Positions 1 through 48,703 of a stretch of DNA of 48,703 bases are shown one piece after another. Origin of the DNA: Candidatus Nitrotoga sp. BS. Lineage in GTDB: Bacteria > Pseudomonadota > Gammaproteobacteria > Burkholderiales > Gallionellaceae. Made by a program: the position numbers and the translations under genes. The first letter of the stretch is position 1, and every line of letters begins with the position of its first letter. The notes beneath the pieces were generated by a model that did no database searches, was not told where the DNA came from, and saw only the letters and a program-made list of their open reading frames with translations. The DNA is taken from positions 1 through 48,703 of the forward strand of contig NZ_CAKMLL010000066.1 in NCBI RefSeq assembly GCF_927797785.1, read 5' to 3'.

Positions 1-352
1 CGGCTCTTGCCCGGGCTTGCGCCGCTTCCTGTTCCGCTCTGGCTCTGGCCGCATCTTGCTCTGCCTTGAGACGGGCTGCTTCGGCTCTTGCCCGGGCTTG
101 CGCCGCTTCCTGTTCCGCTCTGGCTCTGGCCGCATCTTGCTCTGCCTTGAGACGGGCTGCTTCGGCTCTTGCCCGGGCTTGCGCCGCTTCCTGTTCCGCT
201 CTGGCTCTGGCCGCATCTTGCTCTGCCTTGAGACGGGCTGCTTCGGCTCTTGCCCGGGCTTGCGCCGCTTCCTGTTCCGCTCTGGCTCTGGCCGCATCTT
301 GCTCTGCCTTGAGACGGGCTGCTTCGGCTCTTGCCCGGGCTTGCGCCGCTTC
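1..352. repeat. Perfect 81-bp tandem repeat inside the coiled-coil gene
   Basis: Copies begin at 1, 82, 163 and 244, and a partial fifth begins at 325. The four full copies look identical base for base. Each encodes 27 residues of the Ala/Arg/Glu/Gln-rich helix, so changes in copy number keep the frame. The array may continue left of the window. Confidence 0.95.
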
Positions 353-1183
353 CTGCTCTGCTTTGAGACGGGCCGCTTCGGCTTCAGTTCGTGCACGGGC
401 TTCTGCCTTGGCTACCGCAGCTTCTTGCTCGGCCTTGACTCTTCTCGCTTCTTGCATTGCCTCGAGGCGGGCAAGCTCCATTTCTACTTTTGCCTTGGCT
501 TCCGCTTGTACCTTGGCTTGCGCAGCAGCTTGCTCGGCCTTGGCTTTCGCAGCTTCCTGTTCTGCCATTCGTTGTGCAGCCTCTGCTTCCTCTCTCGCTT
601 TGGCGAGCGCAGCCTCTTGCTCGGCCTTGACTCTTTTCGCTTCTTGTATTGCTTCGAGGCGGGCAAGCTCCATTTCTACTCTTGCCTTGGCTTCTGCTTG
701 CACCTTGGCTTGCGCAGCCTCTTGCTCGGCCTTGGCTTTTGCAGCTTTCTCTTCTGCCAGACGTTGTGCAGCCTTTGCTTCTTCTCTCGCTTTGGCAAGC
801 GCAGCTTCTTGCTCTAGCTTGACTTTTTCCGCCTTTTCGATTTCAAGTGGTGTGGGACTTGGTTCTATTTCCGGTTCATCCGGTTGTTTAACGGGTATGT
901 CAGCTGGCAATGGCTTGGGGACTGACTTACTAGCCTGAGGCTTTGACTTAACGGAGGCAGGGTCAGAAGCGGCAGATGCCGGCGGCGCAGAAGGTTTATC
1001 CGCCATCGCAAGGGTCACTTTCATCTCACGAGCAGCCTTAGTTACCCCCCGTGACTGCGCCATTGTGGGATAAAGAACGGCCGCGTGCAGCATCAAAACA
1101 ATCGCAACGACAACCGCCCGCTCTCGTGCTTCCGGCGTGACAGGCCATACATTTAAAAATTTGTTCAGCCTTGTCTCCCTCAA
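1..1183 (-). CDS. TonB/TolA-like coiled-coil envelope protein, N-terminal part (runs off the window)
   Basis: The open frame on the minus strand enters the window's left edge with no stop, so the C-terminal domain is not seen. It begins with a short basic stretch and one hydrophobic segment (VVVAIVLMLHAAVLY) containing a His, the topology of TonB or TolA inner-membrane anchors. A Pro/Ser-rich stretch follows, then more than 250 residues rich in Ala, Glu, Lys, Arg and Gln that should form a long periplasmic helix or coiled coil. No ATG lies before the membrane segment. The frame opens after a TAA, and the candidate starts are TTG at 1183 or CTG at 1168; the CTG follows a GAGGGAG motif by six bases. 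A Fur-box-like site further upstream favours an iron-regulated TonB-type energy transducer, but TolA cannot be excluded without the C-terminus. Confidence 0.7.
   Translation of the reverse strand, partial: MRETRLNKFLNVWPVTPEARERAVVVAIVLMLHAAVLYPTMAQSRGVTKAAREMKVTLAMADKPSAPPASAASDPASVKSKPQASKSVPKPLPADIPVKQPDEPEIEPSPTPLEIEKAEKVKLEQEAALAKAREEAKAAQRLAEEKAAKAKAEQEAAQAKVQAEAKARVEMELARLEAIQEAKRVKAEQEAALAKAREEAEAAQRMAEQEAAKAKAEQAAAQAKVQAEAKAKVEMELARLEAMQEARRVKAEQEAAVAKAEARARTEAEAARLKAEQEAAQARARAEAARLKAEQDAARARAEQEAAQARARAEAARLKAEQDAARARAEQEAAQARARAEAARLKAEQDAARARAEQEAAQARARAEAARLKAEQDAARARAEQEAAQARARA
421..804. repeat. Two diverged 192-bp (64-residue) repeats in the same gene
   Basis: The block at 421-612 is repeated imperfectly at 613-804; for example, the GCAAGCTCCA motif occurs at 471 and again at 663. 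A partial third copy follows. These units are older and more diverged than the 81-bp array, so the helix seems to have grown by repeated in-frame duplication at two scales. Confidence 0.85.
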
Positions 1184-1912
1184 TGAGAATTATTTAAACC
1201 ACGTGCTAACGATAAGGCACGAATGGCAACCGTAATCAATTCCAACCTCCAGTTTTTGCACCTCAATTTATCGCATCCACAGCCCACCGCTTGACAGACC
1301 ATAAAAACTATGTTTTTTACAAATGCTTCCTTATTTTGGAGTCTAGGTCTGCCCAATAATTGACTTGCAAGGTATGGGCTAGCTGAAGTGGAATAACTCT
1401 GTGTTACACACAAATTATTGAAATTCTGCTCAAGAAGACAATAGAAGAAAAAATTTATACATAACGAATATCTTAAAATTGGGCTTTGATAATTTACGTG
1501 CTGCAACAAGATCAGAATAATGACATTATCAATGATAATGATTCGCAATTATATTCGTATATAATTTGGAATGCAATATTTGAAGAAACAATTAAGGAAT
1601 AATTTACGAGATTGATTTAGTACCCAGGAATCAGTCACTCAGCTAATGTTGCGCAAGCTCGGCGGCATCATTCATTTCCAAATAGGGAGACGAAGCTTAA
1701 GTGCCAACTAAATCCGATCAATAAGCGCGCCTGCTCATAGTTCATAGTTCAAAGCTCATAACCCAAGAACCTAGGAGACTGTCGACTCGCCAACAGCAAG
1801 CTGGAAGTCAATAACGTGATCCCTGTTAGCGCTTGTCAAGGAAGTGGATGAAGACCTGCCTTGGTGAAAGATACACCTTTCAAGAATTCTGCTTACCTTG
1901 TTGAAACCTCAT
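1184..1912. other. Intergenic stretch without a convincing gene
   Basis: About 730 AT-rich bases separate the coiled-coil gene from hmp. A 122-codon minus frame (1180-1548) exists, but its first codons are the Fur-box-like repeat and its protein has low complexity, so I do not call it. A short imperfect repeat (TCATAGT units, about 1735-1760) is the only other structure noticed. Confidence 0.6.
1524..1547. promoter_or_regulatory. Fur-box-like site
   Basis: CATTATC-AAT-GATAATG (1524-1540) is a perfect 7-3-7 inverted repeat. It overlaps TGATAATGATTCGCA (1533-1547), which matches 12 of the 14 arm positions of the 7-1-7 Fur model TGATAATnATTATCA. It lies about 345 bp upstream of the TonB/TolA-like start, which is distant but is the only downstream gene on that side. 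Confidence 0.55.
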
Positions 1913-3166
1913 TTACATAGGACATTTTCCTTGAGCTAGCGGCCTTTTCAATTCCTGACGTGGGCCAAAGAATTCGAAATGCACCTGCGCCGAAGGAATT
2001 CCCCAGACGAGCAGCTCATGATAAATGCTTATCATGAATGGTTGAGGTCCACAGAAAAAATAATCCGCATCTCGGTTAGGCACCAAGGATTCTATTAACT
2101 TTGCGTCAATAAAACCTGTGCTGGCGGAACCTTCACGTGTAATTCCCACCTCTGCTGGATCACTGTAACGGTAGTATACTTTCAGATTAGAGTGCTTTAC
2201 TGCCAGCGCATCGATAGTTTTCTTAAAAGCCTGCGTACCTTCATTCAGACTACCGTGGATGAATACAATCTGGCGATCAGGCATAGCATCAAGAGCGCTC
2301 AGAAAAATGCTTAAAATCGGTGTAATACCCACACCTGCGGCCAGCAAAACTAACGGCCGCTCATGTTTTTCAGTAACATCGAAGAAAAACTCGCCACATG
2401 GCGGGGCAATTTCCACTGTTGCGCCAACATCAACATCACTGTGTAAGAAATTGGAAACATAACCGTCAGGCGCACTGGCTTTTTGCCCTGTCTCACGTTT
2501 TACACTAATGCGAAACCATTCTAGTCCTGGCTTATCCGAAAGGCTGTAGTTTCGCATGGTGGTATGGCCACATGGGCTCGCCACACGCACCGTGATATAT
2601 TGTCCAGGCTTGAATGCAGGAGGCTTGCCACCATCTACCGGAGCCAAATAAAAAGAGGTGATCACATCACTTTCCACCTCTTTTCTAATTACGCGGAATG
2701 ATTTAAATCCTTCCCATCCACCCGGCATGACGGTGTGATCATAATAAATCTGTTTTTCACGGCCCATCAGGATATCAGCCAGGAAACCGTACGCTTCTGC
2801 CCATGCATTGATTACATCATCCGTTGCTCCTTCGCCAAGAACTTCACGAATGGAAGCAAGCAAATTTTCCCCCACGATGGGGTAATGTTCTGGCTTAACC
2901 TGCAGCGATGCATGCTTTTGCGCAATTAGCTCTACCGCGCCACCAAGAACTTCAAGATTATCTATATTTGCAGCATAGGCACAGATTGCACCTGCCAATG
3001 CTTTTTGCTGTAGCCCCGCCGCCTGATTCGCCGGATTGAAGAATGGAGCAACTTCAGGATTATGCGAAAACATTCTTTTGTAAAAATGTCGCGTAAGTGT
3101 TTCGCCATGCTCTTCAAGAATTGGAGCGGTGGATTTAACAATAGCAATGGTTTGAGTTTTTAACAT
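1913..3166 (-). CDS. hmp: Flavohemoglobin, nitric oxide dioxygenase
   Basis: This full-length 417-residue protein converts NO and O2 to nitrate in the cytoplasm using NAD(P)H. Residues 1-140 are the globin domain, with the haem-pocket Tyr29 and Gln53, proximal His85 and the supporting Tyr95 and Glu137. Residues of about 150-260 form the FAD domain with the RNYS motif (205-208), and the C-terminal NAD domain shows GVGITP and FFCGPQPF. The ATG at 3166 has AAAGGTG a few bases upstream. The start lies inside the end of a 48-codon frame, suggesting translational coupling. A large palindrome at 3365-3396 is the likely regulatory site. No NO-sensing regulator gene is visible nearby. Confidence 0.95.
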   Translation of the reverse strand: MLKTQTIAIVKSTAPILEEHGETLTRHFYKRMFSHNPEVAPFFNPANQAAGLQQKALAGAICAYAANIDNLEVLGGAVELIAQKHASLQVKPEHYPIVGENLLASIREVLGEGATDDVINAWAEAYGFLADILMGREKQIYYDHTVMPGGWEGFKSFRVIRKEVESDVITSFYLAPVDGGKPPAFKPGQYITVRVASPCGHTTMRNYSLSDKPGLEWFRISVKRETGQKASAPDGYVSNFLHSDVDVGATVEIAPPCGEFFFDVTEKHERPLVLLAAGVGITPILSIFLSALDAMPDRQIVFIHGSLNEGTQAFKKTIDALAVKHSNLKVYYRYSDPAEVGITREGSASTGFIDAKLIESLVPNRDADYFFCGPQPFMISIYHELLVWGIPSAQVHFEFFGPRQELKRPLAQGKCPM

Positions 3167-3306
3167 AGGGCACCTTTAATGGTATTTTCTCGATTGGTAT
3201 TATTTGCAGCCATTTGCAAAACAGTAGATATACATGTCAGATTTGCCAAGGAGAATAGAACTGGTTTTGCTTCTGCACTTAATTCTTTCATGCGAAAAAT
3301 CATCAT
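3160..3306 (-). CDS. Possible small protein or leader peptide overlapping hmp
   Basis: A 48-codon frame begins with two ATG codons (3306, 3303) directly after a GAGGAAGGG ribosome-binding sequence. It ends with a TAA that overlaps the hmp ATG, so translation of the two would be coupled. The peptide has two Cys (25 and the last residue, 48) and a mildly hydrophobic middle. I do not recognise it. The good ribosome site and the overlap support translation; short length and lack of known relatives argue for caution. It lies between the palindrome at 3365 and hmp, so it would be on the same transcript. Confidence 0.4.
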   Translation of the reverse strand: MMIFRMKELSAEAKPVLFSLANLTCISTVLQMAANNTNRENTIKGALC

Positions 3307-3803
3307 CCCTTCCTCACAACAATATTGAGTGTTCGAGGATAACTTAATGCAATAGTCGTGGGAATGTGACAAATTGTCGCGCGACAATTTGTCACACCAC
3401 GACCTATCAACAGTAATCCGCTTCCAATTCCGATGTGTGAAAAACTCTATTTGGTTAATTGAGGCAGCCTGTCGAAAACGCAAGATAAAAAAATTGTTAG
3501 CAGAAATCCGCTCATCCTTTAACTGGCTCAACGCACTACAGGCTCTCAAGTGAATACACTTCTTACGGGATTATACAAATTGACAATGACCCACTCTATT
3601 TACATAGAGCCTAACGAAGCGTCCTTGGGCTACCACGCTACCTTCAAGCTCGCCGCGAACGGTAATGGTTTTGTTGGAAGTATCGACTAGTGGCTGATTC
3701 GGCGATGTTAATTGCTGGAAATATATTGATGCGTACGAGAACAAGTGGCCTATCACTGTTTTAAATATGATTTATGATAGTCAAAAGTATTTTATTCAAT
3801 GCC
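3307..3803. other. Intergenic region upstream of hmp
   Basis: Apart from the 32-bp palindrome at 3365-3396, nothing convincing is seen. A 61-codon minus frame (3571-3756) has a plausible beta-rich ending but no recognisable family or ribosome site. It may be the tail of a decayed gene. Confidence 0.4.
3365..3396. promoter_or_regulatory. Perfect 32-bp palindrome, double operator upstream of hmp
   Basis: TGTGACAAATTGTCGC is followed immediately by its exact reverse complement. It reads as two abutting 15-bp operators of the form GYGACAAWTTGTCRC (3366-3380 and 3381-3395). The centre TTGTC-GCGC-GACAA has the spacing of CRP/FNR-family sites. The same 15-mer occurs upstream of the BNR gene. The cognate regulator (FNR/DNR/NnrR, NsrR or NorR type) is unknown. 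Confidence 0.7.
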
Positions 3804-4304
3804 TTATATATTATTTTTGCTTCCGAGTATCCATCGCTCGATTTGGCCGTAGTCCAACTTGCCGCTTAGTGCTAAAACATTTCCTTGTGCATCATAAAAA
3901 TAGGTGCGCGGCAGCTCTCCATACCATTGCGTATCCACTTCATAACGTAAGCGTTCAACAAAGCTATCGGCAAACACCCAGGATTCAGCTTTCTTCAGAG
4001 GATATTTTTGTAGCGTGCGCGCAATCTCTTTCATTTGTTCCGGGGTATCGGTGGAGATCAGTACCAAATCAAGATTATGGTATTTTTTCGATAGCTTGCC
4101 GAACAGCACCATATCGTCGAGACAATATGTACAGTCGAGAGACCATAAACTGATAATGAAAGGTTTACCCGCATGAGCCGAAACGATTCCCTGATAACTG
4201 CCGCGCACAAAATGTTTGGTAATTTGTGTAGCCGACGAACAAGCACAACTTAAGCACAACAATAAACCGAGCAGAAATTGAATTATTGTTCCATTGAATT
4301 TCAT
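3804..4304 (-). CDS. TlpA-like periplasmic thioredoxin-fold protein
   Basis: The 166-residue protein starts with a hydrophobic signal region holding several Cys (17, 20, 22), which may be a non-canonical lipobox. A thioredoxin fold follows, with CTYC at 58-61 in the redox position (WSLDCTYC), a later LISTDTPEQ strand-helix and a cis-Pro-type segment (ELPRTYFYD). It probably reduces or delivers thiols in the periplasm. Its ATG overlaps the stop of the BNR-repeat gene by four bases (ATGA), so they form one operon. The substrate is unknown; the BNR protein, which shows Cys pairs, is the obvious partner. Confidence 0.8.
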   Translation of the reverse strand: MKFNGTIIQFLLGLLLCLSCACSSATQITKHFVRGSYQGIVSAHAGKPFIISLWSLDCTYCLDDMVLFGKLSKKYHNLDLVLISTDTPEQMKEIARTLQKYPLKKAESWVFADSFVERLRYEVDTQWYGELPRTYFYDAQGNVLALSGKLDYGQIERWILGSKNNI

Positions 4305-5584
4305 TGTGCGGCCTCAGATAGATCAATAAGACGGTAGCCTTCCTTATCAGTATTCCAAGAGAGATAGCTTTTATTGCCATCACTGACCATAAATGGATAA
4401 TCTGAAGTACCAGTGGTGGAAGCGATTTTTTTTGGAGCCGACCAGCGATTACCGCCATCAATGGAATGTTTCAAGTAGATGCCAGTAGCCGTGCCATCAA
4501 ATTCTTTCCAGACGATGAAAACACGTTTGCCCAGACTCAAAACATACGGATGTGATGCTTGCGCCCGAAAATTTCCAAAATTTAAGGGGCGAGAAAAACG
4601 CTGGCCTTGATCAGAAGAGTAGGAATAGAACAATCCATGTTGCTCAGATGAGTTGCTGAACCATACGAAATGATAAATACCGTCATCAGCGATGGATACT
4701 GCTGGGCCATGATGAGGGCAAGCATCAACTTCCCAGTTTTCGTAGCTTAGGCGGATAGGCTGAGATTTACCGTCAAGGCGCATCATGGCATGGTCGCGTA
4801 TGTTCTTGCCGAAAATATGCCGCCACACGATAATCGGAGTACCGTCCTTATCCATTGCCATCGCCACACGGCAGCATTCGCAGGAATGATCGGCAGCTTT
4901 GATGTTGGTCTGGAAAGTTTTGCCTTCATCATCAGAAATGGCGTAATAGATCGCCACCCCACTGTACTTTTCCCCATTTTTTTTAGCGTTTGAGATATCG
5001 CGCTTATCCAGCCAGACAATATAAATCTGACCGCGCTCATTTACGCCCATTGCATCGAAACTGTGGGTTATGGGGTCCAGATTATTATTGACCGTAATGG
5101 GTGCGGAAAAGCTCTTTCCTCCATCTACTGAGCGACTAAAGCGGATATTTCCGGCAAAAGGCGTCTCCAGGTTCTGAGTGTAGGAAACGTAGATCTTGCC
5201 ATTACTCCCCACCAGAATTTTTGGACGGTTCTCGCCTACAGCGGCCACTAACTCAGATTCTGGATTAACCAGTACTGGTGTGCTGAAGGTTTTTCCCTGA
5301 TTATCAGAATGACTCACCATCACATGACCATCGTTCACGGATGCCTGCCACAGCTTGCCGCTGGCATCAAACGTAGCGGTGACTGCAAGCGGCTGGCGAG
5401 CAAGTGCGGTTTGCCATATCCTCGCCATATCATGAGGCTGCATGGAGCCATGACCTGAATGGTCTGCTGCCATACACATTCCATTTGCCGCCAAACAGAA
5501 AATCAACCCTACTCTTCGGCAACTACCCAACAACCATGCGCTCAGGCGCTGATTCCAAAGCTTCCTGATAATCATATTATTCAT
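4301..5584 (-). CDS. Exported BNR-repeat (sialidase-like propeller) protein
   Basis: From the ATG at 5584 the protein is about 427 residues. It has an arginine-containing signal peptide ending near MCMAADHSG and a short His/Met-rich start (DHSGHGSMQPHDM) that could bind metal. Repeated S-x-D-x-G-x-T/S-F/W boxes follow (SDNQGKTF, SVDGGKSF, SDDEGKTF, SSDQGQRF, SIDGGNRW), which mark a beta-propeller. The frame is open further upstream to 5779, but that part looks non-coding, so the inner start was chosen. Sialidase activity is not implied; such propellers are often annotated so by fold alone. A CECC cluster lies mid-protein. It is co-transcribed with the thioredoxin-like gene, and an operator matching that of hmp lies 310 bp upstream. 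Confidence 0.8.
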   Translation of the reverse strand: MNNMIIRKLWNQRLSAWLLGSCRRVGLIFCLAANGMCMAADHSGHGSMQPHDMARIWQTALARQPLAVTATFDASGKLWQASVNDGHVMVSHSDNQGKTFSTPVLVNPESELVAAVGENRPKILVGSNGKIYVSYTQNLETPFAGNIRFSRSVDGGKSFSAPITVNNNLDPITHSFDAMGVNERGQIYIVWLDKRDISNAKKNGEKYSGVAIYYAISDDEGKTFQTNIKAADHSCECCRVAMAMDKDGTPIIVWRHIFGKNIRDHAMMRLDGKSQPIRLSYENWEVDACPHHGPAVSIADDGIYHFVWFSNSSEQHGLFYSYSSDQGQRFSRPLNFGNFRAQASHPYVLSLGKRVFIVWKEFDGTATGIYLKHSIDGGNRWSAPKKIASTTGTSDYPFMVSDGNKSYLSWNTDKEGYRLIDLSEAAQ

Positions 5585-5895
5585 AACGCAACCCTGAAAT
5601 CCGGCAACAGATAAAAAAGTTGTGTCTCGGGTCATAATCCGCAATGAAACTTTCATGAGCGCCTTCCAAGAATTTATATTTCTAATTAGCAACCAATGTA
5701 CGCTGCCCAATTGAGGAATGAGGATGCATTTATAATTTGTTAACCATAGAGCGCTTTTAAAACACAAGTTTCCAGGCAATACAAAACAGATGTAAAAAAA
5801 TTGAACGCGGCATACAAACTAACATGCTAGTGTTTTTTTGGTAACAACACTTTATCGAATTAGATAATTATAGAGGGCAGGCAATAATATGAGAA

Positions 5896-5912
5896 TGCGA
5901 CAATTTGTCGCA
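5896..5912. promoter_or_regulatory. 17-bp perfect palindrome matching the hmp operator
   Basis: TGCGACAATTTGTCGCA is symmetrical about T5904. Its 15-bp core differs by one base from the half of the hmp palindrome at 3381-3395. It lies upstream of the BNR/TlpA operon and immediately downstream of the receptor pseudogene. Confidence 0.65.
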
Positions 5913-5971
5913 CCCTGTCAGATACGGCATCATTACGTTCATGCCGTCGAATAAATCACGTCATATGAAAC

Positions 5972-7803
5972 TCAAAAATTGGCACGTACCCCCATAAGAA
6001 AGCCACGTCCCGGCAATGGGGCGAGCTCCTTCAGGAACGAGGTATGTGCTCGTGCTTCTTGGTTGAAAAGATTGTTGCCCTTGATGTACGCATCCCAGTT
6101 AACAGATTGTGTCTTAAAGCGGTAGTTCAACATGACGTTGGTCAGCGTATAGCTGCTGGTAGGTAATTCGTTTGCTGCAACTCGATCCTGCTTGAAAGAA
6201 TGGGCGACGTCGAGCATTGCACTGAACTTACCAAGCTGGTAGTCAAGACCGGCGCCAAGCCGCATTGGAGTAATACGGGGCAATGGCTCCCCCGTGTCGC
6301 TATTCTTCGCCCGCACATAGTCACCGCGCAAATTGAGATTGAGATTACCTTTTTTCTCATATATCCGGAATTAGCTTTCAGCTTCAAAACCATAAAATTC
6401 AGCTTTTACCGCGCGAAATAAAGCCTCTGGAAGCTCTGCCTGCTCCTGACCACTGTTGATCAACGCAATGTAGTTCTGGAAACGTGTGTAGTGCACCCAA
6501 AGCACCACTATTGGCTGAAAACTTGCGCTCCTGGGGTGCGCCAAATCGGGTTGATGTGGGGCTATTTCCGGCTGAATCTACCGTGGTATGTTCGTTACGC
6601 CCTCCTGCAGTAAGCTTGATGTCACCGAATTTGGCTTCTTCATAAATGTAAAGTGCTTTGGAATTAGTATTTGAAAGCTGTACGCCGAAGGCACCGGTGA
6701 GTGGCCCCAGCTTGGCGTGGGTTGCGTCTATCCGTGTTTCATATCCTTTGTTTTTGAATGTCGTTGCAATTTCACCATCCTCCAACTCATTGTGCAGGTA
6801 GTCCGTATGGTTATATTTGAATTTCACTTCTTGAACGATCGTGCCCAGCTCACGGATCTCTCCCGCCACACCTATCCGTTTACTGTTCATGTCAACGCGC
6901 ACGTCCGGTTCCGCTACTGTGCCGTAGTTTGATTGTAAGTCGCTGTATGAAAGACCGAGATACCCCTTGTCCAAGGTGAGGGCGGCACCTAATGCGGCGC
7001 TATCGCTCTCCGATGAGCTGTTAATCAGGCGTCCCCGGGTTTGTTCAACTGCGGGATCATCCAGAGCACGCTGTCGATCTGATCGCGCAAAACCGGGAAT
7101 ACGGAGGTCGTCAGTTCGACGTGAAGCGACGTCTGCGTGGAGTGCGACCAGGCCATTGCCGGCTTCGAGCACGGCTGCACCACTGCGTTCATTTGCGGCT
7201 CCGCCTATCCGTGGTTCAACGCGGCCCGTGTAGCCATTGATTGGAAATTGCGGAATGCGGTTGTCGAGCGTGTTCACGACACCTCCAACTGCGGCACCGC
7301 CATACATCAGGGCGGCAGGGCCGCGCACCACTTCGATCCGATCTACCACTAGTGGATCTACGGCCGTAGCATGATCAAAGCTCAAGGCCGAAACATCAAG
7401 CATACCAATGCCATTTTGCATTATCCGAACACGATCACCATCGAGGCCTCGAATAATGGGACGACTCGCGTTCGGCCCAAAGTAGGTGGAACTTATACCG
7501 GGAAGTTTGGAAAGCGTTTCACCTAACGTGCTCTCTTGTCGGAACGATAACTCTTTTCCGCTTAGCACAGAGACTGGGGATACCAGATCAAACAGGGCGC
7601 TTCCCAGCGGGTTGGCGGTAACTACAATCTGTGGCAATAAAACTGCTTCATTTGCTAATTGATCAATAACCGGTTGTAAGGTAACGGGAGAGGCGATTTC
7701 GGCCGCGTGCGCAACAGAAAGTGTAGCGACACTCAGAAACAGCGAAGATAGTAAACTAGGTTTTTTAGTCTTGGCAGGTGTAATTAGCGGCGCGCGCAGC
7801 GGC
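5972..7803 (-). pseudogene. Decayed ZnuD-like TonB-dependent receptor (copy 1)
   Basis: This is nearly identical in nucleotide sequence to the intact receptor gene at 16500-19013 from its stop up to about 7617, but it is broken in three ways. A 48-bp in-frame deletion lies at 6670/6671, between AGTATT direct repeats in the intact copy. A 212-bp frameshifting deletion lies at 6490/6491. A TAA replaces a Lys codon at 6371-6373. Its 5' end differs: a plain signal peptide (LFLSVATLSVAHA) followed by a short linker, without the PEGA-like domain of copy 2. No clear start codon is in frame; an ATGATG pair near 7810 is out of frame at a GC-rich repeat. It sits at the end of the zinc operon, just after the DUF2946-like gene. 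Confidence 0.9.
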
Positions 7804-7859
7804 GCGCCATCATTCTGTTAGAAAAAGTTGCACTTCGTTGTTGAATCCGCGAGGCAGTC

Positions 7860-8183
7860 TTATGCAATTTCTTGGAGAAAATCAGGCGGGCCGCGCGCAA
7901 CGGCGATAAGGGGTTGGTTGGAACGGAATGTGATGGCGTTAAACCGTACCGTTTCTCTCGGAATGACAGTTACCGCAAAGGAATGGGAAGAGCTACCAAG
8001 TACACCGCCCAGTTGAGTATAAGCCGCACAATACCCACATGCCGCTGAATGTGATGTGTGCTTGTCGTGCTGCTGATCTTGTTCCTCAAGTGCATGTCGC
8101 AGAGCATGCATAGCTCCGCCTTGCTGAGCAAAAAGCAACAACAAGGTAAGGAGTAGCGGAAAAAACGCACGGGAAAATTGCAT
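7860..8183 (-). CDS. DUF2946-like small exported protein (copy 1)
   Basis: The 107-residue protein starts at ATG 8183 (MQFSRAFF); a TTG at 8198 is an alternative. It has an N-terminal hydrophobic segment, a His-rich stretch (HALRHALEEQDQQHDKHTSHS) and a CGYC motif, then a hydrophilic tail. These suit a small periplasmic or membrane-tethered metal-binding protein; family placement is by pattern. It lies 11 bp after the DUF3299 gene and precedes the receptor pseudogene, exactly as its paralogue at 19064-19387 precedes the intact receptor. Confidence 0.75.
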   Translation of the reverse strand: MQFSRAFFPLLLTLLLLFAQQGGAMHALRHALEEQDQQHDKHTSHSAACGYCAAYTQLGGVLGSSSHSFAVTVIPRETVRFNAITFRSNQPLIAVARGPPDFLQEIA

Positions 8184-8194
8184 AATGGTGTCAA

Positions 8195-8875
8195 TCAACG
8201 CGGATCATTTAGATCATTCGGTGGTTTGTAAGGCTCAATTAGATCAGCCTTGATCTGATAACTGGCGAAACCCATCGAGGTATTGGAGGAAACTGTTTTC
8301 AAGGTGCCGCTGATGGAAATCGTCCCATAGGTCGACATAGCCCGCTTCAATAACTTTTGCTGCTTTTTGGTTAAAGATTTTGGAACTAAAATATGAAGAG
8401 TCTGATTGCCAGGCGGAGGGGGCACATGGATACAGGCGCCAAAAAAGGGTACCAAAAGAAATTCCTTTACATTGTCATAATTAACATCCAGTGGCACAAC
8501 AAAACCTGGAATTTCAATGCGGGCACCGTTTAGACTGAACACAATAGGAGAATCTTTCCAAGCCTCGCGCACGCGTTCCATGGCTTCCATGGCACGAGGG
8601 TCGGAGTCTTTCAGCTTAGAGAGATCCAGCCCTTTGAGTGCTTTCATCGGATCCCAGTCGGCGGGCATTAATTCGTCCCAGTTTAGTTTGCGGTAATATC
8701 CTGCAGAATTGACCGTCGAAATTGATTTATTTGGCAGGCGGTCGCCTACTTTATATTCTTTTTTTTGTGTTTTGACATCGGCTTTATTACTGGCAATAGA
8801 TATGCCGGCAAACCCAGACCAAAGCACAATTAGCAAGGCTAATAATAGCCGCCATCTTTTTTTAATTTTTTGCAT
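8195..8875 (-). CDS. DUF3299 periplasmic protein
   Basis: From ATG 8875 the product is 226 residues with a lysine-rich start, one hydrophobic segment (LLLALLIVLWSGFAG) and a periplasmic domain typical of DUF3299: IPGFVVPLD, then FLLVPFFGACIHVPPPPGNQ. The ATG overlaps the permease TGA by one base, so the two are coupled. DUF3299 proteins often accompany this type of ABC transporter with ZrgA/DUF2796. A helper role at the transporter is inferred; its biochemical function is unknown. Confidence 0.85.
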   Translation of the reverse strand: MQKIKKRWRLLLALLIVLWSGFAGISIASNKADVKTQKKEYKVGDRLPNKSISTVNSAGYYRKLNWDELMPADWDPMKALKGLDLSKLKDSDPRAMEAMERVREAWKDSPIVFSLNGARIEIPGFVVPLDVNYDNVKEFLLVPFFGACIHVPPPPGNQTLHILVPKSLTKKQQKLLKRAMSTYGTISISGTLKTVSSNTSMGFASYQIKADLIEPYKPPNDLNDPR

Positions 8876-10137
8876 CAAATCCTCGACATCAAACCGTCTG
8901 TAAGCGACATTTTGTAGGCACGATGACCTGGCACCAATCCTGCTAGCAAGCCCACTGCCACAACTCCTACAAGAAGTTTCAGTTCTGAGACATAAATCAA
9001 TGCAGGCTGCAGTGAGATACCGTAGTTTGCTTGTACCCAAGGAGCAAGCAATAACGATGCAGCAGACAAAAGTATTACACCCAATACGATCCCTCCCAGA
9101 GTGACCAGCAAGCTTTCGCTAACCATAAGCAGAAAAATATCGCGCCGTCGGGCGCCAATTGCCCGCAAAATAGCCATCTCCCGTCGTCTTTCATTAAGGC
9201 TAGCCAGCAATACTGCCGCCAATCCACTGAGACCAACAAACACCACCATACTGGTTACTGCCAGCAATGTTTTTTCTGCCACGCCTATCACCTGCCAAAG
9301 TTGCTCCAGGGCAACGCCTGGCATAACAGCAAGCAAAGGTTCGTCTTTGTGCTCATTAATCTGCCGCTGCACTCTAAATACTGCGGCACGATTTTTCAAA
9401 CCGACCAAAGCTGCGGTAATGTCTTTTGGAGTCAGATCGAATTTGCGGACGTGTTCACCTGGGATCGTAAATCCATGCATCGGCACACCGCCCACCCAGT
9501 TCAGATGAATGGCCGTGATGCCCTCCAGAGAAATGTGCAGAGTGCGGTCGACCGGTGTGCCGGTAGGGGCGAGAATACCGGAGACAATGAAAGGCTTGTC
9601 GTCATGCTCCAGCAAGCCGACCTCGCCCATGCCATGGCTGAGGACAATTCGATCACCGATGGTATAGCCGAGTTGACTAGCAACCTCCATCCCAAGTACT
9701 ACATCGAAAATATCTTGGAACGGTTGACCCTTAATGAAGGACAACCGACGGGAATCGCTGTAATGAAAATGTTCGAAATAAGCCGGTGTCGTTCCCATAA
9801 CGGGGAATCCATGGTGCGAGTCCCCGAGCGATATAGGCACCGCCCAAGCAACCAAAGGATTATCAGCAATGTCTTGAAAGCTTTTCCAGTCGATGTTGCT
9901 GGTGGCCTCTCCGATCCTGAACACAGCATACAATATAAGTTGTATCGGACTGGTTCTGGCACCTACAACCAAGTCAGTGCCGGAAACTGATAGACTAAAT
10001 CCGCGGTGAGCCTCGTAGCGCAAGCGCTCGACGCCGATCAGCATAGCCACGCTCAAAGTGATGGCTACCAGAGTGAGCCCCAGGGTTAGGCGACGATTCC
10101 ATGCGCTGCGCAATGCGATATGTAACAAATGGCTCAT
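8875..10137 (-). CDS. MacB/FtsX-type ABC transporter permease
   Basis: The 420-residue protein has one N-terminal transmembrane helix (about 17-36), a large periplasmic domain, and three C-terminal helices around an ERRREMAILRAIGA motif, the standard MacB/LolE/FtsX topology. Such permeases usually move substrate between periplasm and outer membrane by mechanotransmission rather than transport across the inner membrane. Its start overlaps the end of the ATPase gene. Context (ZrgA, GTPase, ZIP, Zur) points to zinc, so this is probably the membrane part of a ZrgA-linked zinc system. Confidence 0.85.
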   Translation of the reverse strand: MSHLLHIALRSAWNRRLTLGLTLVAITLSVAMLIGVERLRYEAHRGFSLSVSGTDLVVGARTSPIQLILYAVFRIGEATSNIDWKSFQDIADNPLVAWAVPISLGDSHHGFPVMGTTPAYFEHFHYSDSRRLSFIKGQPFQDIFDVVLGMEVASQLGYTIGDRIVLSHGMGEVGLLEHDDKPFIVSGILAPTGTPVDRTLHISLEGITAIHLNWVGGVPMHGFTIPGEHVRKFDLTPKDITAALVGLKNRAAVFRVQRQINEHKDEPLLAVMPGVALEQLWQVIGVAEKTLLAVTSMVVFVGLSGLAAVLLASLNERRREMAILRAIGARRRDIFLLMVSESLLVTLGGIVLGVILLSAASLLLAPWVQANYGISLQPALIYVSELKLLVGVVAVGLLAGLVPGHRAYKMSLTDGLMSRI

Positions 10138-10841
10138 AGGGTGTTCTCAATCGGCACGGCTATGTTGATTGATGGCAGTGATATCTCATGATGAAATTGC
10201 GCGGCTAACTGGCGATTGTGGCTTACGAAAATCAGCGCGGCATTTGCCTCGGTGCATTCCTGTAACAATAGATCGAGAAATGCTGATTGCCGGTCGGCAT
10301 CCAATGCGGAAGTGGGCTCATCGGCGATCACGATCTCGGGCTTCCCTATTAGTGCGCGGGCAGCAGCCACGCGCTGCTGCTGACCAACGCTAAGTTTGGT
10401 AACAGGAATGTGTTCAGTTTTTTCAAGTTGCAAACGGGACAGCAATCTCCGTGCCACTCCTTCCAGTGTGCTGGATTCTGCCAATGCCCGCTGCTGTCGG
10501 CGCAATGAAAAACGGCAGGGCAGCAGTATGTTATCCATTACCGACAGATACGGAATCAGGTTGAACTGCTGAAATATAAAGCCGATATGGTCAGCACGCA
10601 TCCTGTCGCATATCGCCGGACGCATCTGGACGAGATTTTTACCCAGGATGTTTAGTGTGCCTTGTTGCACTTGTATAACCCCGCCCATAAGACCCAACAA
10701 GGTACTTTTTCCGCTGCCGCTTGGACCGTATAAGAATGTCCGCACACCCGCTTCTACTTGCAATAGCGGTATATCCAGGCAATCCGCTGCCGCACCGGCA
10801 TAACGGAAGCGCACATTTTGGATATCTATTGCGAGCGCCAT
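10134..10841 (-). CDS. LolD/MacB-type ABC transporter ATPase
   Basis: The 235-residue protein has Walker A GPSGSGKST (39-47), a Q-loop at Gln91, signature LSVGQQQR (150-157), Walker B with IVIADEPTSALD (170-181) and an H-loop in FVSHN. It pairs with the permease, whose start overlaps this stop by four bases. Its own start abuts the end of zrgA, so zrgA, ATPase and permease form a tight block. Confidence 0.92.
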   Translation of the reverse strand: MALAIDIQNVRFRYAGAAADCLDIPLLQVEAGVRTFLYGPSGSGKSTLLGLMGGVIQVQQGTLNILGKNLVQMRPAICDRMRADHIGFIFQQFNLIPYLSVMDNILLPCRFSLRRQQRALAESSTLEGVARRLLSRLQLEKTEHIPVTKLSVGQQQRVAAARALIGKPEIVIADEPTSALDADRQSAFLDLLLQECTEANAALIFVSHNRQLAAQFHHEISLPSINIAVPIENTL

Positions 10842-11374
10842 TACCAGCTAATCCGCCGTTTGGATGGCGTCAGTATGGCGGCGGACTGACCGCGCGGAGT
10901 AGCAGCTTCCGTTTTCAACCGTAGCAAACCTGGGAAATAAGAAAACAAATTAATTTCGAGATCGCGTAACTCGTTTGGTTTGGCGCAATAAAACACGAAC
11001 TCAGCATTGAGGTCGGCATGGTCATGTCCCTCATGGTCATGCTCCTTATGCTTGCCTGTTTCCAGTACCGGTGATTCCAGTGAGTATGTTTTTAATGTGC
11101 AACGCGCTGCCAGAGTTGGCCGAAATAAACGTTCAGCCTGATGTAATTGATCCGCCATATGGCGAACTGCCGTTTTCTGTTTTTCCGTACGCGGCTGATG
11201 CTCGAACCCCAATAGACTATCGAGCGGGCTGGACAGATTGAGATGCAGTAAGCTCTCGTCCAATGCAAGTTGCAAGGTGGCCACACCGTGCACGTGCGCT
11301 ACTGCTGCCACGGTGGAAAACGGTGTCAGTAGCATAGAAAGCAGCAATAAAATTTTGCTTTTGATCATAACCAA
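10841..11374 (-). CDS. zrgA: ZrgA/DUF2796 periplasmic zinc-binding protein
   Basis: The 177-residue protein has a cleavable signal peptide ending near TVAAVA, then AHVHG, which after cleavage leaves metal-binding His residues at the mature N-terminus. A second His/Asp cluster (KHKEHDHEGHDHADL, about 108-122) is a clear zinc-binding loop. This matches the DUF2796 family, named ZrgA after a zinc-regulated Vibrio ABC system. A strong AGGAG site lies six bases before the ATG at 11374. It probably loads or senses zinc for the ABC pair encoded immediately downstream. Confidence 0.85.
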   Translation of the reverse strand: MVMIKSKILLLLSMLLTPFSTVAAVAHVHGVATLQLALDESLLHLNLSSPLDSLLGFEHQPRTEKQKTAVRHMADQLHQAERLFRPTLAARCTLKTYSLESPVLETGKHKEHDHEGHDHADLNAEFVFYCAKPNELRDLEINLFSYFPGLLRLKTEAATPRGQSAAILTPSKRRISW

Positions 11375-11389
11375 ACTCCTTTCCTGTGT

Positions 11390-12046
11390 TTACCAAAGTG
11401 CATCCAAGGCCAGTAACACTCTGGGTGCTGTGTTGAAAGGGACGATAGGAGAGCGATGAATAATGCCGCTGTCCTCGTTGCCCTGCCATCGTGAACCTTT
11501 AAGCAAAACAATGGAGAAGGGTGCGGCACGATGAATACCGGCTGGGTTTGTGATGACCCCGGAATTTTCGTCACAAACCTCAGAGGAGGCGGGCCCCAGT
11601 TTGCTGCGATCCGCGCAGGCATCCTCTAGCCATTCGGTAGCTGGGCCGCGATAGGTGCACAGCAGACGAATACCAACATGATCAACATGGAAACGCGGAC
11701 ACATAGCTCGGTTCATCACTTCCAGCCGCAACCCAATTGACGGACAACCCAGCAAATCGGCATACACCCCCACGAGTTGATTAAGGTCGGCCACAAAAGC
11801 CTCCTGCCCAGTATGCGAGGGTAGAAGATGATGTGGAACCGGCAACCCCGACTTCAACACATGTCGGAAACCACTGCCCATTCGGGGCACTATGGCAGCA
11901 AGGTAGGCGTCGATAACTGGGTCAGGATCCCGCCTAACCACCACAACCTGTGTTTTCGGTTCAAAAATGTCAATGAGCCGAAGTAGTTCGCTTGATGGCT
12001 CCATTTCTGGCAATTGTTGTGATCGATACTTGATAGCGACACTCAT
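11390..12046 (-). CDS. DUF1826 family protein
   Basis: Starting at ATG 12046 (MSVAIKYRS), which overlaps the stop of the GTPase gene (ATGA), the product is about 218 residues. It has no signal peptide and matches DUF1826 by features such as [26 protein letters not shown] and a later HRSP motif. This family is repeatedly found beside zinc-regulated COG0523 GTPases. The conserved His/Asp residues suggest a metal-binding enzyme; the reaction is unknown. Confidence 0.8.
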
Positions 12047-13281
12047 AGAGCTTCTCCCATGAATTCCTGATTCTCGTTTGTATCCCAATGCGGGAAAGGG
12101 TCAGGCAAGGTATGCCAAGTTTCTTTGCCATGTTTCATTTCATCATCCGTGAGCAAGCAGGCATTAAGTGACCCACACATACTGTGCTTATTAATGTTTA
12201 TTCCGATGAACACCAATTCTTGTCGACGATCGCCGAAATCGGTGTTCCAGTTTGCTTTAATCTCGTCTAGACTCTCCTGATCGTCCGGCCATTGCGATTT
12301 GTCCACATCTACCCACCACATACCGGCATTACCGTGGCGACAGGCGCCACCTGCCTGCGACCAGCTACCCACAAAGCTAGAACGAGAGGCCAACCAAAAA
12401 TAACCTTTCGAGCGCAGTACGCCTTCCCATTCGCTATGAATCAAATTCCAGAACCGCTCAGGATGAAATGGACGGCTGGCGCGATAAACAAAACTCTTGA
12501 TACCGTATTGAACACTTTCTGGTAGATGTTCTCCGCGCAACTCTCTTAACCAGCCGGGAGCCTGCTCGGCCTGATCGAAATCGAATAGGCCAGTGTTCAT
12601 AATAAAACTCAGCGGTACGCAACCAAACTCTGAAACTGTAATTTTCGCTCGTGGATTGAGGCTAGCCAGAACATGACGCAACCAGTCAAGATATTCCCTG
12701 CTAACCAGGTCTGCCTTATTAATGACAATCACATCACAAAATTCCACCTGATCAACTAGCAGGTCAACCACAGTGCGGTCATCTTCCTCCCCCAGATTTT
12801 CACCACGTTCAATTACAGAATCAGTGGATTGGTAATCACGGTAAAAATTTAAGGCATCCACTACCGTAACCATCGTATCCAACCGGGCCACATCGGATAG
12901 ACAGCGACCTTGCTCGTCAACAAATGTAAAGGTTTCTGCGATTGGTAAAGGCTCAGAAATCCCCGTCGACTCGATTAACAAGTAATCAAATCGATTTTGT
13001 TTTGCTAGCTGATTGATTTCTAGCAACAAGTCTTCGCGCAAAGTACAACAAATACATCCATTGGTCATTTCGACCAACTTTTCCTCGGCACGTGACAATT
13101 CCGAACCTCCCTGCCGTATTATTTGGGCATCAATGTTTATCTCCGACATATCATTGACAATCACGGCTACGCGTTTGCCTTCACGGTTGTTTAGTACGTG
13201 ATTAAGCAAGGTAGTCTTACCGGCACCTAAAAATCCCGACAGCACAGTTACAGGAAGAATTTGCATAAACTTTCCCATCAT
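12043..13281 (-). CDS. COG0523 (CobW/ZigA/YciC-like) zinc metallochaperone GTPase
   Basis: The 412-residue protein has Walker [10 protein letters not shown] (16-24), the metal-binding GCICC motif (75-79), an ESTG switch and an NKAD specificity motif, followed by a CobW C-terminal domain with the usual C-terminal His/Cys-containing tail. Members delivered under zinc shortage load zinc into client enzymes. The start may be ATG 13281, 13278 or 13266; the last has GGGAAAG just upstream. It heads a coupled string with DUF1826 and zrgA-ABC and follows the ZIP gene by 127 bp. Confidence 0.92.
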
Positions 13282-13408
13282 GTTTGTTGAGTATTGGCTA
13301 TCAAATTTTGATTTTCATAAATCATTGAAATTTTCTATCATGTTGAATTATTTAAAAAAACACATTTATGCAATCAAACAATTTTAAAAATTACTCGTTC
13401 GTTTTTCA

Positions 13409-14188
13409 TTAATGCAGCAAATGAGCCAGTCTTACAGTACCTGCACCAAGCAACATCAGCATGAATTGGGTTATCGTATCGTGTAGCTTGCATTTACGAT
13501 GAAGCTGGGGTATCAGATCTGCAACTGAAATGTAAATGAAACTGGCTGACGCCAGAATCAGCATGTAAGGGATTGCAATCTGTAGTTGACCTAGCGCCAG
13601 CCAACCGAGCACACCACCTAAAGTCATAGCAACTCCAGATAAAGCATTCAACACAAGTGCACGAAATTTTGTTACCCCCGCCCCAAGCAGTATCATGAAA
13701 TCCGCTATTTCTTGCGGAATTTCATGCACCATTATGGCTAACGCTGTTGCCCAACCGAGTTTAGGGTCAGCAATAAAAGCCGCCGCAATCAGAATACCGT
13801 CCACGAAATTATGCAGGCTGTCCCCCACAATAATCATTGCAACTTGGGGATGATTTGAAACTTGCCCATTTGTTGCAGAATGGTCATGACGCCACAATGC
13901 CGCTTTTTGCAACAGGAAAAATCCAGCCAGTCCACTTAACATTATCCACCCTGCCTGTTCCATATCCAGGCCGAGTTCTAATGCTTCCGGCAGCATATCG
14001 GTAAGGGAAAAAGCAAGCATGACCCCCACGGAATATGCCACCATCTTGTCGGCAAAACGGGCAAGTATGGATAGGGAAAGTGTTGCTGCCAGCAGAACTG
14101 AAACAACGCCACCTATCAATGTTGCCAAAATTGTTGATAATAAAATCATGAATGTTTTATTTCGGTCCAATACATTATGGTTAAACAT
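13409..14188 (-). CDS. ZIP-family zinc/divalent metal transporter
   Basis: The 259-residue inner-membrane protein has about eight helices and both ZIP metal-site helices: GDSLHNFVDG (122-131) and VHEIPQEIADF (154-164). A variable His-containing loop (WRHDHSATNGQ, about 99-109) links helices three and four. It imports zinc or related ions into the cytoplasm. Its promoter region holds a TATAAT box and two 17-bp palindromes, likely zinc-regulator operators, so it is probably induced by zinc starvation. Confidence 0.92.
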   Translation of the reverse strand: MFNHNVLDRNKTFMILLSTILATLIGGVVSVLLAATLSLSILARFADKMVAYSVGVMLAFSLTDMLPEALELGLDMEQAGWIMLSGLAGFFLLQKAALWRHDHSATNGQVSNHPQVAMIIVGDSLHNFVDGILIAAAFIADPKLGWATALAIMVHEIPQEIADFMILLGAGVTKFRALVLNALSGVAMTLGGVLGWLALGQLQIAIPYMLILASASFIYISVADLIPQLHRKCKLHDTITQFMLMLLGAGTVRLAHLLH

Positions 14189-14323
14189 CTATTGATCAAA
14201 ACAGATGGTTTACTATTCTTGACAGAATAAAACTGCGAATTAACCTAAGAAAAAATTCTGCATTCCAAGCTAATCCATTTCAGTAACACATAAACTTTAC
14301 TTTTTTTATGGAAAACAAAAGTT

Positions 14324-14376
14324 ATGCAATAATGTTGCATTATAGCCACAAAAAAGGTTATGCAACATTATTGCAT
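14324..14376 (-). promoter_or_regulatory. Probable Zur-controlled promoter of the ZIP gene with two operators
   Basis: Two 17-bp palindromes, ATGCAATAATGTTGCAT (14324-14340) and ATGCAACATTATTGCAT (14360-14376), are inverted relative to each other. On the minus strand a TTGCAT -35 box (14360-14365) and TATAAT -10 box (14339-14344), 15 bp apart, lie within or against them, so a bound dimer would block polymerase. Assignment to Zur is inference from context. Confidence 0.6.
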
Positions 14377-14386
14377 AACCTTTTTT
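14350..14386. terminator. Bidirectional Rho-independent terminator after zur
   Basis: The stem GGTTATGCAA / TTGCATAACC with loop CATTA (14356-14380) is flanked by an A-run on the left and a T-run on the right, so it has a U-tract in either direction. It lies 19 bp after the zur stop. Its stem is also one of the two operator palindromes. Confidence 0.75.
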
Positions 14387-14404
14387 TAATGAAGTGAGAT
14401 TGAA

Positions 14405-14824
14405 CTAGCTGGGGACAAGGCGACCGCAATTGTCGCAGACGCCCTTGATATTGAGTTCAATTGACTCTATCGTAAAATGTTTAGGTAAGCTGGTTAATTC
14501 TGGCTTTACATCTGTCAGGCAGCAAATCTTGCCACACGCATTACATTGAAAGTGTGCATGCCGGTGAGTCGTATCAGGGTGTGTGGCTTGGAATCGGCAT
14601 GCCCTGCCTGTACCTGCGACTTTATGTGTCAATCCATGAATAACAAGCCACTCCAACACGCGATAGACAGTAACTCGATCAAACTCACCAAGACTTTTAA
14701 GTCTTTCGAGTACTTCCGGGTGAGCGAGAGCGCTTCCTGCATTCAACAAAACATCAAGTACAGCGCTCCTCACAACCGTAGGACGCTCACCGATTTCTTG
14801 TATCATTCGATCAGCTTTATTCAT
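14405..14824 (-). CDS. zur: Fur-family regulator, probably Zur
   Basis: The 139-residue protein has the Fur winged helix, with recognition segment DRVTVYRVLEWL (49-60), a His-rich hinge (HPDTTHRHAHFQC), and structural zinc pairs CNAC (94-97) and CDNC (130-133). Its place beside ZIP, GTPase and zrg genes argues for zinc sensing, repressing uptake when zinc is plentiful. It ends at a bidirectional terminator, so it is transcribed alone. An ATTATCATGATTCG sequence about 45 bp upstream may be an autoregulatory site, though it does not match the ATGCAA-type palindromes. Confidence 0.82.
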   Translation of the reverse strand: MNKADRMIQEIGERPTVVRSAVLDVLLNAGSALAHPEVLERLKSLGEFDRVTVYRVLEWLVIHGLTHKVAGTGRACRFQATHPDTTHRHAHFQCNACGKICCLTDVKPELTSLPKHFTIESIELNIKGVCDNCGRLVPS

Positions 14825-14967
14825 ATTATTTAAATTAACGCTTTAATTAGGATAACGGCTAAACATTATCATGATTCGCGTGCGTCACCAATCATACCAG
14901 TCAAGAAACGTACCATTTCATAGCTGATGCGCATCAGTAAATGCATCCATATTCCATGCTCGCGCCA

Positions 14968-15471
14968 TCAAGAAGGAGAAACCAACCGTGCACCGCGTGA
15001 AATTTCTTGTAACAAATCGGTACGCAATGATTCAGCGAATTCTGCATCGCGAACTACTAGGTTAACTTCGCGCGCCAACAATCGACTGAATGGATCTACA
15101 TTAGATGAACCGACGGTTGCCCAATAGCTATCTACCACGGCAACCATAGCATGCATAAAACTGGCCTGGTATTCGTAAATTTCCATACCTGCTCGCAATA
15201 GTTCGTCATAAATTGCACGTGTGGCAAAGTACTGCAGGCGGTATCCCACCCGCCCTTGCAATAGCAAGACAATGCGCACTCCACGTCGAGCCGCATTTAG
15301 CAAAGCATCGCGGAAGTGTATTCCAGGTAGAAAATAGGCGTTGGCAATGATGATCTATTGCCGCGCATCGGCAATAGCTTTGAGATAGGGTCGTTTAATG
15401 GCGTTACGATGCCGCAGGTTATGACACAACACTAAAGCCACTTTGTGTTGCTCGGTATACTTGTGCGCGGG
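14968..15471 (-). pseudogene. Cardiolipin synthase (phospholipase D family) fragment
   Basis: The minus frame reads as the C-terminal part of a ClsB-like enzyme: NLRHRNAIKRPYLKAIADARQ, an in-frame TAG (15355-15357), then IIIANAYFLPG, the ARRGVRI segment and HAMVAVVDSYWATVGSSN. The second HKD motif is changed: the catalytic Lys is Met (HAM for HAK, a single-base change). The N-terminal half and first HKD motif are absent. The upstream end, near 15471, runs into an in-frame TGA. It is dead by truncation, nonsense mutation and loss of the catalytic residue. Confidence 0.85.
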
Positions 15472-15477
15472 TCAGCA

Positions 15478-15501
15478 GCCCGGAATAATATTATTCCGGG
15501 C
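15478..15501. terminator. 24-bp perfect palindrome after the Sel1 gene
   Basis: GCCCGGAATAAT is followed by its exact reverse complement, giving a strong stem 18 bp past the stop of the Sel1 gene. No T-run follows, so it may be an attenuator, RNA-stabilising hairpin or mobile-element scar rather than a classic terminator. Confidence 0.45.
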
Positions 15502-15518
15502 CAATAAACAATGCGATG

Positions 15519-16439
15519 CTATAAGCGATAAACTTGGCCAAGCTGCCAATTCATGAACATTTTGCTCGCCAGCTCTTGTTGAGATTTAGTCAAAGTAATT
15601 GAATCACGTAGACTCTTTGCAATTGCACTGTCACCATACTCGGCAGCAAGATTCGACCACGCATAGGCCAGCAGTTCATTTTTTTTCACGCCGCTGCCCA
15701 AGTAGTAAGCCAAAGCGAGGTTGTACTGTGCATCGATATATCCAAATTTAGCCGCTTTTTCCCATAGTCCCACTGCTCTGTCTAGATCTTTTGGTACGCC
15801 TTCTCCAGAATAGTACATTGTCCCAAGATTGGATTGGGCGGGATGGTATCCCTGCATTGATGCCCTTGTCCACAATGCAACGACTATAGAAAGATCCCTC
15901 GGCACGATTTCTCCTTTGTAGTAGATCTGCCCAAGCGTAAACTGTGCATTGGCGAAATCGCGATCAGCTGCATGCTGCCACCATTGTAATGCCTTGGCAG
16001 GATCATCAGGTATCCCCTTACTCTCAGCGTATAGCGAGCCAAGCGTCAAATGCGCGTCTGCATCACCCTGATCCGCTGCCTTCTGTAGCCAATCCACACC
16101 AATAACATAATTTTTAGGCACACCATACCCATTGATGTACGCTTGCCCAAGATTAGACTGCGCCTTGGCATGTCCCTGAAGGGCGGCTTTTTCATACCAT
16201 TCTGCCGCTTTTCTGGTGTCCCGTAGCAGGATGATGCCGCCATTCCTTCCAGTATCATTCAAGTATCCTAAGTTGAACTGCGCATTCGGATCACCCGCTT
16301 CTGCATGCTCTCTCAATTCAGCCAGCTGCCCTGCAGTCGTTCCGGACAATGAAAGTGCATCTGCACTCGCCTCAACAGTAAATAATATGGTTAGAAATAA
16401 TAGTGCTGCAATGCTGTTATAGATATTTAGCAATGACAT
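15519..16439 (-). CDS. Sel1-repeat exported protein
   Basis: The 306-residue protein has a signal peptide (about 1-27, ending VEASADA) and six Sel1-like repeats of about 36 residues with the A-x-x-x-L-G-x-x-Y/Y-x-x-G-x-G-V-x-x-D pattern, for example AQSNLGQAYINGYGVPKN and AQSNLGTMYYSGEGVPKD. Such alpha-alpha solenoids act as protein-binding scaffolds in the periplasm. A GAGG site lies six or seven bases before the ATG. It lies just downstream of the start of neither neighbour and stands between the cls remnant and the intact receptor; a functional tie to zinc uptake is not shown. Confidence 0.85.
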   Translation of the reverse strand: MSLLNIYNSIAALLFLTILFTVEASADALSLSGTTAGQLAELREHAEAGDPNAQFNLGYLNDTGRNGGIILLRDTRKAAEWYEKAALQGHAKAQSNLGQAYINGYGVPKNYVIGVDWLQKAADQGDADAHLTLGSLYAESKGIPDDPAKALQWWQHAADRDFANAQFTLGQIYYKGEIVPRDLSIVVALWTRASMQGYHPAQSNLGTMYYSGEGVPKDLDRAVGLWEKAAKFGYIDAQYNLALAYYLGSGVKKNELLAYAWSNLAAEYGDSAIAKSLRDSITLTKSQQELASKMFMNWQLGQVYRL

Positions 16440-16499
16440 TTTTAGGCCTCTTTCAAATTAATATTTATATATTGTGTTGATCAATTGTAATAAGGTGGC

Positions 16500-19013
16500 T
16501 CAAAAATTGGCACGTACCCCCATAAGAAAGCCGCGTCCCGGCAGTGGGGCGAGTTCCTTCAGGATCGATGTATGTGCTCGTGCTTCTTGGTTGAAAAGAT
16601 TGTTGCCCTTGATGTACGCATCCCAGTTAACAGATTGTGTCTTAAAGCGGTAGTTCAACATGACGTTGGTCAGCGTATAGCTGCTGGTAGGTAATTCGTT
16701 TGCTGCAACTCGATCCTGCTTGAAAGAATGGGCGACGTCGAGCATTGCACTGAACTTACCAAGCTGGTAGTCAAGACCGGCGCCAAGCCGCATTGGAGTA
16801 ATACGGGGCAATGGCTCCCCCGTGTCGCTATTCTTCGCCCGCACATAGTCACCGCGCAAATTGAGATTGAGATTACCTTTTTTCTCATATATCCGGAATT
16901 TCCCTTCAGCCTCAAAGCCATGGAATTCAGCCTTCACCGCGCGAAATAAAGCTTCCGGAAGTTCTTCCTGCTCCTGACCACTATTGATCAACGCAATGTA
17001 GTTCTGGAAACGTGTGTAGAAACCACTGATACTTGCCGAATGAGGACCCGAGCGCCAGCGCAGTTGCAAATCAGCACCGTTCGATTTCTCCTTCGAAAGC
17101 GTTGTGTCACCCACTTCAAACTGTCCCGTTGCTACATGCCTTCCGTTTGCGAATAGCTCGGCATACGTCGGCACACGTTCGGTGTGCGAAAGATTTGCAG
17201 CAAGGCTAACATTCTGATCGAAGGTATAGAGTGCACCCAAAGCACCACTATTGGCTGAAAACTTGCGCTCCTGGGGTGCACCAAAGCGGGTTGATGTGGG
17301 GCTATTTCCGGCTGAATCTACCGTGGTATGTTCGTTACGCCCTCCTGCAGTAAGCTTGATGTCACCAAATTTGGCTTCTTCATAAATGTAAAGTGCTTTG
17401 GAATTAGTATTCACTTTCGGTACAAAGGCTTCTTCGCCGAGTGCCACAAAATCAGTATTTGAAAGCTGTACGCCAAAGGCACCGGTGAGTGGTCCCAGCT
17501 TGGCGTGGGTTGCGTCTATCCGTGTTTCATATCCTTTGTTTTTGAATGTCGTTGCAATTTCACCATCCTCCAACTCATTGTGCAGGTAGTCCGTATGGTT
17601 ATATTTGAATTTCACTTCTTGAACGATCGTGCCCAGCTCACGGATCTCTCCCGCCACACCTATCCGTTTACTGTTCATGTCAACGCGCACGTCCGGTTCC
17701 GCTACTGTGCCGTAGTTTGATTGTAAGTCGCTGTATGAAAGACCGAGATACCCCTTGTCCAAGGTGAGGGCGGCACCTAATGCGGCGCTATCGCTCTCCG
17801 ATGAGCTGTTAATCAGGCGTCCCCGGGTTTGTTCAACTGCGGGATCATCCAGAGCACGCTGTCGATCTGATCGCGCAAAACCGGGAATACGGAGGTCGTC
17901 AGTTCGACGTGAAGCGACGTCTGCGTGGAGTGCGACCAGGCCATTGCCGGCTTCGAGCACGGCTGCACCACTGCGTTCATTTGCGGCTCCGCCTATCCGT
18001 GGTTCAACGCGGCCCGTGTAGCCATTGATTGGAAATTGCGGAATGCGGTTGTCGAGCGTGTTCACGACACCTCCAACTGCGGCACCGCCATACATCAGGG
18101 CGGCAGGGCCGCGCACCACTTCGATCCGATCTACCACTAGTGGATCTACGGCCGTAGCATGATCAAAGCTCAAGGCCGAAACATCAAGCATACCAATGCC
18201 ATTTTGCATTATCCGAACACGATCACCATCGAGGCCTCGAATAATGGGACGACTCGCGTTCGGCCCAAAGTAGGTGGAACTTATACCGGGAAGTTTGGAA
18301 AGCGTTTCACCTAACGTGCTCTCTTGTCGGAACGATAACTCTTTTCCGCTTAGCACAGAGACTGGGGATACCAGATCAAACAGGGCGCTTCCCAACGGGT
18401 TAGCTGTAACGACAACCGGCGGCAAAAGAATAGCTTCATTTGCGGCTCGCTCTGTAACTACAACCTGCGACGGCACAATGACGGGAGAAGTGGTTGCAGC
18501 CGAGGAATTTACGAAAACAGGCGACGGAATGACAGGGCTGGCAATGGCAAAGCTAGTGGGTGGAATCGACACAATTTCTGGCTTGCTTTCCGTCCCTAAC
18601 TTCTTCAGCTCAGCTTGCTCCAAGCTTAGCCGCCTGAATTGAAGCTGTTTGCCTTCGGCATTAAGCTGCGCATCACCTAATAGAACTTTGACATGTTTTT
18701 CCACGCCGCTACCCACTCGGATTTCATGCTCAAATTCACGAGCACTAAAAGCATCAACTTTCTTTTGAACTTTCAGCCTCAAATTGCCAGGGAGAACTTT
18801 TATATCCAATGGGCATTTCCCCTTGAATTGGCCGTTGATAAACACTTCGGCGCCCACATCCTCATCGTTGCAAGTAATACTCAAGATGGAACCAGCCGCG
18901 TGTACGTTAGCGGATGCCGCGAAAGCCAAGAATAAAAAAGGTATTAAATAAACTGATTTCCTAGTTGCGCCATAGGTGAATAGCGCCGCCCAGAATATGA
19001 CGTGCATAAACAT
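16500..19013 (-). CDS. ZnuD-like TonB-dependent receptor with N-terminal PEGA-like domain (copy 2, intact)
   Basis: The 837-residue outer-membrane protein has a signal peptide ending near residue 39. A PEGA-like beta domain follows (about 42-112; GAEVFINGQFKGKCPLDIKV, two Cys at 48 and 67 that could form a disulfide), then a Pro/Ser/Val linker and a TonB-box-like VVVTA (about 200-204). The plug contains LGETLSKLPGISS and RPIIRGLDGDRVRI, and the 22-strand barrel ends in terminal Phe. Plug motifs resemble the zinc receptor ZnuD, and the zinc locus supports that, although the His-rich loop of ZnuD is not evident. A GGAGAG site lies five bases before ATG 19013. It follows the DUF2946-like gene by 50 bp. 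Confidence 0.9.
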   Translation of the reverse strand: MFMHVIFWAALFTYGATRKSVYLIPFLFLAFAASANVHAAGSILSITCNDEDVGAEVFINGQFKGKCPLDIKVLPGNLRLKVQKKVDAFSAREFEHEIRVGSGVEKHVKVLLGDAQLNAEGKQLQFRRLSLEQAELKKLGTESKPEIVSIPPTSFAIASPVIPSPVFVNSSAATTSPVIVPSQVVVTERAANEAILLPPVVVTANPLGSALFDLVSPVSVLSGKELSFRQESTLGETLSKLPGISSTYFGPNASRPIIRGLDGDRVRIMQNGIGMLDVSALSFDHATAVDPLVVDRIEVVRGPAALMYGGAAVGGVVNTLDNRIPQFPINGYTGRVEPRIGGAANERSGAAVLEAGNGLVALHADVASRRTDDLRIPGFARSDRQRALDDPAVEQTRGRLINSSSESDSAALGAALTLDKGYLGLSYSDLQSNYGTVAEPDVRVDMNSKRIGVAGEIRELGTIVQEVKFKYNHTDYLHNELEDGEIATTFKNKGYETRIDATHAKLGPLTGAFGVQLSNTDFVALGEEAFVPKVNTNSKALYIYEEAKFGDIKLTAGGRNEHTTVDSAGNSPTSTRFGAPQERKFSANSGALGALYTFDQNVSLAANLSHTERVPTYAELFANGRHVATGQFEVGDTTLSKEKSNGADLQLRWRSGPHSASISGFYTRFQNYIALINSGQEQEELPEALFRAVKAEFHGFEAEGKFRIYEKKGNLNLNLRGDYVRAKNSDTGEPLPRITPMRLGAGLDYQLGKFSAMLDVAHSFKQDRVAANELPTSSYTLTNVMLNYRFKTQSVNWDAYIKGNNLFNQEARAHTSILKELAPLPGRGFLMGVRANF

Positions 19014-19063
19014 AGCAACTCTCCAAAAACGAATGAAATAACCCCGCGCTAAACGGGGGGGTC

Positions 19064-19387
19064 TTATGCAACTTCTTGGAGAAGGCTGGGCGGGCCGCGC
19101 GCAATGGCTTGAAGGGGTTGGTTTGAACGGAATGTAGTGGTGTTAAACCGTACCGTTCCGCTCGGAATGGTGATCGCTACGAATGAATGGGGAGAACTGC
19201 CAAGTACACCGCCCAGCTGTGTGTAAGCAGCGCAGTGTCCACACGCCGATGATTGTGGTGCGTGCTTGTCATACGGCTGATCTTGTTTAGCAAGAGCATG
19301 ATGTAGAGCATGCATAGCGCCACCTTGCTGAGCAAAGAACAGCAGCAAGATAAGCAACAGCGGGAAAATGGCGCGTGAAAATTGCAT
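19064..19387 (-). CDS. DUF2946-like small exported protein (copy 2)
   Basis: The 107-residue paralogue of the protein at 7860-8183 starts at ATG 19387, with GGAAG six bases upstream. It shares the hydrophobic N-terminus (MQFSRAIFPLLL), a His-containing segment (MHALHHALAKQDQPYDKHA), a CGHCAAYTQLGGVLG motif and the tail ARGPP. Extension to a TTG at 19426 is possible. It is probably co-transcribed with the intact receptor and may hand over or sense the receptor's metal; this role is inferred. Confidence 0.75.
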   Translation of the reverse strand: MQFSRAIFPLLLILLLFFAQQGGAMHALHHALAKQDQPYDKHAPQSSACGHCAAYTQLGGVLGSSPHSFVAITIPSGTVRFNTTTFRSNQPLQAIARGPPSLLQEVA

Positions 19388-19805
19388 GATGCTTCCAACC
19401 TTAACAAAGATTGAATGTTGGTGCAATACAAAATCTCAACTTAATGTAATGCCGGCCGATAACAATTTCATGCTTGGCAAATGTCCCGTCTCACCTAAAG
19501 AAGCAGATCCGATAGTGAAGAATAAGGTCAATGCCGAGACTAATCGTTTATATTTTGACCGTGGCCGCCAGTACTGTAGCCGTGAATCCAAAAATACATG
19601 GTGAATACGCCATGTAAAGCCAGATGTTAGACGATGGATGATGCGACTAACTGGCTTACTAGCTACAACCACATTAATGACGTCACTAGAAGCTAAGGTA
19701 TGTTAGCTAGATGCAGTAAGAGCAAAAGTGGTATGCGGTACTGTTGAAAAATACAGTTTTACGAGCGCCTTAACTTAACTACAAAACAAGCTGAAAGTTC
19801 AAATA
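19388..19805. other. Divergent intergenic region between receptor operon and chemoreceptor gene
   Basis: About 420 bp should hold promoters for both directions. No copy of the ATGCAA-TTGCAT palindrome, Fur box or convincing sigma-70 pair was recognised. Confidence 0.4.
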
Positions 19806-21434
19806 ATGTTAAACGATATGAAGATAGGTACAAGGTTATGGTTGTTGTTGGCATTGCTGCTGACAATGCTGCTGGGAGTCGGTGCGATGGGTCTGTTCGG
19901 CATAAACAGATCAGGTAATGGCTTGGAGACCGTTTATAAGGACAGGTTGATTCCAATGGAGCAGATAGCCAAGATTGAGTTCTTGTTATACGAAAACCGG
20001 CTGATTGTGGAGAAATCATTGTCGAGACACAGTCAACGTGAGATTTCGGAACAGCTTGAGAGAATAGAACAAAATATCTCGTCAATAAGCAAAATTTGGG
20101 ATGAGTACATGCTCACTTATCTTACACCGGAAGAAAAAATCCTGGCCGACAAATTTGCCGAGAATAGGAAACACTTTGTGGCCGAAGGGTTGAGGCCAGT
20201 GATGGCGTTACTGCGCACCGGTGACTTTGATCTAAGCGGCAAGCTCGCCAAGGAAGTTATCGACCCGCTCCATACTAAGGCCATCGAAGATGCTGGGCGG
20301 CTGATGCAATTGCAGATTGATGTTGCCAAACAAGAATTCGTGGCATCGAAATCACTCGAGGTAACGATACGCGCGATGACCATCGCCTTGCTCTTGCTGA
20401 GCGCAGTATTGGGCTGCGTGCTGGGATACTCGATCATCCGCGGCATCAACCGTGCAGTCAACGAACTGTGCGGCGTGATGGTGAAGATGACCGTGGACGG
20501 TGATCTGTGTGCGCGCGCCAAAGTGTATGGCAAGGACGAGATCGGTCAGGCAACCGTTGCCTTTAATCTGTTGATTGAAGGTTTTGCCAAAATTGTCCGG
20601 CAGGTCATCGACAGCGCCAATACGGTGATCGGCACGGTGGAAAAGCTATCCGTCTCTGCTACGCAAATTTCCAAGGGATCGCAGGTGCAGAGCGAAGCGA
20701 CAGCTTCTACTGCGGCCGCAGTAGAAGAGATCACCGTGAGTATTAATTTGGTGGCGGCCAATACCGAGGATGTGCGCAAATTGTCCGAAAAGAGCCTGCA
20801 GCAGACCCAAGAGGGCAACAAGAATGTGATCTCGATGATAGGCGAGATCGGGAATGTCGAGAAAGCTGTCACTCAGATCGCGGGGGCGGTGAACGAGTTC
20901 GTCGAGAGCACGCGCGTGATCACAAGTATGACGCAGCAGGTCAAAGAAATCGCCGAACAGACTAATCTGCTGGCGCTGAACGCGGCAATCGAAGCGGCGC
21001 GAGCCGGCGAGCTGGGGCGTGGATTCGCGGTGGTGGCAGACGAAGTGCGCAAACTGGCAGAAAAATCCGCCAAGTCAGCCAGCGAAATCGATCAAGTGAC
21101 CAATTCAATGAACAAGAAATCCACGTCAGTTGAGGCAGTGGTGCAAACTGGCTTGCGTTCCTTGCAGGCAACACAGCAGCAGGCTGAGCGCGTGTCTACT
21201 GTATTGAGCGAGGCAGGCGAGGCAGTAATGCATTCCAGCAGCGGCGTAAACGACATCGCGTCATCGGTCAACGAGCAAAGTCTTGCCAGTGCCGAGATCG
21301 CGCGTAACGTAGAGAGGATCGCGCAAATGTCTGAAGAAAACAACGTGGCAATGCGCTCGAATAACGTGGATATTTCTCGTTTGGAAGCGCTAGCTAATGG
21401 ATTGAAAACAGAAGTAGCACGCTTCAAGGTATAG
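19806..21434 (+). CDS. Methyl-accepting chemotaxis protein
   Basis: The 542-residue inner-membrane chemoreceptor has TM1 at about 9-31, a periplasmic four-helix-bundle sensor domain, TM2 at about 188-210, a HAMP domain and a long coiled-coil signalling hairpin. The hairpin tip is the conserved [20 protein letters not shown] followed by [21 protein letters not shown]. It clusters with CheA/CheW to control the flagellar motor or, in some organisms, type IV pili or cyclic di-GMP pathways. No che genes are in the window, and the ligand is unknown. A C-terminal CheR pentapeptide is not seen. The gene stands alone between the zinc locus and the cellulose locus. Confidence 0.92.
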
Positions 21435-21507
21435 GCATGATAGGGATGATTCATAAATCACCCCTACGGCGTAATTGTTCAAGTTAGCTGAATACCCTAC
21501 TAAGTAA

Positions 21508-21619
21508 AGGGTACCTCGAAAAACGCCTATTTCGTCGCTCCTGTGTAGGCGGGAGTCCAGTAATATCAATATATTAGATTCCCGCCTGCGCGAGAATAAC
21601 GAGAATTTCGAGGTACCCT
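21508..21619. mobile_element. 112-bp MITE-like palindromic element
   Basis: Perfect 14-bp terminal inverted repeats, AGGGTACCTCGAAA (21508-21521) and TTTCGAGGTACCCT (21606-21619), enclose an inner GGCGGGA/TCCCGCC stem typical of dispersed palindromic repeats. It carries no gene and sits 150 bp upstream of bcsB. No certain target-site duplication is visible. Confidence 0.7.
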
Positions 21620-21767
21620 AAAGACTGAGCTGGAGGAGTTTTCCCGTTATAATCAACTTATCATTTCGCTTCCACTTATCTGATAATTCAGCAGATAAAT
21701 AATGAATTGCGAAGCCAAAAAAATCAAATTTCCTGTCAATTAATTAAACTCAGACGAAACTAAAAAA

Positions 21768-24038
21768 ATGAAAGTGGCTGTGATTACCAACCTCAACAAA
21801 TTCTTAATATTATTCGCAGCACTTTGTTTAAGTTTTTTGTCTGCTTCATGGGCTGCACAAATAGATGCATCGCTTCTTGTGCCAAAGGCAGAAGAAGCGA
21901 CAATTCATAGCCGCCAATCAGTACTAACCATGAAGGATATTGGTGCCTCCCGCCCAATCGAGTTGAAGGGCGTGGAAGGCAATGCTTATCTTTCAGTGGA
22001 CGTCCGGCTGGACGAGGTCGTCACCAAGGCCAAGCTGCACCTACACTACACGCTATCCCCCGCATTGCTACCAAATCTCTCTCACCTCAAGGTATACCTG
22101 AACGATGAAGTATTGGCCACGCTACCAGTTACCAAGGAAAGCCTGATTGGGCCACAGAAGCTTGATCTTGATCTTGATCCCCGATTTTTTATTGATTTTA
22201 ACAAACTGCACCTGCAGTTCATTGGCCATTACACCAATGATTGCGAATTTCCTCTTCACTCAAGCCTATGGGCCAACATTAGTAACATGAGCACGATTGA
22301 TCTCAATCTGCAATCAGTCGCTCTACGCAACGACCTTGCTTTGCTGCCAGCCCCTTTCTTCGATAAACGTGACAACCGTTTGCTTACCCTGCCTTTCGTA
22401 TTCTCCACCAAGCCATCCCTGAATTCTCTGCGGGCAGCGGGCAGTCTCGCCTCTTGGTTTGGTGCTTTGGCTAGCTATCGCGGTGCCCGCTTTCCGGCCT
22501 ACCTGAATCGTCTACCCGAACGTTATGGTGTGGTTTTCGCGACCAATGACGAACGACCAGAATTCCTTGCCAAATACCCCAAAGTGGACACACCGACTAT
22601 CGCCCTGATGCCACACCCGGAAAATCCAACAGGCAAGTTACTACTCATCCTTGGCCGTAATACTGCAGATCTGCAGCTAGCCGCCGACGCCTTGGCTCTA
22701 GGCAAAGCTGTCATGACTGGCACTTCAATTGCCGTCAAGACTCTGGCATATCCACCACGCCGTGTCGCATACGATGCACCCAACTGGCTGCAGTCAGGCC
22801 GACCCATACCATTGGGCCAACTCGTCAGTAGCCCCGTCGACTTGCAGCGCCAGGGGCAACCCCTCGAACCAATCATCATTAACGCCCGCTTGCCAGCAGA
22901 CCTGTTTACCTGGGAAGTAAAGGGAGTGCCGATTGACCTTAAATACCGTTACACGCCACCAGCAGAGCAAGGTGATGCCAGCCTGAGAGTCGAAATAAAC
23001 GACCAATTTATCGAGTCCATACCCCTACTCTCCAGCTCAGGAAGCCGAGAAAAAAATCGACTGATACTACCTCTTCTGGATGATGGTTCCTTACGGGAAC
23101 AAAGCGAAGTGGTAATCCCAGCTTTCCACTTGGGCAGCAATAACCAGCTAAAATTTACATATTCCATTCCGTCCAGTGACAATGGTCGCTGCAAATCTTC
23201 ACCACAAGGAAGCATGCGCGCTGCTATCGACCCGGATTCAACTTTGGATCTGAGTCACTTCTACCACTACGCAGCGATGCCAAATCTGGCATTTTTCGCT
23301 AATAGTGGATTCCCGTTCACCAAGTACGCCGACCTCGCCGAGACCGCGATCATCATCCCCGATCAACCGAACACATTTGACATGGAAGCTATGTTCACTG
23401 TTCTGGGTCACATGGGCCGTTCCACAGGCGTTCCCGCTTTGCACTTCAAGCTCATACAAACAAAATCTGTACAAGATGCAAAAGATCTAGACCTTCTGGT
23501 GATTGCCAGCGGTGCCAACAAAGATCTTCTCGTCAGCTGGGGCAAATCTCTTCCAGCCCTGCTAGAAGAAGGAAGCCGCTCCTTTACACCTTTGGGCAAA
23601 GCCCTGGATATGGCTTATGAATGGTTCGGACTGAGTGAGAAAAAAACATCCAAATCTGGAGAAGGCACCATACTTCTTGGCTCCGGACCTTTAGCCGCTA
23701 TCATCGGCTTTGAATCACCACTCAGTCCGTCACATAGTGTCGTGGCCGTTACTTCCAGCACTCCCACAGCTATGATCTCAGCTCTTGATGCCCTGAGTGA
23801 CGGCGGGAAAGTTCAGTATATCCGCGGTGACATCGCTTTGATACGTGGGGAAGGTGTCGAAAGCTTCCGCGTGCATGATGTATATTACGTTGGCGAATTA
23901 CCTTGGTGGCGCTGGATATGGTTCCACCTGAATCACCACCCTCTGCTCCTGACTGCTATCGGCATTGCAATTGGCCTTTTCTTTGCCCTGCTTGCCTTTG
24001 GTGTACTGCGTAGTCTGGCTGCTAAACGAATTGGCTAA
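21768..24038 (+). CDS. bcsB: Cellulose synthase periplasmic subunit BcsB
   Basis: The 756-residue protein has a signal peptide ending at SASWA, two cellulose-binding/flavodoxin-like domain pairs, and a C-terminal inner-membrane anchor (about 728-750, after WWRWIWFHLNHH). Family marks include IELKGVEGNAYLSVDVRLD and GHYTNDCEFPLHSSLWANIS. It completes the BcsA channel and guides the glucan through the periplasm. It heads the bcsB-bcsZ-bcsC operon, whereas its obligate partner bcsA is on the opposite strand in the convergent operon, an uncommon arrangement. Confidence 0.95.
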   Translation: MKVAVITNLNKFLILFAALCLSFLSASWAAQIDASLLVPKAEEATIHSRQSVLTMKDIGASRPIELKGVEGNAYLSVDVRLDEVVTKAKLHLHYTLSPALLPNLSHLKVYLNDEVLATLPVTKESLIGPQKLDLDLDPRFFIDFNKLHLQFIGHYTNDCEFPLHSSLWANISNMSTIDLNLQSVALRNDLALLPAPFFDKRDNRLLTLPFVFSTKPSLNSLRAAGSLASWFGALASYRGARFPAYLNRLPERYGVVFATNDERPEFLAKYPKVDTPTIALMPHPENPTGKLLLILGRNTADLQLAADALALGKAVMTGTSIAVKTLAYPPRRVAYDAPNWLQSGRPIPLGQLVSSPVDLQRQGQPLEPIIINARLPADLFTWEVKGVPIDLKYRYTPPAEQGDASLRVEINDQFIESIPLLSSSGSREKNRLILPLLDDGSLREQSEVVIPAFHLGSNNQLKFTYSIPSSDNGRCKSSPQGSMRAAIDPDSTLDLSHFYHYAAMPNLAFFANSGFPFTKYADLAETAIIIPDQPNTFDMEAMFTVLGHMGRSTGVPALHFKLIQTKSVQDAKDLDLLVIASGANKDLLVSWGKSLPALLEEGSRSFTPLGKALDMAYEWFGLSEKKTSKSGEGTILLGSGPLAAIIGFESPLSPSHSVVAVTSSTPTAMISALDALSDGGKVQYIRGDIALIRGEGVESFRVHDVYYVGELPWWRWIWFHLNHHPLLLTAIGIAIGLFFALLAFGVLRSLAAKRIG

Positions 24039-24075
24039 TACAAGGAATAACCACCTGAAAATTAACTACTTATTT

Positions 24076-25266
24076 ATGAGTGCCGGATGTAAGGCAGGCG
24101 TATTACTGTGCCTAGGGTGCCAAATTTTCGCTGTGCTCTGCGTATGTTTGGGCGCTGCTGAGGCAGTAACAGTCAAACCCACATGTCAAACAAACTGGCC
24201 TGCTTGGAAAAATTTCAAGACGGGTTTCATCAGCAAGGGCGGGCGGGTAGTGGATGGCAACACCCCCCGCAAACAGACTGTGTCAGAAGGACAGGCTTAT
24301 GCACTGTTCTTCTCCTTGGTGGCAAACGATCGTAAGACCTTTGACTTAATCCTGCAATGGACTGAAAACAATCTGGCAAATGGCGACCTGACTAGCCATC
24401 TACCAGCTTGGCTATGGGGTCGAAGAGATGATGGCAGCTGGGGAGTGCTGGACAACAATCCGGCATCGGATGCCGATCTGTGGGTGGTCTATGCGTTGGG
24501 AGAAGCGGGCCGGCTCTGGGGCGACCGCCGCTTCGTTGCGCTTTCATCACTGCTGGCCAGCCGTATCTTGCGCGAAGAAACCGCAGACCTGCCAGGTTTA
24601 GGTCCCACCATGCTACCTGCACCGCACGGCTTCCAGACGGGGGGAAAGACTTGGCGCCTTAATCCAAGCTATATGCCCATGCAGCTTATGGACTGGCTGA
24701 GCAGCCGGAGTCCAGATCGCACTTGGCGGCAGATTTCGGAATCCTCCCAGCGAATCATTTTGGAATCCGCTCCACAAGGATTCTCGCCTGATTGGACTGT
24801 CTATGAAGACAGCAAGGGATTCAGAATGGATAGTGCGGGAGAAGAAAAAGGCGCGGGTGGCTATAACGCAATACGGGTTTACCTCTGGGCCGGAATGCTT
24901 GCGTCCGATGCGCCTTCCCGACCACGACTTCTTGCAGCATTTACCCCCATGGCTGACTTTATTGCGCGCCACGGCTACCCGCCAGAGTCTGTCAATATAG
25001 CCACTGGTGAAGCCACTGGCCCAGGGCCATCAGGATTTTCCGCCGCAATGCTCCCTTTCCTGGCTGCCCGGGGAGACAGTGCCACCCTGCAGGGACAACG
25101 CGATCGTTTGACGGCTCGCCCCCTGCGTTCGGATGCCTACTATGAACAGGCACTTTCCCTCTTTGCCCATGGCTGGATGGAAGGGCGCTACCAATTCACG
25201 AAAAATGGCAGCCTGCTGCCATCTTGGCAAACATCATGCAACTCCGCCTCATCCCGCTTGCCTTAG
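24076..25266 (+). CDS. bcsZ: Periplasmic endo-beta-1,4-glucanase, GH8 family
   Basis: From ATG 24076 the protein is 396 residues, with a Cys-rich signal peptide ending near GAAEA. The GH8 catalytic acid is Glu71 in SEGQAY, the substrate-site WGVLDNNPASDADLW (about 122-136) is intact, and RLNPSYMPMQ and the downstream Asp-containing SPDWTVY segment fit the family. It trims or edits nascent cellulose in the periplasm. The frame is open further upstream into bcsB, but only this start gives a signal peptide. Its end overlaps the start of bcsC by 31 bp. Confidence 0.92.
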   Translation: MSAGCKAGVLLCLGCQIFAVLCVCLGAAEAVTVKPTCQTNWPAWKNFKTGFISKGGRVVDGNTPRKQTVSEGQAYALFFSLVANDRKTFDLILQWTENNLANGDLTSHLPAWLWGRRDDGSWGVLDNNPASDADLWVVYALGEAGRLWGDRRFVALSSLLASRILREETADLPGLGPTMLPAPHGFQTGGKTWRLNPSYMPMQLMDWLSSRSPDRTWRQISESSQRIILESAPQGFSPDWTVYEDSKGFRMDSAGEEKGAGGYNAIRVYLWAGMLASDAPSRPRLLAAFTPMADFIARHGYPPESVNIATGEATGPGPSGFSAAMLPFLAARGDSATLQGQRDRLTARPLRSDAYYEQALSLFAHGWMEGRYQFTKNGSLLPSWQTSCNSASSRLP

Positions 25267-28200
25267 CACTGAGCCTGGGCGGGTTGTTGAGTACTCCAGC
25301 CCTTGCCAATCCTGAAAATAGCACGACTGCCGATCTGCTGCTCAGCGCCCGCATGTGGGAAGCTAAGGATCGCTCGGATCTGGCACGCGTTATGCTGAAA
25401 AAGTTACTGGCGATCGAAAGTAATCCGGAAGTGCTGTTCATGCTGGGAAGCATTGAACTACGTACAGGAAATATAAAGCTTGCCGGTGAATATTTACGTC
25501 GTTTGGAACAACGATATCCTAACCACTCCAGCACCCTTGGACTGCGCAGCCTGTATCGAGTTAACACCACTGAAAAACAAGATCTGGCAAGCGCACGCCT
25601 AATGGCCAGAGCCGGCAACACCAAGGAAGCAGCCAAAATCATGCGTCGTTTGTTTCCGGAAGCTCCCCCTCCTGGTGAACTAGGACTCGAATATTACCAA
25701 CTCGTCAGTAACACTGCCAAAGATCAGCAAACAGCAAAGTCTGCCCTCGACAAGCTCTACCGGGAAACAGGAGAAGCGCGCTACCGCCTTGCCTGGTTAA
25801 AGCTGCAAAATAATCAGGGCAACAGACAGAAAATACTGCAAGGTTATGAATCCCTGGCTGCTGCGCCCGACGTTAACCGGCAAAAACTGCGCGAATACTG
25901 GTGGGCTGCCATAAACCGTCTCGCGGCAGAACCATCAACCTTACCGTGGGTCAGCCGCTATCTGAAAGAATTTCCGAGTGACCAGAATGCCATTGAGTAT
26001 CTGGCAGAACTACAGCAATTACGTGAACAAGCGATACGCATTGCTAACGACCCTGCAGTGCGGTCCCGTCAGACTGGGATCGCTTTTCTTAAACACGGGC
26101 AGCTGGAAGATGCTCAGCGTGAGTTGCAAAAATCGCTATCAAGACGCCCCAAGGATCCCCAAGTACTGGGTAGCATCGGTTTGCTTCGCTTACGCCAAGG
26201 GCATCACGAAGAAGCGAAGAGCTGGTTTGAGCGTGCGGCAAAGGCTGAGCCGGGCAGCAAACAATGGCAAGGCCTGATCCGCACTGCAAGTTTCTGGGGG
26301 CAAATAAAACAGGCTGATAAGCTACTCGAAGCCGGAAAACTGGCTGAAGCGCTACAGCTTGCACGGCAAGCGCTGAGTATTGAACCGAACAATGCCGACG
26401 GGCTTGCCTTGCTGGGTAATATTCTTGCCCAGGGTCAGAATCTGGCCAGTGCCGAAACCCTCTACCGTGAAGCACTCAAAAAGGATGCGGGCAATACTTC
26501 GGCTATGCGAGGCCTGCTTACGCTTCTCTCCCGTAGCGAGCGACGTGATGAAGCCCAAGCGTTGATCGCCGAATTTCGCCAGAACAATCCCAAAGAAGCC
26601 AACCGATTCAATGAGACCCAAGCCAGCCTGTTGCGGGATGAAGCAGAGGCATTCATCAACGCTCGCCGCCTCAGTCACGCCCTACAGGCGTTGGAAACAG
26701 CTGTACTACTCGCTCCACAGGATGCCTGGATTCGCTATGACCTGGCAAACCTGTATGAAAGTCTGGGCTTGCAGACCCTTAGTCGTCGAGTAATGGCTGA
26801 AGGCGCTGCACTAACCCCAGACGCCCCAGGTATGAACTATGCCTATGCTTTGGTGCTGGCTTCTCAAGATCGGGAAATAGGGGCGCTCCAGCGCTTGGCC
26901 CGCATCCCTCTATCGGAACGTTCCCAGGCCATGAACGAACTGGAATCGCGCAATTGGATAAATTTACGCATCCGTCAAGCCGTAAAGCTTCAAGCAGACG
27001 GCAAGGAGGAAACAGCGATCCAGATGCTGCTCCTTGCCGAACAACGTGCCGCGGACAAGCCGAGTGCAATCGAACAAGTGTCGGAAGGCTGGTTTAGCCT
27101 CGACCAACCGGCTCGCGGCCTCGCCCTGATGAAGCGACACCTGTTCGACGCAAAAACCGCACCGGCTGACAACCAGCTCTATTACGGCTCGTTGCTCAAT
27201 CGCGCAAAACAGGATGACACGCTGAGCGTGTTCCTGCCTGAATTACAGCAACGACCCGACTGGAATGACGGACAAAGAGAGACAATTCTCAAAATCGAAA
27301 CTGACCTTGCTTCCAGGCAAATCGAGCATCTGTTACAGCGTGGAGAAGAAGTACAGGCTCGTACCCTTGCCGCCCGGGTTCTTTTATCAGGCCGAGCAGG
27401 CGAGATTTCCACACTGAAAGCCCAAGCTCGCCTGCTGCTGGAGGCTAATGACTCGAAAGCCGCCATGCTGATCTTGCAGGCTATACTGAACAAACATCCG
27501 AACGACCTGGAGTCTCGTCTAAACCTCGCACAGGCTTTCGCCCAAGCAGGGAAAAAGCAAGCTGCTCAAGAGGCGATTGATCAGCTACTACCGCATGTAC
27601 TTGAGAATAATGTAGATACCAGATTGTCCATTTCTCGGTTGGAAGTTCGCCTTGGAAATATTGCTCGAGCTAGAAAGATAGTTGAACAACTGCTTGCCAG
27701 CAACCCTGGAAATCCGGATATTCTGATCCAAGCAGGTCGTATCGAACACAATGACCGAAGATACCATGCTGCCCTGGCCTATTTCCGCCAAGCGCTGGCC
27801 CTTGAAAAGCGCGCTCCGGGCGCGGTAACGACAACTTCAACGACCACTAACTCAGTGCCTCTCCTCGATCTGGATCATGATCGCCCGCTGATCAGCCTGG
27901 CGCTGCAACATAACTATCTTCTAGAATCTCCAGATGCAGCTCAAAATGCAGGTGTAGCTGACAAACCTAAATCTGTAGCTGAATCCAACTTGCATGGCCT
28001 GCCCTTAACCAAAGACTTCACAAACTCGAGCACCGACAACACCCCCATCTCTTCTGCACCAGAGCTAAAGAGAGCAGCTTCATTTCGCAGACCTACCAGA
28101 GCAGAGGAGGAAATTTCCCGCATTGAAGCCAGACGGGATCCCCGTATTGAAATAGGGTTTGAAAAACTCGACAGGAATTCCTCAAGCGGCACATCCACCT

Positions 28201-29261
28201 ATCGCGGAACGGAGACACCAATAGTCGGGTGGTGGCCTGTGGGCTATGACGGGCATGGTTTTGTCCATTTGGATCGGATCACAATTGATGCTGGCGAGCT
28301 TGCCGCAGGCGATGCACCCCTCTTCGGCAAGCTGGGCGTAAGGTCATCTTCAATTCCGCTTCCAATGGCACAGAAGACAGATGGCACCTCGGTAGGCGTG
28401 GGTTACGAGGGTGATGCTTTGCGTTGGGATGTGGGCGTGGTTGGTATCGGCTTTCCAGTCCAAAATATGGTCGGTGGCATTCGCAAAAGCTGGGAAGCAG
28501 AAAAGGTGGACTACGCCCTTGAAATCTTCCGTCGCGCGCAAACCAATAGTCTGCTTACCTACTCTGGCGCGCGAGACCCAGCTTCAGGTGAAATCTGGGG
28601 TGGGGTGGTCTATACTGGGGTTGGCGGTCGGATCGCCAGAAATTTTAGTCAGTTCCATACCTTCGTTAGCGCCGAATCTGGCCTATTAAGAGGTAACAAT
28701 GTACTCGATAACAATCGTATCGCCCTGCGAACCGGTGTGGACAAGGATGTGCTGCACCGGGAAAACATGTGGGTCAATCTTGGACTAACCCTGACCCACT
28801 GGCGCTATAAGGAAAACCTATCATTCTACACTTTTGGTCATGGCGGTTACTATAGCCCGCAAAGCTACACTTCGCTGAACCTACCGGTAGAGTTGGCAGG
28901 TCGCTCCGGGAAGCTTTCCTATTTGATGCGAGGTTCAACCTCTTTTGCCTGGACCAACGAGAAACGTATGCCTTTCTATCCTACAAACAGTGCTTTGCAA
29001 AGCGCTGCTGTCAGTGGAGGCGATGGCGGCGATCCTGGATTTTACTCTGGGGGGCCCGGCGGCGGAAAAGGTTTTTCCTTGAGGTTGGCAGCTGAATATT
29101 TGCTTACGCCTAACATCGCCATTGGTGGGCACTACAACATGGATCGCACAGCTTTCTATACACCAAACTTAACTTTCGTATACCTGCGTTACCTGTTTAA
29201 GGCTCGTTCAGAGCCAGTGCGCTTCCCGCCGTCAGGTGTCCAGCCTTATTCACGTTTCTGA
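25236..29261 (+). CDS. bcsC: Cellulose export TPR/outer-membrane porin BcsC
   Basis: From ATG 25236 (MQLRLIPLAL) the protein is 1341 residues: a signal peptide ending in PALA, a long periplasmic TPR solenoid (to about residue 860), a Thr/Ser/Pro-rich spacer and a C-terminal BcsC beta-barrel of about 340 residues ending in Phe. The solenoid binds the glucan or BcsB side and the barrel lets cellulose exit. A TTG at 25224 would add four residues. Its TGA ends at 29261, immediately against the bcsG stop on the other strand. Confidence 0.94.
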   Translation: MQLRLIPLALALSLGGLLSTPALANPENSTTADLLLSARMWEAKDRSDLARVMLKKLLAIESNPEVLFMLGSIELRTGNIKLAGEYLRRLEQRYPNHSSTLGLRSLYRVNTTEKQDLASARLMARAGNTKEAAKIMRRLFPEAPPPGELGLEYYQLVSNTAKDQQTAKSALDKLYRETGEARYRLAWLKLQNNQGNRQKILQGYESLAAAPDVNRQKLREYWWAAINRLAAEPSTLPWVSRYLKEFPSDQNAIEYLAELQQLREQAIRIANDPAVRSRQTGIAFLKHGQLEDAQRELQKSLSRRPKDPQVLGSIGLLRLRQGHHEEAKSWFERAAKAEPGSKQWQGLIRTASFWGQIKQADKLLEAGKLAEALQLARQALSIEPNNADGLALLGNILAQGQNLASAETLYREALKKDAGNTSAMRGLLTLLSRSERRDEAQALIAEFRQNNPKEANRFNETQASLLRDEAEAFINARRLSHALQALETAVLLAPQDAWIRYDLANLYESLGLQTLSRRVMAEGAALTPDAPGMNYAYALVLASQDREIGALQRLARIPLSERSQAMNELESRNWINLRIRQAVKLQADGKEETAIQMLLLAEQRAADKPSAIEQVSEGWFSLDQPARGLALMKRHLFDAKTAPADNQLYYGSLLNRAKQDDTLSVFLPELQQRPDWNDGQRETILKIETDLASRQIEHLLQRGEEVQARTLAARVLLSGRAGEISTLKAQARLLLEANDSKAAMLILQAILNKHPNDLESRLNLAQAFAQAGKKQAAQEAIDQLLPHVLENNVDTRLSISRLEVRLGNIARARKIVEQLLASNPGNPDILIQAGRIEHNDRRYHAALAYFRQALALEKRAPGAVTTTSTTTNSVPLLDLDHDRPLISLALQHNYLLESPDAAQNAGVADKPKSVAESNLHGLPLTKDFTNSSTDNTPISSAPELKRAASFRRPTRAEEEISRIEARRDPRIEIGFEKLDRNSSSGTSTYRGTETPIVGWWPVGYDGHGFVHLDRITIDAGELAAGDAPLFGKLGVRSSSIPLPMAQKTDGTSVGVGYEGDALRWDVGVVGIGFPVQNMVGGIRKSWEAEKVDYALEIFRRAQTNSLLTYSGARDPASGEIWGGVVYTGVGGRIARNFSQFHTFVSAESGLLRGNNVLDNNRIALRTGVDKDVLHRENMWVNLGLTLTHWRYKENLSFYTFGHGGYYSPQSYTSLNLPVELAGRSGKLSYLMRGSTSFAWTNEKRMPFYPTNSALQSAAVSGGDGGDPGFYSGGPGGGKGFSLRLAAEYLLTPNIAIGGHYNMDRTAFYTPNLTFVYLRYLFKARSEPVRFPPSGVQPYSRF

Positions 29262-30830
29262 TTACGGTCCAGGCTGATAATCGACCCAGGTACCCTCCGA
29301 GCGTATCAGGTAAGTATTTTCACGCCCCATTACGACGACATCTTCGTTTTCGCTGACAAAGGGTGTACCCGGCAGATTTTTTACCCGATCCACCAGAGGT
29401 TTGCCGCCAGTCCCGGCAAAGGGGCTATCCGCGATAAAGTCGGCAAGAAGCGTGCTAACCGCCAAGTAACTAACCGGCTTGTCTACCTGCAAGGGTTGGC
29501 GTGGAGCATTATCAGGCTTCCCCTTGAAGCCTACCAACTTGATGGCGGCAGGCACCAGGGTGATCTTAGGATTGGGAATTTCACGCATACCGGGGATCTG
29601 CACCTTGTCTCCCCGCAAAGCAGCACCGTGTTCTGGCACCAGAATTACCACCACCGGCCTCCCCCTATTCTCTAGAAAGGTAATGAAGCGATCAAAATCC
29701 GACATCAATTTATCTAGACGCGGCTTGAAAGTTTCCAGACTAGAACGCGACTTAACCCCAGCAATACGGTTTCCATCATGCAAGGCAATGGTGTTGTAAT
29801 ACAAGACTCGAGGCCGGACTGATGGTACCTGGCGCGCCCACCACTCTGAAAGTAGAGGGAAATCCTCATAAATAGGGGTGCCGTCAAAACTGTGCATCAC
29901 TACGGGAGCGAAGCGATTGTCATCCAGCTTTACCCCGAGACCAGATGGCTCTTGTACCATACCTGCGAACTGGTCGAAGTGCCCATCATGATTAAGCAGA
30001 CCTCGCACTTCAAAACCAGCGGCCTCAAAATTACGGAAAAGGTTGCATTGGGACGCACCCGCTTCATATAGCTTGCGGTGCGAAAGCTGACCGCAATTAC
30101 TGCGAAACAGGCGTAGAACAGCTGGACCGCTGTAGCTGGCGGCAGTATTAAAACGTCGAAACACTACATCGAAATGATTTAACAGAGTCGAGTTATTCTC
30201 TCCTACATAGTCCATATCGTCCCATGACAGAGAACAGACATGCAGAAACACCACGTCAAATGGCGTAGCAGAATCTGCAATAGATGGAAAGCTCACTCGC
30301 TTGCCTTGTTCAGTGGCGTAAAAGGCTTCCAACTGTGCCGTCGGCTCTTGCTTAATCTGCGAAATTGCGACGTTCCCGTCCTCTAGCGCCGGACGGGAAG
30401 AAACAAGCTGGACGACATTGGTGCCCTGCAGACCAACAATGGGCACGCTCAAAATACCAAGAAAAGCCAAAGTAGCAAAACGCAGGCGACGACGCAGCAG
30501 TAGATAAACTACCAGCAACAACCCCAGGACAGCAAGTACCCAGAGATTCACAAAGCGACCCAGAAGCTCCAAAAGATACTCAGTATCGAACCCTGTCAAA
30601 GCGTCCTTCTGGGCAAGAATGCGTGAAATTGGTGGAAGCCAGGAATCATGATAAAGCAGGGCTAACCCTACAGGGATCGCCAGCACCGAGCGTATCAGGC
30701 GATACCGTGTAGCCACCAGCGGCAACGCAAGTGTAATGGCAAAGGCCAAGTTAGGCAGCCAGTGAAAGCCAATAAACCCGCTGTAAAACAGGCCCAGTTT
30801 GGCAATAAAATAAATACTCCAGTAACCCAT
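29262..30830 (-). CDS. bcsG: Cellulose phosphoethanolamine transferase BcsG
   Basis: The 522-residue protein has four or five N-terminal transmembrane helices and a periplasmic alkaline-phosphatase-fold domain. Aligning by motif with E. coli BcsG gives Cys199 in HVCSLSWDD, the nucleophile Ser in ASYSGPA (about 234), CGQLSH, and the zinc-ligand PEHGAALRGD. It transfers phosphoethanolamine from phosphatidylethanolamine onto cellulose. It is last in the bcsE-F-Q-A-G operon, 40 bp after bcsA. Confidence 0.93.
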   Translation of the reverse strand: MGYWSIYFIAKLGLFYSGFIGFHWLPNLAFAITLALPLVATRYRLIRSVLAIPVGLALLYHDSWLPPISRILAQKDALTGFDTEYLLELLGRFVNLWVLAVLGLLLVVYLLLRRRLRFATLAFLGILSVPIVGLQGTNVVQLVSSRPALEDGNVAISQIKQEPTAQLEAFYATEQGKRVSFPSIADSATPFDVVFLHVCSLSWDDMDYVGENNSTLLNHFDVVFRRFNTAASYSGPAVLRLFRSNCGQLSHRKLYEAGASQCNLFRNFEAAGFEVRGLLNHDGHFDQFAGMVQEPSGLGVKLDDNRFAPVVMHSFDGTPIYEDFPLLSEWWARQVPSVRPRVLYYNTIALHDGNRIAGVKSRSSLETFKPRLDKLMSDFDRFITFLENRGRPVVVILVPEHGAALRGDKVQIPGMREIPNPKITLVPAAIKLVGFKGKPDNAPRQPLQVDKPVSYLAVSTLLADFIADSPFAGTGGKPLVDRVKNLPGTPFVSENEDVVVMGRENTYLIRSEGTWVDYQPGP

Positions 30831-30870
30831 GAGTGCTATCAGCTTCTGAGACTTATGCTGTCTAAAACTA

Positions 30871-33435
30871 TCAAATCATTTGTCTCCCAAGCCAGCCCCG
30901 CAGCGACTGATGCTGCCTTGCAAAACCTTTGCCAAGGTTACGCCACAGACTTCGGTAACCTTTGAATCCGAAGATGGCAATTTCTTTCAGGCTGTTTAGC
31001 GGGTGATCCACATCTTGCTCGTCCGACCAATTGCTCCAAGCATCTGGTCGGGCAAAAGTACACTGAACAAAATTGGCTTCTTGTTCTATGCTCAGATTGT
31101 CGAACTGAACTCCAAGCTTATTGCCGTGACTCGCAATTACCCGTGCAGGAAAAGCGAATTCCACCTCGTCGTTCCAAAGCGAAACCCAAACCCGCTCTTT
31201 TACCGGCAATTTCAATTCCTGGTCGAGCATCAAGCCGAGACCAGTCATGGAATAATCTTCGGTGCGGCACATCTTTGTACTCCCATCTTTAAAATGCAGT
31301 GCAACCAGCAAATTAGCAGATACCCGATGGGAAACCCGCACTTGCCTGGCTTCAGTGGCAACGCCAATAGCTGCACCTAATATCAAAAGGTTATAAATTG
31401 TCCAGCTCAGGTTGAGCAACACTGTTCCCGTCTCAAAAGTATTCCAGAAGAAAAGCCGTCCCAGTCCGATGGACAAGCCGACAATATTAAGAGTAGCTAG
31501 CACGATATACGGTTTAGAAATGGTCCAGTCGAAGAAAGATTTTTCAATCAGACCCCCTTTAGCCGTGACATTAAACTTTCCGGCTCCCGGATTGAAGACG
31601 GCGACGGCGGTGGGCAAAATGATGTACCAAGCCAAAACTGACTCATACACCTCAGCCCAGAACGAGTGCCGGTGTGGCCCTTGAATGTGTGAATTAGCCA
31701 GATTAGCCTGCAGCATGTGAGGCAGCACGTAAAGGGCAAGCATGGCGGCTGCCGCACTTATTATGTGAACTTCAAAATAAAGATAGGTCAAAGGCGCTGT
31801 CAGAAAGATCAGGCGCGGAATACCATAGAAAAAATGTAGCATCGCGTTGCCATAACAAATGCGTTGAAAGAAGCTCAATCCCTTACCTATGAATGGATTG
31901 TCGATTCTAAAAATCTGCGCCATGCCCCGTGCCCAGCGGATGCGCTGCCCGATATGGCTAGAAAGGCTTTCGGTAGCTAATCCTGCTGCCAGGGGAATAT
32001 TTATATAGGCAGTGGTATAGCCAAGCCGGTGGAGTTTCAGTGCGGTGTGGGCGTCTTCAGTCACCGTTTCCACGGCAACCCCTCCTACCTCTTCGAGTGG
32101 CCCTCGACGCAACACCGCACAGGAGCCGCAAAAAAAGGTGGCGTTCCAGAAGTCGTTGCCATCCTGAACGAGACCATAGAACAATGCGCCCTCATTGGGA
32201 ACTCGCCGGAAAGTGCCAAGATTGCGCTCGAAGGTGTCAGGGGAAAAAAAGTGGTGGGGCGTCTGTAGCATAGCGCAACGCTTGTCCTTGAAAAACCAGC
32301 CCATTGTCAATTGCAGAAAGGAGCTGGTAGGCAAGTGATCGCAATCAAAAATGGCCACATATTCACCGTGGGTCAATTTTAATGCATGGTTCAGATTACC
32401 CGCTTTAGCGTGAAGATTATCAGGTCGAATTATGTAGCCTACCCCTGCTTCCTCGGCAAAGCGACGAAATTCATCCCGTCGCCCATCGTCCAGAATATAA
32501 ATATTGAGTTTGTCACTGGGCCAATCTATCCCCTTGGCGGCAAGAACCGTCGGTTCCAGGACTTTAAGCGGCTCGTTATAGGTGGGAATGAAAACATCAA
32601 CAGTCGGCCACAGAGATGTGTCCGCTGGTAAACTCAAGGTTTGCCGTTTGAGAGGCCAGGCATTCTGAACATAACCAAGCAGCAAAACTATCCAGGTGTA
32701 TATCTCCGCGAGGAGCAAACTGATGGCAAGAAAGGTCTCCCAGCCGGAATCCAGCGGGATGGTCTGAGTCAATCGCCACCAGCCATAACGGCAGGAAGCA
32801 AGCACTGAAAGGGTAATCAATATCAAAGCGGGCAGATTACCGGGAATGCGCCGCATAAACAGCGCAGCTCCCCACAAGCAAACAAGAAATAAAAGCTGTC
32901 CCAACCAGGTGAAGGGGGTAGTAACCACCAGCCAGAAAAAAAATATTGAGCACAAAACCAGCAACCAGATTAACCAAGGCTTGCGGAAAGTAGGCGTCTC
33001 CAGCCAACCCTCCAAGCGGCGACCAACCGCCTCATTGTTCACAGCCGGCAAAAAAGAAAGTAGCCGCTGCCAAAACCAGCGCAAGGCCTGAACTCCTGCC
33101 AGTGCAATCCGCACCAGCATTGAAAATAGCAGACCAATAATTTGAATCGGCAAGGCAAGAAAAGTGCTCTTGGATGCAATTTTAGTGTGTGTGACATTAT
33201 CTGGAGGGTAAATAAATAGATACAACACCCACTGCCAGACGCTATACCTGTCAATCACCCCCAGCTCTTTAGCCAGCCAGGCCAGTGGATCGGGGCGCGA
33301 TCCAAGCTCCAGACGAGCAGGTTCAGCCAACTCACCTGCCTTTGGCAACCAGAACCGCTTCAGCCACAGGCTTGATTGGTTCGGCCGAAACACACCTAAA
33401 CGACGAGTGACCCAAAGCAGAAAGTGGCGCATCAA
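30871..33435 (-). CDS. bcsA: Cellulose synthase catalytic subunit BcsA
   Basis: This 854-residue inner-membrane family-2 glycosyltransferase polymerises UDP-glucose. It shows DDG (316-318), DCD (364-366), TED (459-461) and QRIRW (497-501), flanked by transmembrane helices, then a PilZ domain with RVSHR (700-704) and DYSMTG (727-732), the cyclic di-GMP binding pair. The enzyme is therefore expected to need cyclic di-GMP for activity. Its start overlaps the bcsQ stop (ATGA). Confidence 0.96.
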   Translation of the reverse strand: MMRHFLLWVTRRLGVFRPNQSSLWLKRFWLPKAGELAEPARLELGSRPDPLAWLAKELGVIDRYSVWQWVLYLFIYPPDNVTHTKIASKSTFLALPIQIIGLLFSMLVRIALAGVQALRWFWQRLLSFLPAVNNEAVGRRLEGWLETPTFRKPWLIWLLVLCSIFFFWLVVTTPFTWLGQLLFLVCLWGAALFMRRIPGNLPALILITLSVLASCRYGWWRLTQTIPLDSGWETFLAISLLLAEIYTWIVLLLGYVQNAWPLKRQTLSLPADTSLWPTVDVFIPTYNEPLKVLEPTVLAAKGIDWPSDKLNIYILDDGRRDEFRRFAEEAGVGYIIRPDNLHAKAGNLNHALKLTHGEYVAIFDCDHLPTSSFLQLTMGWFFKDKRCAMLQTPHHFFSPDTFERNLGTFRRVPNEGALFYGLVQDGNDFWNATFFCGSCAVLRRGPLEEVGGVAVETVTEDAHTALKLHRLGYTTAYINIPLAAGLATESLSSHIGQRIRWARGMAQIFRIDNPFIGKGLSFFQRICYGNAMLHFFYGIPRLIFLTAPLTYLYFEVHIISAAAAMLALYVLPHMLQANLANSHIQGPHRHSFWAEVYESVLAWYIILPTAVAVFNPGAGKFNVTAKGGLIEKSFFDWTISKPYIVLATLNIVGLSIGLGRLFFWNTFETGTVLLNLSWTIYNLLILGAAIGVATEARQVRVSHRVSANLLVALHFKDGSTKMCRTEDYSMTGLGLMLDQELKLPVKERVWVSLWNDEVEFAFPARVIASHGNKLGVQFDNLSIEQEANFVQCTFARPDAWSNWSDEQDVDHPLNSLKEIAIFGFKGYRSLWRNLGKGFARQHQSLRGWLGRQMI

Positions 33436-34205
33436 ATTTTTGCCCTTCCGTCAAGGTTGCTTGCAGGCCCAGCAAGCAACCAGCTGAGCAAACCATTCAA
33501 ATCATGGGCGACTAAAGAATCTGGGCTCAAGCTCTGCAAGTTAGCCCAATTTGCGACTGCGCGTGGAATCGCCTCATCCCGATGTATGGGATAAGGTGAT
33601 AAACGCATCTGTAGAGCCGATCGGAATTGTGCCAATAAATCGCTTTGAAGTGCTCGGGTACTATCCAGACCGTTCATTACATAGATGAGCTGACATCCTG
33701 GATTGCACCGGGTTAGCGCTGCTTCCACCGCTGGCAGCAGCGCCAGGGAGCGAGCATCTGGCGCCAGCACAGCAATCACCAAGTCTGCTGCAACCATGGC
33801 CTGGCGTGCATAGGGAGAAGGCAGGCGGGGCGTATCCATTAATAGAAAAGCTCCTGGCGGATAATTAATCTGAACGATACATTGCTTGAGCCACTCTGGT
33901 TCTGTACGCAGGTGTTGTTCGAAAGTGACAAGACTAACTTCGTTAGACCGTCCAAATGGCAAACAAGCAACTTCGTTTGAATTAACAAGCGCACTCATGC
34001 CAAACTCTTTCCCTGTCAGGAAGTCGGGCAGCAACCCGCCTAGACTTACTTCATCACTACCGAGCAGAGTGGACAATGAGTTCTGGGGATCGAAGTCCAC
34101 AGTCAGAACCGCAATTTTACGCTGGGAAAGCAAAGTGGCCAGGCTGGCCGTCAGGGTGGATCGACCTACCCCGCCTGCGGCTGAAACAATGGCAATCTTG
34201 AACAT
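33432..34205 (-). CDS. bcsQ: Cellulose locus MinD/ParA-like ATPase BcsQ
   Basis: The 257-residue cytoplasmic protein of the MinD/ParA/SIMIBI fold has a P-loop AAGGVGRST (about 9-17) and VDFDPQNSL, and needs no membrane segment. The P-loop position usually occupied by Lys is Arg, and the signature Lys is Ala, so ATP hydrolysis may be weak. In E. coli, BcsQ helps place the synthase at the pole and binds BcsE and BcsR. No bcsR-like gene was found here. Confidence 0.88.
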   Translation of the reverse strand: MFKIAIVSAAGGVGRSTLTASLATLLSQRKIAVLTVDFDPQNSLSTLLGSDEVSLGGLLPDFLTGKEFGMSALVNSNEVACLPFGRSNEVSLVTFEQHLRTEPEWLKQCIVQINYPPGAFLLMDTPRLPSPYARQAMVAADLVIAVLAPDARSLALLPAVEAALTRCNPGCQLIYVMNGLDSTRALQSDLLAQFRSALQMRLSPYPIHRDEAIPRAVANWANLQSLSPDSLVAHDLNGLLSWLLAGPASNLDGRAKI

Positions 34206-34208
34206 GGG

Positions 34209-34379
34209 TTATTCCACTGCGCCAGGCGTTCGTTCGGTGTGACCAGGCTTATAGGGCACTATGCAACGCAGATGCCGGCGCAAAAACAGGTGTCGTAGCA
34301 ACCGGTACTTCAAAAAATAATAGGCAAGTACAGCTATCAGTACGCCTGAAAGAAGAGACAACATGAAATTTTCAAGCAT
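34209..34379 (-). CDS. bcsF: Small membrane protein BcsF
   Basis: This 56-codon gene begins at ATG 34379 and ends at TAA 34209, three bases before bcsQ. One transmembrane helix (about 6-23, MLSLLSGVLIAVLAYYFL) is followed by a basic Arg/His-rich cytoplasmic tail with RYR-like and PYKPGH segments, the pattern of BcsF. In E. coli BcsF anchors BcsE to the membrane and helps activate BcsG. The position between bcsE and bcsQ agrees. Confidence 0.82.
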   Translation of the reverse strand: MLENFMLSLLSGVLIAVLAYYFLKYRLLRHLFLRRHLRCIVPYKPGHTERTPGAVE

Positions 34380-34390
34380 TATCACAAAAT

Positions 34391-36178
34391 TTATTTGGTC
34401 AAAGTAGAAAGCATGCCAGTCGGTGCATGCCGAGGCAAGGGAAAAGGTCGCAAAGTCCGGTGCTTAACCACGGGGCATGTCAACTTATGCTCTGTGATCT
34501 CAGCCGAAAAAGGCAGCGGAATCTGCACCGCCTCCTCCAGAAGGGCAATTGATGCGATTGAACGCTCGACGTTGTTACCCGGAATCGGCAAATCAACTTG
34601 CAGCATTGCAGAGTAATCGGACATGGGCGAGCTTTCGTTATCGAGCCGGAGCTGACCAATGGCTTCCGAGATCAACTCCGGTGTCGGCTCAATAATATGA
34701 GAAGAAAATAGTTCTGTTACAGGCAGGGAAAAAAGCCGATCGAGCGTCGAATTAACGTCTGGCTCCCGGCAAGCGAACAAAAATAAATAAACACTACTTT
34801 GATCGGCAGTAAAAATATCGCCAAATCTTCGAGCTTTGCAAGCCTGTAGAGCATCCAGCTGAGCTACCCGAGAAAGAATTGGAAGACGAACCAGGCTGTG
34901 ACTTAGATGGATGCGCTCAGAACGTTTGACCATTGCCGCCACTTCGCGGCAAAAGTTGGATGGTGAAAGGTAGCCGGCAACCCGGTTCGGTTCAGCAGCC
35001 TGCGCAGCAAGAAGATAATCATTTTCAACCAGGCGACTGAATATTTGAGAAGACATTTCATTGATAACCTGCAGTACACGAGAAAATGGGATTTCTTTGT
35101 ACACAATCAAGTTGACCCCTAGACGAAGAAGCACCAGCTCGTTGCTGTAACGAAGCTTATCGTTAGTCTCTCGCACGATTATTTTCAGGGAACGGGGATG
35201 CGATAGGCGCATGCGATGGACAAAGCGCGAAAGCGCTTCAAACTCTAGGTCGCCATCCGCATGCAACAGAATGGTAGCGGCCACCGCATTATTACAGGCC
35301 CCTTCCATGTCAGAGAGATTACTAACCACAACCCATTCTGCGGGCACTCCCCTTGCCTCAGCGACAGTAGCGGCTGTCGCTATGACTCGCCCCTGGTCAG
35401 GCGCATGAAGAATCACCTGCTCCTGAGCATCCCTCTCAGATCCATCTGAATGTAAAAACTTATCCCTTGTAGACAATTTCAGGCCGAATTGCCGATGTAC
35501 GTTTATATCCTGCCCTACCCACCGCTCGAACGTTAACAAACCACCGCCGCAATCGGCGTCCAGCACAGCGAGGTTAGGCACCAGTTCCGGTAAAATTCGC
35601 AGTAATGGCAATAAACCATGAGCTCCGTTAATATCCTCGATAATCAGGAGAACAGGCGCATGATGATTTGCAGCCCATGCCTTCCAAGCTTGCCACTGCT
35701 TGATTAGTAGGTCGTGGTTCGTCCAATCGAAAATCGCCTGACCCTTCTGAAGCAACACAGCGTATTGTTCCGTCACACCGCAAGCATCAATCTCGTCAAA
35801 GAAGCGATTCGCGCCCAGTCGCTCCATGATCTCGGCACAATCCTCGGTAATACGGAAAAAAACAAGTGAGCCGCGACTATATTCTTCGGGACTATCAAGA
35901 CCGAGAGCGAACTGGTTCATAAATTTCTGACCTGATTCACCCGCAGCCAGTATCGCCAGTGACCCTGCCTGTCGGAAATTACGTGCCGACAAAAGTGCGC
36001 AACACTGCCCTAGCGTCTCGTCCCGCACCAACAGCACACTTGCCAAGCCGGCACCGCACAGACCAACATCAGCAGGTAGGCCAAGCACTCCAAGATGTTT
36101 TTGAATGGTCGCAGCCTCTATCAGAGCACTATCTTTGCGAAATAAGCGCATGACCGAAGACACAAATCTTCCAAGCAT
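34391..36178 (-). CDS. bcsE: Cyclic di-GMP-binding cellulose regulator BcsE
   Basis: From ATG 36178, preceded by an AAAGGA site, the product is about 595 residues; a GTG at 36217 would add 13. It has an N-terminal degenerate domain, a NTPase/REC-like centre and a conserved C-terminal GIL region, where VRETNDKLRYSNELVLLRLG matches E. coli BcsE. It binds cyclic di-GMP and stimulates cellulose secretion together with BcsF and BcsG. It is first in its operon. The exact cyclic di-GMP-binding residues could not be placed with certainty. Confidence 0.88.
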   Translation of the reverse strand: MLGRFVSSVMRLFRKDSALIEAATIQKHLGVLGLPADVGLCGAGLASVLLVRDETLGQCCALLSARNFRQAGSLAILAAGESGQKFMNQFALGLDSPEEYSRGSLVFFRITEDCAEIMERLGANRFFDEIDACGVTEQYAVLLQKGQAIFDWTNHDLLIKQWQAWKAWAANHHAPVLLIIEDINGAHGLLPLLRILPELVPNLAVLDADCGGGLLTFERWVGQDINVHRQFGLKLSTRDKFLHSDGSERDAQEQVILHAPDQGRVIATAATVAEARGVPAEWVVVSNLSDMEGACNNAVAATILLHADGDLEFEALSRFVHRMRLSHPRSLKIIVRETNDKLRYSNELVLLRLGVNLIVYKEIPFSRVLQVINEMSSQIFSRLVENDYLLAAQAAEPNRVAGYLSPSNFCREVAAMVKRSERIHLSHSLVRLPILSRVAQLDALQACKARRFGDIFTADQSSVYLFLFACREPDVNSTLDRLFSLPVTELFSSHIIEPTPELISEAIGQLRLDNESSPMSDYSAMLQVDLPIPGNNVERSIASIALLEEAVQIPLPFSAEITEHKLTCPVVKHRTLRPFPLPRHAPTGMLSTLTK

Positions 36179-36217
36179 ATTTTCCTTTATCTGAGTTGCC
36201 AAAGAATCATGGCTCAC

Positions 36218-37463
36218 GTCAGAATGGCTTTAAACGGTGTCAACATAACAACAGTGGCTTCATTGCCCGAGCTGACCATTTTCACCAACAGCATCCGCTG
36301 GGTGACATCCGTTGACACCATGAAGACCACCTGCACAAATAATGATGGCGGGAATAACTTCCTCATGAAAAGCGGCCTCCTCGCCTTGCCAAGCAACTAG
36401 TGGTTTTAGACAGGGAATAGCCCAAGGTATTCACCAGCCGTTGCAACCCGATAAATTTGTAGGAGTTCACATTTGTCATATTTACGAATTTCACGCTGTA
36501 GCTTTAGTTTAGAAGTAAAACACTAAGTTGTAGATTCAATTTAGAAGTAAAGCACTGAATGGTGGTTTAATTTAATGGATCGTTATTCAGATGAATCACG
36601 CCAAGTTTCAGTTTTTAATGACCCCGGCAAATTATACTTACCGAATTGCACGCGTATTTAACTCATCGCAAAAACTATTATCGGTCAATCAAATCAAAGC
36701 TTGAAGTAACTTATACTCAACTTAACGTGAAGCCCACGATTTATCTTGCGAGTAAAAGGCTGGCTATCAAAAGCCATCGAATTTTAAAGTCTGCTGACCA
36801 CACCGGTTTTGAAATATAACCGAAACGAATCGGGTGTTGATCCGGTGTGGGGAGTTGCGTTGAGAGGAAAGCGCTTCATAGTCAGCGGCGGAATCCAGTA
36901 GTGTTCGCCTCGGCTAAGCATGAAGTCAATGCTGCGTAACAGTTTGTACGCGATAACGACAATAGATCGATAGCCTATCATTTTTGCTCCGAGCATCTTT
37001 TCAATACGAGGCATAGCTAAGGTGAAAATGTGAGTCGGATTGTCATTGTGCGTCATGATGTTCGTGGCGTTGGTGTGCGTCAAAGCGACCGCCGGAACAG
37101 ATGCATTTGCTGGTGCAGCACTTTGCGCCTCTGGAGGTAGATGGGCTAAAAAATACATTACTCGATACAGCTTGCACAAATTCGGTTGGGAGAGACTTGC
37201 AGTGGCATTTACGGAGGCAAAAAAATGTCTCAGCTATCTGTGTCAAACAGCACGAATACCGAAGGAAATTCAGCATTGATTCAAACGGTAGGGCAACCCG
37301 GCAGGTTTTGACTGAGGGATCAAGAAAAATTAATTAAGGTAGCGTAAATTGCTCAGTTCACACAAAACTATTTACACCCTCTGGTTAACTGGTACTATAC
37401 GCCAGTCAAGTCAACCTTGATCCTATATAACTATCCTTTCAACTTAATATTTAGGAGCTTTTC
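36218..37463. other. Long intergenic region upstream of bcsE
   Basis: About 1.25 kb without a convincing gene. A minus frame at 36784-37179 (131 codons) and overlapping plus frames at 37040-37337 have no recognisable family or ribosome sites. An 18-bp direct repeat lies at 36508 and 36540. The stretch may include decayed DNA as well as the bcsE promoter. Confidence 0.4.
36508..36558. repeat. Direct repeat upstream of bcsE
   Basis: TTTAGAAGTAAAACACTAA (36508-36526) recurs with two substitutions at 36540-36558, 32 bp apart (about three helical turns). This spacing suits two protein dimers on one face of the DNA, but the regulator is unknown and the site is over 330 bp from the start of bcsE. 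Confidence 0.45.
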
Positions 37464-37808
37464 ATGAAAAAGAGTCTTATAAATATCACAATTATGTCCT
37501 GTTTTGCATTGGGTGCTTCCTTGGCGAATGCTGATAACATGACCGGTATTACTGCCTCTGGTATATATACCAACACTGGGATATCCTATGGCCCATCTGG
37601 TGGCAGGGGTAACCAGGGGGGGGGCGCGGATGGTCGGGTTCAACCAAACAATACTGGATTTGATATTCAGACCCAGCCACCTGCACATTACCATTACTCT
37701 CATGTTGCCAATCAAAGCAACATCGTTCAGTCTGGGCCTAATGGACCGTTCAATCAATTGGGAAATCCAGGCATGAACAATCAAGAGCATTATCCCATGG
37801 GGAGGTAG
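37464..37808 (+). CDS. Small exported Gly/Asn-rich protein
   Basis: The 114-residue protein has a clear signal peptide (MKKSLINITIMSCFALGASLANA, 1-23) and a mature part rich in Gly, Asn, Pro and Gln, with GPSGGRGNQGGG and HYHYSH. A TTAGGAG site lies six bases before ATG 37464. It is not recognised as any known family. It could be a secreted matrix, adhesive or metal-binding peptide; its place next to the cellulose locus is suggestive only. Confidence 0.7.
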   Translation: MKKSLINITIMSCFALGASLANADNMTGITASGIYTNTGISYGPSGGRGNQGGGADGRVQPNNTGFDIQTQPPAHYHYSHVANQSNIVQSGPNGPFNQLGNPGMNNQEHYPMGR

Positions 37809-37939
37809 TAAAATACGTTCAGTAGCAATGAATGATCATATCCTCTTAAAAATAAAGGTCGGCTTAGAGCTGGCCTTTATTTTCTCTTCGCGAAATCGAT
37901 TGGGTAAACTTCGTATTTTTAGATCCTCGAGAGCATGGA

Positions 37940-38115
37940 CTTGAGTATTTAAGTCGCAGATATATTTCATCGCGCAGGCCGTATGCACGGCACTGGATGA
38001 CTCGTATCTTGTTGTTGAGTCCCTCGAAAAGCCGAATGAAACTTTCAATCTTTGGCTTGTAATTGCCGCGATTCCATCCCAATGGCGCTCAATCATCGCA
38101 GCAAATTCTCATAAG
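37940..38115 (-). pseudogene. ISL3-family transposase remnant
   Basis: Two minus frames joined by a frameshift give FAAMIERHWDGIAAI and then FEGLNNKIRVIQ followed by CRAYGLRDEIYLRLK, the C-terminal hallmark of ISL3 transposases. The N-terminal part and the ends of the element are gone. Confidence 0.85.
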
Positions 38116-38426
38116 GCTTCGACCGGTCTCATTCTGAGTGTGGCCAGCTAGTTTGCTGCCCTGATGATCGCGATCAATAATAATTGTTACAGCTAAGTAT
38201 TCAAGTAAAACGTCATTAAGTGTCAAGTCCCGCCTGTTTACAATCCCATCTCGTATGTGCGAGGCTCTGGTACTCTCACATTTGTGAATCTTCTTCGTCT
38301 TTTGGTCAAGACTCGGAGATTTACTCCGGCCTTCGCATAGGTCAAACCTTGGTGAATCCCTCGGCTGAACCTGTTATTTAACCTACTGAATTAAAACATA
38401 TCACATACCTATACCACCTCTCACCT
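38116..38426. other. Intergenic stretch with no gene seen
   Basis: About 310 bp between the ISL3 remnant and the methyltransferase gene. It may contain more decayed transposon DNA and the promoter for the next operon. No clear element was recognised. Confidence 0.4.
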
Positions 38427-39038
38427 ATGAAATCCTACTCAGCATCATGTGAACAAAACCAGATTCCTATACTGAAAGTTTTACAAGAAATACTTGTCAA
38501 TCAACAGCATGTATTGGAAATAGCGAGTGGAACCGGCCAACACGCCATCTGTTTCGGACGTGCGCTCCCTCATTTGACTTGGCAGACCAGTGAATTAGCG
38601 CGAAACCATACGGGCATCCTGGCCTGGCTTGACGAGGCTAAACTGCCCAATGTACTTTCACCTGTGGTCATCGACGTGAACGATGACCAATGGCCTGTTG
38701 AAACAGTAGATACTGTATTTAATGCCAACACGGTGCATATCATTTCGTGGCAAGAAGTAGAACGAATGTTTGCAGGCATAGCACGTGTTTTAAGTGCAGG
38801 TGGCATTCTGTGCCTATATGGACCCTTTAACTACGAGGGAAAGTTTACCTCTGAAAGCAATGCACGTTTCGATATATGGCTAAAATCACGCGACTGGAAC
38901 AGCGGTGTGCGGGATTTTGAAGCAATCAATCGGCTCGCCGAAACGCATGGCCTTTTTCTACTGAAGGATGTGACCATGCCCAGCAACAACCGAACCCTGG
39001 TATGGCAACGCACCCCCAACACCCTTGCAGCACCATGA
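38427..39038 (+). CDS. DUF938 family SAM-dependent methyltransferase
   Basis: The 203-residue protein has a Rossmann SAM-binding motif (VLEIASGTGQHAICFGRALP), then VDTVFNANTVHIISW and GGILCLYGPFNYEG, which identify DUF938. Its substrate is unknown. Its TGA overlaps the next ATG (ATGA, 39035-39038), so it is co-expressed with a DUF482 acyltransferase. Confidence 0.88.
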   Translation: MKSYSASCEQNQIPILKVLQEILVNQQHVLEIASGTGQHAICFGRALPHLTWQTSELARNHTGILAWLDEAKLPNVLSPVVIDVNDDQWPVETVDTVFNANTVHIISWQEVERMFAGIARVLSAGGILCLYGPFNYEGKFTSESNARFDIWLKSRDWNSGVRDFEAINRLAETHGLFLLKDVTMPSNNRTLVWQRTPNTLAAP

Positions 39039-40150
39039 GCATAAAAATTATCGAATCCATAGCAGATATTCCCGAGACGGAATGGAACGCCCTCGCGGGA
39101 AATAATCCGTTTCTTTCCTATGCCTTCTTACGGGCGCTACAAGAAAGTGGCTGCACCACCCCACGTACTGGTTGGGAGGTACAATTTCTAACGGTCTGGC
39201 AAGACAATCTTCTTGCTGGCGCCATGCCGATTTATCGCAAGCACCACTCCTACGGCGAATTTGTTTTTGATTGGGCATGGGCCGAGGCTTATCAGCAACA
39301 CGGGCTGAACTATTACCCCAAATTATTATGTGCCATACCGTTTACGCCTATTACCGGGGCACGGCTTCTCGCGGCAACGCCCGAAGTACGCACACAACTC
39401 ATTCGTTCCGCTCTGCAAATGGCTCAGGACTCAGACGTCTCCTCCCTGCATTGCCTCTTCCCAGACGAAAATCAAGCATTAGAAATGCAACAGGAAGGAA
39501 TGATGTTGCGTCGCGGAGTACAGTTTCACTGGCAAAATCCTGGATATGCTGATTTCGATGCTTATCTGTCCAGCCTGCGTCAAGACAAACGCAAAAAAAT
39601 CAAACATGAACGTCGCAAAGTTAAGGAGGCCGATATTTGCTTCAAGCGCATCCGTGGTGAAGATATCTCTGAAGCACATTGGGATTTTTTCTTCCAGTGT
39701 TATACCCGTACCCATAGTCAGTACAACTCGCCGCCGTCATTGAACCTTAATTTTTTTAGACGCATAGGCGCGACCATGCCTGAAAACATTCTGCTGATCA
39801 TCGCCTTACACAACGGGAAACAGATTGCCAGCGCACTTAATTTATTCAACCGTGATGTTCTTTACGGACGCTCATGGGGTACGCTGGAGTACCATTCCGG
39901 TCTGCACTTTGAAACCTGTTACTATCAGGCAATTGAATTTTGCATCGAACATAAAATCGCTATCTTTGAAGGCGGTGCCCAAGGAGAGCATAAATTTGCC
40001 AGAGGATTTCTACCTATCACAACTTGGTCGGCGCATTGGCTGGCTCATCCACAATTTTCACGAGCAGTGGAAGACTTCTTAAAGCGTGAGACAGGAAATA
40101 TCGCCCAGTATGTGGATGAGCTAAACGACAACAATCCCTTCAAACGCTAG
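39035..40150 (+). CDS. DUF482 (FemAB/GNAT-like) acyltransferase
   Basis: Starting at ATG 39035, the 371-residue protein shows family features: NPFLSYAFLRALQESG near the start, the basic segment RQDKRKKIKHERRKV, and the C-terminal FEGGAQGEHKFARGFLP. The family has a double GNAT/FemAB fold and is often annotated as peptidoglycan-related aminoacyl transfer, but its substrate is not established. Coupled with DUF938. Confidence 0.88.
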   Translation: MSIKIIESIADIPETEWNALAGNNPFLSYAFLRALQESGCTTPRTGWEVQFLTVWQDNLLAGAMPIYRKHHSYGEFVFDWAWAEAYQQHGLNYYPKLLCAIPFTPITGARLLAATPEVRTQLIRSALQMAQDSDVSSLHCLFPDENQALEMQQEGMMLRRGVQFHWQNPGYADFDAYLSSLRQDKRKKIKHERRKVKEADICFKRIRGEDISEAHWDFFFQCYTRTHSQYNSPPSLNLNFFRRIGATMPENILLIIALHNGKQIASALNLFNRDVLYGRSWGTLEYHSGLHFETCYYQAIEFCIEHKIAIFEGGAQGEHKFARGFLPITTWSAHWLAHPQFSRAVEDFLKRETGNIAQYVDELNDNNPFKR

Positions 40151-40611
40151 CCGACTAGTAACAAAGAAGATTTGCCCGGATTTTGGAACATAAACTCACC
40201 CCTTTTTACTTAGCTAATCTCAGTCGCTGTAACAAACTTATCAGCTACCTGACACCTAACACTGACGTCGTAAAATTTTATTTACCGGAAAAATAATGGG
40301 CCGAAAGTTAAATACATCGAGATGCTGCGATCTCTGACCCGACATCTTTCGTGAACGACAAATCGCTGGACTAATGATTCGTACGTACCGACACAGGGTG
40401 AGGGCAAAATAGATGAAAATGCTTCGTAAAGGCGGGGGTACGTAGACGGATTATACAGCCTTCATCTTTTTTCACGCAGCCGACCCTTCGGCAACACTAT
40501 CAGATCCTTCCTGTCCCGTGTGATCATATCCCCGTCCGCAGCTGGCCACTGTTTAGAGCGCGTCAATTGATGCGAGACCATATTGAGTCATTAAAAATGA
40601 GAGGTGAAGTC
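40151..40611. other. Intergenic region before the IS481 remnant
   Basis: No gene was found. Fragments such as a GGGGGTACGTAGACGG stretch look like decayed insertion-sequence DNA, but no family could be assigned. Confidence 0.35.
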
Positions 40612-41051
40612 ATGAGTCAAGACCATCCATGCGCCCGAACAACCCCTCGAACGCGGTCCGAAATCAATACCTCACCTGCAAGTGTCACAGCATTGGCCTG
40701 CTTATACAACATCACTGTTGCTACCGTGCGCGAATGGAAAGGTCGCGAAAGCTCTCAGGATCGTTCTCACCGCCCGCACACACTTAATACAACACTGACG
40801 TCGGCTCAGGAATTGCTTGTCGTCGAGCTGCGCCGCATGCTTCTGTTACCTCTGGATGATCTGCTGGCAATCACCCGTGAATTCATCAATACGGAGGTTT
40901 CCAGATAGGGCCTGGATCGTTGTCTACGCCGTCATGAGGTATCCAATCTGAAAGCCTTCAGCCGCAAATCGATGGGGAAACGGCACCCCTAAAAACCTTC
41001 AAAGACTATGAGCCGGGGTTCCTGCATATTGACATTAAGTACTCGCCTTGA
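40612..41051 (+). pseudogene. IS481-family transposase remnant
   Basis: The frame from ATG 40612 carries the helix-turn-helix (VTALACLYNITVATVREWK) and LLLPLDDLLAITREF typical of IS481 N-termini. It meets an in-frame TAG at 40906, continues as LDRCLRRHEVSNLKAF, shifts frame near 40990 and resumes as FKDYEPGFLHIDIKYSP before a TGA. The DDE catalytic domain is mostly missing. It is inactive. Confidence 0.85.
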
Positions 41052-41244
41052 GGGAGCGAACAAGAAGGCAGACGCCATCTCCGGTCTCTCACTGGTAAAC
41101 ATCACGTTGGATATGGATCAGGGGCCGCAAAGAACCGGCTCGCTCAGTTCTGATGGCGAATCAAAGTTGAGTGGCACCTGGGCAGAAGTAGAAGACGAAT
41201 CCAGGGGTGAGAATCAGAATGGGACGTGGTCTTTAGCTCGGTAG
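41052..41244 (+). other. Short frame of unknown origin between IS remnants
   Basis: The frame reads ITLDMDQGPQRTGSLSSDGE, then SKLSGTWAEVEDESRGENQN and GTWSLAR. The repeated SGTW/NGTW pattern resembles beta-sandwich or lipocalin-type hypothetical proteins, so it may be the tail of a gene disrupted by insertion sequences. It has no start of its own. Confidence 0.3.
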
Positions 41245-41282
41245 ATACCGTCTTTCCGTCAAGCATTTTTCAGATAATCGTG

Positions 41283-41405
41283 AAAGCTATTTATGAACAC
41301 CTGCTTGCCCGAGACAAGTCCAAGATATCCTCCCTCGATGCCGCAATGCGCAAGCTGGTGCATTTGTGCTTTGGCGTACTCAAAATGCTTGTCGCCACTT
41401 ATTGA
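41283..41405 (+). pseudogene. IS110-family transposase C-terminal fragment
   Basis: The frame AIYEHLLARDKSK followed by AAMRKLVHLCFGVLK matches the C-terminus of IS110 transposases. Only this tail remains. Its stop overlaps the end of crcB on the opposite strand by a few bases. Confidence 0.7.
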
Positions 41406-41782
41406 TGCAACCACTTAAAGGTCTGCATACCCAGCACGGTCATTAGCAGTGAGCCGCCGAGATGAGCGGCAATAATTGCCACACTCCAGGCATATTGCCC
41501 GCGTGCCAGCAAAGTGACTGTTTCAGCAGAGAATGTAGAAAAAGTGGTTAAACCGCCGAGAAAGCCGGTAATAATGAACAAGCGCCATTCGGGCGACAGT
41601 GCGGGTTGCTGCAGAAAAAATGCCACGGCAATGCCAATGAGATAACCACCGATCAGATTTGCGCAAAGCGTACCCAGCGCCACTTCTGGCAGCGCGGGAT
41701 TAAGCCATAGTCCCAGCCCCCAGCGCAGCCATGCGCCGATGGCAGCGCCAAGGCCAACTGCGATAAAAGCATAGAGTGTCAT
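41399..41782 (-). CDS. crcB: Fluoride ion channel CrcB/Fluc
   Basis: The 127-residue protein has four transmembrane helices and the family motifs ANLIGGYLIG and GFLGGLTTFSTFSAE. It works as an antiparallel dimer that lets fluoride leave the cytoplasm. It follows the ATP-grasp gene by nine bases in the same direction. No fluoride riboswitch was recognised upstream of the pair. Confidence 0.93.
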   Translation of the reverse strand: MTLYAFIAVGLGAAIGAWLRWGLGLWLNPALPEVALGTLCANLIGGYLIGIAVAFFLQQPALSPEWRLFIITGFLGGLTTFSTFSAETVTLLARGQYAWSVAIIAAHLGGSLLMTVLGMQTFKWLHQ

Positions 41783-41791
41783 GCGCGCATT

Positions 41792-43033
41792 CTAATCTAC
41801 AACACGGACTGGCGCGAAACCGCCGCCAGCTGTTCGGAAATTGGTGGTTTGCCCTTGATACAGCCGTGCGGCGATAAGCTGCACCTGACCGTCATATACA
41901 TAACAGCGCACATCCGATTTAAGCGCAACCGGCTCCGCACCGTCCAGGCATATCATGCGTTCACCGGGAGGCGCCATGCGCTGTGCAATATAGCCGCCCA
42001 GCATTATTTCAGCGAACACGCGCTTCGTAATATTGGCGCCACGATAGGTACCCTTGCCGCCATAACCGGTGGCAGGTTTAAAAAACCACTGCTTGCGCTG
42101 CTGCCGCCACTGTTCTTGCGTTTGCGCGTCCACTGGTTTGGTCTGTGGTATGCCCATGCTTAGAGTGGCGATAGTCGTCTCTGCTACACCCATTGCGCGC
42201 AGACTGTCGGGTGCAGTGAAAAGGGCAAGATTGCGTTTATCAGCATATAAAGCATATGCATGAGGGTGCGGCGTGAGTACTACCTGATTACTCTGGTAAG
42301 CAGCGCTTATGGCACTATGTTGTTGCAAGGAAAAATCGGTCAGGCGGTTGTAAACCAGATCGATCTTGCGTTCATGGATATAGAGGCCATCCGTTCGCGC
42401 CTCCAGTTCAGCCGGGTCTGCGATGAACGCTGCAATGCCTGCGCGTTCACACAGGTGCTGCATTAGCACAAACTCTGGATAAAAATATTGTTTGCATGGC
42501 TGCTCATCCACGATGGCGATGGTTTGCAGCGGCGCATCACCCCGTTCCAGGCGCCATTCATTACAAAACATATCAAGAAAAACCTGCTCCAAATTGTCAA
42601 TCGCCACAGGCTTGCCCGGCGCAATTACGTCACGCTGACTGTAAAGCTCTAAAGCATTGAACAGCGCACCACCCGCATTCGTATTTATTTCAATGAGATG
42701 CGCACCTTCTGCATTTAGATGAAAGTCGTAACCGAAGAACACACCTTTGGCACAGGGTGCATAGCGAGCGATGACAGGTGTGTGTAGTAATACAGCATCG
42801 CGCCAGGCAGGTAACGCCACCACTTGCTCCACAGCCTCGATCACTGCGTACATCTGATTCATTTCTCCGCTGGAGATAAACATAGGCACAGCAGCAAACA
42901 AGTGGGGGCAACGCTTATTGATATCCTGATGCCAATCCTCGCCCTGCTCTTGCAAGGTTCGTTCCAGCGCACCGCGATCCACAATGGCCGAATGACAATC
43001 GCTGTTTAATTCTTTGGCAGTTTCAATACTCAC
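41792..43033 (-). CDS. ATP-grasp superfamily protein of unknown specificity
   Basis: The 413-residue protein begins at a GTG (43033). It contains KQWFFKPATGYGGKGTYRG, the nucleotide-binding loop of ATP-grasp ligases, plus HLIEINTNAGG, which resembles the metal-binding E-x-N motif, and KSDVRCYVYDGQVQLIAARL. It has no signal peptide or membrane segment. ATP-grasp enzymes join acids to amines or thiols via acyl phosphates; the substrate is unknown. It lies nine bases upstream of crcB. Confidence 0.78.
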   Translation of the reverse strand: MSIETAKELNSDCHSAIVDRGALERTLQEQGEDWHQDINKRCPHLFAAVPMFISSGEMNQMYAVIEAVEQVVALPAWRDAVLLHTPVIARYAPCAKGVFFGYDFHLNAEGAHLIEINTNAGGALFNALELYSQRDVIAPGKPVAIDNLEQVFLDMFCNEWRLERGDAPLQTIAIVDEQPCKQYFYPEFVLMQHLCERAGIAAFIADPAELEARTDGLYIHERKIDLVYNRLTDFSLQQHSAISAAYQSNQVVLTPHPHAYALYADKRNLALFTAPDSLRAMGVAETTIATLSMGIPQTKPVDAQTQEQWRQQRKQWFFKPATGYGGKGTYRGANITKRVFAEIMLGGYIAQRMAPPGERMICLDGAEPVALKSDVRCYVYDGQVQLIAARLYQGQTTNFRTAGGGFAPVRVVD

Positions 43034-43211
43034 AGAATAATTTCACTTTCCCAGCTCGGATGTTTCATAAATTCAATTTCGAAGGATTCTAACCGATAGA
43101 GAGAATTTTCGAAGGGGCGGTGCTGATATTCATACCTCGGTTAAGCAACGAGAGCACGCTATTTACCAAACGTCCAAGTTAAAAAGCCTCAAAAATCCCG
43201 TCAATTCGGAG

Positions 43212-43237
43212 GTCGGGTTAGCGTAGCGTAACCCGAC
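43212..43237. repeat. REP-type palindrome beside an RAYT remnant
   Basis: GTCGGGTTAGCGTAGCGTAACCCGAC has complementary GTCGGGTTA/TAACCCGAC arms around a GC-rich centre. It lies 25 bp from the end of an RAYT pseudogene, the enzyme family that mobilises REPs. Confidence 0.75.
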
Positions 43238-43262
43238 ACCCCCACATTAATGCCCAATATCT

Positions 43263-43618
43263 TTAAAATTCATCTGCCTCTGCCCCCAGCTCGATCATAA
43301 ACCCCAGCCCAACATATCGCAGGAAGCTGGAATGCGACCACGCCAACGGCGATGCCGCATAATCGTGCTTCACCGGATTGTAGTGGATATATTCCACATA
43401 ACGCTCGGAATTGGCTTCGTCTCGCAACAAGTTTTCCCAGTAACGAAGCTGCCCTAACGCGTGCTCTTGCCTTCTCGTATGTTGAGCTTGGTATGGGACG
43501 TAGCGCTGGATCGCAATGCTTGGTGAACCATGTTTTAACCAGCTGCCAGCGAGTGGGGAAATCTGCGTCGTCAGACGGCAATGTGCAAGTGATAGGACAA
43601 AAGCACTATCGCATCAAG
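43263..43618 (-). pseudogene. REP-associated tyrosine transposase (RAYT) remnant
   Basis: Three minus frames spell the family in order. DAIVLLSYHLH includes the HUH-type His pair. DDADFPTRWQLVKTWFTKHC comes after a first frameshift. After a second frameshift the frame reads RYWENLLRDEANSERYVEYI, then HYNPVKHDY and ASPLAWSHSSFLRYV, up to TAA at 43263. The N-terminus is missing and joins directly to a hicB remnant. Confidence 0.88.
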
Positions 43619-43867
43619 CGCAAACGGGCGAGTGGGTTTGGGGATTGGCTTACCTATGTGGGCGCGCGCCGACATCCAGACAGAAAATGCATCGCGCGCA
43701 TTGATATTGGCTTCTGCCTCGGTTTCTCCATCGGACATGCAACCCGGAAAATCAGGAAAAGTAATCAGAAAGCCTCCTCCATCCTCTTCCGTCAGCGGCT
43801 CGACTACGTGCGCATACGCTTCAAACGGTTACGGCGACTCGATATGTGGAACAGTGATTTCACTCAT
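43619..43867 (-). pseudogene. hicB-type antitoxin remnant
   Basis: From ATG 43867 the frame reads as a HicB N-terminal domain: FEAYAHVVEPLTEEDGGGFL, ITFPDFPGCMSDGETEAEA and NARDAFSVWMSARAHIGKPIP. Codon 13 is TAA and the C-terminal DNA-binding part is replaced by RAYT sequence. It is not functional. Confidence 0.82.
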
Positions 43868-43980
43868 GATTGCAGCTCCTTTGCTTTATCAACCAGCGCC
43901 ACGAACAGACGCACATACACCGGCTTAATAGGCCGGTGCGCTGGGACACACACGTCATCATCTACACCTGGAAATGAAAA
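43864..43980 (-). pseudogene. Probable hicA toxin tail
   Basis: A minus frame (VPAHRPIKPVYVRLFVALV, ending KAKELQS) resembles the HicA C-terminus, where H-x-x-IKPGT-x-R is typical. Its TGA overlaps the hicB ATG, as expected for a hicAB operon. The upstream part is missing. Confidence 0.45.
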
Positions 43981-44124
43981 GACACCAGGAAATAATAAGG
44001 CTGACTAACCAATTGATTTTTTTGTAGACTTAGATTTAAATTAAGTGTAACGTTTAATGTGTAGGTATCAAATTGCGGTTATTAAAAATAAAAATAAGTT
44101 CTACAATTGCCGAAGGGGAATGAC

Positions 44125-45102
44125 ATGAAAAATGGTCATAACGGTAAAAAGTTCGATGATACTGAAATTTGCAGAAAAATTGAGTCGGTTACGGAGCTAC
44201 AGGCCTGCCAATTTGATTTGGAAAAGCAAGATCAAGTACTCAGAGATACGCAACTAAAATTAGAGCAGTCGCATGAATGTTTAACCAAGCAACATCATAA
44301 CGCCACCGTAGACCACCTAACACCTAATAAAACCACAAAAAATTCAGCGGTCAGTCAAACGGATTATCTTGCCGAGCCGACAAACCTTCATCACGAATTA
44401 TTACTTGACAGCCGCCGGCTGACGCAAAATCTCTTTAAGAGACACGAAGACGAACGCCGTCTGTTGGCGTGTGAATTGCATGATGAACTGGGGCAATGGC
44501 TCACCGCTATTTATGCAGAAGCCGAAACAATCGCCATTCTTGCTCATGAAGACCTGGCCATACATACCAGTGCTAAGGCCATAAGTGAATGTACCAAAAA
44601 AATTCACCAAGTGATTCACGAAATACTACTTCAATTACGTCCAGCGTTACTCGATACACTGGGGCTAGCCGATGCGTTGTATGAATTAAAAAAAAATTGG
44701 TCTGCCCATCATGCCCATATCACGCTTGATCTCAAATTAACGGGTAGTCTGGATAACCTGGGCGAACCAATTAATACCACCCTATTTCGCGTCGTTCAAG
44801 AAGCACTCAACAATATTTGCAGCCACGCTCAGGCCACCCAGGCGCAAGTCATACTAAGCCGCGAGGCCGGGGTGACCTTTGTCGATGATTTTCTATTGCT
44901 GCACGTAGCAGACAACGGCAAAGGTTATGACCTTGAACAATCATCCAAAGGATTTGGTTTATTGGGAATGCGCGAACGAACCATTGCAGCGGGTGGTGAA
45001 TTTACGACGCATAGCAAACCCCTTCAGGGCACGCAGATTCACGTTAGGCTACCACTGAACAACACCAACAAAAGCATGGGGAGGCGGTTCAATGACCACT
45101 GA
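44125..45102 (+). CDS. Soluble NarX/UhpB-type sensor histidine kinase
   Basis: From ATG 44125 (AGGGGA site six or more bases upstream) the protein is 325 residues. An N-terminal coiled-coil region with no transmembrane helix or recognised sensor domain is followed by a HisKA_3 dimerisation helix with RRLLACELHDELGQ (His119). A HATPase domain follows with an N-box (RVVQEALNNICSHAQ), VADNGKGYD and GFGLLGMRER. It should phosphorylate the response regulator encoded next. The input signal is not visible in the sequence. Confidence 0.9.
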   Translation: MKNGHNGKKFDDTEICRKIESVTELQACQFDLEKQDQVLRDTQLKLEQSHECLTKQHHNATVDHLTPNKTTKNSAVSQTDYLAEPTNLHHELLLDSRRLTQNLFKRHEDERRLLACELHDELGQWLTAIYAEAETIAILAHEDLAIHTSAKAISECTKKIHQVIHEILLQLRPALLDTLGLADALYELKKNWSAHHAHITLDLKLTGSLDNLGEPINTTLFRVVQEALNNICSHAQATQAQVILSREAGVTFVDDFLLLHVADNGKGYDLEQSSKGFGLLGMRERTIAAGGEFTTHSKPLQGTQIHVRLPLNNTNKSMGRRFNDH

Positions 45103-45748
45103 TAAGGCCAGCAAATCAATCAGCGTCATGCTGATAGATGACCATCCCGTTGTGCGGGCCGGTTATCGTCGTCTGCTCGAAAGCACTCAAGACATTCACA
45201 TCATCGCAGAAGCCAGCGATGGCGAATCCGGTTACCTACTTTACCGGCAACATCAACCCGATGTCGTGATTCTGGATCTCAATATGGTTGGCATTGATGG
45301 CTTTGAGACCATGCGTCGCATCAAAGCCAACAACCCTGCTGCGCGGATTCTGGTGTTCTCTATGCACAATAATGAAACCATGGTTCAGCGTGTGTTAAAA
45401 GCGGGTGCATCTGGGTACATTACTAAGCAATGCGGCGTAGAACTAATGATTCAAGCCGTGCGTTTAGTCAATCAAGGAAAAATCGTTGTTGAACCTGAGC
45501 TGACATCACACCTGGCGGTCAGCCTGATACGCCAAGACACCTCCGAAAATCCATTAAATAGCCTTACCAAGCGAGAATTCCAAATATTCAAACTCATCGC
45601 CGAAGGCAATTCCTCCCTCCAAATCGCACAAATCACTTCCATCAGCGTCAAAACCGTCAGTGTCCATCATTCGCATATCATGAAGAAATTAGGACTGGAT
45701 AATATCGTCCAGCTTGTTCGATTGGCGATTGGGTGTCGGATTATTTGA
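45092..45748 (+). CDS. NarL/FixJ-family response regulator
   Basis: The 218-residue protein has a receiver domain (acid pair Asp16-Asp17, phospho-acceptor Asp62 in VVILDLNM, Lys in GYITK) and a LuxR-type helix-turn-helix (LTKREFQIFKLIAEGNSSLQ, then SVKTVSVHHSHIMKKL). It overlaps the kinase gene by 11 bp. Its target genes are unknown; no repeat-type operator was recognised in the region. Confidence 0.93.
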   Translation: MTTDKASKSISVMLIDDHPVVRAGYRRLLESTQDIHIIAEASDGESGYLLYRQHQPDVVILDLNMVGIDGFETMRRIKANNPAARILVFSMHNNETMVQRVLKAGASGYITKQCGVELMIQAVRLVNQGKIVVEPELTSHLAVSLIRQDTSENPLNSLTKREFQIFKLIAEGNSSLQIAQITSISVKTVSVHHSHIMKKLGLDNIVQLVRLAIGCRII

Positions 45749-45783
45749 GTTTTTATATGGTTTGTCTTTTTTTATAAGGGATT

Positions 45784-45801
45784 CCTTAGGTAAAACTAAG
45801 G
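45784..45801 (+). terminator. Possible terminator after the response regulator
   Basis: CCTTAG-gtaaaa-CTAAGG forms a short hairpin about 35 bp past the stop, followed by a T-rich stretch (GATTGCTTATTTTGTTTTG). The stem is weak, so the call is tentative. Confidence 0.4.
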
Positions 45802-45807
45802 GATTGC

Positions 45808-46265
45808 TTATTTTGTTTTGGGGTGGGGGTGGGTAGAATTTGGCTTCTGGTTGGTGTTGGAAAGATCAGTTACTCTGATCCCTTCGGTTCCTAAGCGTGA
45901 CGTCAGTGCGACTTTGCGGGGGGTTATAAGTAGTAAGCTTAATATCACTCCATACTCATCCCGCGTAGAGACGGGTGGTTGACTAACCCGTTTGGTGGTG
46001 GACAAGCTCGGTTGAGTTCCCAAAACTCTGGGATGCACCGTGTAAAATGCTAGATAAAGCATTTAATCCAATTCAGAGTTGCCGCCACGCATATGTAGTC
46101 GGATGACCTGCCTGCGGCGGTCATGCGGTGCCTCATCTTTAAGGGATCTTGCGTCTATATTTTTCATACAACTATGACATACATAATAACCAAAAATTAA
46201 AACTATTTAATGACCGGATCTATATGATATCCACATTTACGTTAACGCTCTCAAAGAAGTAAGCA
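45808..46265. other. Intergenic stretch with structured DNA of unknown kind
   Basis: An 84-codon minus frame (45808-46062) exists, but its product looks like translated structured RNA rather than a protein. The minus strand has GTGCATCCCAGAG near 46041, which resembles the GTGCG start of group II introns, and several short GC-rich hairpins, so this could be an intron remnant. The last 100 bp are AT-rich and probably hold the promoter of the next operon. Confidence 0.35.
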
Positions 46266-46886
46266 ATGAATCCGATAATCATCGCTCGTAATGCAGCAAT
46301 CTTATTGTTTGGTGTAATTGTTCCATTGGTGATTTTGGCGCAAGCCTATGTGGGTCTCGCATCTCTGAGTACCAACATCAACAACACAAAAACATCTGAT
46401 GATCTAGTCCACACACTTTCGACCGTGAAAAAGTCGTTGTCAAACGGGAACGATTACGCATTGTTTTCGCTTCTCTACACTGAAAATGCGAACCAAAAAA
46501 CCATGATCAATAAACAAATAATGAAAGTAACAATAATGCAGATTGGTTTTGCTGTGTCGAGCGTTGGAATGATGCTTATCCTCTTAGGCTTCAATGACGG
46601 AGGTGCATCTGGCACGGCCGAAGTATCCGGCATGAAGTTCGACTTCAAAAGTGGTTCGACTGGAGTAGTAGCTTTTCTCGCTGGCGCACTAATGGCAACT
46701 GCTGGCGGTGTGCTAAAAAATGACTACGCTACAGTTCCGATTCCAGAATACGTTTATGTAGGCTCAGATGAGGATCATACAAAATCAATTAATGCATTCA
46801 GCCAATGCAAGCTACTTGGTGAGGATAAATTTAAGGATTGCTTCATTGGATTCTTTCAGAAAATAAACCAAGGAACCCTGAAATGA
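46266..46886 (+). CDS. Membrane protein of unknown function (cluster gene 1)
   Basis: The 206-residue protein has three predicted transmembrane segments (about 8-30, 87-108 and 131-150). A 56-residue loop lies between the first two, a Gly-rich connector (GFNDGGASGTAEVSG) before the third, and a C-terminal tail with two Cys (SQCKLL, KDCFIG). No family was recognised. Its TGA overlaps the ATG of the next gene (ATGA), so it heads a four-gene operon-like cluster. Confidence 0.75.
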   Translation: MNPIIIARNAAILLFGVIVPLVILAQAYVGLASLSTNINNTKTSDDLVHTLSTVKKSLSNGNDYALFSLLYTENANQKTMINKQIMKVTIMQIGFAVSSVGMMLILLGFNDGGASGTAEVSGMKFDFKSGSTGVVAFLAGALMATAGGVLKNDYATVPIPEYVYVGSDEDHTKSINAFSQCKLLGEDKFKDCFIGFFQKINQGTLK

Positions 46887-47203
46887 ATAGATGGCTATTC
46901 TCGGGCGCATGCCTATTTGTCATTTGTCAGTCTTCACTGGTTAAGAGTGAGGTTGAGTGCATTGACCAACCCAATAGTACAGAGCCTATCTGCTTTGATT
47001 TAGGCGGAAAGAAGAAACCTGTGGTCATTAAACCAGGAAAGCAGTGTGGCACTAGCTCCTCTTGTGGTGGAAGTTCCGCAGTGGCACCTCAAGTATCGAC
47101 GAATGGTATTGAAGGGAATACCAAGTTATCTAAAGATTTAAAAGGACAGTTGAACAGCAAGCCGAGCGCTAACCCTGCGTTGCAGGGGAAGCTGCGCCAA
47201 TGA
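46883..47203 (+). CDS. Small exported Cys-containing protein (cluster gene 2)
   Basis: Starting at ATG 46883, the 106-residue protein has a signal peptide (1-22) and a mature part with four Cys (26, 37, 55, 61) that could form two disulfides. It also has a Lys/Pro/Gly loop and a Ser/Gln-rich tail. It is unrecognised. It is translationally coupled to cluster gene 1. Confidence 0.7.
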   Translation: MNRWLFSGACLFVICQSSLVKSEVECIDQPNSTEPICFDLGGKKKPVVIKPGKQCGTSSSCGGSSAVAPQVSTNGIEGNTKLSKDLKGQLNSKPSANPALQGKLRQ

Positions 47204-47275
47204 ACTTGAACGTTAGCTGCAAGTCGCAGTTTTTCTACTAAATACTCTGTCATCGTTTCCATATAGGAGAATCAA

Positions 47276-48253
47276 ATGAGAGCGCCATATCTAGCAGTGG
47301 CATTAATCGTTTCAGGCTGCACCACCACACCAACGACACAAATTTCCGCCTTTGGTGACTCAACTAATGCCATTATCGGCAAAGTTGACTCTGTATTAGA
47401 CGAATATAACAACACTACACTTGATCGGCAATTTACATCATATGCAGCCACATATAGCGGAGATAACGCCAATAAATTAACAAGTGACATCCTTAAAATA
47501 ATTGATACACCAATAAAGCCGGAACAGAGAAAAAATTTAGCAATGTACAATGCTAACAAAGCATTAGGGCAATACTCAAAGGCATTAAGTGACCTTGCAA
47601 ACGCAGGTAGCAGAGCTGACATAGATTTGGCTGCGGCCAACCTTTATGGCTCCATTTCGGGTATTAATGGCCAATACAAAACGCTGAAAGACACTCAAGA
47701 CAATCTCTTCGATACGAATAAGCTCGCGAATTTTTCAACTTTGATTGCCGCTATTGGCAGCACTATCGTCGAAGAGAAACGTGGTGAGGCAATTAAGGGA
47801 ATAGTTACTGAAGCAGATGCCAACGTGAGTCTTCTTTGTGACACCATTAACGAGCAGCTCAGAACATCTGGCATCGAAGTTGCCATAGCAACATCTAGAC
47901 AAGGCATATTATCTGAAGAACTCGATGATTACCATTCTAGGGCCAAAGCCACCGTACCACTTGACAAAAGGCGTGCAGAGATAAAGCGGTTATATTCTTT
48001 GCAACAAGAAGTATTTAACTCAAAGCTATTGGTACAACAATCACAGAAGGCGATTCTTGCAGTAAAAGATGCTCACGCAACTCTTGCGAAAGAGCTTAAA
48101 GCAGGAAGATTTAATAGTTCGACCATCACATTAACGATTGGGCGGCTAAAAGACCTAGAAAAGCATTATGACGATTTTCAAACAGTTCTCCTTAGCTGCA
48201 AAAAGATCACAAAAAATAAGGAAGGTGTTCTAAGTTGCGACGACAAACAATAG
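47276..48253 (+). CDS. Helical lipoprotein of unknown function (cluster gene 3)
   Basis: The 325-residue protein has a lipobox IVSGC (Cys15) followed by a long, mostly alpha-helical domain with many heptad-like stretches, and two C-terminal Cys (SCKKITKNKE, LSCDDKQ). An ATAGGAG site lies seven bases before ATG 47276. No family was recognised. It should be anchored to the inner leaflet of the outer membrane or to the inner membrane facing the periplasm. Confidence 0.75.
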   Translation: MRAPYLAVALIVSGCTTTPTTQISAFGDSTNAIIGKVDSVLDEYNNTTLDRQFTSYAATYSGDNANKLTSDILKIIDTPIKPEQRKNLAMYNANKALGQYSKALSDLANAGSRADIDLAAANLYGSISGINGQYKTLKDTQDNLFDTNKLANFSTLIAAIGSTIVEEKRGEAIKGIVTEADANVSLLCDTINEQLRTSGIEVAIATSRQGILSEELDDYHSRAKATVPLDKRRAEIKRLYSLQQEVFNSKLLVQQSQKAILAVKDAHATLAKELKAGRFNSSTITLTIGRLKDLEKHYDDFQTVLLSCKKITKNKEGVLSCDDKQ

Positions 48254-48290
48254 CCACTTTTATCCATATCTATAAATTTAGGAGCTTCAA

Positions 48291-48626
48291 ATGTCAAATG
48301 AAACCATTCGCGGCAATCTTGTTGATGCGATCAATGAGCTGAATAAGCTACTTGAAACCTGTAACGATGAAAATCTAAAATTCGAAATACGGATTAAAAT
48401 AAGAGAACTTTATCAGAGACTTGACAGAGTTATCGTTGCGACACTCGATGCAACGACCACCGAATTTGCGGATGCCATCGACGCACTTAAGTCACTTACT
48501 GCCAAAGCCAATAAGGCTAAGCAGGACATCGACAAAGTGGCCGCAGTCATTAACCAGGCGGCTAAAGCAATAAGTAAAGTTGAGAAACTCATTACAAATG
48601 TAGCCGGGGTATTGGCTATTCTTTAG
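48291..48626 (+). CDS. Small alpha-helical protein (cluster gene 4)
   Basis: The 111-residue protein has no signal peptide, a helical charged N-terminal half, an Ala/Lys-rich coiled coil and a hydrophobic C-terminus (LITNVAGVLAIL). TTAGGAG lies seven bases before ATG 48291, a site also used by the secreted protein at 37464. It is unrecognised. The amphipathic helix and hydrophobic end would suit membrane association. Confidence 0.7.
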   Translation: MSNETIRGNLVDAINELNKLLETCNDENLKFEIRIKIRELYQRLDRVIVATLDATTTEFADAIDALKSLTAKANKAKQDIDKVAAVINQAAKAISKVEKLITNVAGVLAIL

Positions 48627-48654
48627 TGCATCAGCTAAAAATTGTATAACACGG

Positions 48655-48703
48655 GTAGAGTAGAGAGCAGGTTCTCGCCTGCCCTCCCTCATCAAACCGT
48701 ACG
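48655..48703 (-). mobile_element. 3' end of a group II intron (domains V/VI)
   Basis: On the minus strand the window edge begins with CGTACGGTTTGA, the 3' arm of a domain V hairpin. A stem follows in which GAG-GGAGGGCAGG pairs with CCTGCTCTCT-A-CTC, leaving one bulged A seven bases before the end CTCTAC. That is the domain VI branch-point pattern, and places the 3' splice site at 48655/48654. The rest of the intron, with any reverse transcriptase, lies to the right of the window. Confidence 0.7.

Follow-up and report, generated by a model that had tools for sequence, protein, structure and literature searches.

A PEGA-type domain at the N-terminus of a ZnuD-like TonB-dependent receptor in Candidatus Nitrotoga

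To our knowledge, the N-terminal extensions described for TonB-dependent receptors fall into a small number of kinds. The window analyzed here, a stretch of 48,703 nucleotides from Candidatus Nitrotoga sp. BS, encodes a receptor whose extension had been described as PEGA-type, and raises the question of what this domain is, how it came to sit on a receptor and what it might do there. The receptor gene lies on the minus strand at positions 16500-19013 (837 codons and a stop, with no internal stop codon), and its product is a TonB-dependent receptor by its matches to the Plug (PF07715) and barrel (PF00593) families, both above cut-off (Table 1). We confirm that this intact receptor carries a domain of about 75 residues between its signal peptide, whose cleavage we placed by eye between VHA and AG, and its TonB box, in which L197 and V201-A204 are invariant across the six receptors of alignment A2. 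The two cysteines noted in the preliminary description are present, at residues 48 and 67, as is the long linker before the TonB box, rich in Ser, Val, Pro and Ala.

Table 1. Features of the receptor locus, with positions in the window
Feature	Positions	Strand	Basis
Signal peptide region, residues 1-39	18897..19013	-	Translation; start codon choice uncertain
PEGA-type domain, residues 40-115	18669..18896	-	Pfam on excised region, PEGA-FGE homology, AlphaFold2 model
Cys48, first of conserved pair	18870..18872	-	C-x(16-20)-C[PS], 46/46 distinct homologous domains
Cys67, second of conserved pair	18813..18815	-	C-x(16-20)-C[PS], 46/46 distinct homologous domains
Helix-containing stretch after the domain, residues 116-140	18594..18668	-	Models, homology, dN/dS 0.16
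Ser/Val/Pro/Ala-rich linker, residues 141-196	18426..18593	-	dN/dS, lengths, pLDDT <50
TonB box region LPPVVVTA, residues 197-204	18402..18425	-	Position and motif, by eye
Plug domain, residues 213-316	18066..18377	-	PF07715, 73.6 bits
Beta-barrel region, residues 324-837	16503..18044	-	PF00593, 149.4 bits at residues 389-806; 4rdr best PDB sequence match
Asp284-His285 in plug, counterparts of ZnuD buried zinc ligands	18159..18164	-	phmmer against 4rdr and PMC4557270
Glu480, counterpart of ZnuD E340	17574..17576	-	phmmer against 4rdr and PMC4557270
His626, counterpart of ZnuD H499	17136..17138	-	phmmer against 4rdr and PMC4557270
DUF2946-like small protein, directly upstream of receptor	19064..19426	-	Pfam 19.6 bits, cut-off 23.7
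Broken PEGA-less receptor copy with internal deletions	5975..7817	-	Three blocks with 98.6, 98.4 and 96.4% nucleotide identity to the PEGA receptor
Two palindromes TTATGCAA-N5-TTGCATAA, 1 and 0 mismatches	14322..14378	.	Repeat search; precede ZIP-ZigA-ZrgA genes

The PEGA assignment is supported by a borderline Pfam profile match, homology and a predicted fold, which agree. Against the gathering score of 20.8 bits for PEGA (PF08308), the full-length protein scores 18.4 bits at residues 52-84, and residues 40-142 excised from it score 22.3 bits, in a match that spans only positions 10-43 of the 71 in the profile; among other full-length receptors, the orthologue L037 exceeds the cut-off (22.8 bits) and the receptor of G096 falls below it (19.4 bits). 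What takes the assignment beyond chance is a match of the excised region to a PEGA-FGE protein of the same genome (E 1.1e-30, 57% identity). Such matches lie on C78 (two genes) and C50 (one gene, with two copies of the domain), and the proteins concerned (P0002-P0004) combine PEGA, at 33.5, 19.0 and 22.3 bits, with PF03781. These exported PEGA-FGE (PF08308 + PF03781) proteins share with the receptor a homologous N-terminal domain of about 95 residues with the cysteine pair and a helix, the homology covering both the PEGA sandwich and the stretch that follows it (residues 116-140 of the receptor), and differ in carrying a C-terminal FGE-sulfatase-like domain in place of a receptor. As far as sequence tells, the domain family is otherwise N-terminal on FGE-sulfatase-like exported proteins of this bacterium and a few relatives. 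Its cysteine pair recurs in all 46 distinct domain sequences, 32 of them from non-receptor proteins, with a spacing of 18 in 45 and of 17 in one. By eye, the signal peptide of the receptor resembles those of both the PEGA-FGE proteins and the PEGA-less receptor described below.

We modeled residues 40-145 with AlphaFold2 from five receptor sequences (mean pLDDT 82.1, pTM 0.63). The model is a small, transthyretin-like beta sandwich of seven long strands and a short eighth (3-9, 17-20, 23-27, 30-34, 37-48, 51-61, 66-71 and 76-78, numbered from residue 40), followed by a helix (80-101) that corresponds to residues 119-140 and recurs at 119-138 in a model of the full-length receptor. In a Foldseek search of the PDB with this model, no entry matched at E <= 0.001. 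The top hit was 6hif_Y, from the hydrazine dehydrogenase complex of Kuenenia (E 1.6e-3, rmsd 2.2, TM by target 0.69), with chains 9k1u_B/D of an RtkS-PpkA complex and the carboxypeptidases 2nsm and 1qmu among further matches, and a CnaB domain and transthyretin lower in the list, alongside unrelated folds. Together these hits point to the transthyretin-like class for the predicted fold, a class that is very common. A profile of the domain found chance-level matches only among the sequences of solved structures, and a viral structure library held no match at E <= 0.001, its best entry being annotated as a carboxypeptidase regulatory-like protein.

An STN domain, as found between signal peptide and TonB box in FecA/FoxA-type receptors, was an alternative identity. 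We reject it: the window protein has no Pfam match to STN (PF07660) at E <= 1, and the predicted sandwich with its C-terminal helix is a different fold from STN, which contains two helical segments according to PMC7782687.

Within the genus, the combination of domain and receptor is real and conserved. The fused N-terminus occurs in 13 of 19 genomes, intact in seven (G000, G095, G096, G103, G104, G109 and G111) and at contig edges in six. The receptor reaches the plug in four of the latter (G100, G101, G107 and G108, with two such pieces in G108); in G098 and G099 it ends before the plug, and the assignment uses the domain and the tree. The genomes without it are G097 (72% complete), G102, G105, G106, G110, which holds a 3' receptor piece only, and G112. 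At E <= 1e-60, receptor orthologues were found in 14 of 158 genomes of the family, every one Nitrotoga, and scanning genome contigs with the receptor gave 15 loci, of which 11 are from Candidatus Nitrotoga. Matches that span the full 837 residues, at 82-85%, come from three loci: the Nitrotoga loci L037 and L038, and L039, from a metagenome-assembled genome (MAG) named Betaproteobacteria bacterium. The receptor of G096 is divergent (67% identical overall), and its linker differs from the others in containing a His-rich stretch.

How often was the domain acquired? In a tree of 45 domains, from which near-duplicates and L029 had been excluded, the 14 that come from receptors group in a single clade (support 100/100), which suggests a single capture: judging by this tree, the domain probably joined the receptor once, ahead of the split of the sampled species. 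The clade joins domains of single-PEGA FGE proteins with weaker support (90/82), at an open fork.

We estimated dN/dS from six intact receptors, leaving out the divergent one of G096. The PEGA domain has a ratio of 0.30 (bootstrap 5-95% 0.17-0.46; 1 or above in 0 of 300 replicates), the helix stretch 0.16 and the linker 0.81 (0.58-1.10), with lower values than that of the domain for TonB box plus plug (0.06) and barrel (0.12); a separate estimate, likewise made without G096, gave comparable ratios. These ratios indicate purifying selection on the domain and hardly any on the linker; total length is 837 in six species, so that the length of the linker is kept and little of its sequence. That the domain evolves faster than plug and barrel, and that a paralogous receptor type does without it, is what one would expect of a passenger that joined by chance and was retained as harmless. 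We consider this rather improbable given its retention in the 13 genomes, including the divergent G096, the bootstrap range below 1, and a cysteine pair lost in none of the 46 domains.

The PEGA-less receptor type came to light through a broken receptor copy in the window, which the preliminary description had taken to lack the domain. It does, but not through loss in this copy, an explanation that we discard: its 5' end belongs to a second receptor type, PEGA-less even where intact, as in L041, where the frame has 721 codons. L039, with the PEGA type, and L041 come from one and the same MAG. In L040, the second type is split into two frames and closes a row of genes for a FUR-family regulator, ZIP, ZigA, ZrgA, ABC, FtsX, DUF3299 and DUF2946-like proteins. 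In a tree of receptor bodies, the branching does not separate loss of the domain from its original absence in the PEGA-less type.

The two types appear to have exchanged sequence. The broken copy shares three blocks with the PEGA receptor of the window at 96.4-98.6% nucleotide identity, as against about 80-89% between that receptor and those of other Nitrotoga (73-75% for G096), and the 3' neighbors appear to have been swapped as well: in the window, Sel1 comes after the PEGA receptor and the BNR-TlpA genes after the broken copy, whereas elsewhere Sel1 comes after the PEGA-less receptor (L040) and the BNR-TlpA genes after the PEGA receptor (L038, L039, L054, L055 and L056). From these sequence comparisons we read recent recombination between the two receptor types. 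The BNR-like and TlpA-like genes come directly after the PEGA receptor in L056; between them and it lies the same 779-residue receptor in L038, L039 and L054, and another receptor in L055. An MlaA-like gene adjoins the PEGA receptor in all five of these loci. In L037, the receptor sits after TonB-ExbB-ExbD-like genes, and the L040 contig ends inside the PEGA receptor gene. Neighbors are named by similarity judged by eye, with Pfam checks for MlaA (L038), DUF2946 (L038, L039, L055 and L056) and the additional receptors (L054 and L055).

Neither of the genetic partners that had been put forward finds support. The DUF2946-like protein encoded upstream, whose orthologues at other loci exceed the Pfam cut-off that the copy in the window fails to reach, is not supported as a partner specific to the domain, since its gene precedes both types alike: PEGA-bearing receptors in L038, L039, L055 and L056, the PEGA-less receptor in L040, and, as a DUF2946-like stretch (79.9% over 334 nt), the broken PEGA-less copy in the window. 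A link to ZrgA/COG0523 genes is likewise not supported. ZigA was found in 8 of 19 genus genomes (E <= 1e-100) and ZrgA in 7 of 19 (E <= 1e-10); the PEGA receptor co-occurs with both in 7 of its 13 genomes and with neither in the other 6 (G095, G096, G103, G108, G109 and G111), and it lies near the ZrgA/ZigA operon in two of the eight loci whose flanks we read, the window and L040.

The receptor itself resembles Neisseria ZnuD, which is both its best sequence match among solved structures (4rdr) and its best NCBI family (NF038289, 360.8 bits, below the cut-off of 950). Plug and barrel are homologous, and D284, H285, E480 and H626, invariant across the six receptors of alignment A2, align in a phmmer comparison with 4rdr to identical residues, the four ligands of the buried zinc site of ZnuD as listed in PMC4557270. 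The numbering of that paper is offset by 14 from the 4rdr chain for H100, E340 and H499; the first ligand, printed there as D90, is not an Asp at this offset, and we read it as the Asp adjoining H100. With all four ligands identical, zinc is the likely substrate. The Nitrotoga receptor differs from ZnuD in its additional PEGA domain and linker, and the alignment shows no counterpart to the His-rich extracellular loop 3 of ZnuD (4rdr chain residues 256-316).

An invariant cysteine pair on a receptor with ZnuD ligands could itself bind zinc or copper passed on by that receptor. We regard such a metal site as very improbable: the same pair is found in all the homologous domains, most of them on non-receptor proteins, a pair of cysteines by itself is ill suited to hold a metal, and disulfides form in the periplasm. 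Cys48 and Cys67 probably form one disulfide that staples the domain.

What, then, might the domain do? Receptor N-termini ahead of the TonB box lie in the periplasm, and it is on this topology that the placement of the domain rests, since the full-length model is poor (pLDDT 39.4 overall, with the blocks at residues 41-110 best ordered at 68-81 and the linker below 50). By its position, the domain would thus be periplasmic. The mature N-terminus would run from the PEGA-type transthyretin-like domain through the helix into a tether, about 55 residues long, that leads to the TonB box. Since the PEGA-FGE proteins carry this domain at their N-termini as well, the simplest account is a partner or site common to both. 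Our preferred reading, to which we give a probability of about 0.5, is that the PEGA domain of this ZnuD-type receptor, captured once, is a docking module whose partner, in the periplasm or associated with the wall, is also that of the PEGA-FGE proteins. The domain would bind this partner and keep it adjacent to the receptor, the tether leaving the TonB box free; we infer periplasmic location, docking and partner as the most likely arrangement. For protein binding in the periplasm by this fold class there is a possible precedent by analogy: RtkS is reported to bind the periplasmic domain of PpkA (PMC6082577), and the 76-residue chain of 9k1u is presumably that PpkA domain. Against this reading stands the PEGA-less receptor L041, which is intact and accompanies the PEGA type (L039) in a single MAG, so that receptors of this kind do not generally require the domain.

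The preliminary description had also called PEGA unusual on receptors, and we looked for the same architecture outside the genus. PF08308 surveys covered 399 genomes of the order (at least 116 with a match) and 397 of the phylum Pseudomonadota (at least 83 with a match). From the matches listed, we took 20 of the 22 frames of at least 600 codons in the order, the receptor of the window aside, and 20 of about 70 frames in the phylum. Among these 40 frames, a Pfam scan identified two as receptors; both of them, L074 and L075, belong to the order. At the stretch in question, a carboxypeptidase-regulatory family wins over PEGA in both (47.6 and 50.1 bits). PEGA itself reaches 22.4 bits in L074, which exceeds its cut-off, and does not appear for L075 at E <= 0.001; the N-terminal pieces of the two score 19.7 and 19.5 bits for PEGA, both below cut-off. 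PEGA and carboxypeptidase-regulatory domains belong to one Pfam clan, and their profiles match the same stretches in some proteins. By score alone L074 would be a PEGA receptor, and since the other family scores higher we read it as a cross-hit. The description thus stands to the extent that, L074 and L075 aside, the sampled Pseudomonadota frames show no PEGA receptor outside Nitrotoga, with L074 the one case above the PEGA cut-off. Beyond PEGA and carboxypeptidase-regulatory matches, the remaining 38 frames mostly carry FGE-sulfatase, kinase, SPOR or TPR domains, or nothing.

Used as a query, residues 40-142 also match eight genomes of the family that lie outside Nitrotoga, in each case in frames no longer than 398 codons, and a profile of the domain has three matches in the 399 genomes of the order: the genome of the window, G100, a Nitrotoga with a contig-edge receptor, and G184, in a frame of 351 codons. 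In the open-licence PMC literature we found no paper linking a PEGA domain with the term TonB-dependent, and none linking Nitrotoga with TonB, with or without zinc. The pairing of PEGA with a ZnuD-type receptor is a new combination of two parts that are each of a known kind. That PEGA might represent a new class of N-terminal module, gained independently by proteobacterial receptors and serving as an address tag that they have in common with PEGA-FGE proteins, we think quite unlikely; if it were so, one periplasmic partner or site would bind both the receptor and the PEGA-FGE proteins and tie metal entry to the latter.

The co-occurrence of PEGA with SPOR, a domain that binds peptidoglycan, in 6 of 20 sampled frames is a point in favor of another proposal, that the domain anchors the receptor to peptidoglycan. 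The tether should in principle be long enough to reach the wall, and the first description of PEGA concerned proteins of the cell surface (PMC2447325). Anchoring nevertheless seems to us improbable, in that SPOR, where present, is a separate domain and Pfam shows no wall-binding family among the matches of the PEGA domain itself.

The nearest functional parallel, by analogy, is the N-terminal extension of SusC (PF13715), likewise a beta sandwich before the TonB box, of similar size and in the same broad transthyretin-like class. The extension of Bt1763 is described in PMC7782687 as 7-stranded and transthyretin-like/Ig-like, and as having no known function; its removal abolished growth on levan (none detectable after 24 h) with expression at 25-50% of wild-type, and the authors leave the cause of the growth loss open. 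By this parallel, the Nitrotoga domain would serve receptor biogenesis or control how TonB reaches its box rather than recruit a specific partner, and the cross-hits of PEGA profiles to the carboxypeptidase-regulatory domains of L074 and L075 speak for it as well. We think this role unlikely: the window protein has no match to PF13715 or PF13620 at E <= 1, and the close relative L041 is intact without the domain, so that biogenesis there needs none. SusC is a different type of receptor from ZnuD, its extension has no sequence match to the Nitrotoga domain, and the cysteine pair and long additional tether set the Nitrotoga receptor apart. For docking as for its rivals, the separate capture on a ZnuD-type receptor and the intact PEGA-less sister type in the same genus offer a natural comparison for the role of the domain, in what is a conserved and probably metal-importing component of the nitrite-oxidizing Nitrotoga.

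We also searched the window for candidate Zur sites. We dropped a Zur-box consensus that matched the window 10 times, where 10.8 matches would be expected. A palindrome scan of the window found no candidate site near the PEGA receptor gene and no match to TTATGCAA-N5-TTGCATAA with up to 3 mismatches beyond two copies, at 14322-14342 and 14358-14378 ahead of the ZIP gene, which by position are candidate Zur operators. Genome-wide, the pattern with up to 3 mismatches occurs at 29 places, against 13 for a reversed control, and all matches other than the two before ZIP carry 2 or 3 mismatches.

The two receptor copies in the window, at 5975-7817 (broken, without the PEGA-type domain) and 16500-19013 (intact, with it), share blocks of 96-99% identity, and their 3' neighbors (Sel1; BNR-TlpA) have apparently been swapped. 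Together, these blocks and the apparent exchange of neighbors suggest that the two receptor types recombined recently. In several other Nitrotoga assemblies, contig ends fall within these receptor genes.

In the divergent Nitrotoga genome, the receptor's linker preceding the TonB box contains a His-rich stretch at the place where the other receptors have Pro/Val. A His/Asp-rich stretch likewise precedes the TonB box in a distant relative (L042). Among the PEGA-FGE genes of the same genome as the window, the third encodes two PEGA copies.

The palindromes near the ZIP gene, the only ones of their pattern within the window, are candidate Zur operators; 27 weaker matches occur elsewhere in the genome. 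The 111-codon frame, similar by eye to the 3' end of a phospholipase D/cardiolipin synthase-type gene, is probably a remnant. The TolA-like protein contains near-perfect repeats, and its frame continues past the window edge.

Features in the window and in compared loci (L-numbers)
Feature	Position	Remarks
Receptor, divergent genome G096	L056:3588-6293	Linker with His-rich stretch
PEGA-FGE genes	L052:5274-7492 and L053:4471-5937	Tandem pair and third gene, same genome
Two palindromes, TTATGCAA-N5-TTGCATAA	window 14313-14387	Between FUR-family and ZIP genes
Lys/Ala/Glu-rich protein, TolA-like	window 2-1183	By eye
Frame of 111 codons	window 14968-15303	Resembles phospholipase D/cardiolipin synthase-type gene 3' end; by eye against receptor loci L037, L041
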